The position numbers and the translations under genes were made by a program. Below, one piece after another: positions 1 through 64,000 of a stretch of DNA of 64,000 bases. Numbering within the stretch: the first letter of the stretch is position 1; every line of letters starts with the position of its first letter. Location: assembly GCA_001534745.1 (NCBI GenBank), contig CP013997.1, positions 3,038,001 to 3,102,000 of the forward strand, read 5' to 3'. The DNA comes from Pseudomonas monteilii (GTDB lineage: Bacteria; Pseudomonadota; Gammaproteobacteria; Pseudomonadales; Pseudomonadaceae). Under the pieces are notes generated by a model. It was not told where the DNA came from. It did no database searches and saw only the letters and a list, made by a program, of their open reading frames with translations.

Positions 1-230
1 TACAAGGCATACACCTGCCCTTCGTAGCCCACCACATCGAGCGGCCGGTGATACCCGGCGCGCTGGAACAGGGCTTCGACCTCGGCGAAACAGGTGTTGA
101 AATGCACCTTGCCGAAGGGCGTGCGCTCACCGACCACCAGGCCGTCGAGGCGCAGCTCCAGCGCCGCCTCGAGGACGCTGTCCACCTCCATGCGATTGAC
201 GCTGTACTTCAGTTGCTCGACATTGACCAT
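1..230 (-). CDS. Conserved hypothetical protein, truncated by window edge; SOS-controlled
   Basis: The 5' part of a gene read leftwards out of the window; 76 residues are visible, beginning MVNVEQLKYSVNRMEVDS. I do not recognise the family. The visible part is soluble-looking, with no signal peptide or membrane segment. A LexA-type palindrome lies 20 bases upstream of the ATG, so it is probably induced by DNA damage. The start is the first ATG after that operator. Function is unknown, and the rest of the gene lies outside the window. Confidence 0.6.
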   Translation of the reverse strand, partial: MVNVEQLKYSVNRMEVDSVLEAALELRLDGLVVGERTPFGKVHFNTCFAEVEALFQRAGYHRPLDVVGYEGQVYAL

Positions 231-249
231 CGGTTCTCTACCACCCTTA

Positions 250-265
250 CTGTATAGGCATACAG
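250..265 (-). promoter_or_regulatory. LexA operator (SOS box)
   Basis: CTGTATAGGCATACAG has the CTG-N10-CAG form with the AT-rich alternating centre of the gamma-proteobacterial LexA box (CTGTATATATATACAG). It differs only near the middle and lies immediately upstream of the leftward gene at the window edge. Confidence 0.82.
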
Positions 266-310
266 GATAGAGAGCCTGCCAGGCCCCGTCAAACGTCAAA
301 CGCTTCCTCA

Positions 311-547
311 TCAGCGCAGAAAGTGTGCGATCTGCTCCGCATCGAAAGGCCAATCGAGTTCGGCGCCCGTGTCGCACCGCCGCAGGACGGGCACACGCCA
401 GGCATAACGCTCGAAGCACGCCGGGTGTTCGCTGAGGTCGATCAGTTCGACCAGCAAACCGTGATCGACCCAAGGCATGAGCAGGGCTTCGGCCAGTTCG
501 CACAGGTGGCACCCCAGGGTGCCGAACAGCTGGCATTCAGGTGGCAT
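311..547 (-). CDS. Glutaredoxin family protein
   Basis: A 78-residue protein starting MPPECQLFGTLGCHLCELAE. The CHLC motif at the end of the first predicted strand is the CxxC active site of the DUF836/glutaredoxin-like family. The later WRVPVLRR segment supplies the cis-proline (VPVL) typical of the thioredoxin fold. Family members are about 75-85 residues, so this is full length. The ATG was chosen over upstream in-frame codons because GAGAAG precedes it at ribosome-binding distance. It lies just downstream of the ammonium transporter on the same strand (81-base gap). A role in thiol-disulphide exchange is inferred; the partner is unknown. Confidence 0.8.
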   Translation of the reverse strand: MPPECQLFGTLGCHLCELAEALLMPWVDHGLLVELIDLSEHPACFERYAWRVPVLRRCDTGAELDWPFDAEQIAHFLR

Positions 548-628
548 GTGCAGCTTCTCGCATGAAGGAGAACGAGCCGTCAGTCTAAGCCCATCGTCAC
601 CACCGCGCACCTGAGTCGACACAGACGT

Positions 629-1837
629 TCAATCCTGGCTGGTGGCACCGATGCGGTGCAGGGCCAGGTCCGCGCCCTGGAACTCCTGCTCCTGGTCCAG
701 GCGCAGGCCGTGCGTCCACTTGATGACCCCGTACACGGCAAAACCCCCGACCAGCGCCACCAGCACGCCCGCCAGGCTGCCGATCACCTGGCTGATGACG
801 CTGACGCCGCCCAGGCCACCCAACGCGGTCGAGCCGAACACACCACAGGCCAGCCCGCCCCAGAGGCCGCACAGACCGTGCAACGGCCAGACCCCCAGCA
901 CATCGTCGATCTTCCAGCGGTTCTGTGCCGCCGTGAAGCTCCAGACGAACAGCACGCCCGCGATCAGGCCGGTGGCCAGCGCGCCCACTGGATGCATCAC
1001 ATCCGACCCCGCGCACACGGCCACCAGGCCCGCCAGCGGACCGTTGTGCAGGAAACCGGGGTCGTTGCGACCGGCCAGCAGCGTTGCCAGCGTGCCACCG
1101 ACCATGGCCATGAGCGAGTTGATCGCTACCAGGCCACTGATGCCTTCCAGGGTCTGCGCACTCATGACGTTGAAGCCGAACCAGCCGACGATCAGGATCC
1201 ATGAGCCCAGAGCCAGAAACGGGATGCTCGACGGCGCGAAGGCGACCAGCCGGCCATCGCGATAGCGCCCGCGACGTGCACCCAGCAGGATGACCGCCGC
1301 CAGGGCCAGCCAGCCGCCCATGGCATGCACCACCACGGAGCCTGCAAAATCGTGGAACGGTGCACCGAACCGCGCCGCGAGCCAGGCCTGTATGCCCAGG
1401 TTGCCGTTCCAGACGACGCCTTCGAAGGCGGGGTAGACCAGCGCCACGATCAACGCCGTGGCACACAGTTGCGGGGCGAAGCGCGCACGCTCGGCGATGC
1501 CGCCGGAGATGATCGCGGGGATCGCCGCCGCGAACGTCAGCAGGAAGAAGCCTTTGACCAGGGCATAGCCATGGTCCTGGGTCAGCACGGCAGCTGGCTG
1601 GAGGAAGCCGACGCCGTAGGCGATCCAGTAGCCCACGAAGAAGTAGGCCATGGCCGAGACCGCGAAATCACTGAGGATCTTGCACAGGGCGTTGACCTGG
1701 TTCTTGTGCCGTACCGTGCCGACCTCGAGAAATGCGAAGCCCGCATGCATGGCCAGCACCAGAATGGCGCCCATGAGGAGGAACAGTGTGTTGGCGCTCT
1801 GCGCAAGTGCATCGGTGGCCGGGTGTAGCGATTCCAT
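629..1837 (-). CDS. amt: Ammonium transporter, Amt/MEP/Rh family
   Basis: A 402-residue polytopic inner-membrane protein with about 11 hydrophobic segments. It shows the AmtB signature DFAGSVVVHAMGG (pore histidine 1) and, later, DDVLGVWPLHGLCGLWGG (pore histidine 2); both twin histidines and the Asp of the recruitment site are present. It conducts ammonium/ammonia into the cell. No glnK (PII) lies beside it, unlike the usual glnK-amtB operon, so this is probably a secondary Amt. No convincing sigma-54 promoter was found upstream, although an imperfect TGCACC/GTGCCA dyad lies at 1889-1906. Confidence 0.93.
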   Translation of the reverse strand: MESLHPATDALAQSANTLFLLMGAILVLAMHAGFAFLEVGTVRHKNQVNALCKILSDFAVSAMAYFFVGYWIAYGVGFLQPAAVLTQDHGYALVKGFFLLTFAAAIPAIISGGIAERARFAPQLCATALIVALVYPAFEGVVWNGNLGIQAWLAARFGAPFHDFAGSVVVHAMGGWLALAAVILLGARRGRYRDGRLVAFAPSSIPFLALGSWILIVGWFGFNVMSAQTLEGISGLVAINSLMAMVGGTLATLLAGRNDPGFLHNGPLAGLVAVCAGSDVMHPVGALATGLIAGVLFVWSFTAAQNRWKIDDVLGVWPLHGLCGLWGGLACGVFGSTALGGLGGVSVISQVIGSLAGVLVALVGGFAVYGVIKWTHGLRLDQEQEFQGADLALHRIGATSQD

Positions 1838-2135
1838 CGGACGGTTACCTGAAAAAAGGCACCCTTAATGCTCAATCGACCGTTTCTGTGCACCCTTTCA
1901 GTGCCAGACCCACGTAGACTTGGTGGGAATGAGCACGGTCTTCGGGCGCGATACGGGGCAAGCGGGGTGTCTTGTAAGGAGTGTGATCCCTGTGCGTGAA
2001 AAATCATGCACGCATCCGGTGCGGCATCTAAGATTTTGCGCAAGGACAAAGCAAAGGCTGTACCAAGCCCTCATGCTGAACCTTCGAAGCGGTCCGAGAC
2101 TCGAACCCTCCACACACCTTTGCAGGGAGACACGC

Positions 2136-2447
2136 ATGACCACCTCGGTAAAGCAGGCACAAGACATCCTCAGGGAAGACATCCAGGCGCTGATTCGTGA
2201 TACCGAAAAGCTGCTGACCGATACCGCCGACATCGCCGGCGACCAGGCCACCGAGTTGCGCGGGCAGATCGAAGACCGCCTGCTGCAGGCGCGCCAGACC
2301 CTGGAATCGACCCACGACACGGTACGCCAGCGCGGCGAAGAAGCCCTGTGCGTCGCCGACGACTACATCCGTGAAAAACCCTGGCAGGCGGTCGGCATTG
2401 CCGCTGGCGTCGGTCTGCTGATCGGCCTGTTGGCCAATCGTCGCTAA
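2136..2447 (+). CDS. DUF883 family (YqjD/ElaB-like) membrane-anchored protein
   Basis: 103 residues starting MTTSVKQAQDILREDIQALI, with long amphipathic, glutamine- and glutamate-rich helices followed by one C-terminal membrane segment (VGIAAGVGLLIGLLANRR). This is the layout of DUF883 proteins such as E. coli YqjD and ElaB, which are tail-anchored inner-membrane proteins that can bind ribosomes in stationary phase. AGGGAG precedes the ATG. It is the first gene of a three-gene operon resembling E. coli yqjD-yqjE-yqjK. Confidence 0.88.
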   Translation: MTTSVKQAQDILREDIQALIRDTEKLLTDTADIAGDQATELRGQIEDRLLQARQTLESTHDTVRQRGEEALCVADDYIREKPWQAVGIAAGVGLLIGLLANRR

Positions 2448-2456
2448 GGAACCTCC

Positions 2457-2837
2457 ATGGACAATGAAACAGTGGAGACCGGCAGTGCCTCGACCGTGCG
2501 GCGCTTGAGCGCCTCCGTGCTCGGCCTGCTGCATGGTCACCTGGAACTGTTCGGCATCGAGCTGCAGGAGCAGAAGACCCGTTCGCTGAGGCTGTTGCTG
2601 TTCGCAGGCCTGGGCCTGTTGTTCGCGCTGCTGCTGTTGCTGGCGCTGTCAGGTCTGCTCCTGATACTGGTCTGGGATACCTACCGCCTGACGGGCATCA
2701 TCGGCCTGTGCATCTTCTACGCCCTGGCCACGCTCTTCTGCGGCCTGCGCGTGAAGGCTGCCGTGTTCGATGAGTCGTCACCGTTCCACGCCACCCTCGA
2801 AGAACTTGCCAAGGACCGGGAGCGCCTGTTGCCATGA
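2457..2837 (+). CDS. Phage holin family protein (YqjE-like)
   Basis: 126 residues. An N-terminal amphipathic stretch is followed by two close hydrophobic segments (LLLFAGLGLLFALLLLLALS and a second around IIGLCIFYALATLF), then a charged tail ending EELAKDRERLLP. This is the Phage_holin_3_6 / YqjE topology. The name is historical; the protein is chromosomal, lies beside a DUF883 gene and is not evidence of a prophage. It starts 9 bases after the DUF883 stop and its stop overlaps the next start (ATGA). Confidence 0.85.
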   Translation: MDNETVETGSASTVRRLSASVLGLLHGHLELFGIELQEQKTRSLRLLLFAGLGLLFALLLLLALSGLLLILVWDTYRLTGIIGLCIFYALATLFCGLRVKAAVFDESSPFHATLEELAKDRERLLP

Positions 2838-3166
2838 GCCTGCCTACTCTTCCCGATTCACGTAATCCACGCGAACTGCGCAAGGCCTTGCTGCGTCTGC
2901 GCATGGAGATGCACCGCCAGGAAATCCGTCAGGAGACGTCCACGCTGCTGTCGCCGCTGCACCGCTTGCGTTCCATGGGCAGTTCGCTGCAAGGTGGCAT
3001 GGGCTTGAACCATGCGCCGCTGTGGGGCGTCAGCGCGGTCAGTGCCCTGGGCTTCCTGACCGGCAAGAGCGCACGCGGCGGCAAGCTGACGCGCCTGGTG
3101 CGCATCGGTGCGACCTTGATCCCGTTGGCGCGCCTGCTGCTTCAGGTACGTCGCCAACGCCACTGA
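2834..3166 (+). CDS. YqjK-like conserved hypothetical protein
   Basis: 110 residues, very basic (ELRKALLRLRMEMHRQEIRQ at the N-terminus and VRRQRH at the C-terminus), with a weakly hydrophobic middle. It starts within the stop codon of the preceding gene (ATGA overlap), so it is translationally coupled as the third gene of the yqjDEK-like operon. By position it corresponds to P. aeruginosa PA3042. Function is unknown; association with the inner membrane or envelope is inferred from operon context only. Confidence 0.75.
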   Translation: MSLPTLPDSRNPRELRKALLRLRMEMHRQEIRQETSTLLSPLHRLRSMGSSLQGGMGLNHAPLWGVSAVSALGFLTGKSARGGKLTRLVRIGATLIPLARLLLQVRRQRH

Positions 3167-3223
3167 AGGATGCCCTGTGCCCTGTCGCGGGCAGCCAGAC
3201 CTTTACCTGACCGGAGATCGACC

Positions 3224-4555
3224 TTGGACTGGCAGACCCTGCTGACCCGCGAACGCCTGGGCAAGGCGCTGTACAGCCCTGAAGAGCTGGGCCGCAGCCC
3301 CTTCCACAAGGACCACGACCGCGTCATCTTCTCTGGCGCGTTCCGGCGCCTGGGTCGCAAGACCCAGGTCCACCCGGTGACCAGCAACGACCACATTCAT
3401 ACCCGCCTGACCCACTCCCTGGAAGTCAGTTGCGTAGGGCGCTCGCTCGGCATGCGCGTGGGCGAAACCTTGCGCGATGCCCTGCCCGACTGGTGCGCAC
3501 CGAGCGACCTGGGCATGGTGGTGCAGTCGGCCTGCCTGGCCCATGACATCGGCAACCCTCCGTTCGGCCATTCGGGCGAAGATGCGATTCGCCACTGGTT
3601 CCAGCAAGCTGCGGGTCGTGGCTGGCTGGACGACATGAGCGATGACGAGCGCGGCGATTTTCTCAACTTCGAAGGCAACGCCCAGGGCTTCCGGGTGCTG
3701 ACGCAACTGGAGTACCACCAGTTCGAGGGTGGCATGCGCCTGACCTACGCCACCCTGGGCACGTACCTCAAGTACCCCTGGAGCGCGCGGCATGCCGATG
3801 CGCTGGGTTACAAGAAGCACAAGTTCGGTTGCTACCAGAGTGAACTGCCCCTGCTGGAGCAGATCGCCGGGCGACTGGGCCTGCCGCAACTCGACGAGCA
3901 GCGCTGGGCACGCCATCCGCTGGTCTACCTGATGGAAGCGGCGGATGACATCTGCTATGCCCTGATCGACCTGGAAGACGGGCTGGAAATGGAGCTGCTG
4001 GACTACGCGGAAGTCGAAGCCCTGCTGTTGAACCTGGTGGGCGACGACCTGCCGGACACCTACCGGCAACTGGGGCCGAACGACTCGCGGCGGCGCAAGC
4101 TGGCGATCCTGCGCGGCAAGGCCATCGAGCACCTGACCAATGCAGCGGCGCGTGCCTTCGTCGAACAACAGTCTGCCCTGCTCGAGGGTCGCTTGAGTGG
4201 TGATCTGGTCGAGCACATGCATGGGCCGGCCAAACAGTGCGTGCTGCAGGCCAAGGACGTGGCGCGCAAGAAGATCTTCCAGGACAAGCGCAAGACGCTG
4301 CACGAGATCGGCGCCTACACGACCCTGGACATCCTGCTCAACGCCTTCTGTGGCGCTGCGCTGGAGCAGCACGGTGGGCGCTCGCCCTCGTTCAAGAGCC
4401 GCCGGGTGCTCGACCTGCTCGGCAACAATGCGCCTTCGCCCGAGGGCTCGCTGCACGCAGCCTTCCTGCGCATGATCGACTTCATCGCCGGCATGACCGA
4501 CAGCTATGCCAGCGAGATGGCGCGCGAGATGACCGGTCGTGCCAGCGGCGCCTAG
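3224..4555 (+). CDS. dgt: Deoxyguanosinetriphosphate triphosphohydrolase-like protein
   Basis: 443 residues starting (TTG) [25 protein letters not shown]. The HD-domain metal ligands are visible: HTHSLEV-type histidine (THSLEV), then [15 protein letters not shown] with H107-D108. Such enzymes hydrolyse dGTP or other dNTPs to the nucleoside and tripolyphosphate. Length equals the usual pseudomonad Dgt-like protein. The TTG at 3224 was chosen because GGAG precedes it by 7 bases and the protein then begins exactly as homologues do; an upstream in-frame ATG at 3170 has no conserved sequence. It follows the yqjDEK-like genes on the same strand. Confidence 0.93.
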
Positions 4556-4824
4556 AGACGAGCCACGGGGTCGCCGCTAACGACACAGGTCGAGCGCTCA
4601 CGTATGCCTTTGGCAGCAGACTGCCGTGGCGCACTCTCTACGGCGGCCTTCTCACGCTGATTCGACACACGCTAAGCCGCGCGTCGAATCAGCATTTTGT
4701 AGCCTTAGCGATTTTTTGCTGTAGTCCTTTTCCTAGATAACTCTTAAAGCCCGAACGCTCATGTCCGTCATCTAACAACTGAGCTAAGGTGCTGCCCTGC
4801 CTCCGACATCTATGGAAAGTTAAT

Positions 4825-5445
4825 ATGTATTCTGTCTTCATTGTCGATGATCACCCGGTCATTCGCCTGGCCGTTCGCATGTTGCTGGAAAACCAAAGTT
4901 ACAAGGTCGTGGGTGAGTCCGATAACGGTGTGGATGCCATGCAGATGGTTCGCGAGTACCGTCCGGATCTGGTCATTCTCGACATCAGCATCCCGAAGCT
5001 GGATGGCCTGGAAGTCCTGTCGCGCTTTCAATCCATGGCGCTGCCCATGAAGGTGCTGGTGCTGACGGCGCAGTCCCCTGCCCTGTTCGCCGTGCGCTGC
5101 ATGCACTCTGGCGCCGCCGGGTATGTCTGCAAGCAGGAAGACTTGAGCGAACTGTTGAGCGCCATCAAGGCCGTACTGTCCGGTTACAATTATTTCCCCA
5201 GCCAGGCCATCAATCCGGCTCAAGAAAACGAGAGCCGTGACCTGGAACTATTCAAACTGGTCAATGATCGCGAACTCATGGTGTTACAACTTTTTGCACA
5301 AGGCCGCAGCAACAAGGAAATCGCATCCGGCATGTTTCTCAGCAACAAGACCGTCAGTACCTACAAGAAACGTCTGATGCAAAAGTTGCGCGTCAACTCG
5401 CTGGTCGAACTCATCGACATCGCCAAACGTAACGCCCTGGTGTAA
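4825..5445 (+). CDS. rocA2: LuxR/NarL-type response regulator RocA2-like
   Basis: 206 residues. The receiver domain occupies residues 1-120, with the acidic pocket in FIVDDHP and phospho-acceptor D53 in LVILDISIPKLDG. The C-terminal LuxR helix-turn-helix is at about 140-200 (NKEIASGMFLSNKTVSTYKKRLMQKL). It belongs to the BvgA/EvgA class. Its position between dgt and a BvgS-type kinase matches rocA2 (PA3045) of P. aeruginosa, whose pathway controls cup fimbriae and efflux genes. The start has weak ribosome-binding sequence (GGAAAG). It precedes the kinase gene by 7 bases; no rocR-like EAL regulator is nearby. Confidence 0.78.
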   Translation: MYSVFIVDDHPVIRLAVRMLLENQSYKVVGESDNGVDAMQMVREYRPDLVILDISIPKLDGLEVLSRFQSMALPMKVLVLTAQSPALFAVRCMHSGAAGYVCKQEDLSELLSAIKAVLSGYNYFPSQAINPAQENESRDLELFKLVNDRELMVLQLFAQGRSNKEIASGMFLSNKTVSTYKKRLMQKLRVNSLVELIDIAKRNALV

Positions 5446-5452
5446 CCGAATC

Positions 5453-8400
5453 ATGCATGGATTCGTCACGTGGCTGTACGTCGGGTGGCTGCTGGTGGTT
5501 TGCCAGGTCTCGGTCGCCTTCGACGCCAAGGCCAGCCCCCAGGCCCCTGCGCCGCTGATGCTGCTCGACCGGGGCCATCCGGGGCCTGTGAAGGTTATTC
5601 TGAATGCACAGCAGCGACGCTGGCTCGCAGGACGCCACGAACTGCGCCTCGGGACGTCAGCGCCCGACTATCCGCCTTTTGACATCACGTCCGGTGGGCG
5701 AGACTATCAGGGGTTGACCGCCGACCATGCGGCAGTCCTGGGGACAAGCCTGGGATTGCCGATCAAGGTGTTGCGTTTTCCTGACCGGCAGGCAGCGATC
5801 CGCGCCTTGAAAAACGGCCAGATCGACCTGCTGGGCAGTGCCAATGGCTACGAGGCGGCCTCCGCAGACCTGAGCCTTTCGATCCCGTACGCGACGGACC
5901 AGCCTGTGCTGGTGACCCGGGAGAATGAAGAGCGCCCCCTGGACACAGGCTTGTCCGGCCTGCGCCTGAGCATGCTCTACCATTACCTGCCTCTGTCCGA
6001 GGTGCATGCGGCGTATCCCGGCGCCACCTTGCAGAGTCATCCCACACCCGCCAGCGCCTTGAATGCCGTGGCCTTCGAGCAGGCCGACGTGTTCATCGGC
6101 GATACCATTTCCACGCTCTACCAGCTCAACCAGGGCCACCTGCCCAACTTGAAGATGGCCACCTTCGGCAAGCATGAGGCGGTCGGCTTCGGTTTCGCCC
6201 TGCGCCGTGACGACACCGTCCTGCTGGAGCTGGTCAACGCCGTTCTGTCTGCCCTGCCGGCATTGACCCGCAAGGATATCTTCGAGCGCTGGAGTACCGG
6301 CAGCGATACCCTGATGACCGATCGCAAGCTGCAGCTCTCCGAGCGCGAGGAACGCTGGCTGCGCGAGCATCCGGTCATGCGCGTGGTGATCGACGAAACG
6401 GCAGCGCCGCTGACCTTCTTCGACAAGCATGACAACTTTCGCGGCATTGCCGCCGACCTTCTGGAACTGATCCGCCTACGGACCGGGTTGCGTTTCGATG
6501 TCATACGGGTCACCAGCACCGAGGAGATGGTGCGCCAGATCCGGGAAGGCAAGGCCAACGTGATCGCCGCCATCGCCCATCCCAAGCGGTACGCCGACCA
6601 ACTGAGCGCCAGCCGTCCCTACCTGGAAACGTCCTATGTGCTGATCAGCAAGCAGGGGGATCGACAGCCGGCCTCCCTGGAGGACCTGGCCCATCGGAAA
6701 CTGGCCATCCCGCGGGATACGCCCCTGGCCGAGAAGCTGGCGCGACAGTACCCGCACATCCTGCAGACCATCACCGACGGCACGCCCAGGGCGATCGCGC
6801 TGCTCAAGGACGGCCAGGTCGATGCCACGGTCGCCTCCCTGGTCGACGCCAACCATGCCCTGGCCAACGACGCGGAGCTGGTCATGCGTAGCACGGTCAG
6901 CGAAGCGCCCGCCGTGTTCTCGATGGCGACGCCCTTGCGATGCCAGGAACTGGCCCAGATCCTCGACAAGGCTCTGCTGAGCATTTCGCCCGAGGAGCTG
7001 GCCGTCATCAACAGCCGCTGGCGCGGCTACAGCCACCATGACGACGCACGGTGGCAGGCCTACCAGCGCATCGTGCTGCAGGTCGTCGTCGGCACGATCC
7101 TGCTGCTGGTACTGTCGCTGATCTGGAATACCCGGCTGCGTCGCCAGATCCTCCAGCGTGAACGCGCCGAGCGGGCCTTGAACGATCAGATGGCGTTCAT
7201 GCGTGCGCTGCTCGATGGCACGCCGCACCCGATGTACGTGCGCGATCGCGAAGGCCGCATGCAGACCTGCAACCAGAGTTACCTGGACACCGTCCAGGCG
7301 AGCGCCGAGCAGGTCATCGGCAAGCGCCTGCAGGACAGCGTGATGAGCAATTGCGCCTACACACGTCAGATCCAGGCTGACTACCTGAAGGTCCTGGAGC
7401 AGGCCAAGCCGCTGATCACCGACCGCCCGCTGCGCCTGAAGGACCGCGAGCTGACCATCTACCACTGGATCCTGCCCTACCGCGATTCGCTCGGGCAGGT
7501 CCAAGGGATCATATGCGGCTGGATCGACATCAGCGATCGACGCAAGCTGGTGCAGGACCTCAGCCTGGCCAAGCAGCGCGCCGATCAGGCCAACCGGGCC
7601 AAGAGCACGTTCCTGGCGACCATGAGTCACGAGATCCGCACCCCGATGAATGCCGTGCTCGGCATGCTCGAACTGGCGCTCAAGCATGCCGACCAGGGGC
7701 GCCTGGAACGTGAAGCGATCGCCGTGGCGCACCGCTCGGCCAAGGACCTGCTCAAGCTCATTGGCGACATTCTCGATTTCGTCCGAATCGAATCCGGCCA
7801 CCTGAGCCTGAGCCCGGAACCCGTGGCCGTGGCCGAGCTGGTGGAAGCGGTGAGCGGCATGTTCGATGGACTGGCCCGGCAAAAGGGGCTGACGCTGGAG
7901 GTGGACATTGCGGCCGATGCACGCTGTCATGCGCTGCTCGATCCGATGCGCTTCAAGCAAGTGCTGTGCAACCTGATCGGCAACGCCATCAAGTTCACCG
8001 ACCATGGCCAGGTACGCATCGGCATGCGCAAACGGGAAGCCGAAGGCACGGGCGCCACGTACCTGGACCTGGACGTGCGCGACAGCGGCATCGGTATCCA
8101 CGAGGACGATCTCAAGCGCCTGTTCACCGCCTTCGCCCAGGTCGATCCGGACAGTGACCGTGCCCGTGCCGGGACGGGTCTGGGCCTTGCGATCAGCCGG
8201 GCCATCTGCCAGCTGATGGGCGCCAGCCTGACCATGGACAGCCTGCTGGGCGTCGGGACACGGGTACGCCTGTCGGTGCCCCTGCAGGCCGTCGATCCTG
8301 TCCGCGAGCCAGAACCTGTCACCTGCATCGAAACGCCCGATGCGCGCTTGCGCGTGCTGGTGGTGGACGATCACCCTGCCAACGTCATGCTGATGGGTCA

Positions 8401-9148
8401 GCAACTGGCGTTCCTCGGCGTGCACCACCAAAGCGCGAGCCAGGGGGAAGAAGGCCTGGCGCGTTGGCGCGAGGCCCCTTTCGATGTGCTGGTGATCGAT
8501 TGCAACATGCCGGTCATGAATGGGTACCAGCTGGCCCGCCGTATCCGCGAAGAGGAGGCCCGTACCGGGCGCCCTCGCTGCACGCTGTTAGGCTATACGG
8601 CCAATGCCCAGCCTGAAATCCTTCAACAGTGCCTGGAAGCTGGCATGGACGACTGCCTGTTCAAGCCCATCGACCTGCAGGCCCTGGGCAGACGACTGGC
8701 CCACATCGTCCCCCTGGCGGCCTCCGCGGCCGTCGGGCGAATCGACCTGAAAGGGCTGGACGCGATCGATGGTAACGACCCGCAGGAGCGTCGACGTCTG
8801 CTGGACACCTTGCGTCAATGCCTGCACCAGGACGTCCTGGCGGTGATGGCCGTCGATCCCGACACCCAGCGCGAGGCGCTGTCCGAACTGGCGCACAAGG
8901 TCCTCGGACCGGCCCGCCTGCTGGGCGCCGAAGCCTTGTGCGCAGCCTGTGAAGCGTTGCAATGCGACGCGCTGACGGCACCCTCCTGGCAGCTCAGGCA
9001 ACGACGCCAGGTGCTGGCCCGGCACATGCGTCGGGTCGAGAAGGCCCTGCGCGATGCCCTTCAGGCCCAGGCCGGCTCGAGAGCGTTCCAGCCGGGGCAG
9101 GGTTCGCACGGCTCGGCCGCCGGATCGCCTGGGATCGGCGAGGCTTAA
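5453..9148 (+). CDS. rocS2: BvgS/RocS2-type hybrid sensor histidine kinase
   Basis: 1231 residues. Order of parts: signal/TM segment (1-22), two tandem periplasmic SBP_bac_3 venus-flytrap domains (about 50-290 and 300-535), a transmembrane helix (about 545-565, [15 protein letters not shown]), a PAS domain (about 580-700), HisKA with phospho-His H726 ([10 protein letters not shown]), HATPase with GTGLGLAIS, a receiver with D1016 ([11 protein letters not shown]), and a C-terminal Hpt domain with H1148 (ELAHKVLG). It is a complete phosphorelay in one protein feeding the adjacent RocA2-like regulator. Ligands are unknown; BvgS/RocS homologues sense small metabolites or have constitutive activity. 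Confidence 0.82.
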
Positions 9149-9223
9149 CGCGTATAGTGGTGCCCCTCGGGGCGTTGCCGTGAAAGCGGGCCCCTTCGCC
9201 CTTTCCGTCACTGCGGCACTTCG

Positions 9224-10132
9224 ATGTCCTTGAATTTCGACCTCAACGATCTGCAGGCCTTTCGCGCCGTCGTCGAGAATGGCAGCTTTCGCAAGGCTGC
9301 CGAAGCCATCCGCATCACCCAGCCTGCGCTCAGCCGACGCATCGAGAAGCTCGAGACGGCGTTGAACGTGAAGCTGTTCGAGCGCACCACGCGCCGGGTC
9401 AGCCTGACCACGGTCGGGCGGGCGTTCCTGCCCCAGGCCGAACGCGTGCTGGACGAGGTGGACCTGGCGCTGATGACCATCGGCAACAAGCGCTCATCGC
9501 GCATCGGCAGCGTCACCATCGCCTGCGTGCCATCGACCGCCTACTATTTCATGCCCACGGTGGTCAGCGCCTTCCATCAGGCCTACCCGAACATCGTGGT
9601 GAAGCTTCTGGACGCCAGTGCCAACGATGTGAACACGGCGGTGGCCTGCGGAGAAGCCGATTTTGGCGTCAGCTTCAGCGGCAACCTGGCCCCCGAGGTG
9701 GATTTCGAGCTGCTCTTGCAGGAGCGCTACGTGATCGCCTGCCGCAAGGACCACGTACTGGCCGACCGCGAGCAGGTCAGCTGGGCGGAGATGTTCACCC
9801 ATGCGCACATCGGGCTGGACGAAACATCGGGTAACCGGCTCTTGATGGACCAGGCACTGGTGAACGTGCAACCCGCGCGGCCCAGCATCTGCCTGACCCG
9901 CCACGTCACCACCATGCTCGGTCTGGTCGAGGCGGGCCTGGGCATCGCGCCGGTGCCGTCCATCGCGATGCCCGTGGGCGAGCATCCCTTGTTGAAAAGT
10001 GTGCCGTTGATCGAGCCTGAAGTGCTCAGGAACGTCGGCCTGATCCAGCGTCGAGGTCGCACATTGACCCCGGCCGCACTCGATCTGATCGAGCGCATCC
10101 GGGACATGCGCCGGCACTCAGCGGGAGACTGA
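9224..10132 (+). CDS. LysR-family transcriptional regulator
   Basis: 302 residues. The N-terminal winged helix (LQAFRAVVENGSFRKAAEAIRITQPALSRRIEKLE, residues about 7-41) is the classic LysR DNA-binding motif. A periplasmic-binding-protein-like effector domain (about 90-295) follows. Its 3' end overlaps the convergent binding-protein gene by 15 bases. It plausibly controls the neighbouring binding protein/transporter pair, but no operator could be identified. The ATG has only weak Shine-Dalgarno sequence. Confidence 0.88.
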   Translation: MSLNFDLNDLQAFRAVVENGSFRKAAEAIRITQPALSRRIEKLETALNVKLFERTTRRVSLTTVGRAFLPQAERVLDEVDLALMTIGNKRSSRIGSVTIACVPSTAYYFMPTVVSAFHQAYPNIVVKLLDASANDVNTAVACGEADFGVSFSGNLAPEVDFELLLQERYVIACRKDHVLADREQVSWAEMFTHAHIGLDETSGNRLLMDQALVNVQPARPSICLTRHVTTMLGLVEAGLGIAPVPSIAMPVGEHPLLKSVPLIEPEVLRNVGLIQRRGRTLTPAALDLIERIRDMRRHSAGD

Positions 10133-10897
10133 ATCCAGCCCGGTGGCGCGCACGGAGGCCTGGACGTGGGGTGAAGCCAGGTAGCGCAGCAGGGCCTTGG
10201 CCTGAGCGGGATGCTCGGCATTCACGGGGATGCCAGCGGCGAATCGGGTGACCGACTGGACGTTCTCCGGAATCTTGCCGACGAAGGTCACGCCTGGCAC
10301 CGGCAGCAGCTCGGCGACCTGCTGGAAGCCCAGTTCGTAATCGCCTTGCGCCACACGCGCGGCGACCGGGGTCTTCTCGACCATCGTGCTCTTGCCACGC
10401 ATCGACGACTCGATGCCGAGCGTCTTGAACAGGTGATCCTGGATGTACACGCCGCTGGCGCTATCGGAATAGGCCACGGACTTGGCCTTCAGCAGCGTCG
10501 CCGCAAGTTCGGCATCGGTCCTGATCGCGGGCGTCGGCGCGCCAGCCTTGACCACCATGCCGATGCGCGAATCGGCCAGTTCGACCCGCGAGGCAGGGTC
10601 GACCTTGCCCTGCTTGATCAGCTCATCGAGCGCGTAGCCGACCATGATCACGGCGTCTGCGTGCTCGCCACGGGCCAGGCGATTGGGGATGGCTTCGGGG
10701 GCCTTGCCCATCGAAGGGCCCAGCACGGTCGTCAAGGTGTCGCCGCTTTCGGCCGCGTAGCCAGGGCTCAACGCCTTGTAGGCGGCGGTGAAGCCGCCCG
10801 AGGTCATCACGGTCAGGTGTTCAGCGTGCGCCGTGGCGCTCAGGGCGACCAGGCTGGCAAGCGCCAAGGTCTTGCAGGACAGGGTGGACAGCTTCAT
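10118..10897 (-). CDS. Molybdate-binding-like (SBP_bac_11) periplasmic solute-binding protein
   Basis: 259 residues with a clear signal peptide (MKLSTLSCKTLALASLVALSATAHA, cleavage after AHA). The mature part has the ModA-like type II binding-protein order: TVMTSGGFTAAYKAL near the N-terminus, YSDSASGVYIQDHLFKTLGI in the hinge region and AAGIPVNAEHPAQAKALLRYLASP near the C-terminus. No ABC permease or ATPase is adjacent. Instead it lies 65 bases downstream of, and on the same strand as, an MHS-family secondary transporter. Substrate is unknown: homologues are annotated as molybdate-like, but a carboxylate or other organic ligand is equally possible here. Confidence 0.8.
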   Translation of the reverse strand: MKLSTLSCKTLALASLVALSATAHAEHLTVMTSGGFTAAYKALSPGYAAESGDTLTTVLGPSMGKAPEAIPNRLARGEHADAVIMVGYALDELIKQGKVDPASRVELADSRIGMVVKAGAPTPAIRTDAELAATLLKAKSVAYSDSASGVYIQDHLFKTLGIESSMRGKSTMVEKTPVAARVAQGDYELGFQQVAELLPVPGVTFVGKIPENVQSVTRFAAGIPVNAEHPAQAKALLRYLASPHVQASVRATGLDSVSR

Positions 10898-10962
10898 GGA
10901 AGATTCGACTCACTCAACACTGACAGGGGCCCGGCGCTGGCGCGCCGGGATGGAGCCGTCGC

Positions 10963-12264
10963 TCATACGGCCAAGGGCGCGCGCAGGGCCAGACGGCGGT
11001 ACAGGACCAAGGTGGCGCACAGTGCGCAGACGGCTGCGAAGGTCACCCAGTAGGCAGGCGCTGCCTTGTCGCCGGTGGTGTGGATCAACCAGGTGGACAT
11101 GGCCGGGGTGAAGCCTCCGAACAGCGCGGTGGCCAGGCTGTAGGCCAGCGAGAACCCGGCGACCCTGACTTCGACCGGCATGATTTCGGTCAGCGCCGGA
11201 ATCATCGCGCCGTTGTAGAGCGCATAAAGGCACGAGAACCACAACAGCACTTCGAGCATGTGTCCGAAGCTTGGCGCCTGGGCCAGGAACGACAGGGCCG
11301 GATAAGCCGTGAAGATGGTCAGCACCGTCATGGCCACCAGCATGGGCTTGCGACCGAAACGATCGCTCAGCATGCCGCCGATCGGCAGCCAGATGAAGTT
11401 GGACACCCCCACCAGCAGGGTCACCAGCAGCGCATCGGTGGTGCTGAGGTTCAGCACGGTCTTGCCGAAGGTCGGTGCATACACGGTGATCAGGTAGAAG
11501 GCACTGGTGGTCATGGCCACCATGAGCATGCCAGCCAGCACCGTGCGCCAGTTCTGCGCCAGGGTACCCACCACTTCACGCATACTCGGCCGATGGGCGC
11601 GCTTGGCGAACTCCTCGGTCTCTTGCAGGTTGCGGCGCAGCAGGAAGATGAACGGAATGATCATGCAGCCGACGGCGAACGGAATGCGCCAGCCCCATTC
11701 GGCGACCTGCGCAGGCGCCATCCCCTGGTTGAGGGCATACCCCAGCGCTGCGGCGACGATGATCGCCACCTGCTGGCTACCGGACTGCCAGCTGGTGTAG
11801 AACCCCTTGCGGCCCGGCGTGGCCATCTCGGCCAGGTAGACGGAAACGCCACCCAGCTCGGCGCCTGCGGAGAAGCCTTGCAGCAACCGACCCAGCAACA
11901 CGAGTGCGGGCGCCCAGAGGCCGATGCTCGCATAACCCGGCACCAGCACGATGAGCAAGGTGCCGCTGGCCATGATCGACAAGGTGACGATCAACCCCTT
12001 GCGGCGCCCGACATCGTCGATGTAGGCACCCAGGACGATGGCGCCGAGTGGGCGCATCAGGAAGCCTGCACCGAACACGGCGAAGGTCATCATCAGCGAG
12101 GCGAACTCGCTGGACGCGGGGAAGAAGGCCGAGGCGATCTGCGTGGCATAGAAGCCGAAAAGGAAGAAGTCGAACTGTTCGAGGAAGTTGCCCGAGGTGA
12201 CTCGGAACACCGCTGCGGCGCGAGAGCGCCCAGAGGCCGCGGCAGGAGCGGACGGGGATGACAT
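10963..12264 (-). CDS. MHS-family MFS transporter (citrate/tricarballylate-proton symporter-like)
   Basis: 433 residues with 12 predicted membrane helices. Features of the metabolite:H+ symporter family: [21 protein letters not shown] at the start, [13 protein letters not shown] in the loop 2-3 motif, [19 protein letters not shown] after helix 4, and a repeat of the loop motif as [11 protein letters not shown]. This family imports citrate, tricarballylate, ketoglutarate or proline with protons. The ATG at 12264 is preceded by GGAGAAACAGCC; an upstream in-frame ATG adds 22 non-conserved residues. It is probably co-transcribed with the solute-binding protein downstream. Confidence 0.87.
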
Positions 12265-12616
12265 GGCTGTTTCTCCAGCGATTTTATTGATTGCTTGTTC
12301 GCTTGCGAATGGCCAGTGTGCTTGACACATCTTGAAACGATAAGTGATTTGTTTTCATCTATTGATGCGCCACGGTTATCAATAACCTGTTTCAGCGTCA
12401 GACGTGCGTCCATGCTTTTCTGACCCAACCAATGCGAATCAAAGGGTTAGATGCTTTGTAAAAATCTGCTTTGATGCATGAAACAGGGCAAAGCGAAGCT
12501 TTTTCCATAGCGGGCCTCACTCATGATCGTGTGCATACGTGTTCGCAAGGGCGATCACGCATTGACGGCACGAAGCTGGTAGACTGCGCGACGTTATTAC
12601 CTAAGAGGATTGTTTC
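12265..12616. other. Intergenic region between divergent MFS transporter and yggL
   Basis: 352 bases, more AT-rich than its surroundings, holding the outward promoters of the leftward MFS gene and the rightward yggL. I see no open frame with coding character, no RNA gene and no convincing operator. A TTGACG hexamer near 12562 precedes yggL but lacks a well-spaced -10. Confidence 0.5.
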
Positions 12617-12961
12617 ATGGCCACTAACCGCTCCCGTCGTCTGCGCAAGAAACTGTGCGTGGACGAGTTCCAGGAATTGGGCTTCGAGCTGAACCTGGGC
12701 TTCAAGGAAGATCTGGATGATCAGGCGATCGATGCATTCCTCGATGCGTTCCTGACCGACGCCATGGATGCCAACGGCCTGGACTATGTCGGCGGCGACG
12801 ATTTCGGCCTGGTCTGCCTGGCTGAGCGTGGCTCGGTCACCGAAGAGCAGCGTGCGGCTGTCGAAGCCTGGCTCAAGGGCCGCTCCGAGCTGACCAAGAT
12901 CGAAATCAGCCCGTTGCTGGACGCCTGGTACCCGGAAAAGCCGATCAATCCGGCTTCCTGA
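12617..12961 (+). CDS. yggL: YggL family 50S ribosome-associated protein (DUF469)
   Basis: 114 residues starting MATNRSRRLRKKLCVDEFQELGFELN, nearly identical in its first 25 residues to E. coli YggL (AKNRSRRLRKK..DEFQELGF), followed by an acidic alpha/beta part. YggL binds the 50S subunit. GAGG precedes the ATG and an intrinsic terminator follows the stop. It occupies the position of PA3046 beside dacB. Confidence 0.9.
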   Translation: MATNRSRRLRKKLCVDEFQELGFELNLGFKEDLDDQAIDAFLDAFLTDAMDANGLDYVGGDDFGLVCLAERGSVTEEQRAAVEAWLKGRSELTKIEISPLLDAWYPEKPINPAS

Positions 12962-12975
12962 GACCGCACCGACGA

Positions 12976-13004
12976 GGGCCAGCATCTGCTGGCCCTTTTC
13001 TTTT
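12976..13004 (+). terminator. Rho-independent terminator of yggL
   Basis: GGGCCAGCA and TGCTGGCCC form a 9-bp perfect GC-rich stem around a minimal TC centre, followed at once by TTTTCTTTT. It lies 15 bases after the yggL stop. Confidence 0.9.
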
Positions 13005-13177
13005 GCGGCGGCAGAGCGTGGCCTGGTGCAGGGACGCAGGGCGGCCCTTTGTCAGGCTTTTGTGCCGAACGTGACGCAGGAGCCACAGGCTTGGGGCATA
13101 ATGCGCACGTTTCGTATTCAGGGCCATCATCTATACAGCCCTTGTGTTCCACCCTACGCGCGCAGGGTCACTTCATC

Positions 13178-14641
13178 ATGTTCAAACCGTTCCGCCCGCT
13201 GCTGCTCGCCGGTCTGCTCCTGCCACTGGCATTCCCCCTCCAGGCCGCCCCGGTCAACACCACCCTCTCACCCAAGGTTCAACAGGCGCTCAAGGCCAAC
13301 AAGCTGCAGGACTCGGCCCTGTCGCTGGTGACCATTCCCCTCGACGGCCCGGGCACCTCCACCGTGTTCAATGCCGACGTGTCGGTCAACCCCGCCTCGA
13401 CCATGAAGCTGGTGACCACCTACGCCGCCCTCGAGCTGCTGGGGCCGACCTTCCAGTGGAAGACCGAATTCTTCACCGATGGCACCCTCAGCAACGGCGT
13501 GCTCAACGGCAACCTGTACCTCAAGGGGGGTGGCGACCCCAAGCTGAACATGGAAAAGCTCTGGCTGCTGATGCGCGACCTGCGTGCCAATGGCGTGCGG
13601 ACCATCACCGGTGACCTGGTGCTCGACCGCAGCCACTTCGTGCAGCCCAACCTGCCCCAGTTCGACGATGACGGCGGCGACCTGAACAAACCGTTCCTGG
13701 TCAAGCCCGATGCGCTGATGGTCAACCTCAAGGCGCTGCGGTTCGTCGCACGCAACGATGGCGGCAGCGTGTCGGTATCGGTCGAGCCGCCGATCGCCAA
13801 GGTCCGCGTCGACAACCAGGTCAAGGCCGTGGCCTCGCGCCAGTGCACGGGTGACGTACGCTACAGCCCGGTCACCGACGCCGACGGCGTCACCGTGACG
13901 ATCACCGGCCAGCTCGGTGAAGGCTGCAACTCGCAGACCTACCTGTCGCTGCTCGATCACCCGACCTACACCGCCGGCGCGGTCCGGGCGATCTGGAGCG
14001 AACTGGGCGGCGTCATTCAGGGGCGGGACCGGGTGGAGAACGTGCCCAAGAGCGCACGCCTGCTGGCGCGGGCCTTCTCGCCTGACCTGGTCGAGGTGAT
14101 CCGCGACATCAACAAGTACAGCAACAACACCATGGCCCAGCAATTGTTCCTGAGCATCGGCGCACAGTTCCGCACGGATGCCGACGGCGATGACGCGCGC
14201 GCTGCGCAACGGGTGATCCGTCAGTGGCTGGCCCGCAAGGGTCTCACGGCGCCGCACCTGGTGATGGAGAACGGTTCGGGGTTGTCGCGCGCCGAGCGGG
14301 TCAGCACCCGCGAGATGGCCGCATTGCTGCAGGCTGCCTGGAAGAGCCCTTACGCGGCCGAGTTCATGAGTTCGATGCCCCTGGTGGGCATGGACGGCAC
14401 CATGCGCAAGCGGTTGAAGCGCACCGCCATGATGGGCGAAGGCCACATCAAGACGGGCACGCTCAACACGGTCCGCGCGATCGCAGGCTTCAGCCGCGAC
14501 GACAACGGCACGACCTGGGCGGTGGCCGCGATCCTGAACGATCCCAAGCCGTGGGGCGCCGGGGCGATCCTGGACCAGGTGCTGCTGGACCTGCGGCGTC
14601 AGCCCCAGGCCACCCCAGGCACGGTGGGCGTTGCGCGCTGA
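13178..14641 (+). CDS. dacB: D-alanyl-D-alanine carboxypeptidase/endopeptidase (PBP4)
   Basis: 487 residues with a signal peptide (MFKPFRPLLLAGLLLPLAFPLQA). All three penicillin-binding motifs are present: S74-T-M-K (PASTMKLVTTYAA), S-N-N (NKYSNNTMAQQLF) and K-T-G (GHIKTGTLNT), with the long PBP4-type insertion between the first two. It trims or cleaves D-Ala-D-Ala cross-links of periplasmic peptidoglycan. The start was set at the ATG opening the signal peptide; the longer in-frame extension upstream runs into the intergenic region. It precedes rlmL convergently, as PA3047 does. Confidence 0.95.
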   Translation: MFKPFRPLLLAGLLLPLAFPLQAAPVNTTLSPKVQQALKANKLQDSALSLVTIPLDGPGTSTVFNADVSVNPASTMKLVTTYAALELLGPTFQWKTEFFTDGTLSNGVLNGNLYLKGGGDPKLNMEKLWLLMRDLRANGVRTITGDLVLDRSHFVQPNLPQFDDDGGDLNKPFLVKPDALMVNLKALRFVARNDGGSVSVSVEPPIAKVRVDNQVKAVASRQCTGDVRYSPVTDADGVTVTITGQLGEGCNSQTYLSLLDHPTYTAGAVRAIWSELGGVIQGRDRVENVPKSARLLARAFSPDLVEVIRDINKYSNNTMAQQLFLSIGAQFRTDADGDDARAAQRVIRQWLARKGLTAPHLVMENGSGLSRAERVSTREMAALLQAAWKSPYAAEFMSSMPLVGMDGTMRKRLKRTAMMGEGHIKTGTLNTVRAIAGFSRDDNGTTWAVAAILNDPKPWGAGAILDQVLLDLRRQPQATPGTVGVAR

Positions 14642-14770
14642 GGCGCAACGTGGGTCATTGTCGTGTCGGTTCCAAGGCGATCCGTTACAACCCTCATGGG
14701 CCTACGGGCCCAATCGCGGCCAGTCCGACAGAGGCCGTACACGTTGAATGGCCTTGCGAGTCCGGCAGGC

Positions 14771-15376
14771 TGCAGCGATCTGGGTGGGAACTGGCTTGCC
14801 AGCGATAGGGCCCTGTCAGGCGCCGCCTGCATCGCGGGCAAGCCCGCTCCCACAAGCTGCTTGCGCAGCCAGGCCTACACTGAACTGAACTGACAGGTTG
14901 CCGAGATCGGGGTGGGAGCTGGCTTGCCAGCGAGAGGGTCCTGACAGGCGCCGCCTGCATCGCGGGCAAGCCCGCTCCCACAAGCTGCTTACGCAGCCAG
15001 GCCTACACCGACAGGCTGCTGAGGTCTGGGTGGGAGCTGGCTTGCCAGCGATAGGGTCCTGTCAGGCGCCATCTGCATCGCGGGCAAGCCCGCCCTCATA
15101 GAACATAAAATATCTTTTGATTTTAAAAGAAATAATTTCAGGGCTTTGTGGGCCCTGCGGGCCCAGAAATCGATCAAAGATAAAGCCTCTAGCCATGCCA
15201 GCTATCGCCATGTTCTCTGCGCGACAGCGCGGCGCCAAGGCGGCGGGCGGACTCCCACAAGCTGCTTGCACAGCCAGGCTGACACTGAACTGACAGGCTG
15301 CAGCGATCTGAGTGGGAGCTGGCTTGCCAGCGATAGGGTCTGGGCAGGCGCCGCCTGAGCCATGGGCAAGCCTTGC
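14771..15376. repeat. Cluster of four REP/BIME-type repeat units
   Basis: The gap between dacB and rlmL (14642-15444) is mostly repeat. The hallmark GGGAGCTGGCTTGCCAGC recurs at about 14787, 14915, 15033 and 15315 (first and last copies with one or two changes), spaced 118-128 bases for the first three. Each of the first three is followed by an inverted partner (GCGGGCAAGCCCGC...) about 50 bases on, so each unit can fold into a hairpin. The fourth unit is degenerate. These are extragenic palindromes mobilised by REP transposases, not a CRISPR. No gene is seen here. Confidence 0.88.
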
Positions 15377-15444
15377 GGTCCTCCCCTCTCCCTCTCACAT
15401 CACCCGAACCAGAGCGCTGGCTATCCACCAGCGCCCTGTCCAGC

Positions 15445-17637
15445 TCAGCGCAGCGTCAACCGCCAGGCGCGATGGATCTTGCCATTGCGGGCGAAGTCCG
15501 GGTCCAGGGTCTGTGCGCTGATCTCTTCGACGCCATAGCGCTCCGCCAGGTTGGCATCCAGCTCGAAGCGGCGGAAGTTGTTGGAGAAGTACAGCACACC
15601 CTCCGGCGCCAGCCGCGCCATGGCCAGGTCGAGCAGCTCGACGTGGTCACGCTGAATGTCGAACACCCCTTCCATGCGCTTGGAGTTGGAGAAGGTCGGC
15701 GGGTCGATGAAGATCAGGTCGAAGGTGTCCCGCGCGTTCTGCAACCAGGCCATCACGTCGCCCTGCTCGAGACGGTGCTTGTCGGAGAAGCCGTTGAGCG
15801 AGAGGTTGCGACGCGCCCAATCCAGGTAGGTCTTGGACAGGTCGACGCTGGTGGTGCTGCGCGCACCGCCCTTGGCCGCATGAGCGGTTGCCGTCGCGGT
15901 GTAGCAGAACAGGTTGAGGAAGCGCTTGCCGGCTGCTTCGCGCTGAATGCGCATGCGCATGGGCCGGTGATCGAGGAACAGCCCGGTGTCGAGGTAGTCA
16001 GTCAGGTTGACCAGCAGCTTGACGCCGCCCTCGGCGACTTCCAGGAACTGGCCCTGGGTGGCCTGGCGCTCATATTGACGGGTGCCGCTCTGGCGTTCGC
16101 GGCGCTTGAGCACCACCCGCTCCTGGGACACGCCCAGCGCCCGTGGAATCGCGGCCAGCACGTCCAACAGGCGTGCCTGTGCCTTCTCGGGGTCGATCGA
16201 ACGCGGTGCGGCGTACTCCTGCACGTGCACCCAGTCCTTGTAGAGATCGACCGCCACGGCATATTCCGGCATGTCGGCATCGTACAGGCGATAGCACTCG
16301 ATTTGCTCGCGACGCGCCCACTTGCCCAATTGCTTGAGGTTCTTCTGCAGGCGATTGGCGAACATCTGCGCGCCTTCGCTCAGACGAGCCGCTTCGGCAG
16401 CGATGGCAGGCGCACGCTGGCCAGGCTCGACCTCGGTGTCGGCCGTACGGCGCTCCCCGGTGACGAACTGGTCAGGCTGAATCTTGATCAGCAGCAGTTT
16501 GCACGGTAGCGCCCCGTTCCAGAACGCATATTGCTTGTGGCTGCGCAGCCCCATGCGCTTGCCCAGCTCGGGAGCTCCGGTGAACACCGCCGCTTCCCAG
16601 CCCATGCAGGCCTGACGCAAGCGCTCGCCCAGGTTCTGATAGAGGTAGAGCAGGCTGGCTTCATCGCCCAGGCGCTCGCCGTACGGCGGGTTGCTGATGA
16701 CCAGGCCCTTCTGGTTCTGGTCAGGCCGCGGCTCGAACGTGCCGACCTCGCCCTGGTAGATCTTGATCCAGTCGCCCAACCCGGCACGCTCGACGTTGTT
16801 GCGCCCTGGCTGGATCAGCCGCGGGTCGGCCTCGTAGCCGCGAATCCACAGCGGCGGCTTGGCCAGGCCTGCGGCAGCGCGGGCGACCGCTTCGTCATGC
16901 ACCTTGCGCCACAGGGCCGGCACATGGCCGAGCCAGGCGCTGAAGCCCCAGCGTTCGCGCTTGAGGTTGGGCGCGATGTCAGCGGCGATCATGGCGCCTT
17001 CGACCAGGAAGGTGCCAACCCCGCACATTGGGTCGGTCAAGGCGCCCCCGGCTGCAGCGATGCGCGGCCAGCCCGCGCGAATCAGCACGGCCGCCGCGAG
17101 GTTTTCCTTGAGCGGCGCCGCGCCTTGCTGCAGGCGATAGCCCCGTTGGTGCAGGCTGTGCCCGGACAGGTCCAACGACAGGATCGCCTCGCCGCGGTCG
17201 AGCCGCAGGTGCACGCGCACGTCCGGGTTGAGCTTGTCGATCGACGGGCGCAACCCGTCGCGGTTGCGCAGGCGGTCGACGATGGCGTCCTTGACCTTCA
17301 GCGCGCCGAAGTGGGTGTTGTCGATGCCCGAACCATGGCCACTGAATTCCACGGCCAGAGAGCCGTCGGCCGCGAGGTGATCCTGCCAGTCCACGCCTTG
17401 CACGCCGTGGTACAGGTCCTCGGCGTTGTTCATGGAAAAGCGTTCGAGGACCAGCAGCACACGGTTGGCCAAGCGCGACCACAGGCAGAGCCGATAAGCC
17501 GTTTCCATGTCGGCCGAGCCACGGATGGCGGAGGTGTGCTCGCGCACCTCCTGCAGCCCCAATGTGCGCGCTTCTTCAGCGAGCAGGCCTTCCAGGCCCT
17601 TGGGGCAGGTGAGATAAAGTTCGTGACGGTCCGACAT
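15445..17637 (-). CDS. rlmL: Bifunctional 23S rRNA methyltransferase RlmK/RlmL
   Basis: 730 residues, the usual length. An N-terminal THUMP domain (about 45-155) is followed by the G2445-N2 methyltransferase domain with its NPPYGERLGDE catalytic motif (about residues 310-320), then the C-terminal RlmK (G2069-N7) domain with NLFCYTATATAHAAKGGA and IDPPTFSNSKRM. The enzyme uses SAM to modify both guanines of 23S rRNA. The start MSDRHELYLTCPKG matches homologues; 42 further in-frame codons upstream, including ATGs at 17640 and beyond, are not conserved. It ends against the REP cluster. Confidence 0.95.
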   Translation of the reverse strand: MSDRHELYLTCPKGLEGLLAEEARTLGLQEVREHTSAIRGSADMETAYRLCLWSRLANRVLLVLERFSMNNAEDLYHGVQGVDWQDHLAADGSLAVEFSGHGSGIDNTHFGALKVKDAIVDRLRNRDGLRPSIDKLNPDVRVHLRLDRGEAILSLDLSGHSLHQRGYRLQQGAAPLKENLAAAVLIRAGWPRIAAAGGALTDPMCGVGTFLVEGAMIAADIAPNLKRERWGFSAWLGHVPALWRKVHDEAVARAAAGLAKPPLWIRGYEADPRLIQPGRNNVERAGLGDWIKIYQGEVGTFEPRPDQNQKGLVISNPPYGERLGDEASLLYLYQNLGERLRQACMGWEAAVFTGAPELGKRMGLRSHKQYAFWNGALPCKLLLIKIQPDQFVTGERRTADTEVEPGQRAPAIAAEAARLSEGAQMFANRLQKNLKQLGKWARREQIECYRLYDADMPEYAVAVDLYKDWVHVQEYAAPRSIDPEKAQARLLDVLAAIPRALGVSQERVVLKRRERQSGTRQYERQATQGQFLEVAEGGVKLLVNLTDYLDTGLFLDHRPMRMRIQREAAGKRFLNLFCYTATATAHAAKGGARSTTSVDLSKTYLDWARRNLSLNGFSDKHRLEQGDVMAWLQNARDTFDLIFIDPPTFSNSKRMEGVFDIQRDHVELLDLAMARLAPEGVLYFSNNFRRFELDANLAERYGVEEISAQTLDPDFARNGKIHRAWRLTLR

Positions 17638-18171
17638 GAGTAATCCAATGCCTATGCTGGCGGTTGCGCAGAGCCCGACGCGCACGTCTGGCCCCTGTTT
17701 ACCCGAAGGCGTTCGAACGACCCTCGGAACAAGCGGCTTGCCTTGCAAGCCCATGGCGCCCAACGCACTGGCACAAGGCCATTTGAGCGTCAGGCACGCT
17801 TAAAAATTCGGTTCAAGGCGTTGCTGCCATGACCCTTCGTCGTGTTTCAGGCGACCCCTGCAGTGTGACATGAATCCAGATCATCCACTGCACCGCATGG
17901 CGTAAAGCCCTGCCGTTGCTGGGTTTGCTTCGGATAAAGATGCGAAGCATTTACTTGCTTATCCCTTCATATCATCAAAGATGACGTACTTATGACAAAT
18001 CGATCATTCCCAGCGCCGTGAGCATTGGTTAGAACTGACGCCAGTCGCCTCAGGACGAGACGGCGCCCCTGGCTCGCGACGCCGGCAGCGAGCGCATTAC
18101 CGGCAGACCCAGTCTGCCCGGCCTCCAGGAGGCCGACGGGACCTACAGTCAACAAGTGAGGGAAGTACCCT
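17638..18171. other. Intergenic region between divergent rlmL and rmf
   Basis: 534 bases. Part of the middle (about 17930-18010) is clearly AT-richer than the genome and probably carries the growth-phase-controlled rmf promoter, but I cannot assign -35/-10 boxes with confidence. A GGAAGTACCCT segment just before rmf may supply its ribosome-binding site. No gene or repeat was recognised. Confidence 0.5.
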
Positions 18172-18387
18172 ATGAGAAGACTTAAGCGTGATCCGTTGGA
18201 AAGAGCATATTCACGTGGCTACCAGTACGGGGTCACCGGCAAATCCCGCGAACTTTGCCCGTTCAGCCTGGCTCCAGTGCGTCAGGCCTGGATCAATGGC
18301 TGGCGTGAAGGGCGCGGCGACAACTGGGACGGTTTGACCGGCACCGCAGGTATCCATCGACTCAACGAGAATCATGCCGTTGGCTGA
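18172..18387 (+). CDS. rmf: Ribosome modulation factor
   Basis: 71 residues, basic, starting MRRLKRDPLERAYSRGYQYGVTGKS, with the family-conserved CPF and WINGWREGR segments. RMF dimerises 70S ribosomes into inactive 100S particles in stationary phase. Its length and its position between rlmL and pyrD match PA3049. A strong terminator follows. Confidence 0.95.
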   Translation: MRRLKRDPLERAYSRGYQYGVTGKSRELCPFSLAPVRQAWINGWREGRGDNWDGLTGTAGIHRLNENHAVG

Positions 18388-18445
18388 ATGACGTTCTGAC
18401 TCCACCCACATGACGCGCCGATGGCGCGATGGGCTAGCGCCCAGA

Positions 18446-18469
18446 GGGCCCCTTTGAGGGGCCCTTTTT
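18446..18469 (+). terminator. Terminator between rmf and pyrD
   Basis: GGGCCCC-TTTGA-GGGGCCC stem-loop followed by TTTTT. It serves rmf and lies 12 bases from the 3' end of convergent pyrD. Confidence 0.88.
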
Positions 18470-18481
18470 CATGGGCGCCGG

Positions 18482-19504
18482 TCAGCGCCGCAGCGCAGCG
18501 ATCGCATCCACCGATTCGCGGATCAGCGACGGGCCCTTGTAGATGAAGCCCGAATAGATCTGCACCAGGCTGGCACCGGCGGCGATCTTCTCGGCGGCGT
18601 GGCGCCCTTCGGTGATGCCACCGGCGGCGATGATTGGCATCTTGCCTGCCAGCTCGCCAGCCAGCACCTTCACCGTGTGCGTACTCTTGTGCAGCACCGG
18701 CGCGCCCGACAGACCGCCCGCCTCGCCTGCGAACGGCAGCCCTTCGACACCCTCACGGCCCAAGGTGGTGTTGGTGGCGATGACCGCATCCATACCCGTT
18801 TCAAGCAGCGCCGCAGCGACCAGGGCCGTCTCTTCGTCGGTCATGTCCGGGGCGATCTTGATGGCCAGCGGCACGCGGCGGCCATAGGTCGAGATCAGCT
18901 GCTCACGACGCGCTGCCAGCGCCTCGAGCAATTGCTTGAGCGAGTCGCCGAACTGCAGGGTGCGCAGGCCCGGCGTGTTGGGCGAGCTGACATTGACAGT
19001 GATGTAGCTGGCATCGGCGTAGACCTTGCTCAGACCGATCAGGTAATCGTCGACCGCACGCTCGACCGGTGTGTCGGCGTTCTTGCCGATGTTGATGCCC
19101 AGGACCCCGGTGTACTGCGCCGCGCGCACGCGGGCCAGCAGGTGATCGACCCCCAGGTTGTTGAAGCCCATGCGGTTGATGATGGCCGTGGCCTCGGGCA
19201 GGCGGAACAGACGCGGCTTGGGGTTGCCCGGCTGTGGTCGTGGCGTGACGGTGCCGATCTCGACGAAGCCGAAACCCAGCTGGCCAAACCCATCGATGGC
19301 CGCACCGTTCTTGTCCAGCCCTGCCGCCAGCCCGACCGGGTTGGGGAACTCCAGGCCCATCACCGTGACCGGCAAGGCCGAAGGCTGCTTGCACAGCTTG
19401 CCATTGAGCCCCAGGCGGCCACCGGCGCCGATGAGGTCCAGGGACAGGTCGTGGGAGGTTTCCGGGGAAAGCTTGAACAGCAGCTGGCGGGCCAGGTTAT
19501 ACAT
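18482..19504 (-). CDS. pyrD: Dihydroorotate dehydrogenase (quinone), class 2
   Basis: 340 residues. The N-terminal membrane-associating helices ([20 protein letters not shown]) mark the class 2 enzyme. FMN and orotate motifs are visible: [34 protein letters not shown] (catalytic Ser in NVSSPNT) and IIAAGGI. It oxidises dihydroorotate to orotate in pyrimidine synthesis and passes electrons to quinone. Longer in-frame sequence upstream of the ATG is not conserved. Confidence 0.96.
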
Positions 19505-19721
19505 GGGCAGGCAAGACTCGACGTGAGTGAGGGGGCGATTATAGCCAGCCCCTGGCGTGGGCGACAGGGTGTCTGTGCGCTCGGCCGTCATCTTCCCTGC
19601 CTGGCGGCCATGAACTCGACGGGACAGGGACGGGCTTTCCGACGAGGTGCTCGCGTCAGAAGCGTAGGCATGGCTGCAGGCGTGAGGACGAAGCACGGCC
19701 TTGCGCCGGCTCCAGAAACGG

Positions 19722-19747
19722 AAAAACCCGGCCGAAGCCGGGTTTTT
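19722..19747 (-). terminator. oprF terminator
   Basis: CCCGGC-CGAA-GCCGGG with runs of five A and five T on the two sides, so it can work in both directions. It lies 19 bases after the oprF stop. Confidence 0.9.
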
Positions 19748-19765
19748 CGTCAAGCATCAGACCAA

Positions 19766-20809
19766 TTACTTGGCTTGAGCTTCGACCTGAGCTTCAACAC
19801 GACGGTTGACAGCACGGCCTTCTTCGGTAGCGTTGTCAGCAACCGGACGGCTTTCGCCGTAGCCAACCGAATCAACACGGCTGGACTCTACACCGTACTG
19901 CTGGGTCAGCACTTGCTTGACAGCGTTGGCACGACGCTCGGACAGCTTCTGGTTGTAAGCGTCTGGACCGACGGAGTCAGTGTGACCTTCCACAGTGGTG
20001 GTGGTCTGTGGGTACTGCTTCATGAAGTCAGCCAGGTTCTTGATGTCGCCGTAGCTGTTTGGCTTCACGACCGACTTGTCGAAGTCGAACTTGACGTCCA
20101 GCTCAACACGAACGACTTCAGCAACAGCTGGGCAACCGTCGGCGTCAACGGTGACGTTGGCCGGGGTGTCTGGGCACTTGTCGACGTTGTCGCACACGCC
20201 GTCATTGTCGCTGTCGGTGCAGACGTCAGCTACTGGAGCTGGAGCGACTGGAGCCGATTCTGCGGTTTTCGGGCTGCCACCGAAGTTCAGGCCGACGCCG
20301 ACGCTTGGTGCCCACTCGGTGTCACCCTGGTCGATGTTGTACTGAGCTTCAACGCCTGCACGGGCGTAGAACATGTCAGTGATGTACCACTTGGCACCAG
20401 CGCCCAGGTTGGCGAAGGTGGAGTGGTCGCGGCCGCCGCGGAAGCTCTGGCCCAGGGACTGGTGAGAGAAACCAGCCGACACGTACGGACGGATAGCGTC
20501 GTACGGGTTGTTGAAGTGGTAAACGGCGTCCAGGGCGGTGTTGGAGCCCTTGATGTTCTTGCCGTCGTCGCCACGAGCGTTGTGGACTTCGTCGTAGCCC
20601 AGACGCAGTTCAACGTCGTCGGTCAGGAAGTAGCCGACCGAACCACCGAACAGGTTGCCGTCGTTCTTGAAGTCGCGCTGGCTGTCGAAGAATTCTTTCT
20701 TGTAGAAGATTTCAGTTTCGACAGCGCCTTGGCCTTGTGCCATAGCGCCAATCGAGGTGGCGGCTACGAGCGAACCAATGGCCAAGCCCAAGGTGTTTTT
20801 CAGTTTCAT
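19766..20809 (-). CDS. oprF: Major outer-membrane porin OprF (OmpA family)
   Basis: 347 residues. Signal peptide MKLKNTLGLAIGSLVAATSIGAMA; N-terminal 8-strand beta-barrel (about 25-185); a Pro/Ala linker; a thrombospondin-3-like cysteine loop (CTDSDNDGVCDNVDKCPD); and a C-terminal OmpA peptidoglycan-binding domain (about 215-345) with TTTVEGHTDSVGPDAYNQKLSERRA. It is the main structural protein and general porin of the Pseudomonas outer membrane. sigX lies just upstream on the same strand, the arrangement in which SigX drives part of oprF expression. Confidence 0.97.
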   Translation of the reverse strand: MKLKNTLGLAIGSLVAATSIGAMAQGQGAVETEIFYKKEFFDSQRDFKNDGNLFGGSVGYFLTDDVELRLGYDEVHNARGDDGKNIKGSNTALDAVYHFNNPYDAIRPYVSAGFSHQSLGQSFRGGRDHSTFANLGAGAKWYITDMFYARAGVEAQYNIDQGDTEWAPSVGVGLNFGGSPKTAESAPVAPAPVADVCTDSDNDGVCDNVDKCPDTPANVTVDADGCPAVAEVVRVELDVKFDFDKSVVKPNSYGDIKNLADFMKQYPQTTTTVEGHTDSVGPDAYNQKLSERRANAVKQVLTQQYGVESSRVDSVGYGESRPVADNATEEGRAVNRRVEAQVEAQAK

Positions 20810-20919
20810 CCGTTAAATCCCCATCTGGTGATAGTTAAGCCCCCCTACCCTGCAGCAGTAGGACGACTCGGCGGCAAGTCTAGCAGACCCGCCGGTGCGT
20901 TAGAGAACCCTACGCGCGA

Positions 20920-21513
20920 CTAAGTTTCAGCCACACCCGCAAATTTTTCCCTTAATTTGTCGAGTGCGCGCTTGTACCGCATCTTCGTCGCGCTCAAGCC
21001 CATGTGCATGATATCTGCGATTTCCTGGAATTCCAGTTCTGCGACGAAGCGCAGCACTAAAATTTCCCGGTCGATCGGGTTGACGTGGACCAACCAGCGG
21101 TCCAGCCCGCCCTTTTCTTCGGCCTTCGGTGCCTTGTCCTCGGACGCCTCTTCGAGGGGGTCCAAGCTCAAGGCATCCATCAGCCGGCGCTTGCGGCGCT
21201 CTTTACGGTACTGCGTGATGCATTCGTTGTAGGTGATGCTGTAGAGCCAGGTCTTGAACTTCGATTTCCCCTCGAAATTCTTCAACCCGTACAACACCTT
21301 CAGCATCACTTCCTGACAGACATCGTCGGCATCCCGGTCGTTCCCGAGATAACGCGCACAGACGTTGAACAGGGTGCGCTGATAGCGCCGCATGAGTTCC
21401 TCATAGGCGCGGGTCACGTGAAACAGCTCCTCATGCGAACGCGCCACCAGCTCCTCGTCGGAGAGTGCTTGGGGGTCATAGCGCATGGGCAGCGGATGAG
21501 CTTTATTCAACAC
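20920..21513 (-). CDS. sigX: ECF RNA polymerase sigma factor SigX
   Basis: Up to 197 residues. Sigma-70 region 2 (FNVCARYLGNDRDADDVCQEVMLKVLYGL) and region 4 (PIDREILVLRFVAELEFQEIADIMHMGLSATKMRYKRALDKLRE) are clear and very close to P. aeruginosa SigX. It controls oprF and membrane/envelope homeostasis genes. Start uncertain: GTG at 21513, TTG at 21510 (giving MNKAHPLPMRYD) and ATG at 21486 are all in frame; the TTG product resembles homologues best. No anti-sigma gene is adjacent; cmpX lies upstream. Confidence 0.93.
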   Translation of the reverse strand: MLNKAHPLPMRYDPQALSDEELVARSHEELFHVTRAYEELMRRYQRTLFNVCARYLGNDRDADDVCQEVMLKVLYGLKNFEGKSKFKTWLYSITYNECITQYRKERRKRRLMDALSLDPLEEASEDKAPKAEEKGGLDRWLVHVNPIDREILVLRFVAELEFQEIADIMHMGLSATKMRYKRALDKLREKFAGVAET

Positions 21514-21598
21514 GAATCTGGCCGACAGTCAGGACAATGTCGCCGCGTGGCCCGGGGGCCCGTTTTCGCGGCGGCATACAGTAACAGCTTTTCAACGG

Positions 21599-22423
21599 TC
21601 AGCGACGACTGACGTGTCGCTCGAGCAGCTCGCGATTAGACACCGAGACCAGCTCGCCCTCGTCGGTCAGCAACGTGGTTTTGACCGTGCCGATCTCCTC
21701 GATCTGCCCTTCGACCTCGCCAATCCGCACCTCTTGCCCGACCTGGAACAGTTCGCGCACGTAGATCCCGGCCATGATCTGCCCGGCAATTTCACGGCTA
21801 CCCAGGCCCATGGCCAAGGCAACGGCCAGACCAACGGTAATCAAACCGATGACGATGACATGGTTGAGCAGGTCGGTCTTGACCTCCAGCTGGCTGATCG
21901 CCACTGAAATGCTGATCAGGATCACCAGCCCCTGGGCGATACGGCCGACGCCGGCGGCGTATTCCAGCCCGATGCCTTCGGCGGCACCGCGCGTCAGGCC
22001 ATTGACCAGTTGCGCGAGCAGGACACCGGCCAGCAGGACGATGGCCGCGCCGAAGACCTTCGGCAGGTACAGCGCCAGCATGTCCAGGGTCGAGGACACC
22101 CGCTCCAGGCCCAGCGACTCGGCCGCCGAGACCAGGAAGATGAGCAGCACGAACCAGTAGACGATCTTGCCGATCAGGGTCGAGATCGGCACCTGGATGC
22201 CGACCCGGCCGAGCATCTTGGTCAAGCCGGTACCGCTCATCAGGCGGTCCAGGCCAAGCTTGGCCAACAGCTTGGACAACAGCGTGTCGAGCAGCTTGGC
22301 GACGACGAAGCCCAGCAGCACCACGACCAGGGCGCCGAACAGGTTGGGGATGAAGTTAGCCACCTTGGTCCAGAGGGCAGTCATGGCGGTGACCAGGCTC
22401 TGGGTCCACAGATCGAGTTCCAT
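21599..22423 (-). CDS. cmpX: MscS-family mechanosensitive channel CmpX
   Basis: 274 residues. Four N-terminal membrane segments are followed by an MscS-type pore/beta domain (IAGQIMAGIYVRELFQVGQEVRIGEVEGQIEEIG). By order it corresponds to cmpX (PA1775), next to sigX in the cmaX-crfX-cmpX-sigX-oprF block. It starts 2 bases after the crfX stop, so it is translationally coupled. The product is an inner-membrane channel linked in P. aeruginosa to envelope stress and SigX activity. Confidence 0.88.
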   Translation of the reverse strand: MELDLWTQSLVTAMTALWTKVANFIPNLFGALVVVLLGFVVAKLLDTLLSKLLAKLGLDRLMSGTGLTKMLGRVGIQVPISTLIGKIVYWFVLLIFLVSAAESLGLERVSSTLDMLALYLPKVFGAAIVLLAGVLLAQLVNGLTRGAAEGIGLEYAAGVGRIAQGLVILISISVAISQLEVKTDLLNHVIVIGLITVGLAVALAMGLGSREIAGQIMAGIYVRELFQVGQEVRIGEVEGQIEEIGTVKTTLLTDEGELVSVSNRELLERHVSRR

Positions 22424-22425
22424 AT

Positions 22426-22674
22426 TCAGTCGGCCTTATCAGCGTTGCCAGCGGCAGGGGTACGACGCACCGGCGCGACATGCGCCGAGCCGTTGTTGAT
22501 GGCGATCATCAGGCCCTGGACGCAACGGCCCAGCAGCGAGAACAGATCGCCCGCACCGACCTGGCGGTTGGCGGTTTTGAGGACACGACCCAGGCAGGCG
22601 GCGTCGTCTCGGTCCTTGCCGGACGGCGATGCCTTGAGCAGGTCGCGCAGGGATTCTTCAAACGGATCGTGCAT
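22426..22674 (-). CDS. crfX: CrfX-like small protein
   Basis: 82 residues starting MHDPFEESLRDLLKASPSGKDRDDAACLGRVLKTANRQVGAG. No membrane segment is strong; GDLFSLLGRCVQGLMIAIN is a possible amphipathic helix. Position between cmaX and cmpX identifies it as crfX (PA1774). The internal ATG at 22674 is preferred over the in-frame start five codons upstream because GAGGTG precedes it. Function is unknown; it is a regulated member of the SigX neighbourhood. Confidence 0.8.
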   Translation of the reverse strand: MHDPFEESLRDLLKASPSGKDRDDAACLGRVLKTANRQVGAGDLFSLLGRCVQGLMIAINNGSAHVAPVRRTPAAGNADKAD

Positions 22675-22800
22675 GGGCACCTCGCGCAATGTGAGTCAAA
22701 GACGAGACCGCCGGAGCATGGGTCACACTTGCCGCGTCGCTAAATGTGACACTCGACAGGGCCGTGACCCTTCCTTGCGACGCGGCGCAGGGCGCACACC

Positions 22801-23802
22801 TCACGGTTCGGTCCAGCGCAGCTTGCGGAACAGCCACCATTGGCCGACGGCCAGCGCGAGCACCAGCAAGCTGGCATAGAGGAACCCATGGGGGTTGTCG
22901 GCCCCGGGAATGCCACCGACGTTGATGCCCAGCAGGCCGGTGAGAAAGCTCATCGGCAGGAAGATGCAGGTGATGATGCCGAAGCGGTACATGGTCATGT
23001 TCATGCGCTCGCCACGCCGCCGGTCCTCGCTCTCCAGCAGCAGCGCCGCCCGCTCACGGGTCAGCTCCAGCTCCTCGAGGTGACGGATCAGGCTGTTGCT
23101 CAGCTCGTTCCAGTAGTCCAGGTCACTGTCGGCGAACCAACTCCACTTGTGCCGGGCCAGTTGCGCATAGATGTCACGCTGCGGCGCCAGGAAACGCCGC
23201 AGTGCGGCCGCCCGACGGCGGATCTGCTGCAGGCTGCCGTGGGCCGGGGTGTAGCGCTCGTCGGCATCGACCCGTTCCTCTTCGTCATCCACCGACTCGC
23301 TGAGGTCGGTGACCAGGGCCTGGACCTTGTCGGTCAACAGCTCCCCCATCACCAGCAACAGTTCTGACGCACTCTTGGGCCCGCGCCCCTCGGCCAGTTG
23401 CTGCAGCAACTCATCACTGGCGCGCAAAGGGCGCAGGCGCAGCGAAATGACCCGGCGCGCATCGGCGAAGATGCGCACCGAGACCATGTCTTCAGGCTCG
23501 GCGCCCGGGTTCAGGTTGACCCCGCGCAAGAACAGCAGCAATTGTTCCTGGGCCTGGGGCAACAGGCGCGGACGGGTATTCTCTTCCAGCAGCAGCTCGG
23601 TGGCGAACTCGCTCACGCCACTGTCACGCAGCAGCCATTCGCGGGTCTGCGGATGACCGCGATCCCAGTGCAGCCAGAGGCTTTCTTCCGGCTGCAGCTG
23701 CAGCCCGTGCAATTCAGTGCGGGCGATCGGACGCGCGCCGCCCTGGCCATCGAGCACCAGGGCATGCACCAGGCCCCACTGGGCGTTTTCTTCCTCGAAC
23801 AT
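22801..23802 (-). CDS. cmaX: CmaX, CorA-like divalent-cation transporter
   Basis: 333 residues. A large soluble N-terminal domain and coiled-coil (LEELELTRERAALLLESEDRRRGERMNMTMYRFGI) are followed by two C-terminal membrane helices, the CorA/ZntB topology. The selectivity loop after the first helix reads GINVGGIPG where classical CorA has GMN, as expected for the divergent CmaX group. Metal specificity cannot be inferred. GGAG precedes the ATG. It is the first gene of the cmaX-crfX-cmpX series. Confidence 0.87.
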   Translation of the reverse strand: MFEEENAQWGLVHALVLDGQGGARPIARTELHGLQLQPEESLWLHWDRGHPQTREWLLRDSGVSEFATELLLEENTRPRLLPQAQEQLLLFLRGVNLNPGAEPEDMVSVRIFADARRVISLRLRPLRASDELLQQLAEGRGPKSASELLLVMGELLTDKVQALVTDLSESVDDEEERVDADERYTPAHGSLQQIRRRAAALRRFLAPQRDIYAQLARHKWSWFADSDLDYWNELSNSLIRHLEELELTRERAALLLESEDRRRGERMNMTMYRFGIITCIFLPMSFLTGLLGINVGGIPGADNPHGFLYASLLVLALAVGQWWLFRKLRWTEP

Positions 23803-23829
23803 TCCTGCTCCAACGACGCCCGTGGCGCG

Positions 23830-24321
23830 TCACTCCGGCATGCGCAACGGGCTGGGGGAAACGATCACGCCGTTGTTGTCGGCGTACAGATAGTGACCGG
23901 GGTGAAAGGTCACGCCCGCGAAGGTGACCGGTACATCGATGTCGCCCAGGCCACGCTTTTCGGTGGCCAGCGGGTGGCTGGCCAGCGCCTGCACACCGAC
24001 ATCGGTCTGCGCCAGCGCATCCACGTCGCGCACGCAACCGTAGATCAGCAAGCCGGCCCAGCCATTCTTGGCGGCCTTGGCGGCGAGCATGTCGCCCAGC
24101 AGCGCCCGGCGCAGCGAACCACCACCGTCGACGACCAGCACCCTGCCCTCGCCCGGCTGCTCGACCTGCTCGCGGACCTTGGAGTTGTCTTCGAAGCACT
24201 TGAGGGTGGTGATCGGCCCGCCAAAGGAATCACGGCCCCCGAAGTTGCTGAACATCGGCTCCAGCACCTGGATCAAGTCCGGGTAGGCATCGCACAGATC
24301 AGGCGTCAGGTAATGCTGCAT
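23830..24321 (-). CDS. rraA: RraA-family protein (RNase E regulator / HMG aldolase-like)
   Basis: 163 residues starting [24 protein letters not shown], with family motifs [31 protein letters not shown] and [13 protein letters not shown]. RraA in E. coli binds RNase E and inhibits it; homologues also carry HMG/oxaloacetate aldolase activity, and the [12 protein letters not shown]...GCVRD residues are shared by both, so the sequence does not decide between roles. GGAGTG precedes the start. Corresponds to PA1772. Confidence 0.92.
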
Positions 24322-24425
24322 GGCACACTCCTTTCAATCGCGGGGCTGTCGAGGGGCTTTTCCACGCCGGTCGGCGCGAGCCTGAACGATCATCCTTCAG
24401 GCTCGCCACCGGGTCAAATCGATGT

Positions 24426-25418
24426 TCAGCCCGCCACCGCCTCGCCCAGCGGCGCCACAGGTTCGGGCAAGAGCGTGTCCGGGCGCTCGAGCCATTGACG
24501 CACCAGTGGCCAGACCTGCACCTGGGCCTCCTTGCTCACCAGCATCTCGACATGCCCCAAGGCCGCGAAGCCAGGCTCCTGCCCCAGGCACAGGAAGCGC
24601 TTGCGCGTGCTGCCCAGCTGGTCGAACAAGGCCTGGCAGGCCCAGGCCGGGTCCTGGGTATCGGTGCGACTGGTCACCGCCAGCACCGGCACCTCGACCT
24701 GCGCCAGGCCTGCCCACCAGTCGTGCTTGCCCTCGCCGAAGCGGCCGAACAGCCCATGCCAGCGCATCACCTCGATGGCCAGCCCGACCGGCTCGTCTTC
24801 AGGCCCGCGCTTCAGACGTGGCCCCGACACCTGCCCATAGCGCTTGATCACGCGACGGGCGAGCCACTCCACCAACGGCACCTTCAACGCCCAGGAAAAA
24901 TGGCTGACCTGGGTACCGAACAGCGCGACGCTGGCCACCTGGCTCGCGGACAGGTGCCCACCGCCCAGGGCGGCCGCCAAGGTGATGCCGCCCAGGGAGT
25001 GGGCCACCCAGTGCGGTACTTGCCCGGACTGTTCCTGGACGAAGGCGGCGATCGCCGGCAGGTCTTCGCGGGCATAGTCGGCCACGCGGTTGTCGCGCCA
25101 GTGACGGTTGCGCGGCGACAGGCCATGGCCACGCATCTCGGGGATCCAGACATCGAACCCGGCACGGACCAGGAATGCGCCCAGGCCGATGCCCTTGGGC
25201 GAGAACCAGAAGCGTCGATTGGAGAAGCTGCCATGCAGCAGGATCACCGGCACGCCACTGGCCTGTGCCTCGCTGGCCAGGCCCAGGCGGGTCACGGCCA
25301 GCTCGACCGAGGGGTCCGAGCCGGTACCGGCCTTGATGCGGTAGACGTCTTCGCTGAGGTCGCCGCGTCGCTCGGCACTGAGCAACGCTACGGGAAACAG
25401 GGTACTGCTGCTTTGCAT
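24426..25418 (-). CDS. Alpha/beta-hydrolase fold protein
   Basis: 330 residues. Alpha/beta-hydrolase features: oxyanion motif VILLHGSFSNRRFW, nucleophile elbow VAHSLGG (Ala-His-Ser-Leu-Gly instead of strict GxSxG), an acid near TSRTDTQDP and a late catalytic His in FAALGHVEML. No signal peptide. The ATG at 25418 was preferred to upstream in-frame sequence because that stretch contains the ppsA terminator hairpin. By position it corresponds to PA1771 (esterase/lipase annotation). Substrate is unknown; the polyhydroxyalkanoate-depolymerase-like overall pattern is only a guess. Confidence 0.82.
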   Translation of the reverse strand: MQSSSTLFPVALLSAERRGDLSEDVYRIKAGTGSDPSVELAVTRLGLASEAQASGVPVILLHGSFSNRRFWFSPKGIGLGAFLVRAGFDVWIPEMRGHGLSPRNRHWRDNRVADYAREDLPAIAAFVQEQSGQVPHWVAHSLGGITLAAALGGGHLSASQVASVALFGTQVSHFSWALKVPLVEWLARRVIKRYGQVSGPRLKRGPEDEPVGLAIEVMRWHGLFGRFGEGKHDWWAGLAQVEVPVLAVTSRTDTQDPAWACQALFDQLGSTRKRFLCLGQEPGFAALGHVEMLVSKEAQVQVWPLVRQWLERPDTLLPEPVAPLGEAVAG

Positions 25419-25432
25419 AGGGTACTTGCACG

Positions 25433-25465
25433 AAAAAGGGCAAGGCTCATCGCTGAGCCTCGCCC
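25433..25465 (-). terminator. ppsA terminator
   Basis: Read leftwards: GGGCGAGGCTCA-GCGA-TGAGCCTTGCCC with one mismatch, then TTTTT. It lies 49 bases after the ppsA stop and just before the hydrolase start. Confidence 0.87.
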
Positions 25466-25513
25466 TGGACAATCCACACACGGACGTGCCAGGCACGTCC
25501 GCGCCTCATCGCA

Positions 25514-27889
25514 TCACACGGCGCCCTGGTTTTCCGCCAGGAAGAACCAGGTCTCGAGCACCGAGTCCGGGTTCAGCGACACGCTTTCGATGCCCTGCTC
25601 CATCAGCCACTTGGCCAGGTCCGGATGATCCGAAGGCCCCTGGCCGCAGATGCCGATGTACTTGCCGGCCTTGTTGCACGCGGCGATGGCATTGGCCAGC
25701 AGTTTCTTCACCGCAGGATTTCGCTCGTCGAACAGGTGCGCAATGATACCCGAATCGCGGTCCAGGCCCAGGGTCAGCTGGGTCAGGTCGTTGGAGCCGA
25801 TGGAGAAGCCGTCGAAGTACTCGAGGAACTCATCGGCCAGCAGCGCGTTGGACGGCAGCTCGCACATCATGATCACGCGCAGGCCGTTGTCACCACGGGC
25901 CAGGCCGTTTTCGGCGAGCAGGTCGACCACCTGACTGGCCTCGCCCAGGGTGCGCACGAACGGCACCATGATCTCGACGTTGGTCAGGCCCATCTCGTTG
26001 CGCACGCGCTTGAGCGCCCGGCACTCGAGCTCGAAGCAGTCGCGGAACGCCTCGCTGATGTAGCGCGAGGCGCCGCGGAAGCCCAGCATCGGGTTTTCTT
26101 CTTCCGGCTCGTAGAGCTTGCCGCCGATCAGGTTGGCGTACTCGTTGGACTTGAAGTCCGACAGGCGCACGATGACCTTCTTCGGGTAGAAGGCCGCGGC
26201 CAGGGTGCTGATGCCCTCGACCAGTTTCTCGACGTAGAAGCCCACCGGGTCGTCGTAGCCGGCGATGCGCTTGTCGACGCTGTCCTTGAGCTCCGGCGGC
26301 AGACCGGCGTAGTTCAGCAGCGCCTTGGGGTGCACGCCGATCATGCGGTTGATGATGAACTCCAGGCGCGCCAGGCCGACTCCGGCGTTGGGCAGCTGGG
26401 CGAAGTCGAAGGCCCGGTCGGGGTTGCCGACGTTCATCATGATCTTGAACGGCAGCTCGGGCATGGCATCGACCGAGTTCTGCTTGATGTCGAAGCCCAA
26501 CTCGCCTTCGAAGATGTAGCCGGTGTCGCCTTCGGCGCAGGACACGGTCACGCCCTGGCCGTCCTTGAGCAGCTGGGTGGCGTTGCCGCAGCCCACCACC
26601 GCCGGGATGCCCAGCTCGCGGGCGATGATCGCCGCGTGGCAGGTGCGCCCGCCGCGGTTGGTGACGATGGCGCTGGCGCGCTTCATCACCGGTTCCCAGT
26701 CCGGGTCGGTCATGTCCGAGACCAGCACGTCACCGGGCTGGACCTTGTCCATCTCCGAGACGTCCTTGATCACCCGCACCTTGCCGGCGCCGATGCGCTG
26801 GCCGATGGCCCGGCCTTCGACCAGCACGGTGCCCTTCTCTTTGAGCAGGTAGCGTTCCATGACGTTGGCGCTGGAGCGGCTCTTCACCGTCTCGGGGCGC
26901 GCCTGGACGATGTACAGCTGCCCGTCGTCACCGTCCTTGGCCCACTCGATGTCCATCGGCCGCTGGTAGTGCTGCTCGATGATCATCGCCTGCTTGGCAA
27001 GCTCCGCGACTTCGGCGTCGCTCAGGCAGAAGCGCGCGCGCTCGGTACGGTCGACGTCGACGGTCTTGACCGAGCGACCGGCCTTGGCTTCGTCGCCGTA
27101 GATCATCTTGATCGCCTTGCTGCCCAGGTTGCGGCGCAGGATCGCCGGACGCCCGGCCTGCAGGGTGGCCTTGTGCACGTAGAATTCGTCCGGGTTCACC
27201 GCGCCCTGGACCACGGTTTCGCCCAGGCCGTAGGCGCCGGTGATGAACACCACGTCACGGAAGCCCGATTCGGTGTCGAGGGTGAACATCACCCCGGCGG
27301 TGCCGGTTTCCGAACGGACCATGCGCTGCACACCGGCGGACAGGGCCACCAGCTTGTGGTCGAAGCCCTGGTGCACGCGGTAGGCGATGGCGCGGTCGTT
27401 GAACAGCGAGGCGAAGACTTCCTTGGCGGCGCGGATCACGTTGTCCACGCCACGGATGTTGAGGAAGGTCTCCTGCTGCCCTGCGAACGAGGCGTCCGGC
27501 AGGTCTTCGGCGGTGGCCGAGGAGCGCACGGCGACGGCCATGTTGTCGTTGCCGCCGGCCATCTCGGCAAAGGCGCTGCGGATCTCGGCGTCCAGGCGAG
27601 ACGGGAACTCGGCGTCCATGACCCACTGGCGGATCTGCGCGCCGGTCTGGGTCAGCGCGGCGATGTCGTCGACGTCCAGGGCATCCAGGGCAGCATGGAT
27701 ACGGTCGTTCAGGCCACTCTGCTCGAGAAAGTCGCGGTAGGCTTGAGCCGTAGTGGCGAAGCCGCCCGGCACCGAGACGCCGGCGCCGGCGAGGTTGCTG
27801 ATCATCTCGCCGAGGGATGCGTTCTTGCCCCCTACGTGCTCCACATCATGGACGCCGAGCTTATCGAGGGAAACTACGTACTCTACCAA
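25514..27889 (-). CDS. ppsA: Phosphoenolpyruvate synthase
   Basis: 791 residues. N-terminal ATP-binding domain ([12 protein letters not shown], then [24 protein letters not shown]); central swivelling phosphohistidine domain with [22 protein letters not shown]-terminal TIM-barrel PEP-binding domain ending in [18 protein letters not shown] and [10 protein letters not shown] (active Cys). It converts pyruvate and ATP to PEP for gluconeogenesis. The start is TTG ([11 protein letters not shown] follows), preceded by GGAGAG at the right distance and giving the standard length. Divergent from ppsR, its regulator. Confidence 0.96.
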
Positions 27890-28064
27890 GGTGATCTCTC
27901 CACTGATTGTTTTGGAAAAGCTGGAAGTGCTCGATCCTCGACGAAGGCGGGGCCGAGCGTGTGTAGTCCTGACCTGGAAAATAAGTGAAACTGTCGACCG
28001 CTGCATGCGATAAAACGAACTTATCATATTCCACGCGCGCCATCAGCCAAGGTCCAGGGTGCCC

Positions 28065-28883
28065 ATGAAGCGAACCGCATTCTTTATTTCCGACGGGACC
28101 GGCATCACGGCCGAGACCCTGGGTCAGAGCCTGTTGGCCCAGTTCGATACCATTCCCTTCAACAAATTTACCCGACCCTACATCGACACCCTCGACAAGG
28201 CACGGGCCATGGTCCAGCAGATCAACGCCGCCGCCGACCGCGATGGCGTCAGGCCGATCATCTTCGACACCATCGTCAACCAGGACATCCGTGAAGTCCT
28301 GGCCACCTCCAATGGCTTCATGATCGACATCTTCTCGACCTTTCTCTCGCCCCTGGAGCAGGAGCTGACCGCACACTCGTCGTACTCGGTGGGCAAGTCG
28401 CACTCCATTGGTGGCAACTCCAACTACATGGAGCGCATCGAGGCGGTGAACTTCGCCCTGGACAACGACGATGGCGCCCGCACGCATTATTACGACAAAG
28501 CGGACCTGATTCTGGTGGGTGTGTCTCGTTGTGGCAAGACCCCGACCTGTTTGTACATGGCCATGCAGTTCGGCATCCGCGCAGCCAACTATCCATTGAC
28601 CGAAGACGACATGGAGCGCCTGCAGCTGCCGGCGGTGCTGAAGAAGTACCAGCACAAGCTCTTCGGCCTGACCATCGACCCTGATCGGTTGACCGCCATT
28701 CGCCACGAGCGCAAGCCCAACAGTCGGTATTCGAGCTTCGCCCAGTGCGAGTTCGAGGTGCGGGAGGTGGAAAGCCTGTTCCGGCGGGAGAACATCGCGC
28801 ACATCAACTCGACGCATTTTTCGGTCGAGGAGATTTCGGCGAAGATCCTGGTGGAGAAAGGGGTGGAGCGGCGGTTCAAGTGA
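28065..28883 (+). CDS. ppsR: PEP synthase regulatory protein (bifunctional kinase/pyrophosphorylase)
   Basis: 272 residues starting [27 protein letters not shown] (DUF299). The P-loop [15 protein letters not shown] is intact. It phosphorylates PpsA using ADP and dephosphorylates it with inorganic phosphate. A GTG two codons upstream is in frame, but the ATG at 28065 matches homologues. Divergent from ppsA over about 175 bases; a terminator follows. Confidence 0.95.
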
Positions 28884-28915
28884 GTGGGTTTACAGACTAG
28901 GGTTTACCAGAAAGC

Positions 28916-28944
28916 CCTGGGGCCGCATTGCGGCCCCAGGTTTT
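28916..28944 (+). terminator. ppsR terminator
   Basis: CCTGGGGCCGC-ATT-GCGGCCCCAGG, an 11-bp perfect stem, followed by TTTT. Lies between the convergent ppsR and gdhB genes. Confidence 0.92.
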
Positions 28945-29011
28945 CCAAGCGTCAAGGTGAAAGAAGGCCTGCACACGCGGCACAGGCCCCTTTCCTACAA
29001 TGCCCTTGCGG

Positions 29012-32000
29012 TTACTGCACCTGCCCGCTCAACGCCAGGTCCACCAGCTCGCGGTTGGCCACCGCGTACATGGCGTAGTCGTTGCCGCTGGCGTTGCGCA
29101 GATCCTCCAGCATGGCTTTCCAGCGCTCGACCATCGGCCGGTGCTGCTCGCACCACAGCGCCACACGCTCGTCCATGTCCTGCGGGGCATCGGCCATCTG
29201 CAGAACGGAAATGGTGATCGCGCGCTGCTGCAGGTCGATGTCGTCGCGGAAGGCTTCGCGGGCCAGGGCCTGCCAGTTGTTTTCCACCGGCAGGTTGCCG
29301 ATCTCCTGCAAGTACCAGGTCAGGTCCAGCGAGCTGGCCACGGCGAAGAAGGCCTTGGCCACCTGGGCCGGGTCATGCCCGGTGACGTCGGACGCCTCGA
29401 TGATCGGCAACAGGGCATACAGGTGCGTGGTGCCTGCCACCATGCGCGCCAGCAGTTCCGGCACGCCGGCCTTGGCGAAGCTCTGGTAGCGCACCTGCCA
29501 GCGCTCGCGGGTCGGCCCTTCGAGCAGTTCGTCGAGCTTGAGGCCCAGGCGCGCGATGATCGGCCCGAAGTGCGCCACGTCGCGGCCGGCATCCTGTTCG
29601 CCACGGCGATTGCGCAGGAACCAGCGCGTGGCCCGACGGCCCAGGCGCATCAGCTCGTCCATCAGGGTCAGCTGGATCTCGGCTGGCACCTGGTAGTCCA
29701 ATGCCTCGATCTGGCGGAACCAGTGTGGCAGGTGGAACACGTCGCGCACCGTCACGTAGGCCCCGGCGACATTGGCCGGGCTGGCGCCAGTGGACTCCTT
29801 CAGCCGCTGGACGAAGGTGATGCCCATGTTGTTGACCAGGTCGTTGGCGATCTGGGTGCTGACGATCTCGCGCTTGAGTCGGTGACGCCGCATCGCATCG
29901 GCGAAGGTGTGCACCAGCGAAGGCGGGAACGCGGTTTCCATGTCGCGCGTCAGGTAATCGTCATCCGGCACCTGCGACTTGAGCAACTGCTCCTTGAGGT
30001 CGATCTTGCTGTACGAGATCAGCACCGACAGTTCGGCGCGGGTCAGCCCCTGGCCGGCGGCCAGGCGTTCGGCCAGCTGTTCCTCGGTCGGCAGGAACTC
30101 GATGGCACGGTCGAGCTTGCCGCGTGCCTCCAGGTCGGCCATCAGCCGCTTGTATTCGGCGATACGCTCCCGGGCCCGGCGTGCCGCCAGCGACAGCGCC
30201 TGGGTCTGCTTGTAGTTGTTGCCCAGCACCAGCGCACCGACTTCCTCGGTCATACTGCCCAGCAGCTGGTTGCGCTGCTTTTCGGTCATGTCACCGGCCT
30301 GCAGCACTTCGTTGAGCAGGATCTTGATGTTGACTTCGTGGTCGGAGCAGTCCACGCCACCGGCGTTGTCGATGAAGTCGGTGTTGGTGGCGCCGCCATG
30401 CAGGCCGAACTCGACCCGGCCAAGCTGGGTCATGCCCAGGTTGCCGCCCTCGCCCACCACCTTGCAGCGCAGCTCGTTGCCGTCGACGCGCAGTGCGTCG
30501 TTGGCCTTGTCGCCCACATCGGCGTGGGTCTCGCGGCTGGACTTGACGTAGGTACCGATGCCGCCGTTCCAGAGCAGGTCCACCGGCGCCTTGAGCAAGG
30601 CATTGAGCAGTTCGGTGGGGGTCAGTCGGTCGGCCTCGATGGCGAAGCGTTCCTTCATCTGTGCGGTGATGCCGATGCTCTTGGCGCTGCGCGGGAAGAT
30701 CCCGCCGCCCTCGGAGATCAGGCTGCTGTCGTAGTCGGTCCAGGCCGAACGCGGCAGGTCGAACAATCGCTGGCGCTCGGCAAAGCTGCGCGCCGGGTCC
30801 GGGTTCGGGTCGATGAAGATGTGCAGGTGGTTGAAGGCCGCCACCAGCTTGAGCTTGTCGGACATCAGCAGGCCGTTGCCGAACACGTCGCCGGCCATGT
30901 CGCCGATGCCGATCACCGTAACCGGGTCTTCCTGGACGTTGATGCCCCGCTCACGGAAGTGACGCTGCACGCCGACCCAGGCGCCACGGGCGGTGATGCC
31001 CATCTTCTTGTGGTCGTAGCCTGCCGAGCCGCCCGAGGCGAAGGCGTCGCCCAGCCAGAAGCCGTAGTCGATGGCGATGCCGTTGGCGATGTCGGAGAAG
31101 GTCGCGGTGCCCTTGTCCGCCGCCACTACCAGGTAGGGGTCATCGTCGTCATGGCGCACCACGTTGGCCGGTGGCACCACCTCGCCTTCGCGCAGGTTGT
31201 CGGTGATGTCCAGCAGGCCCGAGATGAAGATCCGGTAGCAGGCGATGCCTTCGGCCTGGATGTCGTCGCGGCTGCCGCCCAGGGGCAGACGGCGCGGCAG
31301 GAAGCCACCCTTGGCGCCCACCGGCACGATGACCGAGTTCTTCACCTGCTGGGCCTTGACCAGGCCGAGCACTTCGGTACGGAAGTCCTCTTCGCGGTCG
31401 GACCAGCGCAGGCCACCCCGGGCCACGTTGCCGAAGCGCAGGTGCACGCCCTCGACCCGCGGGGAGTAGACGAAGATCTCGAACTTCGGCACCGGCTTGG
31501 GCAGCTCGGGGATGGCGCGCGGGTTGAACTTGAAGCTGAAGTAGGCCTTGGCCTGGCCGTTGGCGTCCGGCTGGTAGAAGTTGGTGCGCAGCGTGGCCTT
31601 GATCAGGTCCAGGTAGCGACGCAGGATGCGGTCCTCGTTGAGCACCTGAACATCGTCCAGGGCCGTGACGATGGCCTGTTCCAGGCGCTGCTGCTTGTCC
31701 TCCAGGTCTTCCTGGGTCAGCTTGCGCGCCAGGTAGAAGCGGGTCTTGAACAACCGGGTCAGCTCGCGGGCGATGTCGGTGTGGTTGTTCAGGGTGCTGG
31801 CGATGTACCCCAGGTCGAAGCCCAGGCGGATCTGCTTGAGGTAGCGCGCGTAGGCACGCAGCAGGGCCACGTCGCGCCATGGCAGGCCGGCGGTCAGCAC
31901 CAGGCGGTTGAAGGCATCGTTCTCGGCATCGCCGTTGACGATGTGGATGAACGCGTCCTGCAGCGTGTCGTTGAGCTGCTGGATGTCCAGGTTCAGGCCT

Positions 32001-33865
32001 TCGCTGTAGGTGAAGGCGAAGTCATGGATCCAGTATTCGCGGCCATTGGTGTGACGCAGGCGGTACGGGAACTCGCCCAGCACGCGCAGACCGAGGTTCT
32101 CGAGGATCGGCAGGACGTCCGACAGGGCCAGCGGCGTGTCGGCGTGGTACAGCTTGCAGTGCAACTGGCGTTCGCCGACCTGAGTCAGCGGCTGGTAGAA
32201 GCTCATGGCCAGCGGCTTGGCGTCGGACAGCGCCACCACGTGCTGCAGATCGACCACCGCCGAGTGTGGGGCGAAGCGTTCGCGGTACCCGGCCGGGAAG
32301 CCTTTCGGGAAATTGGCCAGCACGTGGGTGCCCTTGCCTTCACCGAAGCTTTCGATCACCAGCGCCGAGTAGTCGTCGTTCCACGACCGGCAGGCCTGGA
32401 CCACTTCGTGCTCCAGCTGCTGGGGATCGATCTCGATGCGGTTCTTCGGGTCGACGCGCAGGATCAGCTGCACGCGTGCCAGGACCGATTCGGAGAAGAA
32501 CGTCCAGAACTCGCAGTCGGTGGCCTGCAACCGGTCCATCAGGACCTGCTGGATCTTCTGGCGCACTTCGGTGGAATAGATCTCGCGTGGCACGTAGGCC
32601 AGGCAGTAGCAGAAGCGCCCGTACGGATCCTTGCGCAGGAACACGCGGATCTTGTTGCGTTCCTGGATCTGCACGATCGACATGACGGTGCTGAACAGCT
32701 CGTCGGTCGGGGTCTGGAACAGGTCGTCACGCGGCAGCACCTCGAGGACCTGGGTCAGCTCCTTGCCCAGGTGCGCCTTGGGGTCGAACTGCGAGCGTCG
32801 CTCGACTTCGGCGACCTTGCTGCGGATGTAGGGGATGGTGTGCACGCTCTCGGCATACACCGACGAGGTGTACAGGCCCATGAAGCGGCATTCCTTGATG
32901 ACCTTGCCGTCGGCGTCGATCTCGCGGATCGATACGTAGTCCGGGTAGCCTGGACGGTGCACGCGGCTGGGCTGCGAGGCCTTGGCGAAGGACAGCAAGC
33001 GCGGTTCGCGCAGGTAGCTGACCGCATAGTCCTCGATGCGCAGGTCCTCGGCGCTCAGGCCGGTGCGCAGCAGGCGGGTCAGGCCCAGGAACGAATTCGG
33101 GTCATAGGCCAGGTGGCCACCCCCGGCATCGCTCTCGACCACGAACTCTTCGTAGCCCAGGAACGTGAAGTGGTTGTCCAGCAGCCAGGACAAGAAGCCC
33201 TGCACGTCGGTCTTCTCGGCCTCGGCAGGGGCGAAGGCGCTTTGCTCGACCAGCGCTTGCAGGTCGCGGATCTTGGCCTTCATCGGTTCGAAGTCTTCGA
33301 CCACGATGCGCACTTCGGCCAGGACCTTCTCGATCTCGCGGGCCAGCACGCTGAGGTCGGCAGCGTTGGCACAACGGTCGATCTCCAGGTACATCAGCGA
33401 CTCGTGGCCCACGTCCTCGCCCTGGGTAGCCTTGGGCAGCAGCTCGAGCAGTTCGCCACTGGCACCGCGGCGCACGCTCAGCACCGTGGTCTGCAGGGTG
33501 TGGATGCTGTAGCCGCGACGGTTCAGCTCGGTCCGCACGGAGTCGACGAGGAACGGCAGGTCGTCATGCAGCACTTCGACCACGGTATGGGTCGATTGCC
33601 AGCCGTGGCGCTCGTAATCGGGGTTGTAGACGCGTACTTGCGGCTGCCGGGGGTCGAATCGTTCGATGATTCGCCAGGCCGACAGGGTCGAGCCGATCAG
33701 GTCGGACAGCCTGCGCTGGGTCAGCTCTTCGAGGGGGATGATGCCGAAGAACTGCTCGGCGAACAGGGTCACTTGAGGCAGGGCCTGTTCGCTGATGTGC
33801 TGCGCCAGGGCCGCTTGCAGTTGTCGCTGGAAGTCGGCCTTGCTGGCTGCGGTGAAGAACGCCAT
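29012..33865 (-). CDS. gdhB: NAD-dependent glutamate dehydrogenase, large type
   Basis: 1617 residues, the 180-kDa (L-GDH, Bac_GDH) class. Long N-terminal ACT/PAS-like regulatory segments are followed by the dehydrogenase core at about 720-1240 with VGAKGGFLPRRL, the GGLRWSDR motif and GIGDMAGDVFGNG (NAD site), then a C-terminal helical region. It oxidises glutamate to 2-oxoglutarate and ammonium for catabolism and is allosterically controlled in pseudomonads. The start MAFFTAASKADFQRQLQAAL is the conserved one. The strand opposite carries a very long open frame, an artefact of GC-rich codon use. Confidence 0.96.
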   Translation of the reverse strand: MAFFTAASKADFQRQLQAALAQHISEQALPQVTLFAEQFFGIIPLEELTQRRLSDLIGSTLSAWRIIERFDPRQPQVRVYNPDYERHGWQSTHTVVEVLHDDLPFLVDSVRTELNRRGYSIHTLQTTVLSVRRGASGELLELLPKATQGEDVGHESLMYLEIDRCANAADLSVLAREIEKVLAEVRIVVEDFEPMKAKIRDLQALVEQSAFAPAEAEKTDVQGFLSWLLDNHFTFLGYEEFVVESDAGGGHLAYDPNSFLGLTRLLRTGLSAEDLRIEDYAVSYLREPRLLSFAKASQPSRVHRPGYPDYVSIREIDADGKVIKECRFMGLYTSSVYAESVHTIPYIRSKVAEVERRSQFDPKAHLGKELTQVLEVLPRDDLFQTPTDELFSTVMSIVQIQERNKIRVFLRKDPYGRFCYCLAYVPREIYSTEVRQKIQQVLMDRLQATDCEFWTFFSESVLARVQLILRVDPKNRIEIDPQQLEHEVVQACRSWNDDYSALVIESFGEGKGTHVLANFPKGFPAGYRERFAPHSAVVDLQHVVALSDAKPLAMSFYQPLTQVGERQLHCKLYHADTPLALSDVLPILENLGLRVLGEFPYRLRHTNGREYWIHDFAFTYSEGLNLDIQQLNDTLQDAFIHIVNGDAENDAFNRLVLTAGLPWRDVALLRAYARYLKQIRLGFDLGYIASTLNNHTDIARELTRLFKTRFYLARKLTQEDLEDKQQRLEQAIVTALDDVQVLNEDRILRRYLDLIKATLRTNFYQPDANGQAKAYFSFKFNPRAIPELPKPVPKFEIFVYSPRVEGVHLRFGNVARGGLRWSDREEDFRTEVLGLVKAQQVKNSVIVPVGAKGGFLPRRLPLGGSRDDIQAEGIACYRIFISGLLDITDNLREGEVVPPANVVRHDDDDPYLVVAADKGTATFSDIANGIAIDYGFWLGDAFASGGSAGYDHKKMGITARGAWVGVQRHFRERGINVQEDPVTVIGIGDMAGDVFGNGLLMSDKLKLVAAFNHLHIFIDPNPDPARSFAERQRLFDLPRSAWTDYDSSLISEGGGIFPRSAKSIGITAQMKERFAIEADRLTPTELLNALLKAPVDLLWNGGIGTYVKSSRETHADVGDKANDALRVDGNELRCKVVGEGGNLGMTQLGRVEFGLHGGATNTDFIDNAGGVDCSDHEVNIKILLNEVLQAGDMTEKQRNQLLGSMTEEVGALVLGNNYKQTQALSLAARRARERIAEYKRLMADLEARGKLDRAIEFLPTEEQLAERLAAGQGLTRAELSVLISYSKIDLKEQLLKSQVPDDDYLTRDMETAFPPSLVHTFADAMRRHRLKREIVSTQIANDLVNNMGITFVQRLKESTGASPANVAGAYVTVRDVFHLPHWFRQIEALDYQVPAEIQLTLMDELMRLGRRATRWFLRNRRGEQDAGRDVAHFGPIIARLGLKLDELLEGPTRERWQVRYQSFAKAGVPELLARMVAGTTHLYALLPIIEASDVTGHDPAQVAKAFFAVASSLDLTWYLQEIGNLPVENNWQALAREAFRDDIDLQQRAITISVLQMADAPQDMDERVALWCEQHRPMVERWKAMLEDLRNASGNDYAMYAVANRELVDLALSGQVQ

Positions 33866-34195
33866 CTGTTTACTCCGCTTGTGCTTTTTGGTGTAGGAAG
33901 CATCGCGCTGCCCGCCTGGCCCGGCCCGACCGAAGTCTGGAGCCGGTACGTTGGCGGTGGAACAAGGCGTGAGACGGTGCTCGGCGCCTATCCGTTCCCG
34001 AGGATGGCCATCTGCAAAAGCGACTGCCCAGGGGCTGTGCCTTTACGGGTGACCATCGACCATGCAGCTTAACGACTGACCGGTCACTGCGGCTTGCAGG
34101 GCTGCGACATATTCGGTCATCGCTCGGCAGGCGAAGGTGCAGGCCGGGACAAAAGGCTGGCAGAATCGCGCTTCGACTCAATGGAAGCTGACCGC
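33866..34195. other. Intergenic region upstream of gdhB
   Basis: 330 bases separating divergent gdhB and a small hypothetical gene. It must hold both promoters, but no convincing boxes, operator, repeat or RNA gene were seen. Confidence 0.45.
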
Positions 34196-34549
34196 ATGCA
34201 ACTCAACGCCGCCCTGCTGATCGCCACTCCGTGCGATGAAGAAGAAGAGAACATGGCCACCCTGTGCTGCTCGTGCACCGGTGGGCAGATGTTCCTGATG
34301 ACGCGCTACCCGGACGAAGACACGCTCGACCTGACCTTGGGCGAGGATTTCTCCACCCTCGACGCGCTGACGGTGACGCTGGGCCGTGAGCGGCTGCTGA
34401 TCGAGGTGGCCGAGGGTGATCGCGATGCGCTCAACGGGCAGACCCGCCTGGAGATCCTGCACAGCACCGAGGGCGAGGACTGGCAGGAGGTGGCGCTGAC
34501 GTTGCGCACGATTCTGGAGGGGATCGGGACGTTGGTGGTGGAGGACTGA
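34196..34549 (+). CDS. Conserved hypothetical acidic protein
   Basis: 117 residues starting MQLNAALLIATPCDEEEENMATLCCSCTGGQMFLMTRYPDED. It is strongly acidic with a CC-S-C cluster (residues about 29-32) and ends GTLVVED. Beta-rich pattern, no signal or membrane segment. The ATG at 34196 is favoured over one five codons earlier because GGAAG lies before it. I do not recognise the family; the cysteines could bind a metal, but that is a guess. Confidence 0.6.
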   Translation: MQLNAALLIATPCDEEEENMATLCCSCTGGQMFLMTRYPDEDTLDLTLGEDFSTLDALTVTLGRERLLIEVAEGDRDALNGQTRLEILHSTEGEDWQEVALTLRTILEGIGTLVVED

Positions 34550-34625
34550 AAATGGGATCAGGTGAGGCACGGGGCTGGCTGCGGTGCGGGGCTGACGTGG
34601 TTCGGATCGGCGGCCAGTGGGCTGG

Positions 34626-35011
34626 TTTTACGGGCCCGTTGGGCCCGATCGCGGCACTGGGGCCGCTCCTACACCCGTAGCCCCACCGCAGGGTTGCAGG
34701 CTATCGCGGTCACCTGTAGGAGCGGACCCCGCCGGGGCGCCGGACCGGCCGCGATCGGGCCCAACGGGCCCGTAAAAGCAGCGCCGCCGACTCACCCGCC
34801 AGCTGGAAAAGCACAGCCCCCCGCCACGCTTACCGCCCCAACATGATCCACAGATGACCGCGATAGCCTGCAACCCCGCGGTGGGGCTACGGGTGTAGGA
34901 GCGGCCCCAGTGCCGCGATCGGGCCCAACGGGCCCGTAAAAACAGCGCCGCTGACTCACCCGCCAGCTGGAAAAGCACAGCCCCCACCACGCTTACCGCC
35001 CCAACATGATC
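34626..35011. repeat. REP-like inverted repeats and a 98-bp direct duplication
   Basis: The gap between the hypothetical gene and rhtB (34550-34992) is repetitive. ACGGGCCCGTTGGGCCCGAT (34630-34649) is inverted at 34752-34775 and again at 34917-34938. Segments 34751-34848 and 34915-35011 are near-identical direct copies (about 5 differences); the right copy contains the last codons and stop of rhtB. GTAGGAGCGG hairpin sequences lie between. Nothing else is coded here. Confidence 0.85.
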
Positions 35012-35619
35012 TTCACCCCAAGCCCGACGAACACCGTCCCCGCCACCCGGTCGAGCACCTTCCCCGCCCCTGGCCGACGTCGCAGCCACTGCCCGATCGC
35101 GCCGGAAAAATACCCCAGTACCCCGAACAGCACCGCCGCCTGCAGCGTGAAGATCAGCCCGAGCGCGCCCAGCTGCAACGCGACCTCGCCCTGCTCGGCC
35201 ACCACGAACTGGGGCAGGAACGAGAGGAAGAACAGCACCACCTTCGGGTTGATCGCATTGGCCAGGCACCCCTTGAAGAACAACCGTGCGAGCGAGACGT
35301 CTTCGCCCTGCACGGTCGCCACCTGCACCGCCCCGGCACTGCGCCAGGCGTTGTAGCCCAACCAGACCAGGTACAGACCACCGACGATCTTGAGGACGGT
35401 GAACGCCGTGGGCGACGCGGCGATCAGCGCGCTGACGCCGATCACGGCCAGCACGGTGTGGCTGAGGCAACCGAAGGCGCAACCCAGGCCAAAGGCGATG
35501 CCATGCCGGCGCCCTTTCGACACCCCCATGCCCAGGACCATCAGGTTGTCCGGCCCTGGGGTGGCGGTGATCAGGAGCGCAGCGAGGAGAAAGCCGAGGC
35601 ATTGGTGCAGGGTCAGCAT
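34993..35619 (-). CDS. LysE/RhtB family amino-acid exporter
   Basis: 208 residues with six membrane helices and the family signature ITATPGPDNLMVLGMGVSKGRRHGI near the N-terminus, GLYLVWLGYNAWRS after helix 3 and FFKGCLANAINPKVVLFFLSFLPQF. It exports amino acids or derivatives. The chosen ATG has a poor ribosome-binding site; the frame stays open upstream through a heptanucleotide repeat to an ATG at 35715 (see findings). The 3' end is duplicated downstream. Confidence 0.87.
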   Translation of the reverse strand: MLTLHQCLGFLLAALLITATPGPDNLMVLGMGVSKGRRHGIAFGLGCAFGCLSHTVLAVIGVSALIAASPTAFTVLKIVGGLYLVWLGYNAWRSAGAVQVATVQGEDVSLARLFFKGCLANAINPKVVLFFLSFLPQFVVAEQGEVALQLGALGLIFTLQAAVLFGVLGYFSGAIGQWLRRRPGAGKVLDRVAGTVFVGLGVKIMLGR

Positions 35620-35640
35620 GGGGAGGTCCGTTTCAAAGTG

Positions 35641-35690
35641 GCAAAGGGCAAAGGGCAAAGGGCAAAGGGCAAAGGGCAAAGGGCAAAGGG
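35641..35690. repeat. Heptanucleotide tandem repeat, seven copies
   Basis: GCAAAGG repeated seven times without interruption (49 bases plus one G), 21-72 bases upstream of the rhtB-like ATG on its 5' side, between that gene and an SDR gene. Confidence 0.95.
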
Positions 35691-35755
35691 TCGCTGGCAG
35701 CCGAACGGCTGTCAACCGACCCTGGCGTTTTCACCGCCTGTCATGGCCCGGCGAC

Positions 35756-36460
35756 TCACACGCTCTTGGTCACCCCGCCATCGACCCTGAGGTTCTGCCC
35801 GGTGATGTACGCCGCGCCTTCACTGGCCAGAAACGCGATGGTCGCGGCCACTTCTTCGCTGCGCCCATAGCGCTGCAATGGCACGCTGGCCCGACGCTCC
35901 TCGGTGGCGGGCAGGCTGTCGATCCAGCCGGGCAGGACGTTGTTGATGCGCACGTTGTCAGCGGCATAGGCATCGGCGAACAGCTTGGTGAAGGCCGCCA
36001 GCCCTGCGCGGAAGACGCCCGAGGTAGGAAACAGCGCGTTCGGCTCGAAGGTCCAGGCGCTGGAGATGTTGATGATCGCGCCGCCGCCCTGCGCTTGCAT
36101 GATCGGTGCTACCAGGCGGGTCGGACGGACGACGTTGAGCAGGTAGGTGTCCAGGCCGGTGTGCCAATCGGCGTCGCTGAGTTCGAGGATCGGTGCCCGT
36201 GGCCCGTGGCCGGCGCTGTTGACCAGCACGTCCACCCGCCCCCAGCGCGCCATGACCGCGTCCACCAGCCGTTGAAGATCGTCCACGGACTGGTTGCTGC
36301 CGGTGACACCGACGCCGTCCAAGCGCTTGGCCAGGGCCTCGCCCTTGCCCGATGACGACAGGATGCCGACCTTGAAACCGTCGGCGGCCAGCCGTTGCGC
36401 TGCCGCCGCGCCCATGCCGCTGCCACCGGCCGTGATGATTGCTACCTTTTCGACTGTCAT
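35756..36460 (-). CDS. SDR-family oxidoreductase with altered catalytic residues
   Basis: 234 residues. Rossmann motif ITAGGSGMGAAAAQRL and NSAGHG (NAG-like) are present, and the C-terminal GQNLRVDGG is typical. In the active-site helix, where YxxxK is expected, the sequence reads FPTSGVFRAGLAAF: aligned on the RAGL (KAGL) segment, Tyr is replaced by Ser and Lys by Arg. Either the alignment shifts or this SDR is catalytically atypical. GGAGGC precedes the ATG. A LysR gene follows upstream on the same strand; substrate unknown. Confidence 0.8.
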   Translation of the reverse strand: MTVEKVAIITAGGSGMGAAAAQRLAADGFKVGILSSSGKGEALAKRLDGVGVTGSNQSVDDLQRLVDAVMARWGRVDVLVNSAGHGPRAPILELSDADWHTGLDTYLLNVVRPTRLVAPIMQAQGGGAIINISSAWTFEPNALFPTSGVFRAGLAAFTKLFADAYAADNVRINNVLPGWIDSLPATEERRASVPLQRYGRSEEVAATIAFLASEGAAYITGQNLRVDGGVTKSV

Positions 36461-36553
36461 GTTGCCTCCGATCGCGTGAGAAGTCCGTGAGCGAACACTC
36501 TAGCGAGCAGGTCGCCTGCGAGGCAGACAGCACTTGGCTGCCCAGCCAGTAGC

Positions 36554-37498
36554 TCAGCTATCGGCTGCTTGCTGCTTCAACCAGTCGACGACGGCCGGCA
36601 AGGCGCTCGAGTGACCTGGCTTGCGCGGCCACACGACGTAGAACGCGGCATCGGGGCGCACGATGTGATCGAGCACCTGCACCAGGCGACCGCTGGCCAG
36701 GTCGCGGGCGATGAAGGCATGGTCGACCAGGGCGATGCCCTGCCCGTCGAGCGCCGCCTCGATCGCCAGGGAGGTCTGGTTGAAACGTACGTGCCGTGCG
36801 GTAGTGCGGATGATCGACGGGCCGACAGCGGCGAGCAACAGGGGCCACAGGTCATGGGCATCGTGCAGGATCGCCACGTCGTCCGCCCAGGGCGTTGTCA
36901 GCACCCCGTGCGCGTCCAGTAGCCGAGGGCTGGCCACGGCCACGACGCGCGGCTCGAACAGCAACTCGGCATTGAGCCCGGCACCGAACGGAGGCCGCCC
37001 ATGGCGCACGGCCAGGTCCACCCGATCGGCCTGGAACTGCGCCAGCCGATCGCTGGCCAGCACGTTCAGGTCGATGCGGGGGTGACGCTCGGCGAACAGA
37101 CCAAGCCGGGGAATCAGCCAGCGCGAGGCGAAGCTGGGGGTGACGCTGACGGTGATCTGTCCGGCGTCGGGGTAGAGCCGCTGGGTCGCCGCCTCGATCA
37201 GGCTCAGCGCTTCGCGTACGCTGGTGCTGTAGCCGTGCCCGGCGGCGGTCAGCGCCACCCCTCGCGCCAGCCGCTCGAACAGGCGAATGCCCAGGTGCGC
37301 CTCGAGCCCGCGGATCTGCTGTGCGACCGCCGCCTGGGTCACCCCCAGCGCTTCGGCGGCCAGCCGAAAATTGCCCTGCTGCGCCACCGCGTCGAAGACA
37401 CGCAGCGCGTTGAGCGAGGGCAAGGCAGGCGCAGTGGTGGGCACGAGGGTCACGACCTGGAACGAGTCAACAAAGTAAGGCCATGAGGCTACCGTCAT
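36554..37498 (-). CDS. LysR-family transcriptional regulator (GcvA-like)
   Basis: About 314 residues. Winged helix LNALRVFDAVAQQGNFRLAAEALGVTQAAVAQQIRGLE; effector domain with ITVSVTPSFASRWLIPRLGLF and the GIALVDHAFIARDLASGRLV loop, which places it among GcvA-type regulators. Start uncertain: ATG at 37498 has no clear ribosome-binding site and a GTG near 37452 is also possible. It lies on the same strand as, and 93 bases upstream of, the atypical SDR gene, and divergent from another SDR. Confidence 0.85.
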   Translation of the reverse strand: MTVASWPYFVDSFQVVTLVPTTAPALPSLNALRVFDAVAQQGNFRLAAEALGVTQAAVAQQIRGLEAHLGIRLFERLARGVALTAAGHGYSTSVREALSLIEAATQRLYPDAGQITVSVTPSFASRWLIPRLGLFAERHPRIDLNVLASDRLAQFQADRVDLAVRHGRPPFGAGLNAELLFEPRVVAVASPRLLDAHGVLTTPWADDVAILHDAHDLWPLLLAAVGPSIIRTTARHVRFNQTSLAIEAALDGQGIALVDHAFIARDLASGRLVQVLDHIVRPDAAFYVVWPRKPGHSSALPAVVDWLKQQAADS

Positions 37499-37607
37499 TA
37501 TCAGGCAAAAGAAATGCACAGCGCTCGGCGGCGGCGCCTCCTGCCCCGGCTGAACATTCCCATGACGAGGCCAGTCACACGCACAGCGACCGCACGAGGT
37601 GACCCCA

Positions 37608-38378
37608 ATGAGTCTGATACCCGACCTGTCCACCCCCGCCCATGCCCTGATCTGTGGGGCGAGCCAGGGTATCGGGCTGGCGCTGTGCGAGGCCCTGCTG
37701 GTCCGAGACGATGTGGCCTGTGTCTGGGCCGTGGCGCGTACCGCCACGCAGAGCCCAAGGCTGGCGGCACTGAGCCAACGCCACGGTGAACGCCTCAGGC
37801 GGCTGGACTGCGACGCGCGCCAGGAGGCGTTGCTCGCCGAACTGGCCGCCCAGGTGGGCTGCCAGGGCACGCCCTTGAACCTGGTGATCAGCACCTTGGG
37901 CATCCTGCATCAGGACGGCGCGCGGGCCGAAAAGAGCCTGGCGCATGTGGACCTGGCCAGCCTCCAGGCGAGTTTCGCGACCAACACCTTCGCGCCAGTG
38001 CTGCTGCTCAAGCACCTGCTGCCCCTGCTGCGCAAGCAGCCAGCGACCTTCGTCGCGCTGTCGGCCCGGGTCGGCTCCATCACCGACAACCGCCTGGGCG
38101 GGTGGTACAGCTACCGGGCCAGCAAGGCTGCGCTCAACCAGCTGCTGCGTACTGCCAGCATCGAACTGCGTCGCCTCAACCCTGCCTCGACGGTGCTGGC
38201 GTTGCACCCAGGAACCACCGATACGCAGCTCTCCGAGCCGTTCCAGAAGAACGTGCCAACCGAGCAATTGTTCGACCCGGCGTTCGCGGCGCGCTGCCTG
38301 CTCGAGCAGGTGGCGCGGCATGGTACAGCCGACAGCGGCAGCTTCTGGGCCTGGGACGGCCAGCCGATCGACTGGTAA
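37608..38378 (+). CDS. Short-chain dehydrogenase (C-factor/CsgA-like)
   Basis: 256 residues. Nucleotide-binding motif ICGASQGIGLAL, STLGIL in place of NNAG, the catalytic Ser in VALSARVGS and an intact YSYRASKAALNQ (Tyr-xxx-Lys). The GWYSYRASKAALNQLLRT segment is characteristic of the CsgA/C-factor-like SDR group. GAGG precedes the ATG. It is divergent from the LysR gene, which could regulate it; substrate unknown. Confidence 0.87.
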   Translation: MSLIPDLSTPAHALICGASQGIGLALCEALLVRDDVACVWAVARTATQSPRLAALSQRHGERLRRLDCDARQEALLAELAAQVGCQGTPLNLVISTLGILHQDGARAEKSLAHVDLASLQASFATNTFAPVLLLKHLLPLLRKQPATFVALSARVGSITDNRLGGWYSYRASKAALNQLLRTASIELRRLNPASTVLALHPGTTDTQLSEPFQKNVPTEQLFDPAFAARCLLEQVARHGTADSGSFWAWDGQPIDW

Positions 38379-38471
38379 GGGGCACGTCCCTGCATTGAAC
38401 GTCTGCCCGTCGATTTGTAAGCTGTCGTACCCTTCGCATCGGCGACGGGCCTGACAAGGACGACATTCGGC

Positions 38472-38798
38472 ATGTGGCAGCAGATCGTGAGTTTCGCGTG
38501 TGTCATCGCGATTTTTCTGGGGTTGTTGAAGCTCATCCCGTACCAGCGGGCACGCTCGCGTCGCCAATTGGACGATGAGTTCGCGGCAGCGCTGGGCGCG
38601 CAGGGCATCCAGCACTGGGCGCTGCTGGTGGACAAGGTGACGTTGCCCAGCACCGACCGGACCGCCGAGGTGTACCGGATCGTGCGAGCCGATACGGGCA
38701 GCCACTTCCTCTACACCAAGATCGGCAGCGCGAAGGGCGTGCTCATGCCGCTGTCCCGCGAACGCGCCTTGCAGGCCGCGCGTATGGTGGGTCGGTAG
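38472..38798 (+). CDS. Hypothetical membrane-anchored protein
   Basis: 108 residues: one N-terminal membrane helix (IVSFACVIAIFLGLLKLIP), a positive RARSRRQ stretch suggesting a cytoplasmic C-terminal domain, then a small soluble alpha/beta part ending ERALQAARMVGR. I do not recognise a family. It follows the SDR gene by 93 bases. Confidence 0.65.
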   Translation: MWQQIVSFACVIAIFLGLLKLIPYQRARSRRQLDDEFAAALGAQGIQHWALLVDKVTLPSTDRTAEVYRIVRADTGSHFLYTKIGSAKGVLMPLSRERALQAARMVGR

Positions 38799-38993
38799 CG
38801 CCGACAGAAGCCTGATGCGGTTGTCTGGTAGGCCAGTTGCCTGAAAACGGGTACGCTGTCGCTCGGCCCGATGCTGCCCGCCGCTCGCCCCTCGTTGGAA
38901 GGTGAAAGTATCGTCCCCCTGCCCTTTGCACGTCTTTTGACAGTCGAGCCCCGGCAACGCGAGCACCTGACGCTTCACTGTTCAGGAGGCACC

Positions 38994-39524
38994 ATGATCA
39001 CCGTCGCACGCGCCAAACAGATGGCCAAATCCCTGCGCACCTCGCTCGCGGCTCAGCAGCACGCGCTGTCGCACTCGACCGCGTTGGAACTGGTCGCCCG
39101 ACAACTGGGTTACAAGGACTGGAACACCGCCGCTGCGGTCCTGCCCGCCGAGCCTGACCCCACCTCGATCCGCTTCGAGCGTCCGATACCGATCCTGCGC
39201 ATGTTCGACGAAGCCAAGGCGCGGGAGTTCTACCTGGAGTTCCTGGGGTTCAGCGTCGATTTCGAGCACCGTTTCGAACCGGGTCTGCCTTTGTACCTGG
39301 GGCTGGTACGCGCCGGGCTGCACCTGCACCTGTCCGAACACCACGGCGATGCCAGCCCGGGCTCGACGGTGTTCGTGTGGATGCACCAGGTCGAACGCCT
39401 GCGCGATGAACTGCAGGCCAAGGGGTACGGCTACGGGCGGCCCGAGATCGTCGAACAGCCGTGGGGCAGGTTGCTGGAAGTGCATGACCCGTTCGGCAAC
39501 CGGATCCGGTTCTGTGAAGCCTGA
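38994..39524 (+). CDS. Glyoxalase superfamily (VOC) protein with N-terminal helical domain
   Basis: 176 residues. Residues 1-55 form a helical domain (TVARAKQMAKSLRTSLAAQQHALSHSTALELVARQLGYKDWNTAAA) seen in pseudomonad glyoxalase-superfamily proteins; 60-176 form a VOC domain (IPILRMFDEAKAREFYLEFLGFSVDFEHRF, LHLSEHHGDA, PWGRLLEVHDPFGNRIRF). A bleomycin-resistance or lyase-type role is possible; the metal ligands are not certain. AGGAGG precedes the ATG. It is followed by REP sequences. Confidence 0.8.
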   Translation: MITVARAKQMAKSLRTSLAAQQHALSHSTALELVARQLGYKDWNTAAAVLPAEPDPTSIRFERPIPILRMFDEAKAREFYLEFLGFSVDFEHRFEPGLPLYLGLVRAGLHLHLSEHHGDASPGSTVFVWMHQVERLRDELQAKGYGYGRPEIVEQPWGRLLEVHDPFGNRIRFCEA

Positions 39525-39538
39525 GTGACGCGGCGACG

Positions 39539-39772
39539 GCTATCGCGGGCAAGCCCGCTCCCACAACCTGCTTGCGCAGCCATGCCTACATTGACGGCTG
39601 CAGAGGTCTGGGTGGGAGCTGGCTTGCCAGCGATAGGGCCCTGCCAGGCGCCGCATGCGATCGGGCATGTACAGAGTAGAAAAGACAGTTGCTCCCATAG
39701 GCCCGTGATCGCCTGCACCACTGCGCTGTAACTACGGGTGTGGGAGCGGGCTTGCCCGCGATGGCGTCGGCC
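39539..39772. repeat. REP elements between glyoxalase-like gene and sensor kinase
   Basis: Three REP hallmarks: GCGGGCAAGCCCGCTCCCACA at 39545-39565, the inverted GTGGGAGCTGGCTTGCCAGC near 39612-39631, and GTGGGAGCGGGCTTGCCCGC near 39739-39758. The same families occur at 14.8-15.4 kb and 62.2-62.4 kb. No gene is seen in 39525-39794. Confidence 0.85.
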
Positions 39773-39794
39773 CCGTCACCCTGCCGCGCGCCGC

Positions 39795-41864
39795 TTACAC
39801 GCTGCCGTCGCGCAACAACGCATTGACGTTCGCCCCCAGCGTGTCCAGCCCGAACGGCTTGGTCAGCACGGCCGTGGCGGCCTCGTCCACACACGGGTCG
39901 AGCACGTGGGGGTGGGCGTAACCGGTCATGAACAGCACCGGCAGACCGGGTCTCAGCTCGCGGCCGGCCTGCGCCAGGCGGCGGCCGTTCATCCCGCCCG
40001 GCAGGCCAATGTCGGTGACCAGCAGGTCGATACGCTGGGCCGAGCGCAGTCGCTCCAACCCGCTGGCGCTGTCCGATGCCTCGATCACGTGGTACCCCAG
40101 GCCGCCGAGCACTTCGCTGACGAACATGCGCACCGACGACTCGTCGTCCACCACCAGCACCACCTCGCCCGAGGCGACCGGCGTGCTGCCTGCGCCTTCA
40201 GGCACCGGTTCGGCCACCTTGGCCTGCAGCTCATGCACAGGCAGCTGCAACGACACCCGGGTGCCCTCGCCTTCCTGCGAGCAGATCCGCACCTGCCCGC
40301 CGGACTGCTTGGCGAACCCATAGATCATCGACAACCCAAGCCCGGTGCCCGCCCCCACCGGCTTGGTGGTGAAGAACGGTTCACATGCCCGAGCCAGGGT
40401 GTCCGGGCTCATGCCTGCGCCGTTGTCGGTCACGCGAATGGTCAGGAAGCGCCCGGGGTTCAGCTCGGCGTCCAGGTCCGGACCGGTGGCCAACTCACTG
40501 TCGAAGGTCTCGATGAGGATATCGCCGCCTTCACCCAGCGCATCGCGGGAGTTGATGCACAGGTTGAGCAAGGCGTTTTCCACTTGCGCCGGGTCGACCA
40601 GGCAAATGTTGGCCTGGGCCCGTGCCTGTACCGTCAGGTTGATGCCAGGCCCGACCGAGCGGCGGATCAGCTCTTCGATGCCGACCACCAGGGCGTTCAC
40701 GTCGGTGTGCACCGGCAGCAGCGTCTGGCGCCTGGAAAACGCCAGCAGCCGGTGGGTCAGCGCCGCCGCACGCTGGGCCGCGCCCCGGGCCACGGACAGG
40801 TAGCGCTCGAGGTCGGCGGTGCTGCCCTGGGCGAAACGCAGGCCGATCAGGTCGAGGCTGCCGGTGATGCCGGCCAGCAGGTTGTTGAAGTCGTGCGCGA
40901 TGCCCCCGGTCAATTGCCCGACGGCTTCCATCTTCTGCGACTGGCGCAGGGCAGCTTCAACTGCCTCGCGCTCGGCGATGGCATCGGCGATCCGCGCCTC
41001 GAGGGTCCGGTTGAGTTCGAGCAAGGCCGTCTCGGCGTTCTTCTTGGCGGTGACGTCGATGGACGAGCCGATCAGCCCCACCACCTCGCCTTCGTCATCG
41101 ACCAGCGGCGCCTTGACCGAGAGCCAGACGGCTGCCGAACCATCGGGCATGTCGACGTGCTCCTCGACCTGCTCGGCCTTGCCGGCCTGCATGATGCGCT
41201 GGTCGGTCTCCATGATGCGCAAGGCCTGGGCCTTGTCCTCGAGGAACTCCAGGTCGGTCTTGCCCAGGTAGAACTCCGGCGGCTTGCCGATCAGGCGTGT
41301 GGTGCCGTGGTTGGCCACCAGCATGCGGCCGTCGCGGTCCTTGGCATAGACCACACCCGGCACGGCTGCGGCGAACGTGCGCAGCAGCGTGGACATGCGA
41401 TCCCGCTCGGCTTCGGCGGCGCGGCGCGATTCGATGTCCATGAGGATGCCTGGGAAGCGAATCGCCACCCCCTCGGTGTCGAGTTCGACGCGGCCATTGG
41501 CCTCCACCCAGCGGAACGAACCATCGGCATGCCGTACCCGATACTCGCAGCGGTAGGCGCCGCCGCGCTGCACCGCCTGGTGGATGCTGTCGGACACCCG
41601 CTCGCGATCATCGGGGTGGATCGAGACGAAGGCATGCTCGATCGGCATGCCGCTCAGGCATTGACGCACCGGCAGGCCGAAAGTGCGTGAAAAGCGTTCG
41701 TCGGCCTTGACGCAGTTGTCCGGGATGTCCCAGACCCAGGTGCCGATGATCGCACCGGCATCCAGCGCCAACTGCAGGCGTTCCACCGCATCATGGGGGA
41801 ATCCCGGCGCCTGCGCCGCTACCGCGTCATCTGTGAAAAGGGCCTGAGCACTGTCTCGGTCCAT
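39795..41864 (-). CDS. PAS-domain hybrid sensor histidine kinase with C-terminal receiver
   Basis: 689 residues, no membrane segment, so cytoplasmic. Two PAS domains (about 30-155 with a PAC signature, and 165-290 with VVYAKDRDGRMLVANHGTTRLIG), HisKA with H324 (GGIAHDFNNLLAGITGSLDL), HATPase_c (NGAGMSPD, GAGTGLGLSM) and a C-terminal receiver with phospho-acceptor D618 (LLVTDIGLPGGMNG). Such proteins pass phosphate from His to their own receiver; the output partner is not next to it. The start follows GAGACC weakly; a longer open frame upstream is not conserved. Confidence 0.88.
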   Translation of the reverse strand: MDRDSAQALFTDDAVAAQAPGFPHDAVERLQLALDAGAIIGTWVWDIPDNCVKADERFSRTFGLPVRQCLSGMPIEHAFVSIHPDDRERVSDSIHQAVQRGGAYRCEYRVRHADGSFRWVEANGRVELDTEGVAIRFPGILMDIESRRAAEAERDRMSTLLRTFAAAVPGVVYAKDRDGRMLVANHGTTRLIGKPPEFYLGKTDLEFLEDKAQALRIMETDQRIMQAGKAEQVEEHVDMPDGSAAVWLSVKAPLVDDEGEVVGLIGSSIDVTAKKNAETALLELNRTLEARIADAIAEREAVEAALRQSQKMEAVGQLTGGIAHDFNNLLAGITGSLDLIGLRFAQGSTADLERYLSVARGAAQRAAALTHRLLAFSRRQTLLPVHTDVNALVVGIEELIRRSVGPGINLTVQARAQANICLVDPAQVENALLNLCINSRDALGEGGDILIETFDSELATGPDLDAELNPGRFLTIRVTDNGAGMSPDTLARACEPFFTTKPVGAGTGLGLSMIYGFAKQSGGQVRICSQEGEGTRVSLQLPVHELQAKVAEPVPEGAGSTPVASGEVVLVVDDESSVRMFVSEVLGGLGYHVIEASDSASGLERLRSAQRIDLLVTDIGLPGGMNGRRLAQAGRELRPGLPVLFMTGYAHPHVLDPCVDEAATAVLTKPFGLDTLGANVNALLRDGSV

Positions 41865-42157
41865 GCAAGGTCTCGATAGTCGTTCTGCAAAAGGACATCG
41901 GGGATCGCGCCCTTCCCGTCGATTGCCTGATCGTGCCGGTCTGGGGTAACCGACTGCCGTGTAAGTGTAGGAAAGCTCTGACACCTTGAGCAGCGTCATG
42001 ATACGGCGCCCATCATAAACAGATCGTGTGGGCGTGCCGAGTGGTGGCATCACCGCTCGTGTCCAGCCGTCGGCGCGAGGCATTCAGAGGCCGCACATAT
42101 TTGACCACGCGATCAACTCTGCTTAGGGTGAGCGGCCTTTTCGCAGTCGAGCGTCTC

Positions 42158-43351
42158 ATGTCTGTCCGTACCTCCATCCCCTACACGGTCTACCTGCTGG
42201 GGTTGACCATCTTCTCGCTGGTGACCGCCGAATTCATGGTCGCCGGCATGATGCCCGCGCTGGCCCAGGCGTTTTCCGTCAGCCTGGCGCAGATCGGCAA
42301 CCTGATCGCCTATTACGCGGTCGGCATGGCGCTGGGTGGGCCGCCGGTCACGGTGCTGCTGCTGGCCAAGGGCGTGAGCAACAAGCGGGCGCTGGTAGGA
42401 CTGCTGGGCGTGTACGTGGCTGCGGGCGCGCTGGCCGCGGCTGCGTCGTCCTATGAAGTGCTGGCGCTGGCACGGATCGTCATGGGCGTCTCGAGCGCAG
42501 CCTGCATCGGGTTGTGCATGACACTGTGCGCAGGCCTGGTCACCCCTGAGTACCGGGGCCGGGCCGTGGCCATCGTCCTGGCGGGGCTGATGCTGTCGCC
42601 GGTGATCGGCGTGCCGTTGACCGCCTGGGTGTCCCAGCATGCCGGTTGGCGCGCCAGCTCCTGGCTGGTGGTCGGCCTGGCCCTGGCCTGCACGCTGCTG
42701 GCGGCCACACGCCTGCCGCACGAGGATGCCCACGGCGATGCGGGGTTGCGCCGCCAGTTGGCGACCGTCCGCAACCGAGGGCTGTGGGCAGCCTACCTGA
42801 CCAGCGGCCTGATCATCGGCGCGACGTTCGCAGCGTTCAGCTACTGCACGCCGATCTTCATCGAGGAAGTCGGCATCGCCCCTGAACACATCGCGCCACT
42901 GCTGGCGCTGTACGGCGTGGCCAACGTCATCGGCAATGCCGTGGTGGGACGGCATGCCGACCGCCACATGCATGCGCTGTTGACCGGCGGGCTGGTGCTG
43001 ATGGTGCTGGCGCTGGCGGGCTTCGCCCTGGCCGAAGGCCGCGTGTGGCTGAACGTCGGCTGCTTCCTGGCCTTGGGCCTGACCGGGGTGGCGTTGAACC
43101 CGGCGATGGTGGCGCGGGTGATGACGGCTGCCGAACCGGTGGCGCTGGTCAATACCCTGCACACGTCGGTGATCACGGCAGGGCTGGCGTTCGGCAGCTG
43201 GGCGGGCGGCGCGGCGATCAGCGCCGGGTTCGGCCTGCGCGCGCCGCTGTGGGTGGGCGTCGGGATGGCGGTCTTGGGCCTGCTGAGCATGGGGTTCGCC
43301 TACGCAGGACGCTCGGCGCCACGCGAACTGGCATGCGGGGTCGCCCGCTAG
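42158..43351 (+). CDS. MFS efflux transporter (AraJ/PbuE type)
   Basis: 397 residues, 12 membrane segments, with the DHA1-type start YLLGLTIFSLVTAEFMVAGMMPALAQAFSVS, GMALGGPPVTVLLL, and GVALNPAMVARVM in the second half. It is close to sugar-efflux/purine-efflux type proteins; substrate unknown. The ATG follows weak ribosome-binding sequence. It is divergent from the hybrid kinase (293-base gap), which holds no recognised operator. Confidence 0.83.
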   Translation: MSVRTSIPYTVYLLGLTIFSLVTAEFMVAGMMPALAQAFSVSLAQIGNLIAYYAVGMALGGPPVTVLLLAKGVSNKRALVGLLGVYVAAGALAAAASSYEVLALARIVMGVSSAACIGLCMTLCAGLVTPEYRGRAVAIVLAGLMLSPVIGVPLTAWVSQHAGWRASSWLVVGLALACTLLAATRLPHEDAHGDAGLRRQLATVRNRGLWAAYLTSGLIIGATFAAFSYCTPIFIEEVGIAPEHIAPLLALYGVANVIGNAVVGRHADRHMHALLTGGLVLMVLALAGFALAEGRVWLNVGCFLALGLTGVALNPAMVARVMTAAEPVALVNTLHTSVITAGLAFGSWAGGAAISAGFGLRAPLWVGVGMAVLGLLSMGFAYAGRSAPRELACGVAR

Positions 43352-43354
43352 GCC

Positions 43355-43537
43355 TCAGCGGGCGCGCCGCCACGCACGCCAACCGCAGAGCAGCAGCACG
43401 GCGCCGGGAACCAGCAGACCGCAGGCGGTGTACAGGAACGCCGGTTGACCGGCGGTGCCGATGGCCACGAAGGTCATGCCCAGAATGGTCAGCGGCAGGC
43501 CGGCGAACAGGTACGGCGTGCGGGGGGTGGGGTTCAT
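43355..43537 (-). CDS. Small two-helix membrane protein
   Basis: 60 residues, MNPTPRTPYLFAGLPLTILGMTFVAIG then AFLYTACGLLVPGAVLLLCGWRAWRRAR: two hydrophobic helices with a basic C-terminus. The start is chosen because AAGGA lies eight bases upstream; an in-frame ATG three codons earlier lacks spacing. Convergent with, and 3 bases from, the MFS gene. Function unknown. Confidence 0.65.
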   Translation of the reverse strand: MNPTPRTPYLFAGLPLTILGMTFVAIGTAGQPAFLYTACGLLVPGAVLLLCGWRAWRRAR

Positions 43538-43795
43538 GTCGAGCATCCTTTCGATCGGGTGGGCAGGTTGTGCTGGAGACAGCATAAAGCAGGGCCGGCC
43601 TGGTTGCCTATGGCAAGAGGCGGTGGTGAGGGGAATGGGGTCTGGGCGGTTGGGGTGCAGGTTTGCCTGACGTGCCGGGGTGGCTGACTTCATGGGCCCT
43701 GCGGGCCCAATCGCGGCACAGGGGCCGCTCCTACAGGAACCGTGAGCTGGTCTAATGGCCCCGGACACCTCAATAGGTGAAACTACCCCTACTGA

Positions 43796-44952
<1,157 letters not shown>

Positions 44953-44988
44953 AAATCACCGATCAAGGTGTCCGGAAAAAGTTGACCA

Positions 44989-45321
44989 CCGCACCGCGAC
45001 GGCCTGCCATGCCACGATGGGGTTATGGGTGAGCGGTCTTGTGCCGCGATTGGACCCGCCAGGGCCCACATTAGCACTTGGTAGAAACACTAGAATCTCC
45101 CACAGGAACCGCGATGGCCTACCACGCCGCGGTGGTGCTACGGGTGTAGGAGCGGCCCCAGTGCCGCGATTGGGCCCGCCAGGGCCCACATTAGCAATTG
45201 GCAGAAACCACAAAAATCTCCCACAGGAACCGCAATGGCCTGCATCGCTGCGGTGGGGCTACGGGTGGAGCGGCCCCTGTGCCGCGACCGGACGGCGTAC
45301 CGTCCGGTCATGCCCATACGC
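44989..45321. repeat. Tandem 120-bp REP-like repeat downstream of the aceE paralogue
   Basis: The gap between the IS and the E1 gene holds about two and a half units. CCGCCAGGGCCCACATTAGCA begins at 45057 and again at 45177, exactly 120 bases apart, each preceded by TGCCGCGATTGG and followed by CCCACAGGAACCGC. Sequence left of the IS (CTACAGGAACCG at 43731-43742) belongs to the same repeat type. No gene is seen here. Confidence 0.85.
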
Positions 45322-47991
45322 TCAGACCGTGATCGGGTCGACCTTGTCCGCGTCGATCTGCAGGTCGGCCAGGGCCTTGGCCACGACGTCGCGGCCGATG
45401 GCACCGTCGTCGGCCAGGGCCTTCAAGGCCGCCAGCACCACGAACTGCCGGTCCACTTCGAAGTGCCGACGCAGCGCTTCGCGGGTGTCCGACTGACCGA
45501 AACCGTCGGTGCCCAAGGCCACGAAACGGTGGTTGCCGATCCATGGACGGATCTGGTCGGCGTGGATCTTCATGTAGTCGGTCGCCACGATCACCGGCCC
45601 CGGGTGCCCGTCCAGCAGTTGGGTCAGATACGGTACCCTCGGCTCGTCCAGCGGGTGCAGCAGGTTCCAGCGCTCGACCTGCTGCGCCTCGCGGCGGACC
45701 TCGGTCAGGCTGGTCGCGCTCCACAGCTCGCTGCTGACCCCGTACTCGCGCTCGAGGATCTCGGCCGCGGCGATCACCTCCGGCAGGATCGAGCCGCTGC
45801 CCATCAGTTGCACGTGCAGCGCGCCTTTCGCTTCGCGCTCGATCGGCAGTCGGTACAGCCCTTTGAGAATGCCCTGCTCGCTGCCTTCAGGCATCGCTGG
45901 GTGGGCGTAGTTCTCGTTGAGCACGGTGATGTAGTAGTAGATGTCTTCCTGCTCGACGTACATGCGCCGCATGCCGTCCTGCACGATCACCGCCAGCTCG
46001 TAGGCGTAGGTCGGGTCGTAGGACACGCAGCACGGCACGGTCGCCGACATCACGTGGCTGTGGCCATCGTCATGCTGCAGGCCTTCGCCCATCAGCGTGG
46101 TACGGCCCGAGGTGGCCCCCAGCAGGAAGCCGCGGGCGCGGGCATCGCCGGCCGCCCAGAGCAGGTCGCCCACGCGCTGGAAGCCGAACATCGAATAGAA
46201 GATGTAGAACGGCAGGGTCATCACGCCGTGGTTGGCGTACGACGTGCTCGCGGCGATCCAGGACGAGGTGGCACCGGATTCGTTGAGGCCTTCCTGCATG
46301 ATCTGGCCGTCCACGCTTTCCTTGTAGTAGGACAGGGTGCCAGCGTCCTGGGGCGTGTACAGCTGCCCGACGTGGGAGTGGATGCCGATCTGGCGGAACA
46401 GCCCTTCCATGCCGAAGGTCCGGGACTCGTCCGGGACGATGGGCACCACCAGCTTGCCGATGTTCGGGTCCTTGAGCAGGGTGCCGAGGATGCGCACGAA
46501 GGCCATGGTGGTGGAGATCTCGCGCTCCCCGGTGCCTTTGAGCTGCGCGTCGAGGATCGACAGCGGCGGGATCTGCAGCGGCTCGACCTTGGCCTGGCGC
46601 GCGGGCACGTGCCCACCCAGGGCGTCACGGCGGCTGCGCAGGTAGCGGGCCTCGGCGCTGTCGTCCTTGGGCCGCAGGTAGGGCATGTCGCCCAGCTGAT
46701 CGTCGGTCAGTTCCAGGCCGAAACGGTCGCGGAACGCCTTGACCGCGTCGGCGCCCATCTTCTTGAGCTGGTGGTTGATGTTCTGCCCTTCGCCCGCCTC
46801 GCCCATGCCGAAGCCCTTGACGGTCTTGGCCAGGATCACCGTGGGGCGGCCCGTGTGACGGACGGCGGCGGCGTAGGCGTTGTACACCTTGACCGGGTCG
46901 TGACCGCCACGGGCGAGCTTCCAGATCTGTTCGTCGCTGAGGTCGCTGACCAGCTCCAGCAGCTCAGGGTACTTGCCGAAGAACTGCTCGCGGACGTAAG
47001 CGCCGTTCTGCGACTTGTAGGTCTGGTACTCGCCGTCGACGCACTCCATCATGCGCTGGCGCAGCAGTCCGGTCTTGTCCTTGGCCAGCAGTGCATCCCA
47101 GCCACTGCCCCAGATCACCTTGATCACGTTCCAGCCGGCGGCCCGGTACAGGCTTTCGAACTCCTGGATGACCTTGCCGTTGCCACGCACCGGACCGTCC
47201 AGGCGCTGCAGGTTGCAGTTGACCACGAAGATCAGATTGTCGAGCTTCTCGCGCCCGGCCAGGGAGATTGCCGCCAGCGACTCGGGCTGGTCCATCTCGC
47301 CATCGCCGAGGAAGGCCCAGACCTTGCGGCCCTGGTGCTCCTTGAGGCCGCGGTTTTCCAGGTAGCGCATGAAGCGCGCCTGGTAGGCGGCGGTGATCGG
47401 CCCCAGGCCCATGGAAACGGTGGGGAACTGCCAGAAGTCCGGCATCAGGCGCGGATGCGGGTAGGACGAGATGCCGTCGCGGTCCGTCTCGCGGCGGAAG
47501 TTGTCCAGTTGCTCCTCGCTCAAGCGGCCTTCGGTGTAGGCGCGCCCGTAGATGCCTGGGGCGGAGTGGCCCTGGATGTACACCATGTCGCCCGCGAACT
47601 GCTCGGTGCGTCCCCGGAAGAAGTGATCGAAACCGACGTCGTAGAGCACGGCGGCCGAGGCATAGGTGGCGATGTGGCCGCCGACGCCCGAGTGCTTGCC
47701 GGCACGCAACACCATGGTCAGGGCGTTCCAGCGGATGTAGGCGTTCAGACGGGTTTCCACGCCCAGGTCGCCGGGGTATGGCAGCTCACGTTCGGGCGCG
47801 ATGCTGTTGATGTAGGGGGTGGTGACCCGCCCGTGGAAATCGCCGTGCAGGGAGACATCGAAATCGAGCAGCTGGTCGATGAGGAAGTGGGCCCTTGGCC
47901 GTCCTTCGACTTCCACCACCGATGCGATCGAGTCGATCCATTCGCGGGTTTCCTGGGGGTCTTCATCGCGAAGCGGGTAGCTCTGCGCCAT
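45322..47991 (-). CDS. Pyruvate dehydrogenase E1 component, homodimeric type (aceE paralogue)
   Basis: 889 residues, full length for AceE. The TPP motif GDGEMDQPESLAAISLAGRE...NCNLQRLDGPV and the C-terminal transketolase domain (YVEQEDIYYYITVLNENYAHP, GSGSILPEVIAAAEIL) are intact. It decarboxylates pyruvate, or another 2-oxoacid such as 2-oxobutyrate (as in MdeB of P. putida). No E2 or E3 gene is adjacent, so it is a paralogue of the housekeeping aceE and would need to borrow E2/E3. AAGGAGAG precedes the ATG. It diverges from a MarR gene; two copies of a 12-bp palindrome flank the shared promoter region. Confidence 0.9.
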   Translation of the reverse strand: MAQSYPLRDEDPQETREWIDSIASVVEVEGRPRAHFLIDQLLDFDVSLHGDFHGRVTTPYINSIAPERELPYPGDLGVETRLNAYIRWNALTMVLRAGKHSGVGGHIATYASAAVLYDVGFDHFFRGRTEQFAGDMVYIQGHSAPGIYGRAYTEGRLSEEQLDNFRRETDRDGISSYPHPRLMPDFWQFPTVSMGLGPITAAYQARFMRYLENRGLKEHQGRKVWAFLGDGEMDQPESLAAISLAGREKLDNLIFVVNCNLQRLDGPVRGNGKVIQEFESLYRAAGWNVIKVIWGSGWDALLAKDKTGLLRQRMMECVDGEYQTYKSQNGAYVREQFFGKYPELLELVSDLSDEQIWKLARGGHDPVKVYNAYAAAVRHTGRPTVILAKTVKGFGMGEAGEGQNINHQLKKMGADAVKAFRDRFGLELTDDQLGDMPYLRPKDDSAEARYLRSRRDALGGHVPARQAKVEPLQIPPLSILDAQLKGTGEREISTTMAFVRILGTLLKDPNIGKLVVPIVPDESRTFGMEGLFRQIGIHSHVGQLYTPQDAGTLSYYKESVDGQIMQEGLNESGATSSWIAASTSYANHGVMTLPFYIFYSMFGFQRVGDLLWAAGDARARGFLLGATSGRTTLMGEGLQHDDGHSHVMSATVPCCVSYDPTYAYELAVIVQDGMRRMYVEQEDIYYYITVLNENYAHPAMPEGSEQGILKGLYRLPIEREAKGALHVQLMGSGSILPEVIAAAEILEREYGVSSELWSATSLTEVRREAQQVERWNLLHPLDEPRVPYLTQLLDGHPGPVIVATDYMKIHADQIRPWIGNHRFVALGTDGFGQSDTREALRRHFEVDRQFVVLAALKALADDGAIGRDVVAKALADLQIDADKVDPITV

Positions 47992-48043
47992 CGGTCACTC
48001 TCCTTGTCTGGCAGCGGCGAATCGTTGTGCGGCTCGCCCTTAG

Positions 48044-48055
48044 TTGCACTTGCAA
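48044..48055. promoter_or_regulatory. Candidate MarR operator 1 (aceE paralogue side)
   Basis: TTGCACTTGCAA, a TTGCA-NN-TGCAA palindrome. It lies 52 bases upstream of the E1 start and adjoins a TTGAAT hexamer that can serve as -35 for the MarR gene (TTGAAT-N16-TATGAT). Confidence 0.65.
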
Positions 48056-48082
48056 TTGAATCTATCCTTATCTGCGTTATGA

Positions 48083-48094
48083 TTGCAACTGCAA
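48083..48094. promoter_or_regulatory. Candidate MarR operator 2 (marR side)
   Basis: TTGCAACTGCAA, same palindrome, centre 39 bases from operator 1. On the reverse strand its TTGCAA forms a -35 with ATAGAT 17 bases on as -10 for the E1 gene. It lies 26 bases before the MarR ATG. Confidence 0.65.
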
Positions 48095-48120
48095 TGAACG
48101 CTCGGCATTTCGGAGACCGC

Positions 48121-48582
48121 ATGCCCCCCTCGCCTGACCTCTGGTACAACTTCATCCGCGCACACCGCTGCCTGATCCGCGAGATCGAACGCCGTCTGGC
48201 CGAGGACAAACTGCCGCCCTACGCCTGGTACGACGCACTGTGGGGCATCGAAAGCGGCCCGGAAGGCAGCCGGCGCATGCACGAACTGGCCGATGTGATG
48301 GCCATCGAGCGCTACAACCTCACCCGGCTGGTGGACCGTCTGGAAAAGGACGGTCTGGTGACGCGGGAAAAGGCCACCGACGACGGGCGTGGTGCCATCG
48401 CGCGCATCACCGACACGGGCCGAACCCTGCGCGCGCGGATGTGGGGCGTCTACAAGCAGGCGGTCGACGAGCTGTTCCTGAGCGAGTTCGACGAGGCGCA
48501 GCGCGACACCGTGGCCTTGGCGCTGGAGCGCGCCATCGGCAATGCACGCGCCAGTCGCCAGCGCCCTCACCCGAGCCGGTAG
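48121..48582 (+). CDS. MarR-family transcriptional regulator
   Basis: 153 residues. Winged-helix core: PPYAWYDALWGIESGPEGSRRMHELADVMAIERYNLTRLVDRLEKDGLVTREKATDDGRGAIARITDTGR, the MarR wing and recognition helix. Long dimerisation helices at both ends. The ATG at 48121 is used because GGAGA precedes it; an ATG at 48094 overlaps the operator. It probably represses itself and the divergent E1 gene, and, from a third operator, the E1-C/gst pair. Its 3' end overlaps the convergent E1-C gene by 16 bases. Confidence 0.88.
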   Translation: MPPSPDLWYNFIRAHRCLIREIERRLAEDKLPPYAWYDALWGIESGPEGSRRMHELADVMAIERYNLTRLVDRLEKDGLVTREKATDDGRGAIARITDTGRTLRARMWGVYKQAVDELFLSEFDEAQRDTVALALERAIGNARASRQRPHPSR

Positions 48583-49637
48583 GCCTCCAGCGCCTCGGCC
48601 ACGCGCTGCTCGCCGATCACACCCTGCCCGGCCAACCCACGCAAGGCGGTCGCCACGATCCAATGCCGATCGAGCCGCTGACCTGGCTCAAGACTGTCGC
48701 AGCCCAGGGCCGTGAACGGCGCCGTGACATAGGCGGCCAGTTGCGCGGCGACGAATTCGGCGTAGCCGGTCACCGCCACGATGGGCGAGGCTGCACCTGC
48801 CAGGCAGGCGTGCAGGTGGCAGCTCGCCGTCACCTTGCCGCGCCCGAAGCGGTTGCGCCGCGCATGACGCTCGGCATCGCGCGCCAGGCGCGTGTAGCTC
48901 GGGCAGCTCCACACCTCGGCGCAGACGCCCCACTGCTCCCGCAGCAAGGCCGCCGCGGCGCGGACTTCGCGCAGCATCAGCCCGGCACCGAGCAGGCGTA
49001 CCCGCGGTGCTTGGGCGTCCTGGGGGCCTGCGTCCAGCCGGTACATGCCCAGGCTGGCCTGGGATCGATCGCACGGCAGCCCATCGCCGGGCTCGTCATG
49101 CAGCGTCAGGTAGTAGAAACCGGGTTTGCCCTCGACGTACAGGTCTTGCAGCGCGCCGGTCAGGATGGCCGAAGCCTCCTCACCGCAGGCCGGGTCGAAC
49201 GGCGTGCACTGACGGTTGGCGGCCAGCCACAGCGGCAGCCAGGGGTGCGCGCCCTTGGCCCAGCGCGAAGGTGCCGATTCGATGTCGTTGAGGATGATGC
49301 CGCGTTCGGCAGTCTGCGCCGTGAGCATCGACAGGTGCGCCGAGGTGGGCGACTGGGTCAGGTAGAACAGCGGGCGTTCGTCGTTGCGTGACTGCTCGCT
49401 GAACCACAAGGGCCAGGCACTGACCGGGCCGGTGCCGGCGGTCTCGTCCATGCGATCGTTGATCACCCACAGACGGTCGCCGGCGGCGGCCGCCTGCTGC
49501 AGGCGCCTGACGGTCTCGGTCACGGTGAACAATGGCGAGGCCTGGGTGCCGTCAAGGGGGTGACGGGCGATGTGGGCGAGGCACGCCTGCGCAGCCGAAC
49601 CGGTACTGGCGGTGTGCCTCAAGTGAAGATGGTCCAT
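48567..49637 (-). CDS. Free-standing C-terminal domain of pyruvate dehydrogenase E1, divergent
   Basis: 356 residues. It aligns by eye with the last ~350 residues of the 889-residue E1 at 45.3 kb: FDPACGEEASAILTGALQDLYVEGKPGFYYLTLHDE against [36 protein letters not shown], and GAGLMLREVRAAAALLREQWGVCAEVWSC against GSGSILPEVIAAAEILEREYGVSSELWSA. It lacks the TPP/GDG domain, yet has its own ribosome-binding site (GAGGAG) and no internal stops, so it is a real gene rather than a recent pseudogene. It cannot be an E1 alone; a regulatory or decoy role is inference only. Confidence 0.8.
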   Translation of the reverse strand: MDHLHLRHTASTGSAAQACLAHIARHPLDGTQASPLFTVTETVRRLQQAAAAGDRLWVINDRMDETAGTGPVSAWPLWFSEQSRNDERPLFYLTQSPTSAHLSMLTAQTAERGIILNDIESAPSRWAKGAHPWLPLWLAANRQCTPFDPACGEEASAILTGALQDLYVEGKPGFYYLTLHDEPGDGLPCDRSQASLGMYRLDAGPQDAQAPRVRLLGAGLMLREVRAAAALLREQWGVCAEVWSCPSYTRLARDAERHARRNRFGRGKVTASCHLHACLAGAASPIVAVTGYAEFVAAQLAAYVTAPFTALGCDSLEPGQRLDRHWIVATALRGLAGQGVIGEQRVAEALEAYRLG

Positions 49638-49669
49638 CCATGAAACTCCTCTGGCTGCCCTTGCAGGAT

Positions 49670-49704
49670 GCATTAGGGATAATGCAGACTCGTTGCAAAT
49701 GCAA
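49670..49704 (-). promoter_or_regulatory. Candidate MarR operator 3 and overlapping promoter of the E1-C gene
   Basis: TTGCAAATGCAA (49693-49704) is the third copy of the TTGCA-NN-TGCAA palindrome. Read leftwards its TTGCAA is a -35 followed after 17 bases by TAATGC (49670-49675), the same operator-in-the-minus-35 layout as at the E1 gene. It also lies 18 bases before the gst ATG. Confidence 0.65.
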
Positions 49705-49722
49705 CCACAAGGATGGAACCTG

Positions 49723-50364
49723 ATGAGCACCGCTGCCCTTTTCCGCCTGTACACCGCCGACACGCCCAACGGCCAGAAAGTCTCCATCGCCCTCGAAGAG
49801 CTGGGCCTGAAGTACGAGCAGATCGACCTCGACCTGGGCAAGAACGAGCAGAAGCAGCCGGACTTCGTCGCGCTCAACCCCAACGGCAAGATCCCGGTGC
49901 TGGTCGATGTGGCACGCCAACGCCCTCTGTTCGAGTCGGCGGTCATCCTCACCTACCTGGCCGACCAGCACGGTAGCCTGGGCGCCGAGGCCGACATGGA
50001 CCGCTGGGTGGTCCAGCAGTGGCTGGCCTTCCAGGTCGGCAGCATCGGCCCGATGCTCGGCCAGCTGTGGTGGTTCCGCCATGGCACGCAGACCGTCAAC
50101 GAACAGGCGCTGGAACGCTACACCAGAGAGTCGCTGCGCTTGTACGGCGTGGTCGAGAGCCAATTGAAACAGCGTCCCTATATAGCGGGTCAGCGCTACA
50201 GCATCGCCGACATCGCGCTGTTCACCTGGCTGCGCACGTTCGATGAACTGCACCTGGACCTCGAGCCCTTCCCGGCCGTACGCGCCTGGCTCGACACGCT
50301 CGAGGCTCGCCCGGCGGTCAAGCGCGGCCTCGAGCGCTCGCGCCACAACGTCACCACGCTGTAA
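49723..50364 (+). CDS. Glutathione S-transferase family protein (Nu-class, YfcG-like)
   Basis: 213 residues. Thioredoxin-like N-domain (FRLYTADTPNGQKVSIALEELGLKYE, NPNGKIPVLVD, FESAVILTYLAD) and helical C-domain (SIADIALFTWLR). The TPNGxKV segment marks the YfcG/YghU Nu class, which shows disulphide reductase and organic-peroxide/conjugating activity. AAGGA precedes the ATG. It diverges from the E1-C gene over one shared operator, and is followed after 30 bases by the LuxR gene, with which it may be co-transcribed. Confidence 0.88.
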   Translation: MSTAALFRLYTADTPNGQKVSIALEELGLKYEQIDLDLGKNEQKQPDFVALNPNGKIPVLVDVARQRPLFESAVILTYLADQHGSLGAEADMDRWVVQQWLAFQVGSIGPMLGQLWWFRHGTQTVNEQALERYTRESLRLYGVVESQLKQRPYIAGQRYSIADIALFTWLRTFDELHLDLEPFPAVRAWLDTLEARPAVKRGLERSRHNVTTL

Positions 50365-50394
50365 TCCTTGTCTGCTTGAAAAGAGGCACCGCGC

Positions 50395-51093
50395 ATGATG
50401 ACGCACACGCCGTTTTTCATCCGGCCCGGCCAGGACCCCAACCTGGCCACCCTTATCCAGCTGCTGCCGTCGGAGATCGATTGCCCGTTCACCTACGGCA
50501 CCCTGGACAAGCGCACCTTGGGCCTGTCGAACTTCCTTTCGAGCTTTCCCATGGCCTGGCAGCGGGACTACTGCCGCCAGGCGCTGTACCGCGTCGACCC
50601 GGTCGTGGCCCATGGGATCGAGAGCGTGGCGCCCTTTTCCTGGCGCGAGGCCTGGCAGCGTCGACGGGTGCACGGTCAGGACGCCTACGATGACCTGATA
50701 CGCGAATGCGCCCTGGAGGATGGCTACACCTTCGTGGTGCACGACCCGCACCAGCGCATGGGTCTGCTCAGCCTGTTCAACCGTGAACGCAACCCGGACT
50801 TCCACGCCGACATACGTCGCGTGGAGGGCGCCCTGCAGCTGGCGCTGGTGGCCTTCCACAGCCAGGTGAATGCGCCACGCACCGAGCCGGTGTCCAGCGA
50901 CCGACCCTTGACGGTGCGCGAGCACACCATCCTGGGCTGGGTCGCCATGGGCAAGTCCTACAGCGAGATCGCCTGCATCTGCGACATCCGCGAACGCACC
51001 GTCAAGTTTCACATGGCCAATGTGGTGCGCAAGCTGGACGTGCACACCGCCAAGCAGGCCGTGTTCGAGGCCTCGCGCCTCGGGCTGGCCTGA
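50395..51093 (+). CDS. LuxR-type quorum-sensing regulator (LuxR solo)
   Basis: 232 residues. The N-terminal autoinducer-binding domain keeps the five-residue set known from TraR/LuxR with the same spacing: W55, Y59, D68, P69, W83, followed by a Gly in EDGYTF. The C-terminal HTH is PLTVREHTILGWVAMGKSYSEIACICDIRERTVKFHMANVVRKLD. This supports acyl-homoserine-lactone binding. No luxI is in the window. AGAGG precedes the ATG. A lux box stands 34 bases after its stop, in the promoter of the following operon, its probable target. Confidence 0.9.
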   Translation: MMTHTPFFIRPGQDPNLATLIQLLPSEIDCPFTYGTLDKRTLGLSNFLSSFPMAWQRDYCRQALYRVDPVVAHGIESVAPFSWREAWQRRRVHGQDAYDDLIRECALEDGYTFVVHDPHQRMGLLSLFNRERNPDFHADIRRVEGALQLALVAFHSQVNAPRTEPVSSDRPLTVREHTILGWVAMGKSYSEIACICDIRERTVKFHMANVVRKLDVHTAKQAVFEASRLGLA

Positions 51094-51126
51094 GTCGGGT
51101 AGCGGTCGGGGCAGCACCAGGCCCTG

Positions 51127-51173
51127 ACCTGTACCTAGGTGCAGTTACACAAACCCACACAGCGCACAATGAT
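51127..51173 (+). promoter_or_regulatory. lux box and overlapping promoter of the rohP operon
   Basis: ACCTGTACCTAGGTGCAGTT (51127-51146) is a 20-bp lux-box-like palindrome (CTG-N10-CAG core, ACCTG-type ends as in lux boxes). TTACAC (51145-51150) overlaps its end and is spaced 17 bases from AATGAT (51168-51173), placing the box centre near -43, as in LuxR class II activation. The rohP ATG follows at 51219. Confidence 0.75.
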
Positions 51174-51218
51174 AAGGGGGCACTACAGGTCTAACCCAAC
51201 AATAAAAGGACTTGCCCC

Positions 51219-52412
51219 ATGTCGCTGTCAGCCCAGCCTGCCCTCTCCCGTGAAACGCCCGTGCTCGAGGACATCACCCAGCACGAGATTTCCGCCCTCA
51301 AGACGCGCCACAACCTCGCCGATGCCCACACCCATCAGCACCAGAGCGCGACCCAGGCCGAGATCGTGCGCCAGCTGCCCCGCCTGTGGGAGCGTGCGCA
51401 GAACCTGACCCAGTACGAAAGCGAGCAGGCGTTCATCAAGGCGTTCTATACCTTCCACGGCCAGCACCATGCGCTCAAGCGCAGCGACGAGATCTACCTG
51501 GTCTACGCGGCGTCGATCGCCATGCACATCACCGCCACCTTCCTGCGCAAGCACGACATGCGCGTGGGCCTGATCGAGCCGTGCTTCGACAACCTGCACG
51601 ACCTGCTCAAGCACATGGAAGTGCCGATGTCGCCGCTGCCCGAGGCCATCCTGGCCGACCCGACCCAGGTCTACCGCCTGCTGGAAAAACACGCCCATGA
51701 TCTGGATGCGGTCTTCCTGGTCGACCCGAACAACCCGACCGGCAGCTCGATGTTCGCCGACGGCCCGGAACCGTTCATCGAGGTCGCCCGCTACTGCCGC
51801 GACCACGGCAAGCTGCTGATCCTGGACTTCTGCTTCGCCTCGTTCCTCAAGGTGGGCAACCGTCAGCGCGTCGATGCCTACGCCATCCTCGACGAGGTGG
51901 GTGTGGACTACATCGTCATGGAAGACACGGGCAAGACCTGGCCGCTGCAGGACACCAAGTGCGCGTCGCTGATGTCCAGCGCCCGCCTGAACCCGGAAAT
52001 CTACAGCATCGTCACCAGCGTGCTGCTCAACGTCTCGCCCTTCATCCTGCAGGTGGTCACCGCCTACATCGAGGACAGCCAGGCCGACGACTTCGCCTCG
52101 GTGCGCGACGTGCTGCAGGCCAACCGCCAGACCGCTCGCGAGTACCTCGACGGCACCCTGCTGCGCTACATCGAGCCGGCCATCGAGACCAGCGTGGCCT
52201 GGTTCGAGATCCAGCGCGAGGACCTGTCCGGTGACGCCCTCCAGGCCTACCTGCTCGAGTACCAGGCCTATGTGCTGCCGGGACGCTACTTCTTCTGGAG
52301 CAATCCCGAGCAAGGTCGTGGCTACGTGCGCCTGGCCCTGGCGCGGGACCCGGACGATTTCCGCGTCGCGATGCAGGTGATCCGCCAGGCGCTGGAGGCT
52401 TACCATGGCTGA
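51219..52412 (+). CDS. rohP: PLP-dependent L-arginine oxidase, MppP/RohP family
   Basis: 397 residues, fold-type I aminotransferase fold. It matches the arginine oxidase group (MppP, RohP) along its length: HNLADAHTHQHQS near the N-terminus (MppP: LNIADGHARQALS), VDPNNPTG, and the PLP lysine K239 in EDTGKTWPLQDTK (MppP: EDTGKLWPTLDLK), then VLLNVSPFIL. In azomycin synthesis RohP oxidises L-arginine with O2 to 4-hydroxy-2-ketoarginine. AAAGGAC precedes the ATG. First gene of an operon of overlapping genes. A plain aminotransferase is unlikely given these signatures. Confidence 0.85.
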   Translation: MSLSAQPALSRETPVLEDITQHEISALKTRHNLADAHTHQHQSATQAEIVRQLPRLWERAQNLTQYESEQAFIKAFYTFHGQHHALKRSDEIYLVYAASIAMHITATFLRKHDMRVGLIEPCFDNLHDLLKHMEVPMSPLPEAILADPTQVYRLLEKHAHDLDAVFLVDPNNPTGSSMFADGPEPFIEVARYCRDHGKLLILDFCFASFLKVGNRQRVDAYAILDEVGVDYIVMEDTGKTWPLQDTKCASLMSSARLNPEIYSIVTSVLLNVSPFILQVVTAYIEDSQADDFASVRDVLQANRQTAREYLDGTLLRYIEPAIETSVAWFEIQREDLSGDALQAYLLEYQAYVLPGRYFFWSNPEQGRGYVRLALARDPDDFRVAMQVIRQALEAYHG

Positions 52413-52917
52413 GCGCATTCCCCTCATCGACGCCACGGTCTTCATGGGCATGCACCATGAGGACCCGGACCTTCGCGCCCGCACCCTGGCGTTCTTCACC
52501 GAGCGCTATGACGGCCAGGTGTGGATGAATTTCAGCCAGATCGGCCTGTGCGACGCGATCATCTGGAAAAAGGACCGCGCCTTGCAGGATGTGTACTACC
52601 CCTTCATGGACGTACTGCACTCGGACATGGACATCGTGCGCGTGGGCTACAGCGAGGCCGTGCTCGAACGTGCCGCCAACGACCCGGCCCTGACGATGCT
52701 CTCGCCCGTACAGCGCCTCCAGGCGGCGCAGGTCCTGGAGACCGAGTCGCCCTTCTACACCCACGACACCGACTACGCACGCTGCGACGTGCTGCGGCCC
52801 TTCCTCGCGCACTTCGACGACGCGCCCAGCACCCGTGGCTTCCCAGCGCCGCTGCAGGCGCTGTACCAGGCCTCGTTGGCCTTGCGCATCGCCGCGGAGG
52901 ACTTTCACGATGTCTAG
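52405..52917 (+). CDS. rohQ: PIN-like (DUF6190-type) protein, putative RohQ cyclodehydratase
   Basis: 170 residues. PIN-like layout: LIDATVFMG at the N-terminus and FYTHDTDY near the C-terminus supply the acidic residues, with VWMNFSQIGLCDAIIW between. It overlaps the rohP stop and rohR start by 8 bases each. In the azomycin pathway the step between the aldolase and the N-oxygenase, closing guanidinoacetaldehyde to 2-aminoimidazole, is done by RohQ; assignment here is by operon position and absence of another candidate, not by a motif I can prove. A nuclease toxin is unlikely in this context. Confidence 0.65.
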   Translation: MAERIPLIDATVFMGMHHEDPDLRARTLAFFTERYDGQVWMNFSQIGLCDAIIWKKDRALQDVYYPFMDVLHSDMDIVRVGYSEAVLERAANDPALTMLSPVQRLQAAQVLETESPFYTHDTDYARCDVLRPFLAHFDDAPSTRGFPAPLQALYQASLALRIAAEDFHDV

Positions 52918-53710
52918 CCCGAGCGTACTGGTGCCCCTGGTGACCCCGCTCGACACCCAGGGCAACGTCTGCCGGCAGAGCGTGGAACGGCTGATCCGTG
53001 CGTGCAGCCCGCACGTCGACGGTTTCATTCCCTGCCTGACCTCCGGCGAAGGCTGGAGCCTGTCGACCGAGCAGTGGTCGGACATGCTCCGCCATACCCT
53101 GGCCTGCGCAGGCGCCACGCACCGCGTCATCGTCGGTATCGAACTGGCCACGACCGAGGCGGTGATCGAACGCGCCGCCCTGGCGGCCGAACTGGGCGCC
53201 CAGGCGATCATGGTCACCTCGCCCTTCGGCGGCCGACTGGACCAGCCGGCGCTGGTGGCGCACTACCGCGCCATCCAGGCCGCTTCGGACTTGGAACTGC
53301 TGGTCTACAACGAAGCGGCGCTATCGGGAAACGAAAAATCCCTCGAGACGCTGCTAGCGATCGCGCGTCTGCCGCGCGTCACCGGCCTGAAGGATTCGCC
53401 CTCCGCGCCACGCACCCAGGCGCAGATCGACCAGCTCCGCCAGGCCGGCCTGGCCTACTACATCGGTTGGGAAAAGGACCTGGCAGGCGAGCACGTCAGC
53501 GACGGCAACGTCGTGTCGCTGGCCAACCTGGAACCTGCGCTGTGCCGGATGGCCTGTCAGCCACGACAGCCCCAGGTGGCCACGCAGATCGGCCGTCTGG
53601 ACGAGCTGTTTTCCCTGGGCGAAGACGACTGGTACGCGCACGTGAAGCGGGAATTGTCGGCCCGCGGCGTACTGGACTGTGCACTGACCACACAGGAGCG
53701 ACGCACATGA
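52910..53710 (+). CDS. rohR: DapA/NAL-family aldolase, RohR-like
   Basis: 266 residues, TIM-barrel of the dihydrodipicolinate synthase family. The Schiff-base lysine K161 (VTGLKDSP) and Y133 (LLVYNEA) fall at exactly the E. coli DapA numbers, and SGEGWSLS replaces GTTGE near the N-terminus. Shorter than DapA (292) and not needed for lysine synthesis here. RohR in azomycin synthesis cleaves 4-hydroxy-2-ketoarginine to guanidinoacetaldehyde and pyruvate by a retro-aldol reaction, which these residues allow. ATGA overlap with rohS. Confidence 0.8.
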   Translation: MSSPSVLVPLVTPLDTQGNVCRQSVERLIRACSPHVDGFIPCLTSGEGWSLSTEQWSDMLRHTLACAGATHRVIVGIELATTEAVIERAALAAELGAQAIMVTSPFGGRLDQPALVAHYRAIQAASDLELLVYNEAALSGNEKSLETLLAIARLPRVTGLKDSPSAPRTQAQIDQLRQAGLAYYIGWEKDLAGEHVSDGNVVSLANLEPALCRMACQPRQPQVATQIGRLDELFSLGEDDWYAHVKRELSARGVLDCALTTQERRT

Positions 53711-54555
53711 CTGTTTCGCAGAAAGCCTTGTTTCGCGCCAACCGCGCGCACATCGAACACCTCACCCCTGTCCCGGCGCAGCTGCTGGAGTTCGAGCGAC
53801 GCTGGATCGACACCGCCATCGCCGAGAACCTGACCGAGCAGCAGCCGGCCTCGCTCAGCGAGCTGCGGCGCATGCTCGACGCCCTGGTGGCGCAGGACAA
53901 GGCCGACGAGCCGCCGACCGCACGGTATGTGGCCAACGACATGACCCGCGACGAGTTCAAGATCCTGGTCCAGGAATTCGCCCTCGACGGGCTGACCGAG
54001 GCGCAGGTGTTCTACCACCTGATGCCGCGCCTGAGCCTGTCGGCGCAGATGCCGATGCTGCGCATGATGATCGACGAGTTCGGCTCGGGGAACATCAAGC
54101 GCTCGCACACCACCCTGTACCAGGTGCTGCTCGAAGAGCTGGGCCTGCCAACCGACCTGGAAAGCCATATCCAGGCCAATGGCGAGGCGGGCTGCTCGTT
54201 CCCCAACATGTTCTGCTGGCTGACCATGCGCGCCGACGATCCGTCTTACTTCGCCGGGGTGATCACCTACTTCGAGACGGTGGTGCCGTTCTTCTTCGGC
54301 TGCTACACCGCCGCCTGCGAACGCCTGGCCATCGAGGCGCACCTGTACTACAGCGAGCACGTGCACATCGACGTGTTCCATGCCATGGAGGGTCAGCGCC
54401 TGCTCAAGGCCATGGACAACGACGGCCAGCTCGACCCGGTCAAGGCCTGGCAGGGCATCTGCATGGGCCGGGCGATCACCAACCATGCCTTCGACGAGGC
54501 GGTGTACAAGGCCCAGGCCAGCCGCCAGCCGACCCGGGAGCCTGCCCATGCATGA
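53707..54555 (+). CDS. rohS: Haem-oxygenase-like diiron oxidase, RohS-like N-oxygenase
   Basis: 282 residues, all helical. HDO signature: LRMMIDEFGSGNIKRSHTTLY with D123-E124 and H134, and later ERLAIEAHLYYSEHVHIDVFH, giving the Glu/His metal ligands of the haem-oxygenase-like diiron family. The known azomycin enzyme RohS oxidises the amine of 2-aminoimidazole to the nitro group. Other members of the family make N-oxides or olefins, so the exact product is inferred from the operon. AGGAGCGACGC precedes the ATG; it overlaps the Rieske gene by 8 bases. Confidence 0.8.
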   Translation: MTVSQKALFRANRAHIEHLTPVPAQLLEFERRWIDTAIAENLTEQQPASLSELRRMLDALVAQDKADEPPTARYVANDMTRDEFKILVQEFALDGLTEAQVFYHLMPRLSLSAQMPMLRMMIDEFGSGNIKRSHTTLYQVLLEELGLPTDLESHIQANGEAGCSFPNMFCWLTMRADDPSYFAGVITYFETVVPFFFGCYTAACERLAIEAHLYYSEHVHIDVFHAMEGQRLLKAMDNDGQLDPVKAWQGICMGRAITNHAFDEAVYKAQASRQPTREPAHA

Positions 54556-54787
54556 AGACGCCGAGCTGGCCCTGCGCCCGCCGACCTTCACCGTGCAGGT
54601 CGGCCAGGACGCCTACGAAGTCTCGAGCCTGTGCCCCCATCGCCAGGGCTGGCTGGAGCATGGCACCGTCAACGCCCACCGCCGCACCATCATGTGCCCG
54701 CTGCACTTCTCGGTGTTCAGCCTGGAGTCCGGCGAGCAGCTGACCGGCCCGCCGTGCGGCAACATCCGTTCACGCAAGCTCACCTGA
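54548..54787 (+). CDS. Small Rieske-type [2Fe-2S] protein
   Basis: 79 residues, a bare Rieske domain: C29-P-H31 (SLCPHRQGW) and C50-PL-H53 (IMCPLHFSVF) are the four cluster ligands. No membrane anchor or reductase domain. Placed last in the roh-like operon, overlapping rohS by 8 bases, it is the likely electron donor for the diiron N-oxygenase; this role is inferred from position. Confidence 0.85.
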   Translation: MHEDAELALRPPTFTVQVGQDAYEVSSLCPHRQGWLEHGTVNAHRRTIMCPLHFSVFSLESGEQLTGPPCGNIRSRKLT

Positions 54788-54862
54788 GGGATCTGCGCCG
54801 GACCTTTCCTACAGGCCTGGCGCTTCGTCCGAGCACGCCCGCGACCCTCTGCCGCTTCGATT

Positions 54863-56152
54863 TCAATGCGGGTGAAGATCGAAGGTCGTGGCCGCTAGCG
54901 CCTTCAACTGGTCCTTCTCGCGTTGCAGTATCAACGCGCGTTCCGCATGGGCCAGCAGCAGTTCGGCCTGCCGGGCGCAGGCTGCCTTGAACAGGGGCGG
55001 GTTGATCTGCGACAGGCTGATCAGCGCCTTCAGCAGGCGCAGGTCGATTTCCAGCAAGCCGCCACCGTCGCGGCTCAGCGGCGCGAAGAAGTCATCGAAC
55101 AGGTCATCGACGTGCAGGCCGCGCACGTACACCTGGTCGCATCCCGGCTCCCTTTGCTCCGTCAGCGCCTGGGGCTTGCCCCAGCAGGCCAGGGTCCTAA
55201 CCCCGCGCCCGATCACGTCGATGGCCGTGCCAGGGTCGTTGGTGGCGGACGACAGCGCACGCGAGGCGATCTCCGACAGCACCGAAATGCCGAAGCGTGG
55301 GTCATGCTCGAACGTGCGGCGAAGGCCGATGGTCAGGGCCCCGCGTATGCGCTCCACGGTCTTTTCATCGTCCCACGTGGTCGCGTCGTCCAAGGGCACC
55401 AGACGAGCCAGGGGCAGGCCTTCGTGGACGAAGCTGCCCGGCAGCACCTCCAGGTAGATCCGCAGCCCCTTGTCCAGGGCGAGGGCGCCCAGGGCCTGCA
55501 CGTCGATGTGCTGCACATAGCCGGTCTGAAGGCTGGCCAGGGAACGGGCCGTGGCCGGCACCACCAGTTCGGCGGGGTACGCCACGGCCCCCAGGTACGG
55601 CCAGCGGGCGCGCTGACCGAGCGAATGCATGGCCGCGGCCTCGACCCGGTCGATGGTCTCGCCGACCCGACCGAGCTTGGACAGGTGGTCGATCCAGCGC
55701 AGCAAGGTGTAGACGATCAGCAGGATCACCGCCAGGGTCACCACGAACAGCAGCGCCCTTCCCTGCGAACCATACACACCGGTGCTCAGGGCGATGATGC
55801 CGACCAGGCTGAACAGGAACGAGCCGATGAAGGTGGCCAGCGCGTTCTGGGTGGCGCTGTCCTCCATGATCAAAGTGGTGGCGCGTGGAGTCACACCGCT
55901 GCTGGCAGCGCTGTAGGCGCTGACCATGGTGCTCAGCGAAAAGGTGGTCACCGCGAGCATGCTCGAGGCGATGATGCCGAGGATCTTGTCTACTGCATCG
56001 GCGCCGATGCGCGTGGGCAGCGAAGCCGGGATCAGGTCCTTGAAGACCACCGCCAGCAGGGCCGTGACCACGCCGAGCAACGAAAACAGCGTCGCCCGGA
56101 ACCACAAGCGTTTGGTGATGCGACTCAGTATCCAGCGCCAACGGGCGATCAT
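54863..56152 (-). CDS. DUF2254 membrane protein
   Basis: 429 residues. Four N-terminal membrane segments ([51 protein letters not shown] and [16 protein letters not shown]) precede a cytosolic domain with [14 protein letters not shown] and [31 protein letters not shown], all typical of DUF2254. Function is unknown. The [13 protein letters not shown] is chosen; longer in-frame sequence upstream is not conserved. It is convergent with the roh operon and divergent from nhaA. Confidence 0.85.
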
Positions 56153-56338
56153 GCAGGCGTCTCCAAGAGCTCCGATTGCTCGATTGAGCCGAACGTGGGC
56201 CGTTTCGTTCACTCCCGTGGGCCGATCGTTTGCATCGGCTGGCGCTGCCCCTTTATCATCGCCGCGGGTGCGTGGCGGCATGGGGCCGAGCGCAGGTTAA
56301 AGTTGACGCATTGGTCGGGCCGCCAATGGAGACCTGCC

Positions 56339-57709
56339 GTGTCCGATCGAAACCCGACTCCACCCCCGATTCCCCGCCCACAGATCCTCACCGAACGCGC
56401 CCTTTCGGCCGTGGAACGCTTCTTCCACATCGAGGCCGTCAGCGGCATCGTCCTGCTGCTGGCCGCCATCGCCGCGCTGATCTGGGCCAACAGCCCGGCC
56501 GCCGACAGCTACGAACACTTCTGGCACACCCAGGTCACCTTGGGCATCGGCGCCTATTCGGTCTCGCCGTCGCTGCACTTTCTGGTCAACGACGGGCTGA
56601 TGACGATCTTCTTCCTGGTGGTCGGCGCGGAGATTCGCCAGGAAATCAAGGACGGCGCCCTGGCCAACCTGCGCCTGGCGACCCTGCCGCTCGGCGCCGC
56701 CCTGGGCGGTGTGCTGATGCCCGCCGCGCTCTACCTGGCGTTCAACCATGGCAGCGTGGCCAGCACCGGCTGGGCCGTGCCCACCGCCACCGACATCGCC
56801 TTCGCCGTCGGCGTGCTGGCCCTGCTGGGCAAGTCGATCCCCAGTGGCGTGCGGGTCCTGCTGCTGGCCCTGGCGATCATCGACGACATCGTCGCGATTC
56901 TGATCATCGCGGTGTTCTACACCGCCAGCCTGGATTACCTCGGCCTGGTCGTCGCCGCGGCAGGCGTGCTGCTGGTCCTGGTGCTGCAGCGCATGGGTGT
57001 GGGCAAAGCCTACGCCTACATCGTGCCGGGCGCGATCGTCTGGTTCGGCCTGCTCAAGACCGGCGTGCACCCGACCCTGGCCGGCGTGCTGCTGGGCCTG
57101 ATGACGCCAGTGGCCTCCAAGCCGATGACCGAGCGCCCGCTCGACACCCTCCAGCGCACCCTGCATGAACTGGTCGACCGCTTCTCGCACCGAGGCGCCG
57201 ATCCCCAGGCCGTCGCCGAGCCCCTGAAACAGCTGCGCCATGCCCAGCGCGAAGTGCTGCCGCCCGTGCAGCGCGTGCAGATGGGGCTGCACCCCTGGGT
57301 GGCCTACGTCATCATGCCGCTGTTCGCCCTGGCCAATGCCGGCGTCAGCCTGTCGGGCGTCGACCTCAGCGAGTCGGTGTCCCAGCATGTCTTCCTCGGC
57401 GTGATGCTGGCCCTGGTGCTGGGCAAGCCGCTGGGCGTGCTGCTCGCCAGCGTCGTCCTGGTCAAGCTGAAGGTCTGCGCCTTGCCCGAAGGCGTGACCT
57501 GGAGAGGCGTGACCCTGGTCGGCCTGCTGGCGGGGATCGGGTTCACCATGTCGATCTTCATCGCCGCCCTGGCCTTCGCCGACCCGGCCCTGCTGTCGGC
57601 GGCCAAGCTCAGCGTGCTCGCGGCCTCGACCCTGGCTGCCGTACTGGGTGTGTGCTGGGGCAAGGCCACGTTCGGCAAGGCCTACGCCGCTCAGCGACAC
57701 GGGGCGTAA
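56339..57709 (+). CDS. nhaA: Na+/H+ antiporter NhaA
   Basis: 456 residues from a GTG preceded by GGAGA. About 12 membrane segments. The essential Asp pair is in [13 protein letters not shown], with [21 protein letters not shown] before it and [19 protein letters not shown] near the C-terminus. Longer than E. coli NhaA (388) because of a loop around [31 protein letters not shown], as in many pseudomonad NhaA proteins. It exchanges Na+ for H+ for pH and sodium homeostasis. Confidence 0.93.
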
Positions 57710-57872
57710 GGCCCGGCGCCTGGCGGCCTTCCTGGAGAGGGTCGCTGGGCACCTTGGCGTTTTTCCGACAGCGCGCCTACGCAGGCATCAACGAAACGGG
57801 GAAGCTCGCGTATCATGCGCGGCATTGCGCAGGCCTCGACCTGCCGCCCCTCCGATCGATGAGCCGCCCTCC

Positions 57873-58052
57873 ATGAACCGTCAGAAAAAGCTCCAGCAAT
57901 TGTTCAAGGCGAACGCCAAGAAGGCCAGCGCCAAGCTCGCGCCGCGCAACAAGAACCCCTATGTCAGCAAGGCCGACCGGGCGAAGGCTGCCGAAGAAGC
58001 GGCGCAGGCTTCAGCCGAACCGACCGCGCCTGCGTCCGACCTGCACGACTGA
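57873..58052 (+). CDS. DUF2986 family small basic protein
   Basis: 59 residues, MNRQKKLQQLFKANAKKASAKLAPRNKNPYVSKADRAKAAEEA, lysine-rich and predicted disordered/helical, typical of DUF2986 in gamma-proteobacteria. The likely start is the ATG at 57873 with weak ribosome-binding sequence. Function is unknown. Confidence 0.8.
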   Translation: MNRQKKLQQLFKANAKKASAKLAPRNKNPYVSKADRAKAAEEAAQASAEPTAPASDLHD

Positions 58053-58099
58053 GGGTTCAGGCAGGTGCCGACGGCTTCGGCCCCTGCCCTCGCCTGCCG

Positions 58100-59923
58100 T
58101 CAACCGACGTGATGCACCGGCGCCTGCCCATACACGGGTGTCGCCACCCCCTCGAACCGCGCCTTCAGCTGCAGCGCCAGGTACAGCGAGTAATGCCGTG
58201 ACTGGTGCAGGTTGCCACCGTGGAACCACAGGTTGTCCTGCTGGGTCGGCTTCCACATGTTGCGCAACTCCCCTTCGTAGGGACCAGGGTCCATGGTGGT
58301 ACCGGAGCCCAGCCCCCAGCAGCGCCCGACCTTGTCGGCCACTTCGGGCGAGATCAGTTTGGCCGCCCAGCCGTTCATCGACCCATAGCCGGTGGCATAG
58401 ACGATCAGGTCGGCCGGCAGACGGCTGCCGTCGGTCAGCACCACTGCATCGGCTTCGATGCGCTCGACGCCCAGGCCCGGGGCGCTCTTGAGGCGGATGG
58501 TGCCGTCGGCGATCAGTTCCGAAGCGCCGACGTCGATGTAGTAGCCCGACCCCCGGCGCACGTACTTGAGGAACAGGCCCGACTCGTCGTCGCCGAAATC
58601 GAGCATGAAACCGGCCTTTTCCAAGCGCTCGTAGAACGCCTGGTCGCGCGTCTTGATCGCCTCGAACAAGGGCTGGTGGAAGCGGGGCATGACTTTGTAG
58701 GGGATCGAGGCGAACAGCATGTCGGCCTTGTCGGTGGTCAGACCAGAGGCCAACGCGTCTTCCGAGTACAGCCCGCCGAAGACCAGCTCCATCAGGCTGT
58801 CCGAGCGCACGATATGGGTCGAGGAGCGCTGCACCATGGTCACTTCGGCACCGTTCTCCACCAGGTCGGCGCAGATGTCGTGGGCCGAGTTGTTCGAGCC
58901 GATCACCACGGCGCGCTTGCCACGCCAGGCGTCCCCGCCGGGATGGCGGCTGGAGTGGTGCTGCTGGCCGGCGAAGGTGTCGGCACCGGGGAAGCGCGGC
59001 ACGTTCGGCACGCCCGACATGCCGGTGGCGAGGATCAGCTGGGTCGGACGCAGCACGCGACGTTCCCCGTCGCGCTCGACCTCCACTGACCAGGTGCCGG
59101 TGTAGTCGTCGAAGCTGGCGCCGAGGCATTCGGTACGGGTCCAGTAGTTGAGCTCCATGACCTTGCTGTACATCTCCAGCCAGTCGCCGATCTGATCCTT
59201 GGGCGTGAAGATCGGCCAGTGCTCCGGGAAAGGCAGATACGGCATGTGGTCGTACCAGACCGGATCGTGCAGGCACAGCGACTTGTAGCGGCTGCGCCAC
59301 TGATCGCCGGGGCGTTCGGCCTTGTCGATGATCAGGGTCGGCACGCCAAGCCGCTTGAGCCGCGCGGCCAGGCCCAGCCCACCCTGGCCGCCCCCGACGA
59401 TCAGGCAATAGGGCTGGGTGGTGATGCCTAGCGAGGCCTCTTCGTCGCGGCGGCGCTCGAGCCAGTTGCGGCGGTCGGCATGCCCATGGCCATGGTTGGC
59501 GCCCAGAGGACGGCGGCGCCCGGTGGGTTCTTCGAAGCCTTTGAGTTCACGCATGGCGGTGAGCAGCGTCCAGCACAGGCCGTCCTTGAGGCGGACGTAG
59601 CCTTTGCCGCGGGCGACGTCGGACTCCAGGCTGATCCAGCCTTCGAGCACGCCGTCCTCCTGCTTGGCCTCGCCTTCGAGTGCCCAATGCTGGGGATGCG
59701 TGAGGTCCAGGCGCGCTTCGAGCATTTCGCGGATGGCCGGCTTGCCTTCCAGGGTCAACAGGTTCCAGCTGAACAGCAGCAGGTCACGCCAATGGCACTC
59801 ATCGCCGAACAGCGCGAGCGTGCCGTCCAGGTCGCGCTGGACGAGGCAGTCGTTCAGGCGGGCGACCCAGTCCGCGAGTTCGGTGGTCGGGGTGTGCAAG
59901 GGGGTGTCGAGGGCGACGTTCAT
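58100..59923 (-). CDS. Flavin-containing monooxygenase with N-terminal SnoaL/NTF2-like domain
   Basis: 607 residues. Residues about 10-125 form an NTF2/SnoaL-like domain; then an FAD site (CLIVGGGQGGLGLAARL), the FMO/BVMO-like FAGQQHHSSRHPGG segment and an NADPH site (AVVIGSNNSAHDICADL), then YATGYGSMNG. It is a class B flavin monooxygenase; substrate unknown. GGGAGAAG precedes the ATG. It is divergent from an AcoR-type activator and has a near-consensus sigma-54 promoter, so it is presumably induced by that activator. Confidence 0.87.
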   Translation of the reverse strand: MNVALDTPLHTPTTELADWVARLNDCLVQRDLDGTLALFGDECHWRDLLLFSWNLLTLEGKPAIREMLEARLDLTHPQHWALEGEAKQEDGVLEGWISLESDVARGKGYVRLKDGLCWTLLTAMRELKGFEEPTGRRRPLGANHGHGHADRRNWLERRRDEEASLGITTQPYCLIVGGGQGGLGLAARLKRLGVPTLIIDKAERPGDQWRSRYKSLCLHDPVWYDHMPYLPFPEHWPIFTPKDQIGDWLEMYSKVMELNYWTRTECLGASFDDYTGTWSVEVERDGERRVLRPTQLILATGMSGVPNVPRFPGADTFAGQQHHSSRHPGGDAWRGKRAVVIGSNNSAHDICADLVENGAEVTMVQRSSTHIVRSDSLMELVFGGLYSEDALASGLTTDKADMLFASIPYKVMPRFHQPLFEAIKTRDQAFYERLEKAGFMLDFGDDESGLFLKYVRRGSGYYIDVGASELIADGTIRLKSAPGLGVERIEADAVVLTDGSRLPADLIVYATGYGSMNGWAAKLISPEVADKVGRCWGLGSGTTMDPGPYEGELRNMWKPTQQDNLWFHGGNLHQSRHYSLYLALQLKARFEGVATPVYGQAPVHHVG

Positions 59924-59966
59924 GGGGGCTTCTCCCTGATTGTTGTTGTCGTGGCCCGGGAGACGG

Positions 59967-59982
59967 AGCAAAGGTCGGGCCA
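59967..59982 (-). promoter_or_regulatory. Sigma-54 (-24/-12) promoter of the monooxygenase gene
   Basis: Read leftwards: TGGCCCGACCTTTGCT, matching TGGCACG-N4-TTGCW in 14 or more positions with exact GG-to-GC spacing. It lies 44 bases upstream of the monooxygenase ATG. Confidence 0.85.
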
Positions 59983-60052
59983 GCTCGCCAGAGGCCTCGT
60001 CGCAGAGCCTTCGCCTGGGTGGCGCGTGTCACGGCCCCTGCCACGGACGCCT

Positions 60053-60094
60053 GTGACTGTCACGTTCGCGTGAAAGACCAATGACAAAGTGTCA
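60053..60094. promoter_or_regulatory. Candidate enhancer sites for the sigma-54 activator
   Basis: Two perfect palindromes, GTGACTGTCAC (60053-60063) and TGACAAAGTGTCA (60082-60094), sharing the TGACA/TGTCA half-site, about 70-125 bases upstream of the -24/-12 element. A lone TGTCAC half-site is at 60027-60032. They suit binding by the divergent AcoR-like protein. Confidence 0.65.
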
Positions 60095-60174
60095 CCCCAG
60101 GGTCCGGCAGAGGGGTGCGAACTTGGCTAAGCTGCGAGCAGACCGGTACCAGCGACTTGCGGAGCCCTCTGCCC

Positions 60175-62148
60175 ATGACCTCGGCCTCGATCGACACCCA
60201 CGCCCAACACGTGCTGCAAGCCATCCAGGGCGACCTTTCCGCGCCCGGCCTGCTGGCCGATGCCGCCATCACGCGCTCGTGGCGGCGCTGCCTGGACCAG
60301 CACCACCTCGACCCCGCCAGCCCACGCGCGCCAAGCGTGCTCGAACGGCCACGGCTGCAGGACCACCGCGCCCGGCTCGACGCCGTCATGGATGTCGCAC
60401 GCTGGCAGATGAACAGCCTGCACCGGCAACTGGGCGAAGCCGACCAGGTGGTGCTGCTGACCGACGCCCAGGGCGTGGTGATCGACAGCGTGTACCGCGA
60501 CGCCGAACGCGCCGCCTTCCAGCGCGCCGGGCTGTGGCTGGGCGCCGTCTGGCGCGAGGACTGCGAAGGCACCAACGGCGTCGGCACCTGCCTGGTCGAG
60601 CGGCAACAGGTCAGCATCCGCCGCGACGAGCACTTTCGGGGCCGCCATGCCGGCCTGAGCTGTTCGGCCAGCCCGATCTTCGACCCTCACGGTGAGCTGC
60701 TGGCGGTGCTCAACCTCTCCAGCGCCGGCCCGGGCCGGGACGTCTACCAGGCCCAGCACGCCATGGCCCTGACCCACCTGTCGGCGAAGCTGATCGAGAG
60801 CTGCTTCTTCCTCGGCCACGACCCACAGGGCTACCTGCTGCGCCTGCACCCGGACGCCCGCTTCGTCGGGCTGCTCGGCGAGGGCCTGATTGGCCTCGAC
60901 GACACCGCGTGCATCCGCTCGATCAACCAGGCAGCGCTGGACCTGCTGGGCCTGACCCGCGAACAGGCCATGTGCGGCCGCCTGGCGAGCCTGCTCGCCA
61001 CGCCCGTCGATCATCTGCTTGGCCAGGCCTGCACCCAACCGGGGCTAGCCTTGCCCGTGCGCCTGGCGGACGGGCGGACCTTCTACGCACAGGTTCGCGC
61101 GCCGCTCGCCTCACGGCCTCGACCTGCCCCCGCCTCTGCAAAACGGCCTGTGGGCGATCCGCACCTCTGCCTGGAAGACCCTCGCCTGCAGCGCGGGCTG
61201 GAACGTGCCGTACGTGTGCTGGAGCGCGACGTGCCGGTCTTCCTGCATGGCGAGACCGGCACCGGCAAGGAAGCCTTCGCCACCGCCCTGCACCGCGCCA
61301 GCACCCGCGCCGACCAGCCCCTGGTGGCGATCAACTGCGCGGCCATCCCCGAGACCCTGATCGAGAGCGAACTGTTCGGCTACCGCGGCGGCAGCTTCAC
61401 CGGCGCACGCAAGGAAGGCATGGTCGGCAAGCTCGAACAGGCCCACGGTGGCGTGCTGTTTCTCGACGAGATTGGCGACATGCCGCTGGCGCTGCAGACC
61501 CGGCTGCTGCGTGTGCTCGAAGAGCGCCAGGTGGTTCCACTCGGCAGCGCGACCGCACGCCCTCTGGACGTGCGGGTGGTCAGCGCCAGCCACCAGGGCC
61601 TGTGCGAGCGCGTGGCGGACGGACGCTTTCGCGAGGACCTGTACTACCGCCTGTGCGGCTTCAGCGTGACCCTCCCCCCGCTGCGCGAGCGCACGGACAA
61701 GGGCCCGCTGTTCGACCGCCTGTGGCAAACCGAGACCCGGCACGAGGCGATACGCCTGGACACGGGCGTGAAGGAACGCCTGCTGACCCATGACTGGCCC
61801 GGCAACGTGCGGCAACTGCGGACCTGCCTGAAGACATTGGCAGCGCTGGCGATTGGGGGGCGAGTGAGCCTGGAAGACGTGGCGGACGTGTTGCCGGAGG
61901 TCATGGCACCCGAGGCCGTGGAAGACGACCCACTGGGCCGATCCGAGCGCGAGACACTGCTGAAGCTGATCGAAGCGGAACGCTGGCACATCGGCCGGGT
62001 AGCCACCCGCCTGGGGCTGAGCCGCAACACGGTCTATCGCAAGCTGCGTCAGCATGGGATAAGCCGGCAGTTCGGTGCCGGCGAAACGGAGTGTGGAGGT
62101 CAGGCGGGAGGCAATGACATGGATCGTTCGTCCCGCTTGTGCGATTGA
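60175..62148 (+). CDS. Sigma-54-dependent Fis-family activator (AcoR-like)
   Basis: 657 residues. A GAF-type sensor region (about 50-200), a PAS-like region (about 235-320), an AAA+ domain (about 335-555) with Walker A GETGTGKE, sigma-54 contact loop GSFTGA (Ser for Ala of GAFTGA) and Walker B GGVLFLDEIGDM, and a C-terminal Fis helix-turn-helix (HIGRVATRLGLSRNTVYRKLRQHGI). This is the AcoR domain order; such activators respond to small carbonyls or alcohols. Start MTSASIDTHAQHVLQAI. Divergent from the monooxygenase it probably activates. Confidence 0.9.
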   Translation: MTSASIDTHAQHVLQAIQGDLSAPGLLADAAITRSWRRCLDQHHLDPASPRAPSVLERPRLQDHRARLDAVMDVARWQMNSLHRQLGEADQVVLLTDAQGVVIDSVYRDAERAAFQRAGLWLGAVWREDCEGTNGVGTCLVERQQVSIRRDEHFRGRHAGLSCSASPIFDPHGELLAVLNLSSAGPGRDVYQAQHAMALTHLSAKLIESCFFLGHDPQGYLLRLHPDARFVGLLGEGLIGLDDTACIRSINQAALDLLGLTREQAMCGRLASLLATPVDHLLGQACTQPGLALPVRLADGRTFYAQVRAPLASRPRPAPASAKRPVGDPHLCLEDPRLQRGLERAVRVLERDVPVFLHGETGTGKEAFATALHRASTRADQPLVAINCAAIPETLIESELFGYRGGSFTGARKEGMVGKLEQAHGGVLFLDEIGDMPLALQTRLLRVLEERQVVPLGSATARPLDVRVVSASHQGLCERVADGRFREDLYYRLCGFSVTLPPLRERTDKGPLFDRLWQTETRHEAIRLDTGVKERLLTHDWPGNVRQLRTCLKTLAALAIGGRVSLEDVADVLPEVMAPEAVEDDPLGRSERETLLKLIEAERWHIGRVATRLGLSRNTVYRKLRQHGISRQFGAGETECGGQAGGNDMDRSSRLCD

Positions 62149-62194
62149 GATGGAGAGGGGTCTGCCCACGAGAATGGCGGCGTACTCACTGGCC

Positions 62195-62402
62195 CAATCG
62201 CGGGCAAGCCCGCTCCCACAGGGTGCCTGCACAGCCATGCCTACATCGACGGGCCAAGGTGAACTCAAAGCCCTTCAAAACCGCCCAAGGCACGACCTCA
62301 ATCGAGTACGACACCCATTGCGCCGAACAGTGTGGAAGCTGGCTTGCCAACGATGACCGCAGCCAGTACACCGAACGATGTGGGAGCTGGCTTGCCAGCG
62401 AT
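62195..62402. repeat. REP elements downstream of the AcoR-like gene
   Basis: In the 62149-62448 gap: GCGGGCAAGCCCGCTCCCACA (62201-62221), then two inverted members, TGGAAGCTGGCTTGCCAACG (about 62333-62352) and TGGGAGCTGGCTTGCCAGCG (about 62381-62400). Same families as at 14.8 and 39.6 kb. No gene is seen here. Confidence 0.82.
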
Positions 62403-62448
62403 GACGGCCTTCCCGTCACCGCATTTCTCTCCGTTCAGCGCCGACGCT

Positions 62449-63465
62449 CTATCGCATCAATAACCAAACCACAGCGGCCACAACAATCACCCCCAGCCCA
62501 ATCACCCACTGAGGCAACCCCTTCCCCTGAGGCGGCGCCTGAACCTGCGCCTGCGCATGCCCCTGCCTTCCTGCCTGGGTAGACGCCTCCACTTCCTGCT
62601 CAGACCGCACCTGCGCCGCCGCCTTCACCTCGACCGCCACCGGCGTCTCCTCCCCGTTCAGCAACCGCACCACCCGCGGCCATCCTGCCTGTTCTGCCAA
62701 CTGCAACGGCGTCTGCCCCGCCGCAGTGCGCGCCGAGGCATCCGCCCCATGCCGCAGCAGAGCACTCACCATCGGCGCATTGCCCGCCAGCGCCTCCCGA
62801 TGCAGCAACGACCACCCCGCCTCATCGACATCGGTCACCGCGCCTGGGTGCTCTCGCAGCATCTCGTCCATGCTTGCGCTCAGGTTCACGGCCATGGGGT
62901 GATCCCCCTCCTCCAACCGCTTCAGCGCTTCCTGGTCGGCTGGCGTATCCAGCGCCCTCGACAACCGCACACGCGGCTGCCCCTCAGGCATCATCGTCAA
63001 CTCCACAAAACCAGGCGCCCCAAACTCCAGCCCCCACGCCGCATCGTGCTCGGCACGCTCCTCGTTCGCCATCTCGCTGCGCATCGCATCGACGGTGAAG
63101 CCGCCGAACACCACCTCGCCACAGACGTACATCCAGTCGTTGAGCGCCGCCAATGGCAGCGTCACCCGCTCAGAGGCATCGAAGCCCGTGGCCCACTCCG
63201 GCTCGTTGAGCAGCATGCCGCTGATGGAGACGCCATCGAAGTCGACCTCGTTCAGCCACATGTTCTCGACCGTCGGCACTTCAGGGTCGTCGCTGTGAAC
63301 GGGGAACGACATCTTCACGGCGGCCAGGCTCAGGCCCTTGACGATCCGGCGTGACTCCCAGGAAAGCTCGCGCCAGAAGAACTTGAAGGTGGCCTGAGCA
63401 TTGGCGACGGCGGTCTGCAGGGCTGGGCTGTCGCCGCTGGTGGTGTAGATGGTTTGATCGGTCAT
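62449..63465 (-). CDS. DUF2314 / ankyrin-repeat protein with C-terminal membrane anchor
   Basis: 338 residues. An N-terminal DUF2314 (YegJ-like) domain (residues about 18-130: ATFKFFWRELSWESRRIVKGLSLAAVKMSF, ENMWLNEVDFDGVSISGMLLNEP, DWMYVCGEVVFGGFTVDAMR), two ankyrin repeats (about 215-280: GWSLLHREALAGNAPMVSALLRHGADASARTAAGQTPLQLAEQAG), a Gln/Ala-rich linker and a final membrane helix (WVIGLGVIVVAAVVWLLM). Tail-anchored topology. Function unknown. Confidence 0.82.
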   Translation of the reverse strand: MTDQTIYTTSGDSPALQTAVANAQATFKFFWRELSWESRRIVKGLSLAAVKMSFPVHSDDPEVPTVENMWLNEVDFDGVSISGMLLNEPEWATGFDASERVTLPLAALNDWMYVCGEVVFGGFTVDAMRSEMANEERAEHDAAWGLEFGAPGFVELTMMPEGQPRVRLSRALDTPADQEALKRLEEGDHPMAVNLSASMDEMLREHPGAVTDVDEAGWSLLHREALAGNAPMVSALLRHGADASARTAAGQTPLQLAEQAGWPRVVRLLNGEETPVAVEVKAAAQVRSEQEVEASTQAGRQGHAQAQVQAPPQGKGLPQWVIGLGVIVVAAVVWLLMR

Positions 63466-63849
63466 GGGAGGGACATCCGTGTGGGGTGGAAATGTAGTCA
63501 GACCAGGGATTGGGGGGCTGGTTCTTGGGTGGGGTATGGGTTGTGGCCGGTAGCGAGCGTTGAGTAGCCTTCATAAGTCAGGGGCACGACTCAATACTTC
63601 CACAGGCTTGGGCATTGTTGAGCGTCGCTCCGCCTTGTGAACGGCGAGGATGGCTACGGTCGATTGCTGGGATGAAGCAGGCACGATGTGCCCCACCGTT
63701 GTCGCCAAATCCACATACTGGCTGACGCAGAAACAAACACCAGTCGTCCCGTTCCCAAGCAAGAGAGGGAAATTTCCTATGGACGAGACTGAGCTATGGC
63801 AGGCGCGCTCCCGATAGGTTTATCGAAGAGCGCTAGGCGATTCGAACAG
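63466..63849. other. Region without a confident gene
   Basis: About 384 bases. It includes a leftward open frame 63571-63762 (63 codons, ending KPVEVLSRAPDL) with no ribosome-binding site and no family I recognise, and is AT-richer than most of the window. It may hold a remnant gene. I see no RNA gene or repeat. Confidence 0.35.
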
Positions 63850-64000
63850 TCAGCCGTTGGCCAGTCGCCCCCACTGTTCGACCTCGGGATACAACAACCC
63901 CAGCGTCCGCCGCGCCTGGGCGGCCTCGAGGTAAGGGAACAGCAGCCTGACCAGGTCATCGATGTCCATACGCTTGCCTGCCAGCGTGGGTGCGCACATC
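63850..64000 (-). CDS. C-terminal part of an unknown gene, cut by window edge
   Basis: Leftward frame entering from the right edge, ending in the stop at 63850-63852. The visible peptide ends DDLVRLLFPYLEAAQARRT, LGLLYPEVEQWGRLANG. An ATG lies at the last bases of the window (63999) and another at 63969, but homologous length is unknown, so whether it is truncated cannot be told. Confidence 0.45.
   Translation of the reverse strand, partial: MCAPTLAGKRMDIDDLVRLLFPYLEAAQARRTLGLLYPEVEQWGRLANG

Follow-up and report, generated by a model that had tools for sequence, protein, structure and literature searches.

The window, a stretch of 64,000 nucleotides from contig CP013997.1 of Pseudomonas monteilii, contains the genes rohP, rohQ, rohR, rohS and rohT preceded by the regulator gene luxR. 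The five roh genes are open reading frames of the + strand that span positions 51219-54787 and overlap by 8, 8, 4 and 8 bases, as the preliminary description had stated. All five, as well as luxR, are open in this strain. Position 51127, at which that description began the operon, marks where a palindrome resembling a lux box begins, not a gene.

The first gene, rohP (51219..52412, + strand), encodes a protein of 397 residues predicted to be a PLP-dependent L-arginine oxidase, with the Schiff-base lysine K239 positioned in the motif TGKTW. A phmmer search of the PDB returned four matches at E up to 1e-3. The best is 6c3a (E 2.4e-120, 405 bits), which we take to be RohP. The protein also matches two MppP entries with 180 and 177 bits (E 1e-51 for 5dj1) and, with 172 bits, 7n79, which is named only "Aminotran_1_2 domain-containing protein". 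The MppP model of NCBIfam, built for enduracididine MppP, scores 157 bits, under its cut-off of 450, and no family was found in Pfam at E 1e-3. Against the 405 bits of 6c3a, no NCBIfam model of an ordinary aminotransferase scores above 43 bits. Judged by score, the protein does not group with ordinary transaminases, which supports its assignment as a RohP-type PLP arginine oxidase. The enduracididine enzyme MppP and the guanitoxin enzyme GntC are RohP-related PLP enzymes with arginine or hydroxyarginine as substrate, but they fit the protein less well (180 versus 405 bits for MppP; 55 bits for the NCBIfam GntC model), and their partner genes are other than those of roh.

The product of rohQ (52405..52917, + strand, 170 residues) is a predicted cyclodehydratase. 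It resembles two solved RohQ structures, 9c5w "Cyclodehydratase RohQ" (E 1.3e-55) and 9oq8 "RohQ" (E 2e-55), and in Pfam matches only DUF6190 (205 bits). The gene rohR (52910..53710, + strand) encodes a putative DapA-fold retro-aldolase of 266 residues with a match to Pfam DHDPS (E 1.6e-28). Its K161 and Y133 align with those of DapA-family chains, and none of the 60 PDB matches listed for it is named RohR. The 282-residue product of rohS (53707..54555, + strand), a predicted haem-oxygenase-like diiron N-oxygenase, matches 9pfw (E 6.6e-129), 9pfx "PbrRohS" (E 1.7e-127) and SznF (E 3.5e-10), and contains the metal-ligand-type residues E98, D123, E124, H134, E217, H218, D222 and H225. The NCBIfam search gave no match for RohQ or RohS. 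The last gene, rohT (54548..54787, + strand), encodes a stand-alone Rieske [2Fe-2S] protein of 79 residues (Pfam Rieske, E 7.9e-8) with CPH at 29-31 and CPLH at 50-53.

All 21 Pseudomonas roh loci have matches to the five Roh proteins in one and the same order, although rohP is split into two pieces in loci L066 and L067, both of them solo-LuxR relatives. The conserved order and the E values of the best PDB matches of three of the five proteins (2.4e-120, 1.3e-55 and 6.6e-129) indicate that the five genes are not grouped by chance. The residues named in the preliminary description (K239 of RohP, K161/Y133 of the aldolase, and D123, E124 and H134 of the diiron protein) are present as given. Its reading of an azomycin-type operon is supported by the closeness of RohP, RohQ and RohS to solved structures, and the assignments of the aldolase, the diiron protein and the Rieske protein are upheld. 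Neither of the sequence comparisons that it proposed as refutations, for RohP and for RohQ, contradicts this reading. The novelty that it implied was not borne out, because rohPQRST of Pseudomonas and its product azomycin were already published in 2025 (PMC12713392). The operon is one more lineage of that published system and is not new in itself.

In the proposed pathway, RohP would convert L-arginine, with PLP and O2, to 4-hydroxy-2-ketoarginine, which RohR would cleave to guanidinoacetaldehyde and pyruvate. Ring closure by RohQ would give 2-aminoimidazole, the amine of which would be oxidised by the diiron N-oxygenase RohS to 2-nitroimidazole (azomycin), with RohT as the likely electron donor. 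The compounds 4-hydroxy-2-ketoarginine and guanidinoacetaldehyde are the intermediates named for the roh route. The roh cluster of S. cattleya and S. eurocidicus (Hedges and Ryan, 2019, a study cited in PMC10724926 and PMC12713392) reportedly encodes homologous enzymes for the whole route from L-arginine to azomycin. The available text of PMC10724926 outlines the RohP, RohR and RohQ steps and the N-oxidation catalysed by a RohS. Pseudomonas strains DF41 and CMR5c make azomycin, and deletion of rohPQRST abolished it in DF41 (PMC12713392). Azomycin was undetectable in cultures of two P. syringae strains that carry the cluster (PMC12713392), and roh genes are therefore no guarantee of the product. 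The strain studied here presumably produces azomycin.

The gene luxR (50395..51093, + strand) encodes a regulator of 232 residues with the domains Autoind_bind (Pfam, E 1.5e-25) and GerE (E 1e-15). The ligand-pocket residues W57, Y61, D70, P71, W85 and G113 and the helix-turn-helix residues E, L and G are kept, so that all nine residues of AHL-type LuxR proteins given in the available part of PMC3909224 are present. The retained W57 and Y61 rule out a LuxR of the plant-signal (PAB/OryR) type. According to PMC12713392, luxRI adjoins roh in all Pseudomonas cases. A LuxR gene is present at 19 of the 21 Pseudomonas roh loci and absent at two; it stands beside roh without an adjoining LuxI gene at this locus and likewise in 8 of 20 further roh-carrying Pseudomonas examined. 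A search with the PF00765 profile did not find LuxI anywhere in seven of the nine solo-LuxR genomes, including this one. It is unlikely that LuxI was overlooked, because the same search was positive in 12 of the 21 roh-carrying genomes, although it gave no match in the 14 control genomes. The solo LuxR is only 35-42% identical to LuxR of the luxRI type, and the nine loci cluster as one diverged clade. The occurrence of LuxR without LuxI beside roh corrects the published generalisation that luxRI always accompanies roh in Pseudomonas. A literature search found no report of a solo LuxR at roh.

With the nine residues kept and a LuxI partner not found, the regulator appears to be an AHL-type LuxR solo. 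In both respects it resembles other solos, for example P. syringae pv. actinidiae PsaR1, as described in the available part of PMC3909224. Unlike solos of the PsaR1 type, however, it directly precedes an operon for an antibiotic, and the lux box there is conserved. A pair of P. syringae, AhlR/AhlI, is covered in the available part of PMC7691447. Pseudomonas sp. DF41 and CMR5c have the same five roh genes near a LuxR gene, but there luxRI lies beside roh (PMC12713392), the arrangement of a sister lineage, whereas here LuxR is alone. The 21 streptomycete roh loci contain no LuxR match, except for a partial one of 33% in L170, and some have an AceE or DsbA-like neighbour in place of LuxR.

The putative lux box, ACCTGTACCTAGGTGCAGTT (51127..51146), is a palindrome with a CT-N12-AG core at 51129-51144, and its first base is located 92 bases before the start of rohP. 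Its 16-base core is the sole such site in the window at up to three mismatches. The lux box is positioned at -91 to -93 in all nine solo-LuxR loci, and a related site occurs in luxRI loci. Of the 19 LuxR-bearing loci, 16 have CT-N12-AG at the corresponding position and three have TTG...CAG. In the two loci without LuxR, the lux box is not among the two best palindromes upstream of rohP. The sequence AATGAT (51168..51173, + strand) is a possible -10 element whose distance from the lux box is that of a class II promoter, as judged by eye, and would place the transcription start most likely about 40 bases 5' of rohP. From sequence, LuxR probably binds the palindrome in an AHL-dependent manner and, when bound to 51127-51146, would switch on rohP. 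Since the genome search gave no LuxI, neighbours probably supply the signal in the form of an AHL. It is very likely that the locus is a complete azomycin operon with the rohP promoter switched on by the solo LuxR at the lux box, and with AHL from neighbours as the probable signal. One clade of Pseudomonas has apparently placed azomycin under a LuxR that lacks a signal synthase of its own, and the antibiotic output may thus depend on the signals of neighbours.

It might be argued that the operon is complete but silent, LuxR never being activated without LuxI and the cluster being in the course of loss. The failure to find LuxI in this genome, the two-piece rohP of the relatives L066 and L067, and the P. 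syringae strains without detectable azomycin in culture are consistent with such decay. However, the solo-LuxR loci form a single diverged clade in which the LuxR pocket residues and the position of the lux box have been retained in nine of nine cases, and the roh genes and luxR are all open here, which makes silence improbable. It is less probable still that the product is something other than free azomycin, either because the pathway stops at 2-aminoimidazole or because of further modification, for example by the product of the glutathione S-transferase-like gene adjoining luxR. Product variants may exist, since a PRMT-like methyltransferase is added in roh clusters of two Pseudomonas, Paraburkholderia and six streptomycetes. 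Nevertheless, no match to that methyltransferase was found near this locus, both RohS and RohT are intact and retain residues of metal-ligand type, and azomycin itself is the compound made by DF41 and CMR5c (PMC12713392), though from clusters of the luxRI arrangement.

The glutathione S-transferase-like gene (49723..50364, + strand; 213 residues, Pfam GST_N/GST_C) has the same direction as luxR and roh and is positioned between luxR and the E1-C gene in 14 of the 21 Pseudomonas loci. The E1-C gene (48567..49637, - strand) encodes a protein of 356 residues that resembles only the C-terminal part of pyruvate dehydrogenase E1. Its residues 136-355 align to residues 647-879 of AceE2 (hhalign, probability 100, E 1.2e-46), and no match to the ThDP-binding part of E1 was found. 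The gene aceE2 (45322..47991, - strand) encodes a second homodimeric pyruvate dehydrogenase E1 of 889 residues, which matches the E1 structure 1l8a with 1160 bits. It is 59% identical to the housekeeping AceE encoded at C1:303309-305948 of this genome and belongs to a separate clade. Divergent from aceE2 is a gene for a MarR-family regulator (48121..48582, + strand; 153 residues, Pfam MarR_2, E 6.8e-13), which adjoins AceE2 in all 28 further AceE2 loci examined. The G+C content from AceE2 to RohT is 66.0%, and that of the window 65.0%; base composition thus gives no sign of recent transfer.

A second, roh-linked E1 copy alongside the housekeeping AceE is the pattern of a self-resistance copy. 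It is possible, though doubtful, that aceE2 and the MarR gene, perhaps with E1-C, form a self-protection cassette, with E1 as an unrecognised aerobic target of azomycin, or of its nitroso or hydroxylamino intermediates, or as a trap for them, and with the spare E1 kept independently in two phyla. Such intermediates could react with the ThDP-bound carbanion of E1. Alternatively, and with moderate likelihood, the AceE2 module simply hitchhikes at a common genomic landing place and is unrelated to azomycin. AceE2 is carried by 19 of 21 roh-positive and 57 of 377 roh-negative Pseudomonas genomes, in counts that ignore kinship; it therefore has a life of its own and is not a roh-only gene. Hitchhiking explains less well that AceE2 adjoins roh in 17 of the 21 Pseudomonas loci, in two arrangements, and that six of 21 streptomycete loci have a separate AceE duplicate next to roh. 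The remaining 15 have no adjoining AceE (the contig of L164 stops 1.3 kb upstream), as would be expected of a hitchhiker, but that second copy is present in 12 of 19 roh-positive versus 3 of 20 roh-negative Streptomycetaceae. Common active-site changes were rejected as proof of self-resistance: nine substitutions are shared between AceE2 of Pseudomonas and the streptomycete AceE adjacent to roh, which is no excess over the 14 counted in a reverse control based on a single housekeeping sequence from Pseudomonas. A literature search found no report of aceE at roh, nor of azomycin with pyruvate dehydrogenase in a target or resistance sense, and in the available main text of PMC12713392 pyruvate dehydrogenase, aceE and MarR all go unmentioned. 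The recurrence of a spare E1 beside roh in two phyla offers a lead on the action of azomycin in air and on the survival of its producers.

A single position of E1 provides an only suggestive hint of self-resistance. N406, beside H407 in a numbering that presumably follows E. coli E1, is present in 46 of 46 AceE2 rows (from 44 genomes, of which two are represented twice) and in 16 of 16 streptomycete second copies, and housekeeping copies have A or T at this position.

The rohP (51219-52412), rohQ (52405-52917), rohR (52910-53710), rohS (53707-54555) and rohT (54548-54787) genes lie on the forward strand and form the five-gene arrangement of the preliminary description, and recomputing the overlaps between successive reading frames gave the same 8, 8, 4 and 8 bases. 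The residues listed there are all present in the Roh proteins. The genome containing the window is a single contig of 4,714,359 bases. The nearest locus among those compared is L004 (contig label: Pseudomonas entomophila strain 4A7), which shares 91-92% DNA identity with the window neighbourhood across three long aligned pieces. In loci L066 and L067, rohP is split into two open fragments (255 and 210 aa), by either decay or assembly error.

The top PDB match of RohP is 6c3a (E 2.4e-120, 405 bits), an entry titled 'Uncharacterized protein' that we take to be S. cattleya RohP; MppP follows at 180 bits. No Pfam family matches RohP at E 1e-3. The expected similarity of the second protein to RohQ is borne out by PDB entries 9c5w ('Cyclodehydratase RohQ') and 9oq8 ('RohQ'), and its Pfam family is DUF6190. 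RohR belongs to the DHDPS family and contains K161 and Y133, RohS matches 9pfw and 9pfx ('PbrRohS', E ~1e-128) and, much more weakly, SznF, and RohT belongs to the Rieske family. The gene types fit the azomycin pathway as proposed, with a gene for every step in the accessible sections of PMC10724926 and PMC12713392. The best-supported reading of the sequence is that the operon is complete and would be governed by a solo LuxR, encoded beside roh without an adjacent LuxI.

RohQ (PF19689) is present in 21 of 398 Pseudomonas genomes, including that containing the window, and in 19 of 394 Streptomycetaceae. The azomycin operon is itself already known: according to the accessible sections of PMC12713392 on Pseudomonas roh, azomycin is made by DF41 and CMR5c, is absent from DF41 once roh is deleted, and is not detectable in cultures of two P. 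syringae strains with the cluster. This operon is therefore one more member of a known system, to which the solo LuxR and the link to AceE2, a second pyruvate dehydrogenase (PDH) E1, are testable additions.

The same source, in those sections, describes all Pseudomonas roh clusters as adjoining luxRI. Among the 21 roh-containing Pseudomonas genomes, both LuxR and LuxI adjoin roh in ten, LuxR without LuxI in nine (G000, which contains the window, G020, G080, G117, G182, G345, G348, G350 and G395), and neither in two (G171 and G288). A genome-wide search found no LuxI in seven of the nine solo-LuxR genomes, several of the nine being draft assemblies, and G000 is among the seven; in G080 and G395 LuxI is present but away from roh. 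The nine loci form one group in the RohP-Q-R-S tree, separate from the luxRI group. The LuxR proteins of the two groups share only 35-42% identity, compared with 68-72% for RohP, and LuxR may therefore have been replaced or have diverged fast. Six ligand-pocket residues are kept in all nine solo LuxR proteins, and the window's LuxR also keeps three HTH residues (both as listed in the accessible part of PMC3909224), which favours an AHL over a plant signal as the predicted ligand.

The lux-box-like palindrome ACCTGTACCTAGGTGCAGTT is positioned before rohP at 51127-51146, and no other site in the window matches its core with 3 mismatches or fewer. Read from the alignment, CT-N12-AG occurs at the homologous place in 16 of 19 LuxR-bearing loci and TTG...CAG in the other three (L079, L080 and L050). 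The distance from the palindrome to rohP is 91-93 bases in all nine solo-LuxR loci. AATGAT (51168-51173) is a candidate -10 element; relative to the palindrome, it would sit at the -10 position for class II LuxR activation, given what we take to be class II spacing.

Upstream of the window's roh are a GST gene and a module (45322-49637) of aceE2, a divergent MarR regulator gene and the gene for E1-C, a 356-aa protein that aligns only to the C-terminal part of PDH E1. AceE2, a full PDH E1, keeps the residues at 7/7 catalytic places compared, in what we presume to be E. coli E1 numbering. IS3-like (by our assumption) transposase and integrase-core genes at 43805-44952 adjoin the module and were not found in the nearest relative, L076; G+C is 59.5% at 43700-45100 versus 65.0% across the window.

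Counted by eye, AceE2 (at least 79% identity) occurs in at least 76 of 398 Pseudomonas genomes, a lower bound because two candidates were scored per genome and broken copies may escape; the next matches, at 60% identity or less, are housekeeping AceE. Among the matches listed, AceE2 is present in 19 of 21 roh-containing genomes (all except G080 and G288) versus 57 of 377 others (Fisher p 4e-13, genomes counted regardless of kinship). It adjoins roh in 17 of the 21 loci, upstream in 15 and downstream in two (L065 and L073); in G171 it is away from roh, and in G212 it is near the end of a different contig and the roh contig itself ends. With 47500-58000 as the query, the match to G020 spans only 47500-54762, from inside AceE2 to RohT, which suggests that roh and the module belong to a single island. 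The module also exists independently of roh, since in an additional set of 28 AceE2 loci (26 in genomes lacking roh) MarR adjoins AceE2 in all 28 and E1-C in 21 (one copy partial).

In streptomycetes, AceE adjoins roh in 6 of 21 loci (L155, L156, L158, L163, L167 and L017, the last added to 20 further loci) and not in the other 15, of which L164 has just 1.3 kb upstream to the contig end; L166 has neither a RohS nor a RohT match. A second AceE (at least 73% identity to that of L017) is present in 12 of 19 roh-containing genomes, adjoining roh in six of them, versus 3 of the 20 roh-lacking genomes compared (Fisher p 0.003, genomes counted regardless of kinship), with 355 further genomes without a RohQ match outside the comparison. 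Three of the 12 matches (G486, G725 and G641) contain one in-frame stop. In a tree of ORFs longer than 800 aa, the streptomycete second AceE is a different duplicate from Pseudomonas AceE2, and both stand apart from their own housekeeping AceE. The AceE search gave no match in two Nocardiopsis roh genomes, and the Paraburkholderia roh genome has two AceE copies, both outside the 12.5 kb that surround roh. The association between AceE2 and roh is suggestive of self-protection or of a target relation. Hitchhiking of the module beside roh is slightly more likely than not, and the shared substitutions of the AceE duplicates show no excess over the control.

Streptomycete genomes G800 (L153/L156) and G663 (L154/L158) each contain two distinct roh clusters, one with AceE and the other with a methyltransferase. 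PRMT-like methyltransferases are found beside roh in L016 (3690-4661), L068, L074, L152-L154, L159, L160 and L165, of which one is from Paraburkholderia, two are from Pseudomonas and six from streptomycetes; this variant may make a methylated product. A DsbA-like thioredoxin-fold protein (Pfam DSBA) is encoded near roh in 19 of 24 loci compared outside Pseudomonas, L014 (3593-4276) and other actinobacterial loci among them, and may fill the role of the Pseudomonas GST.
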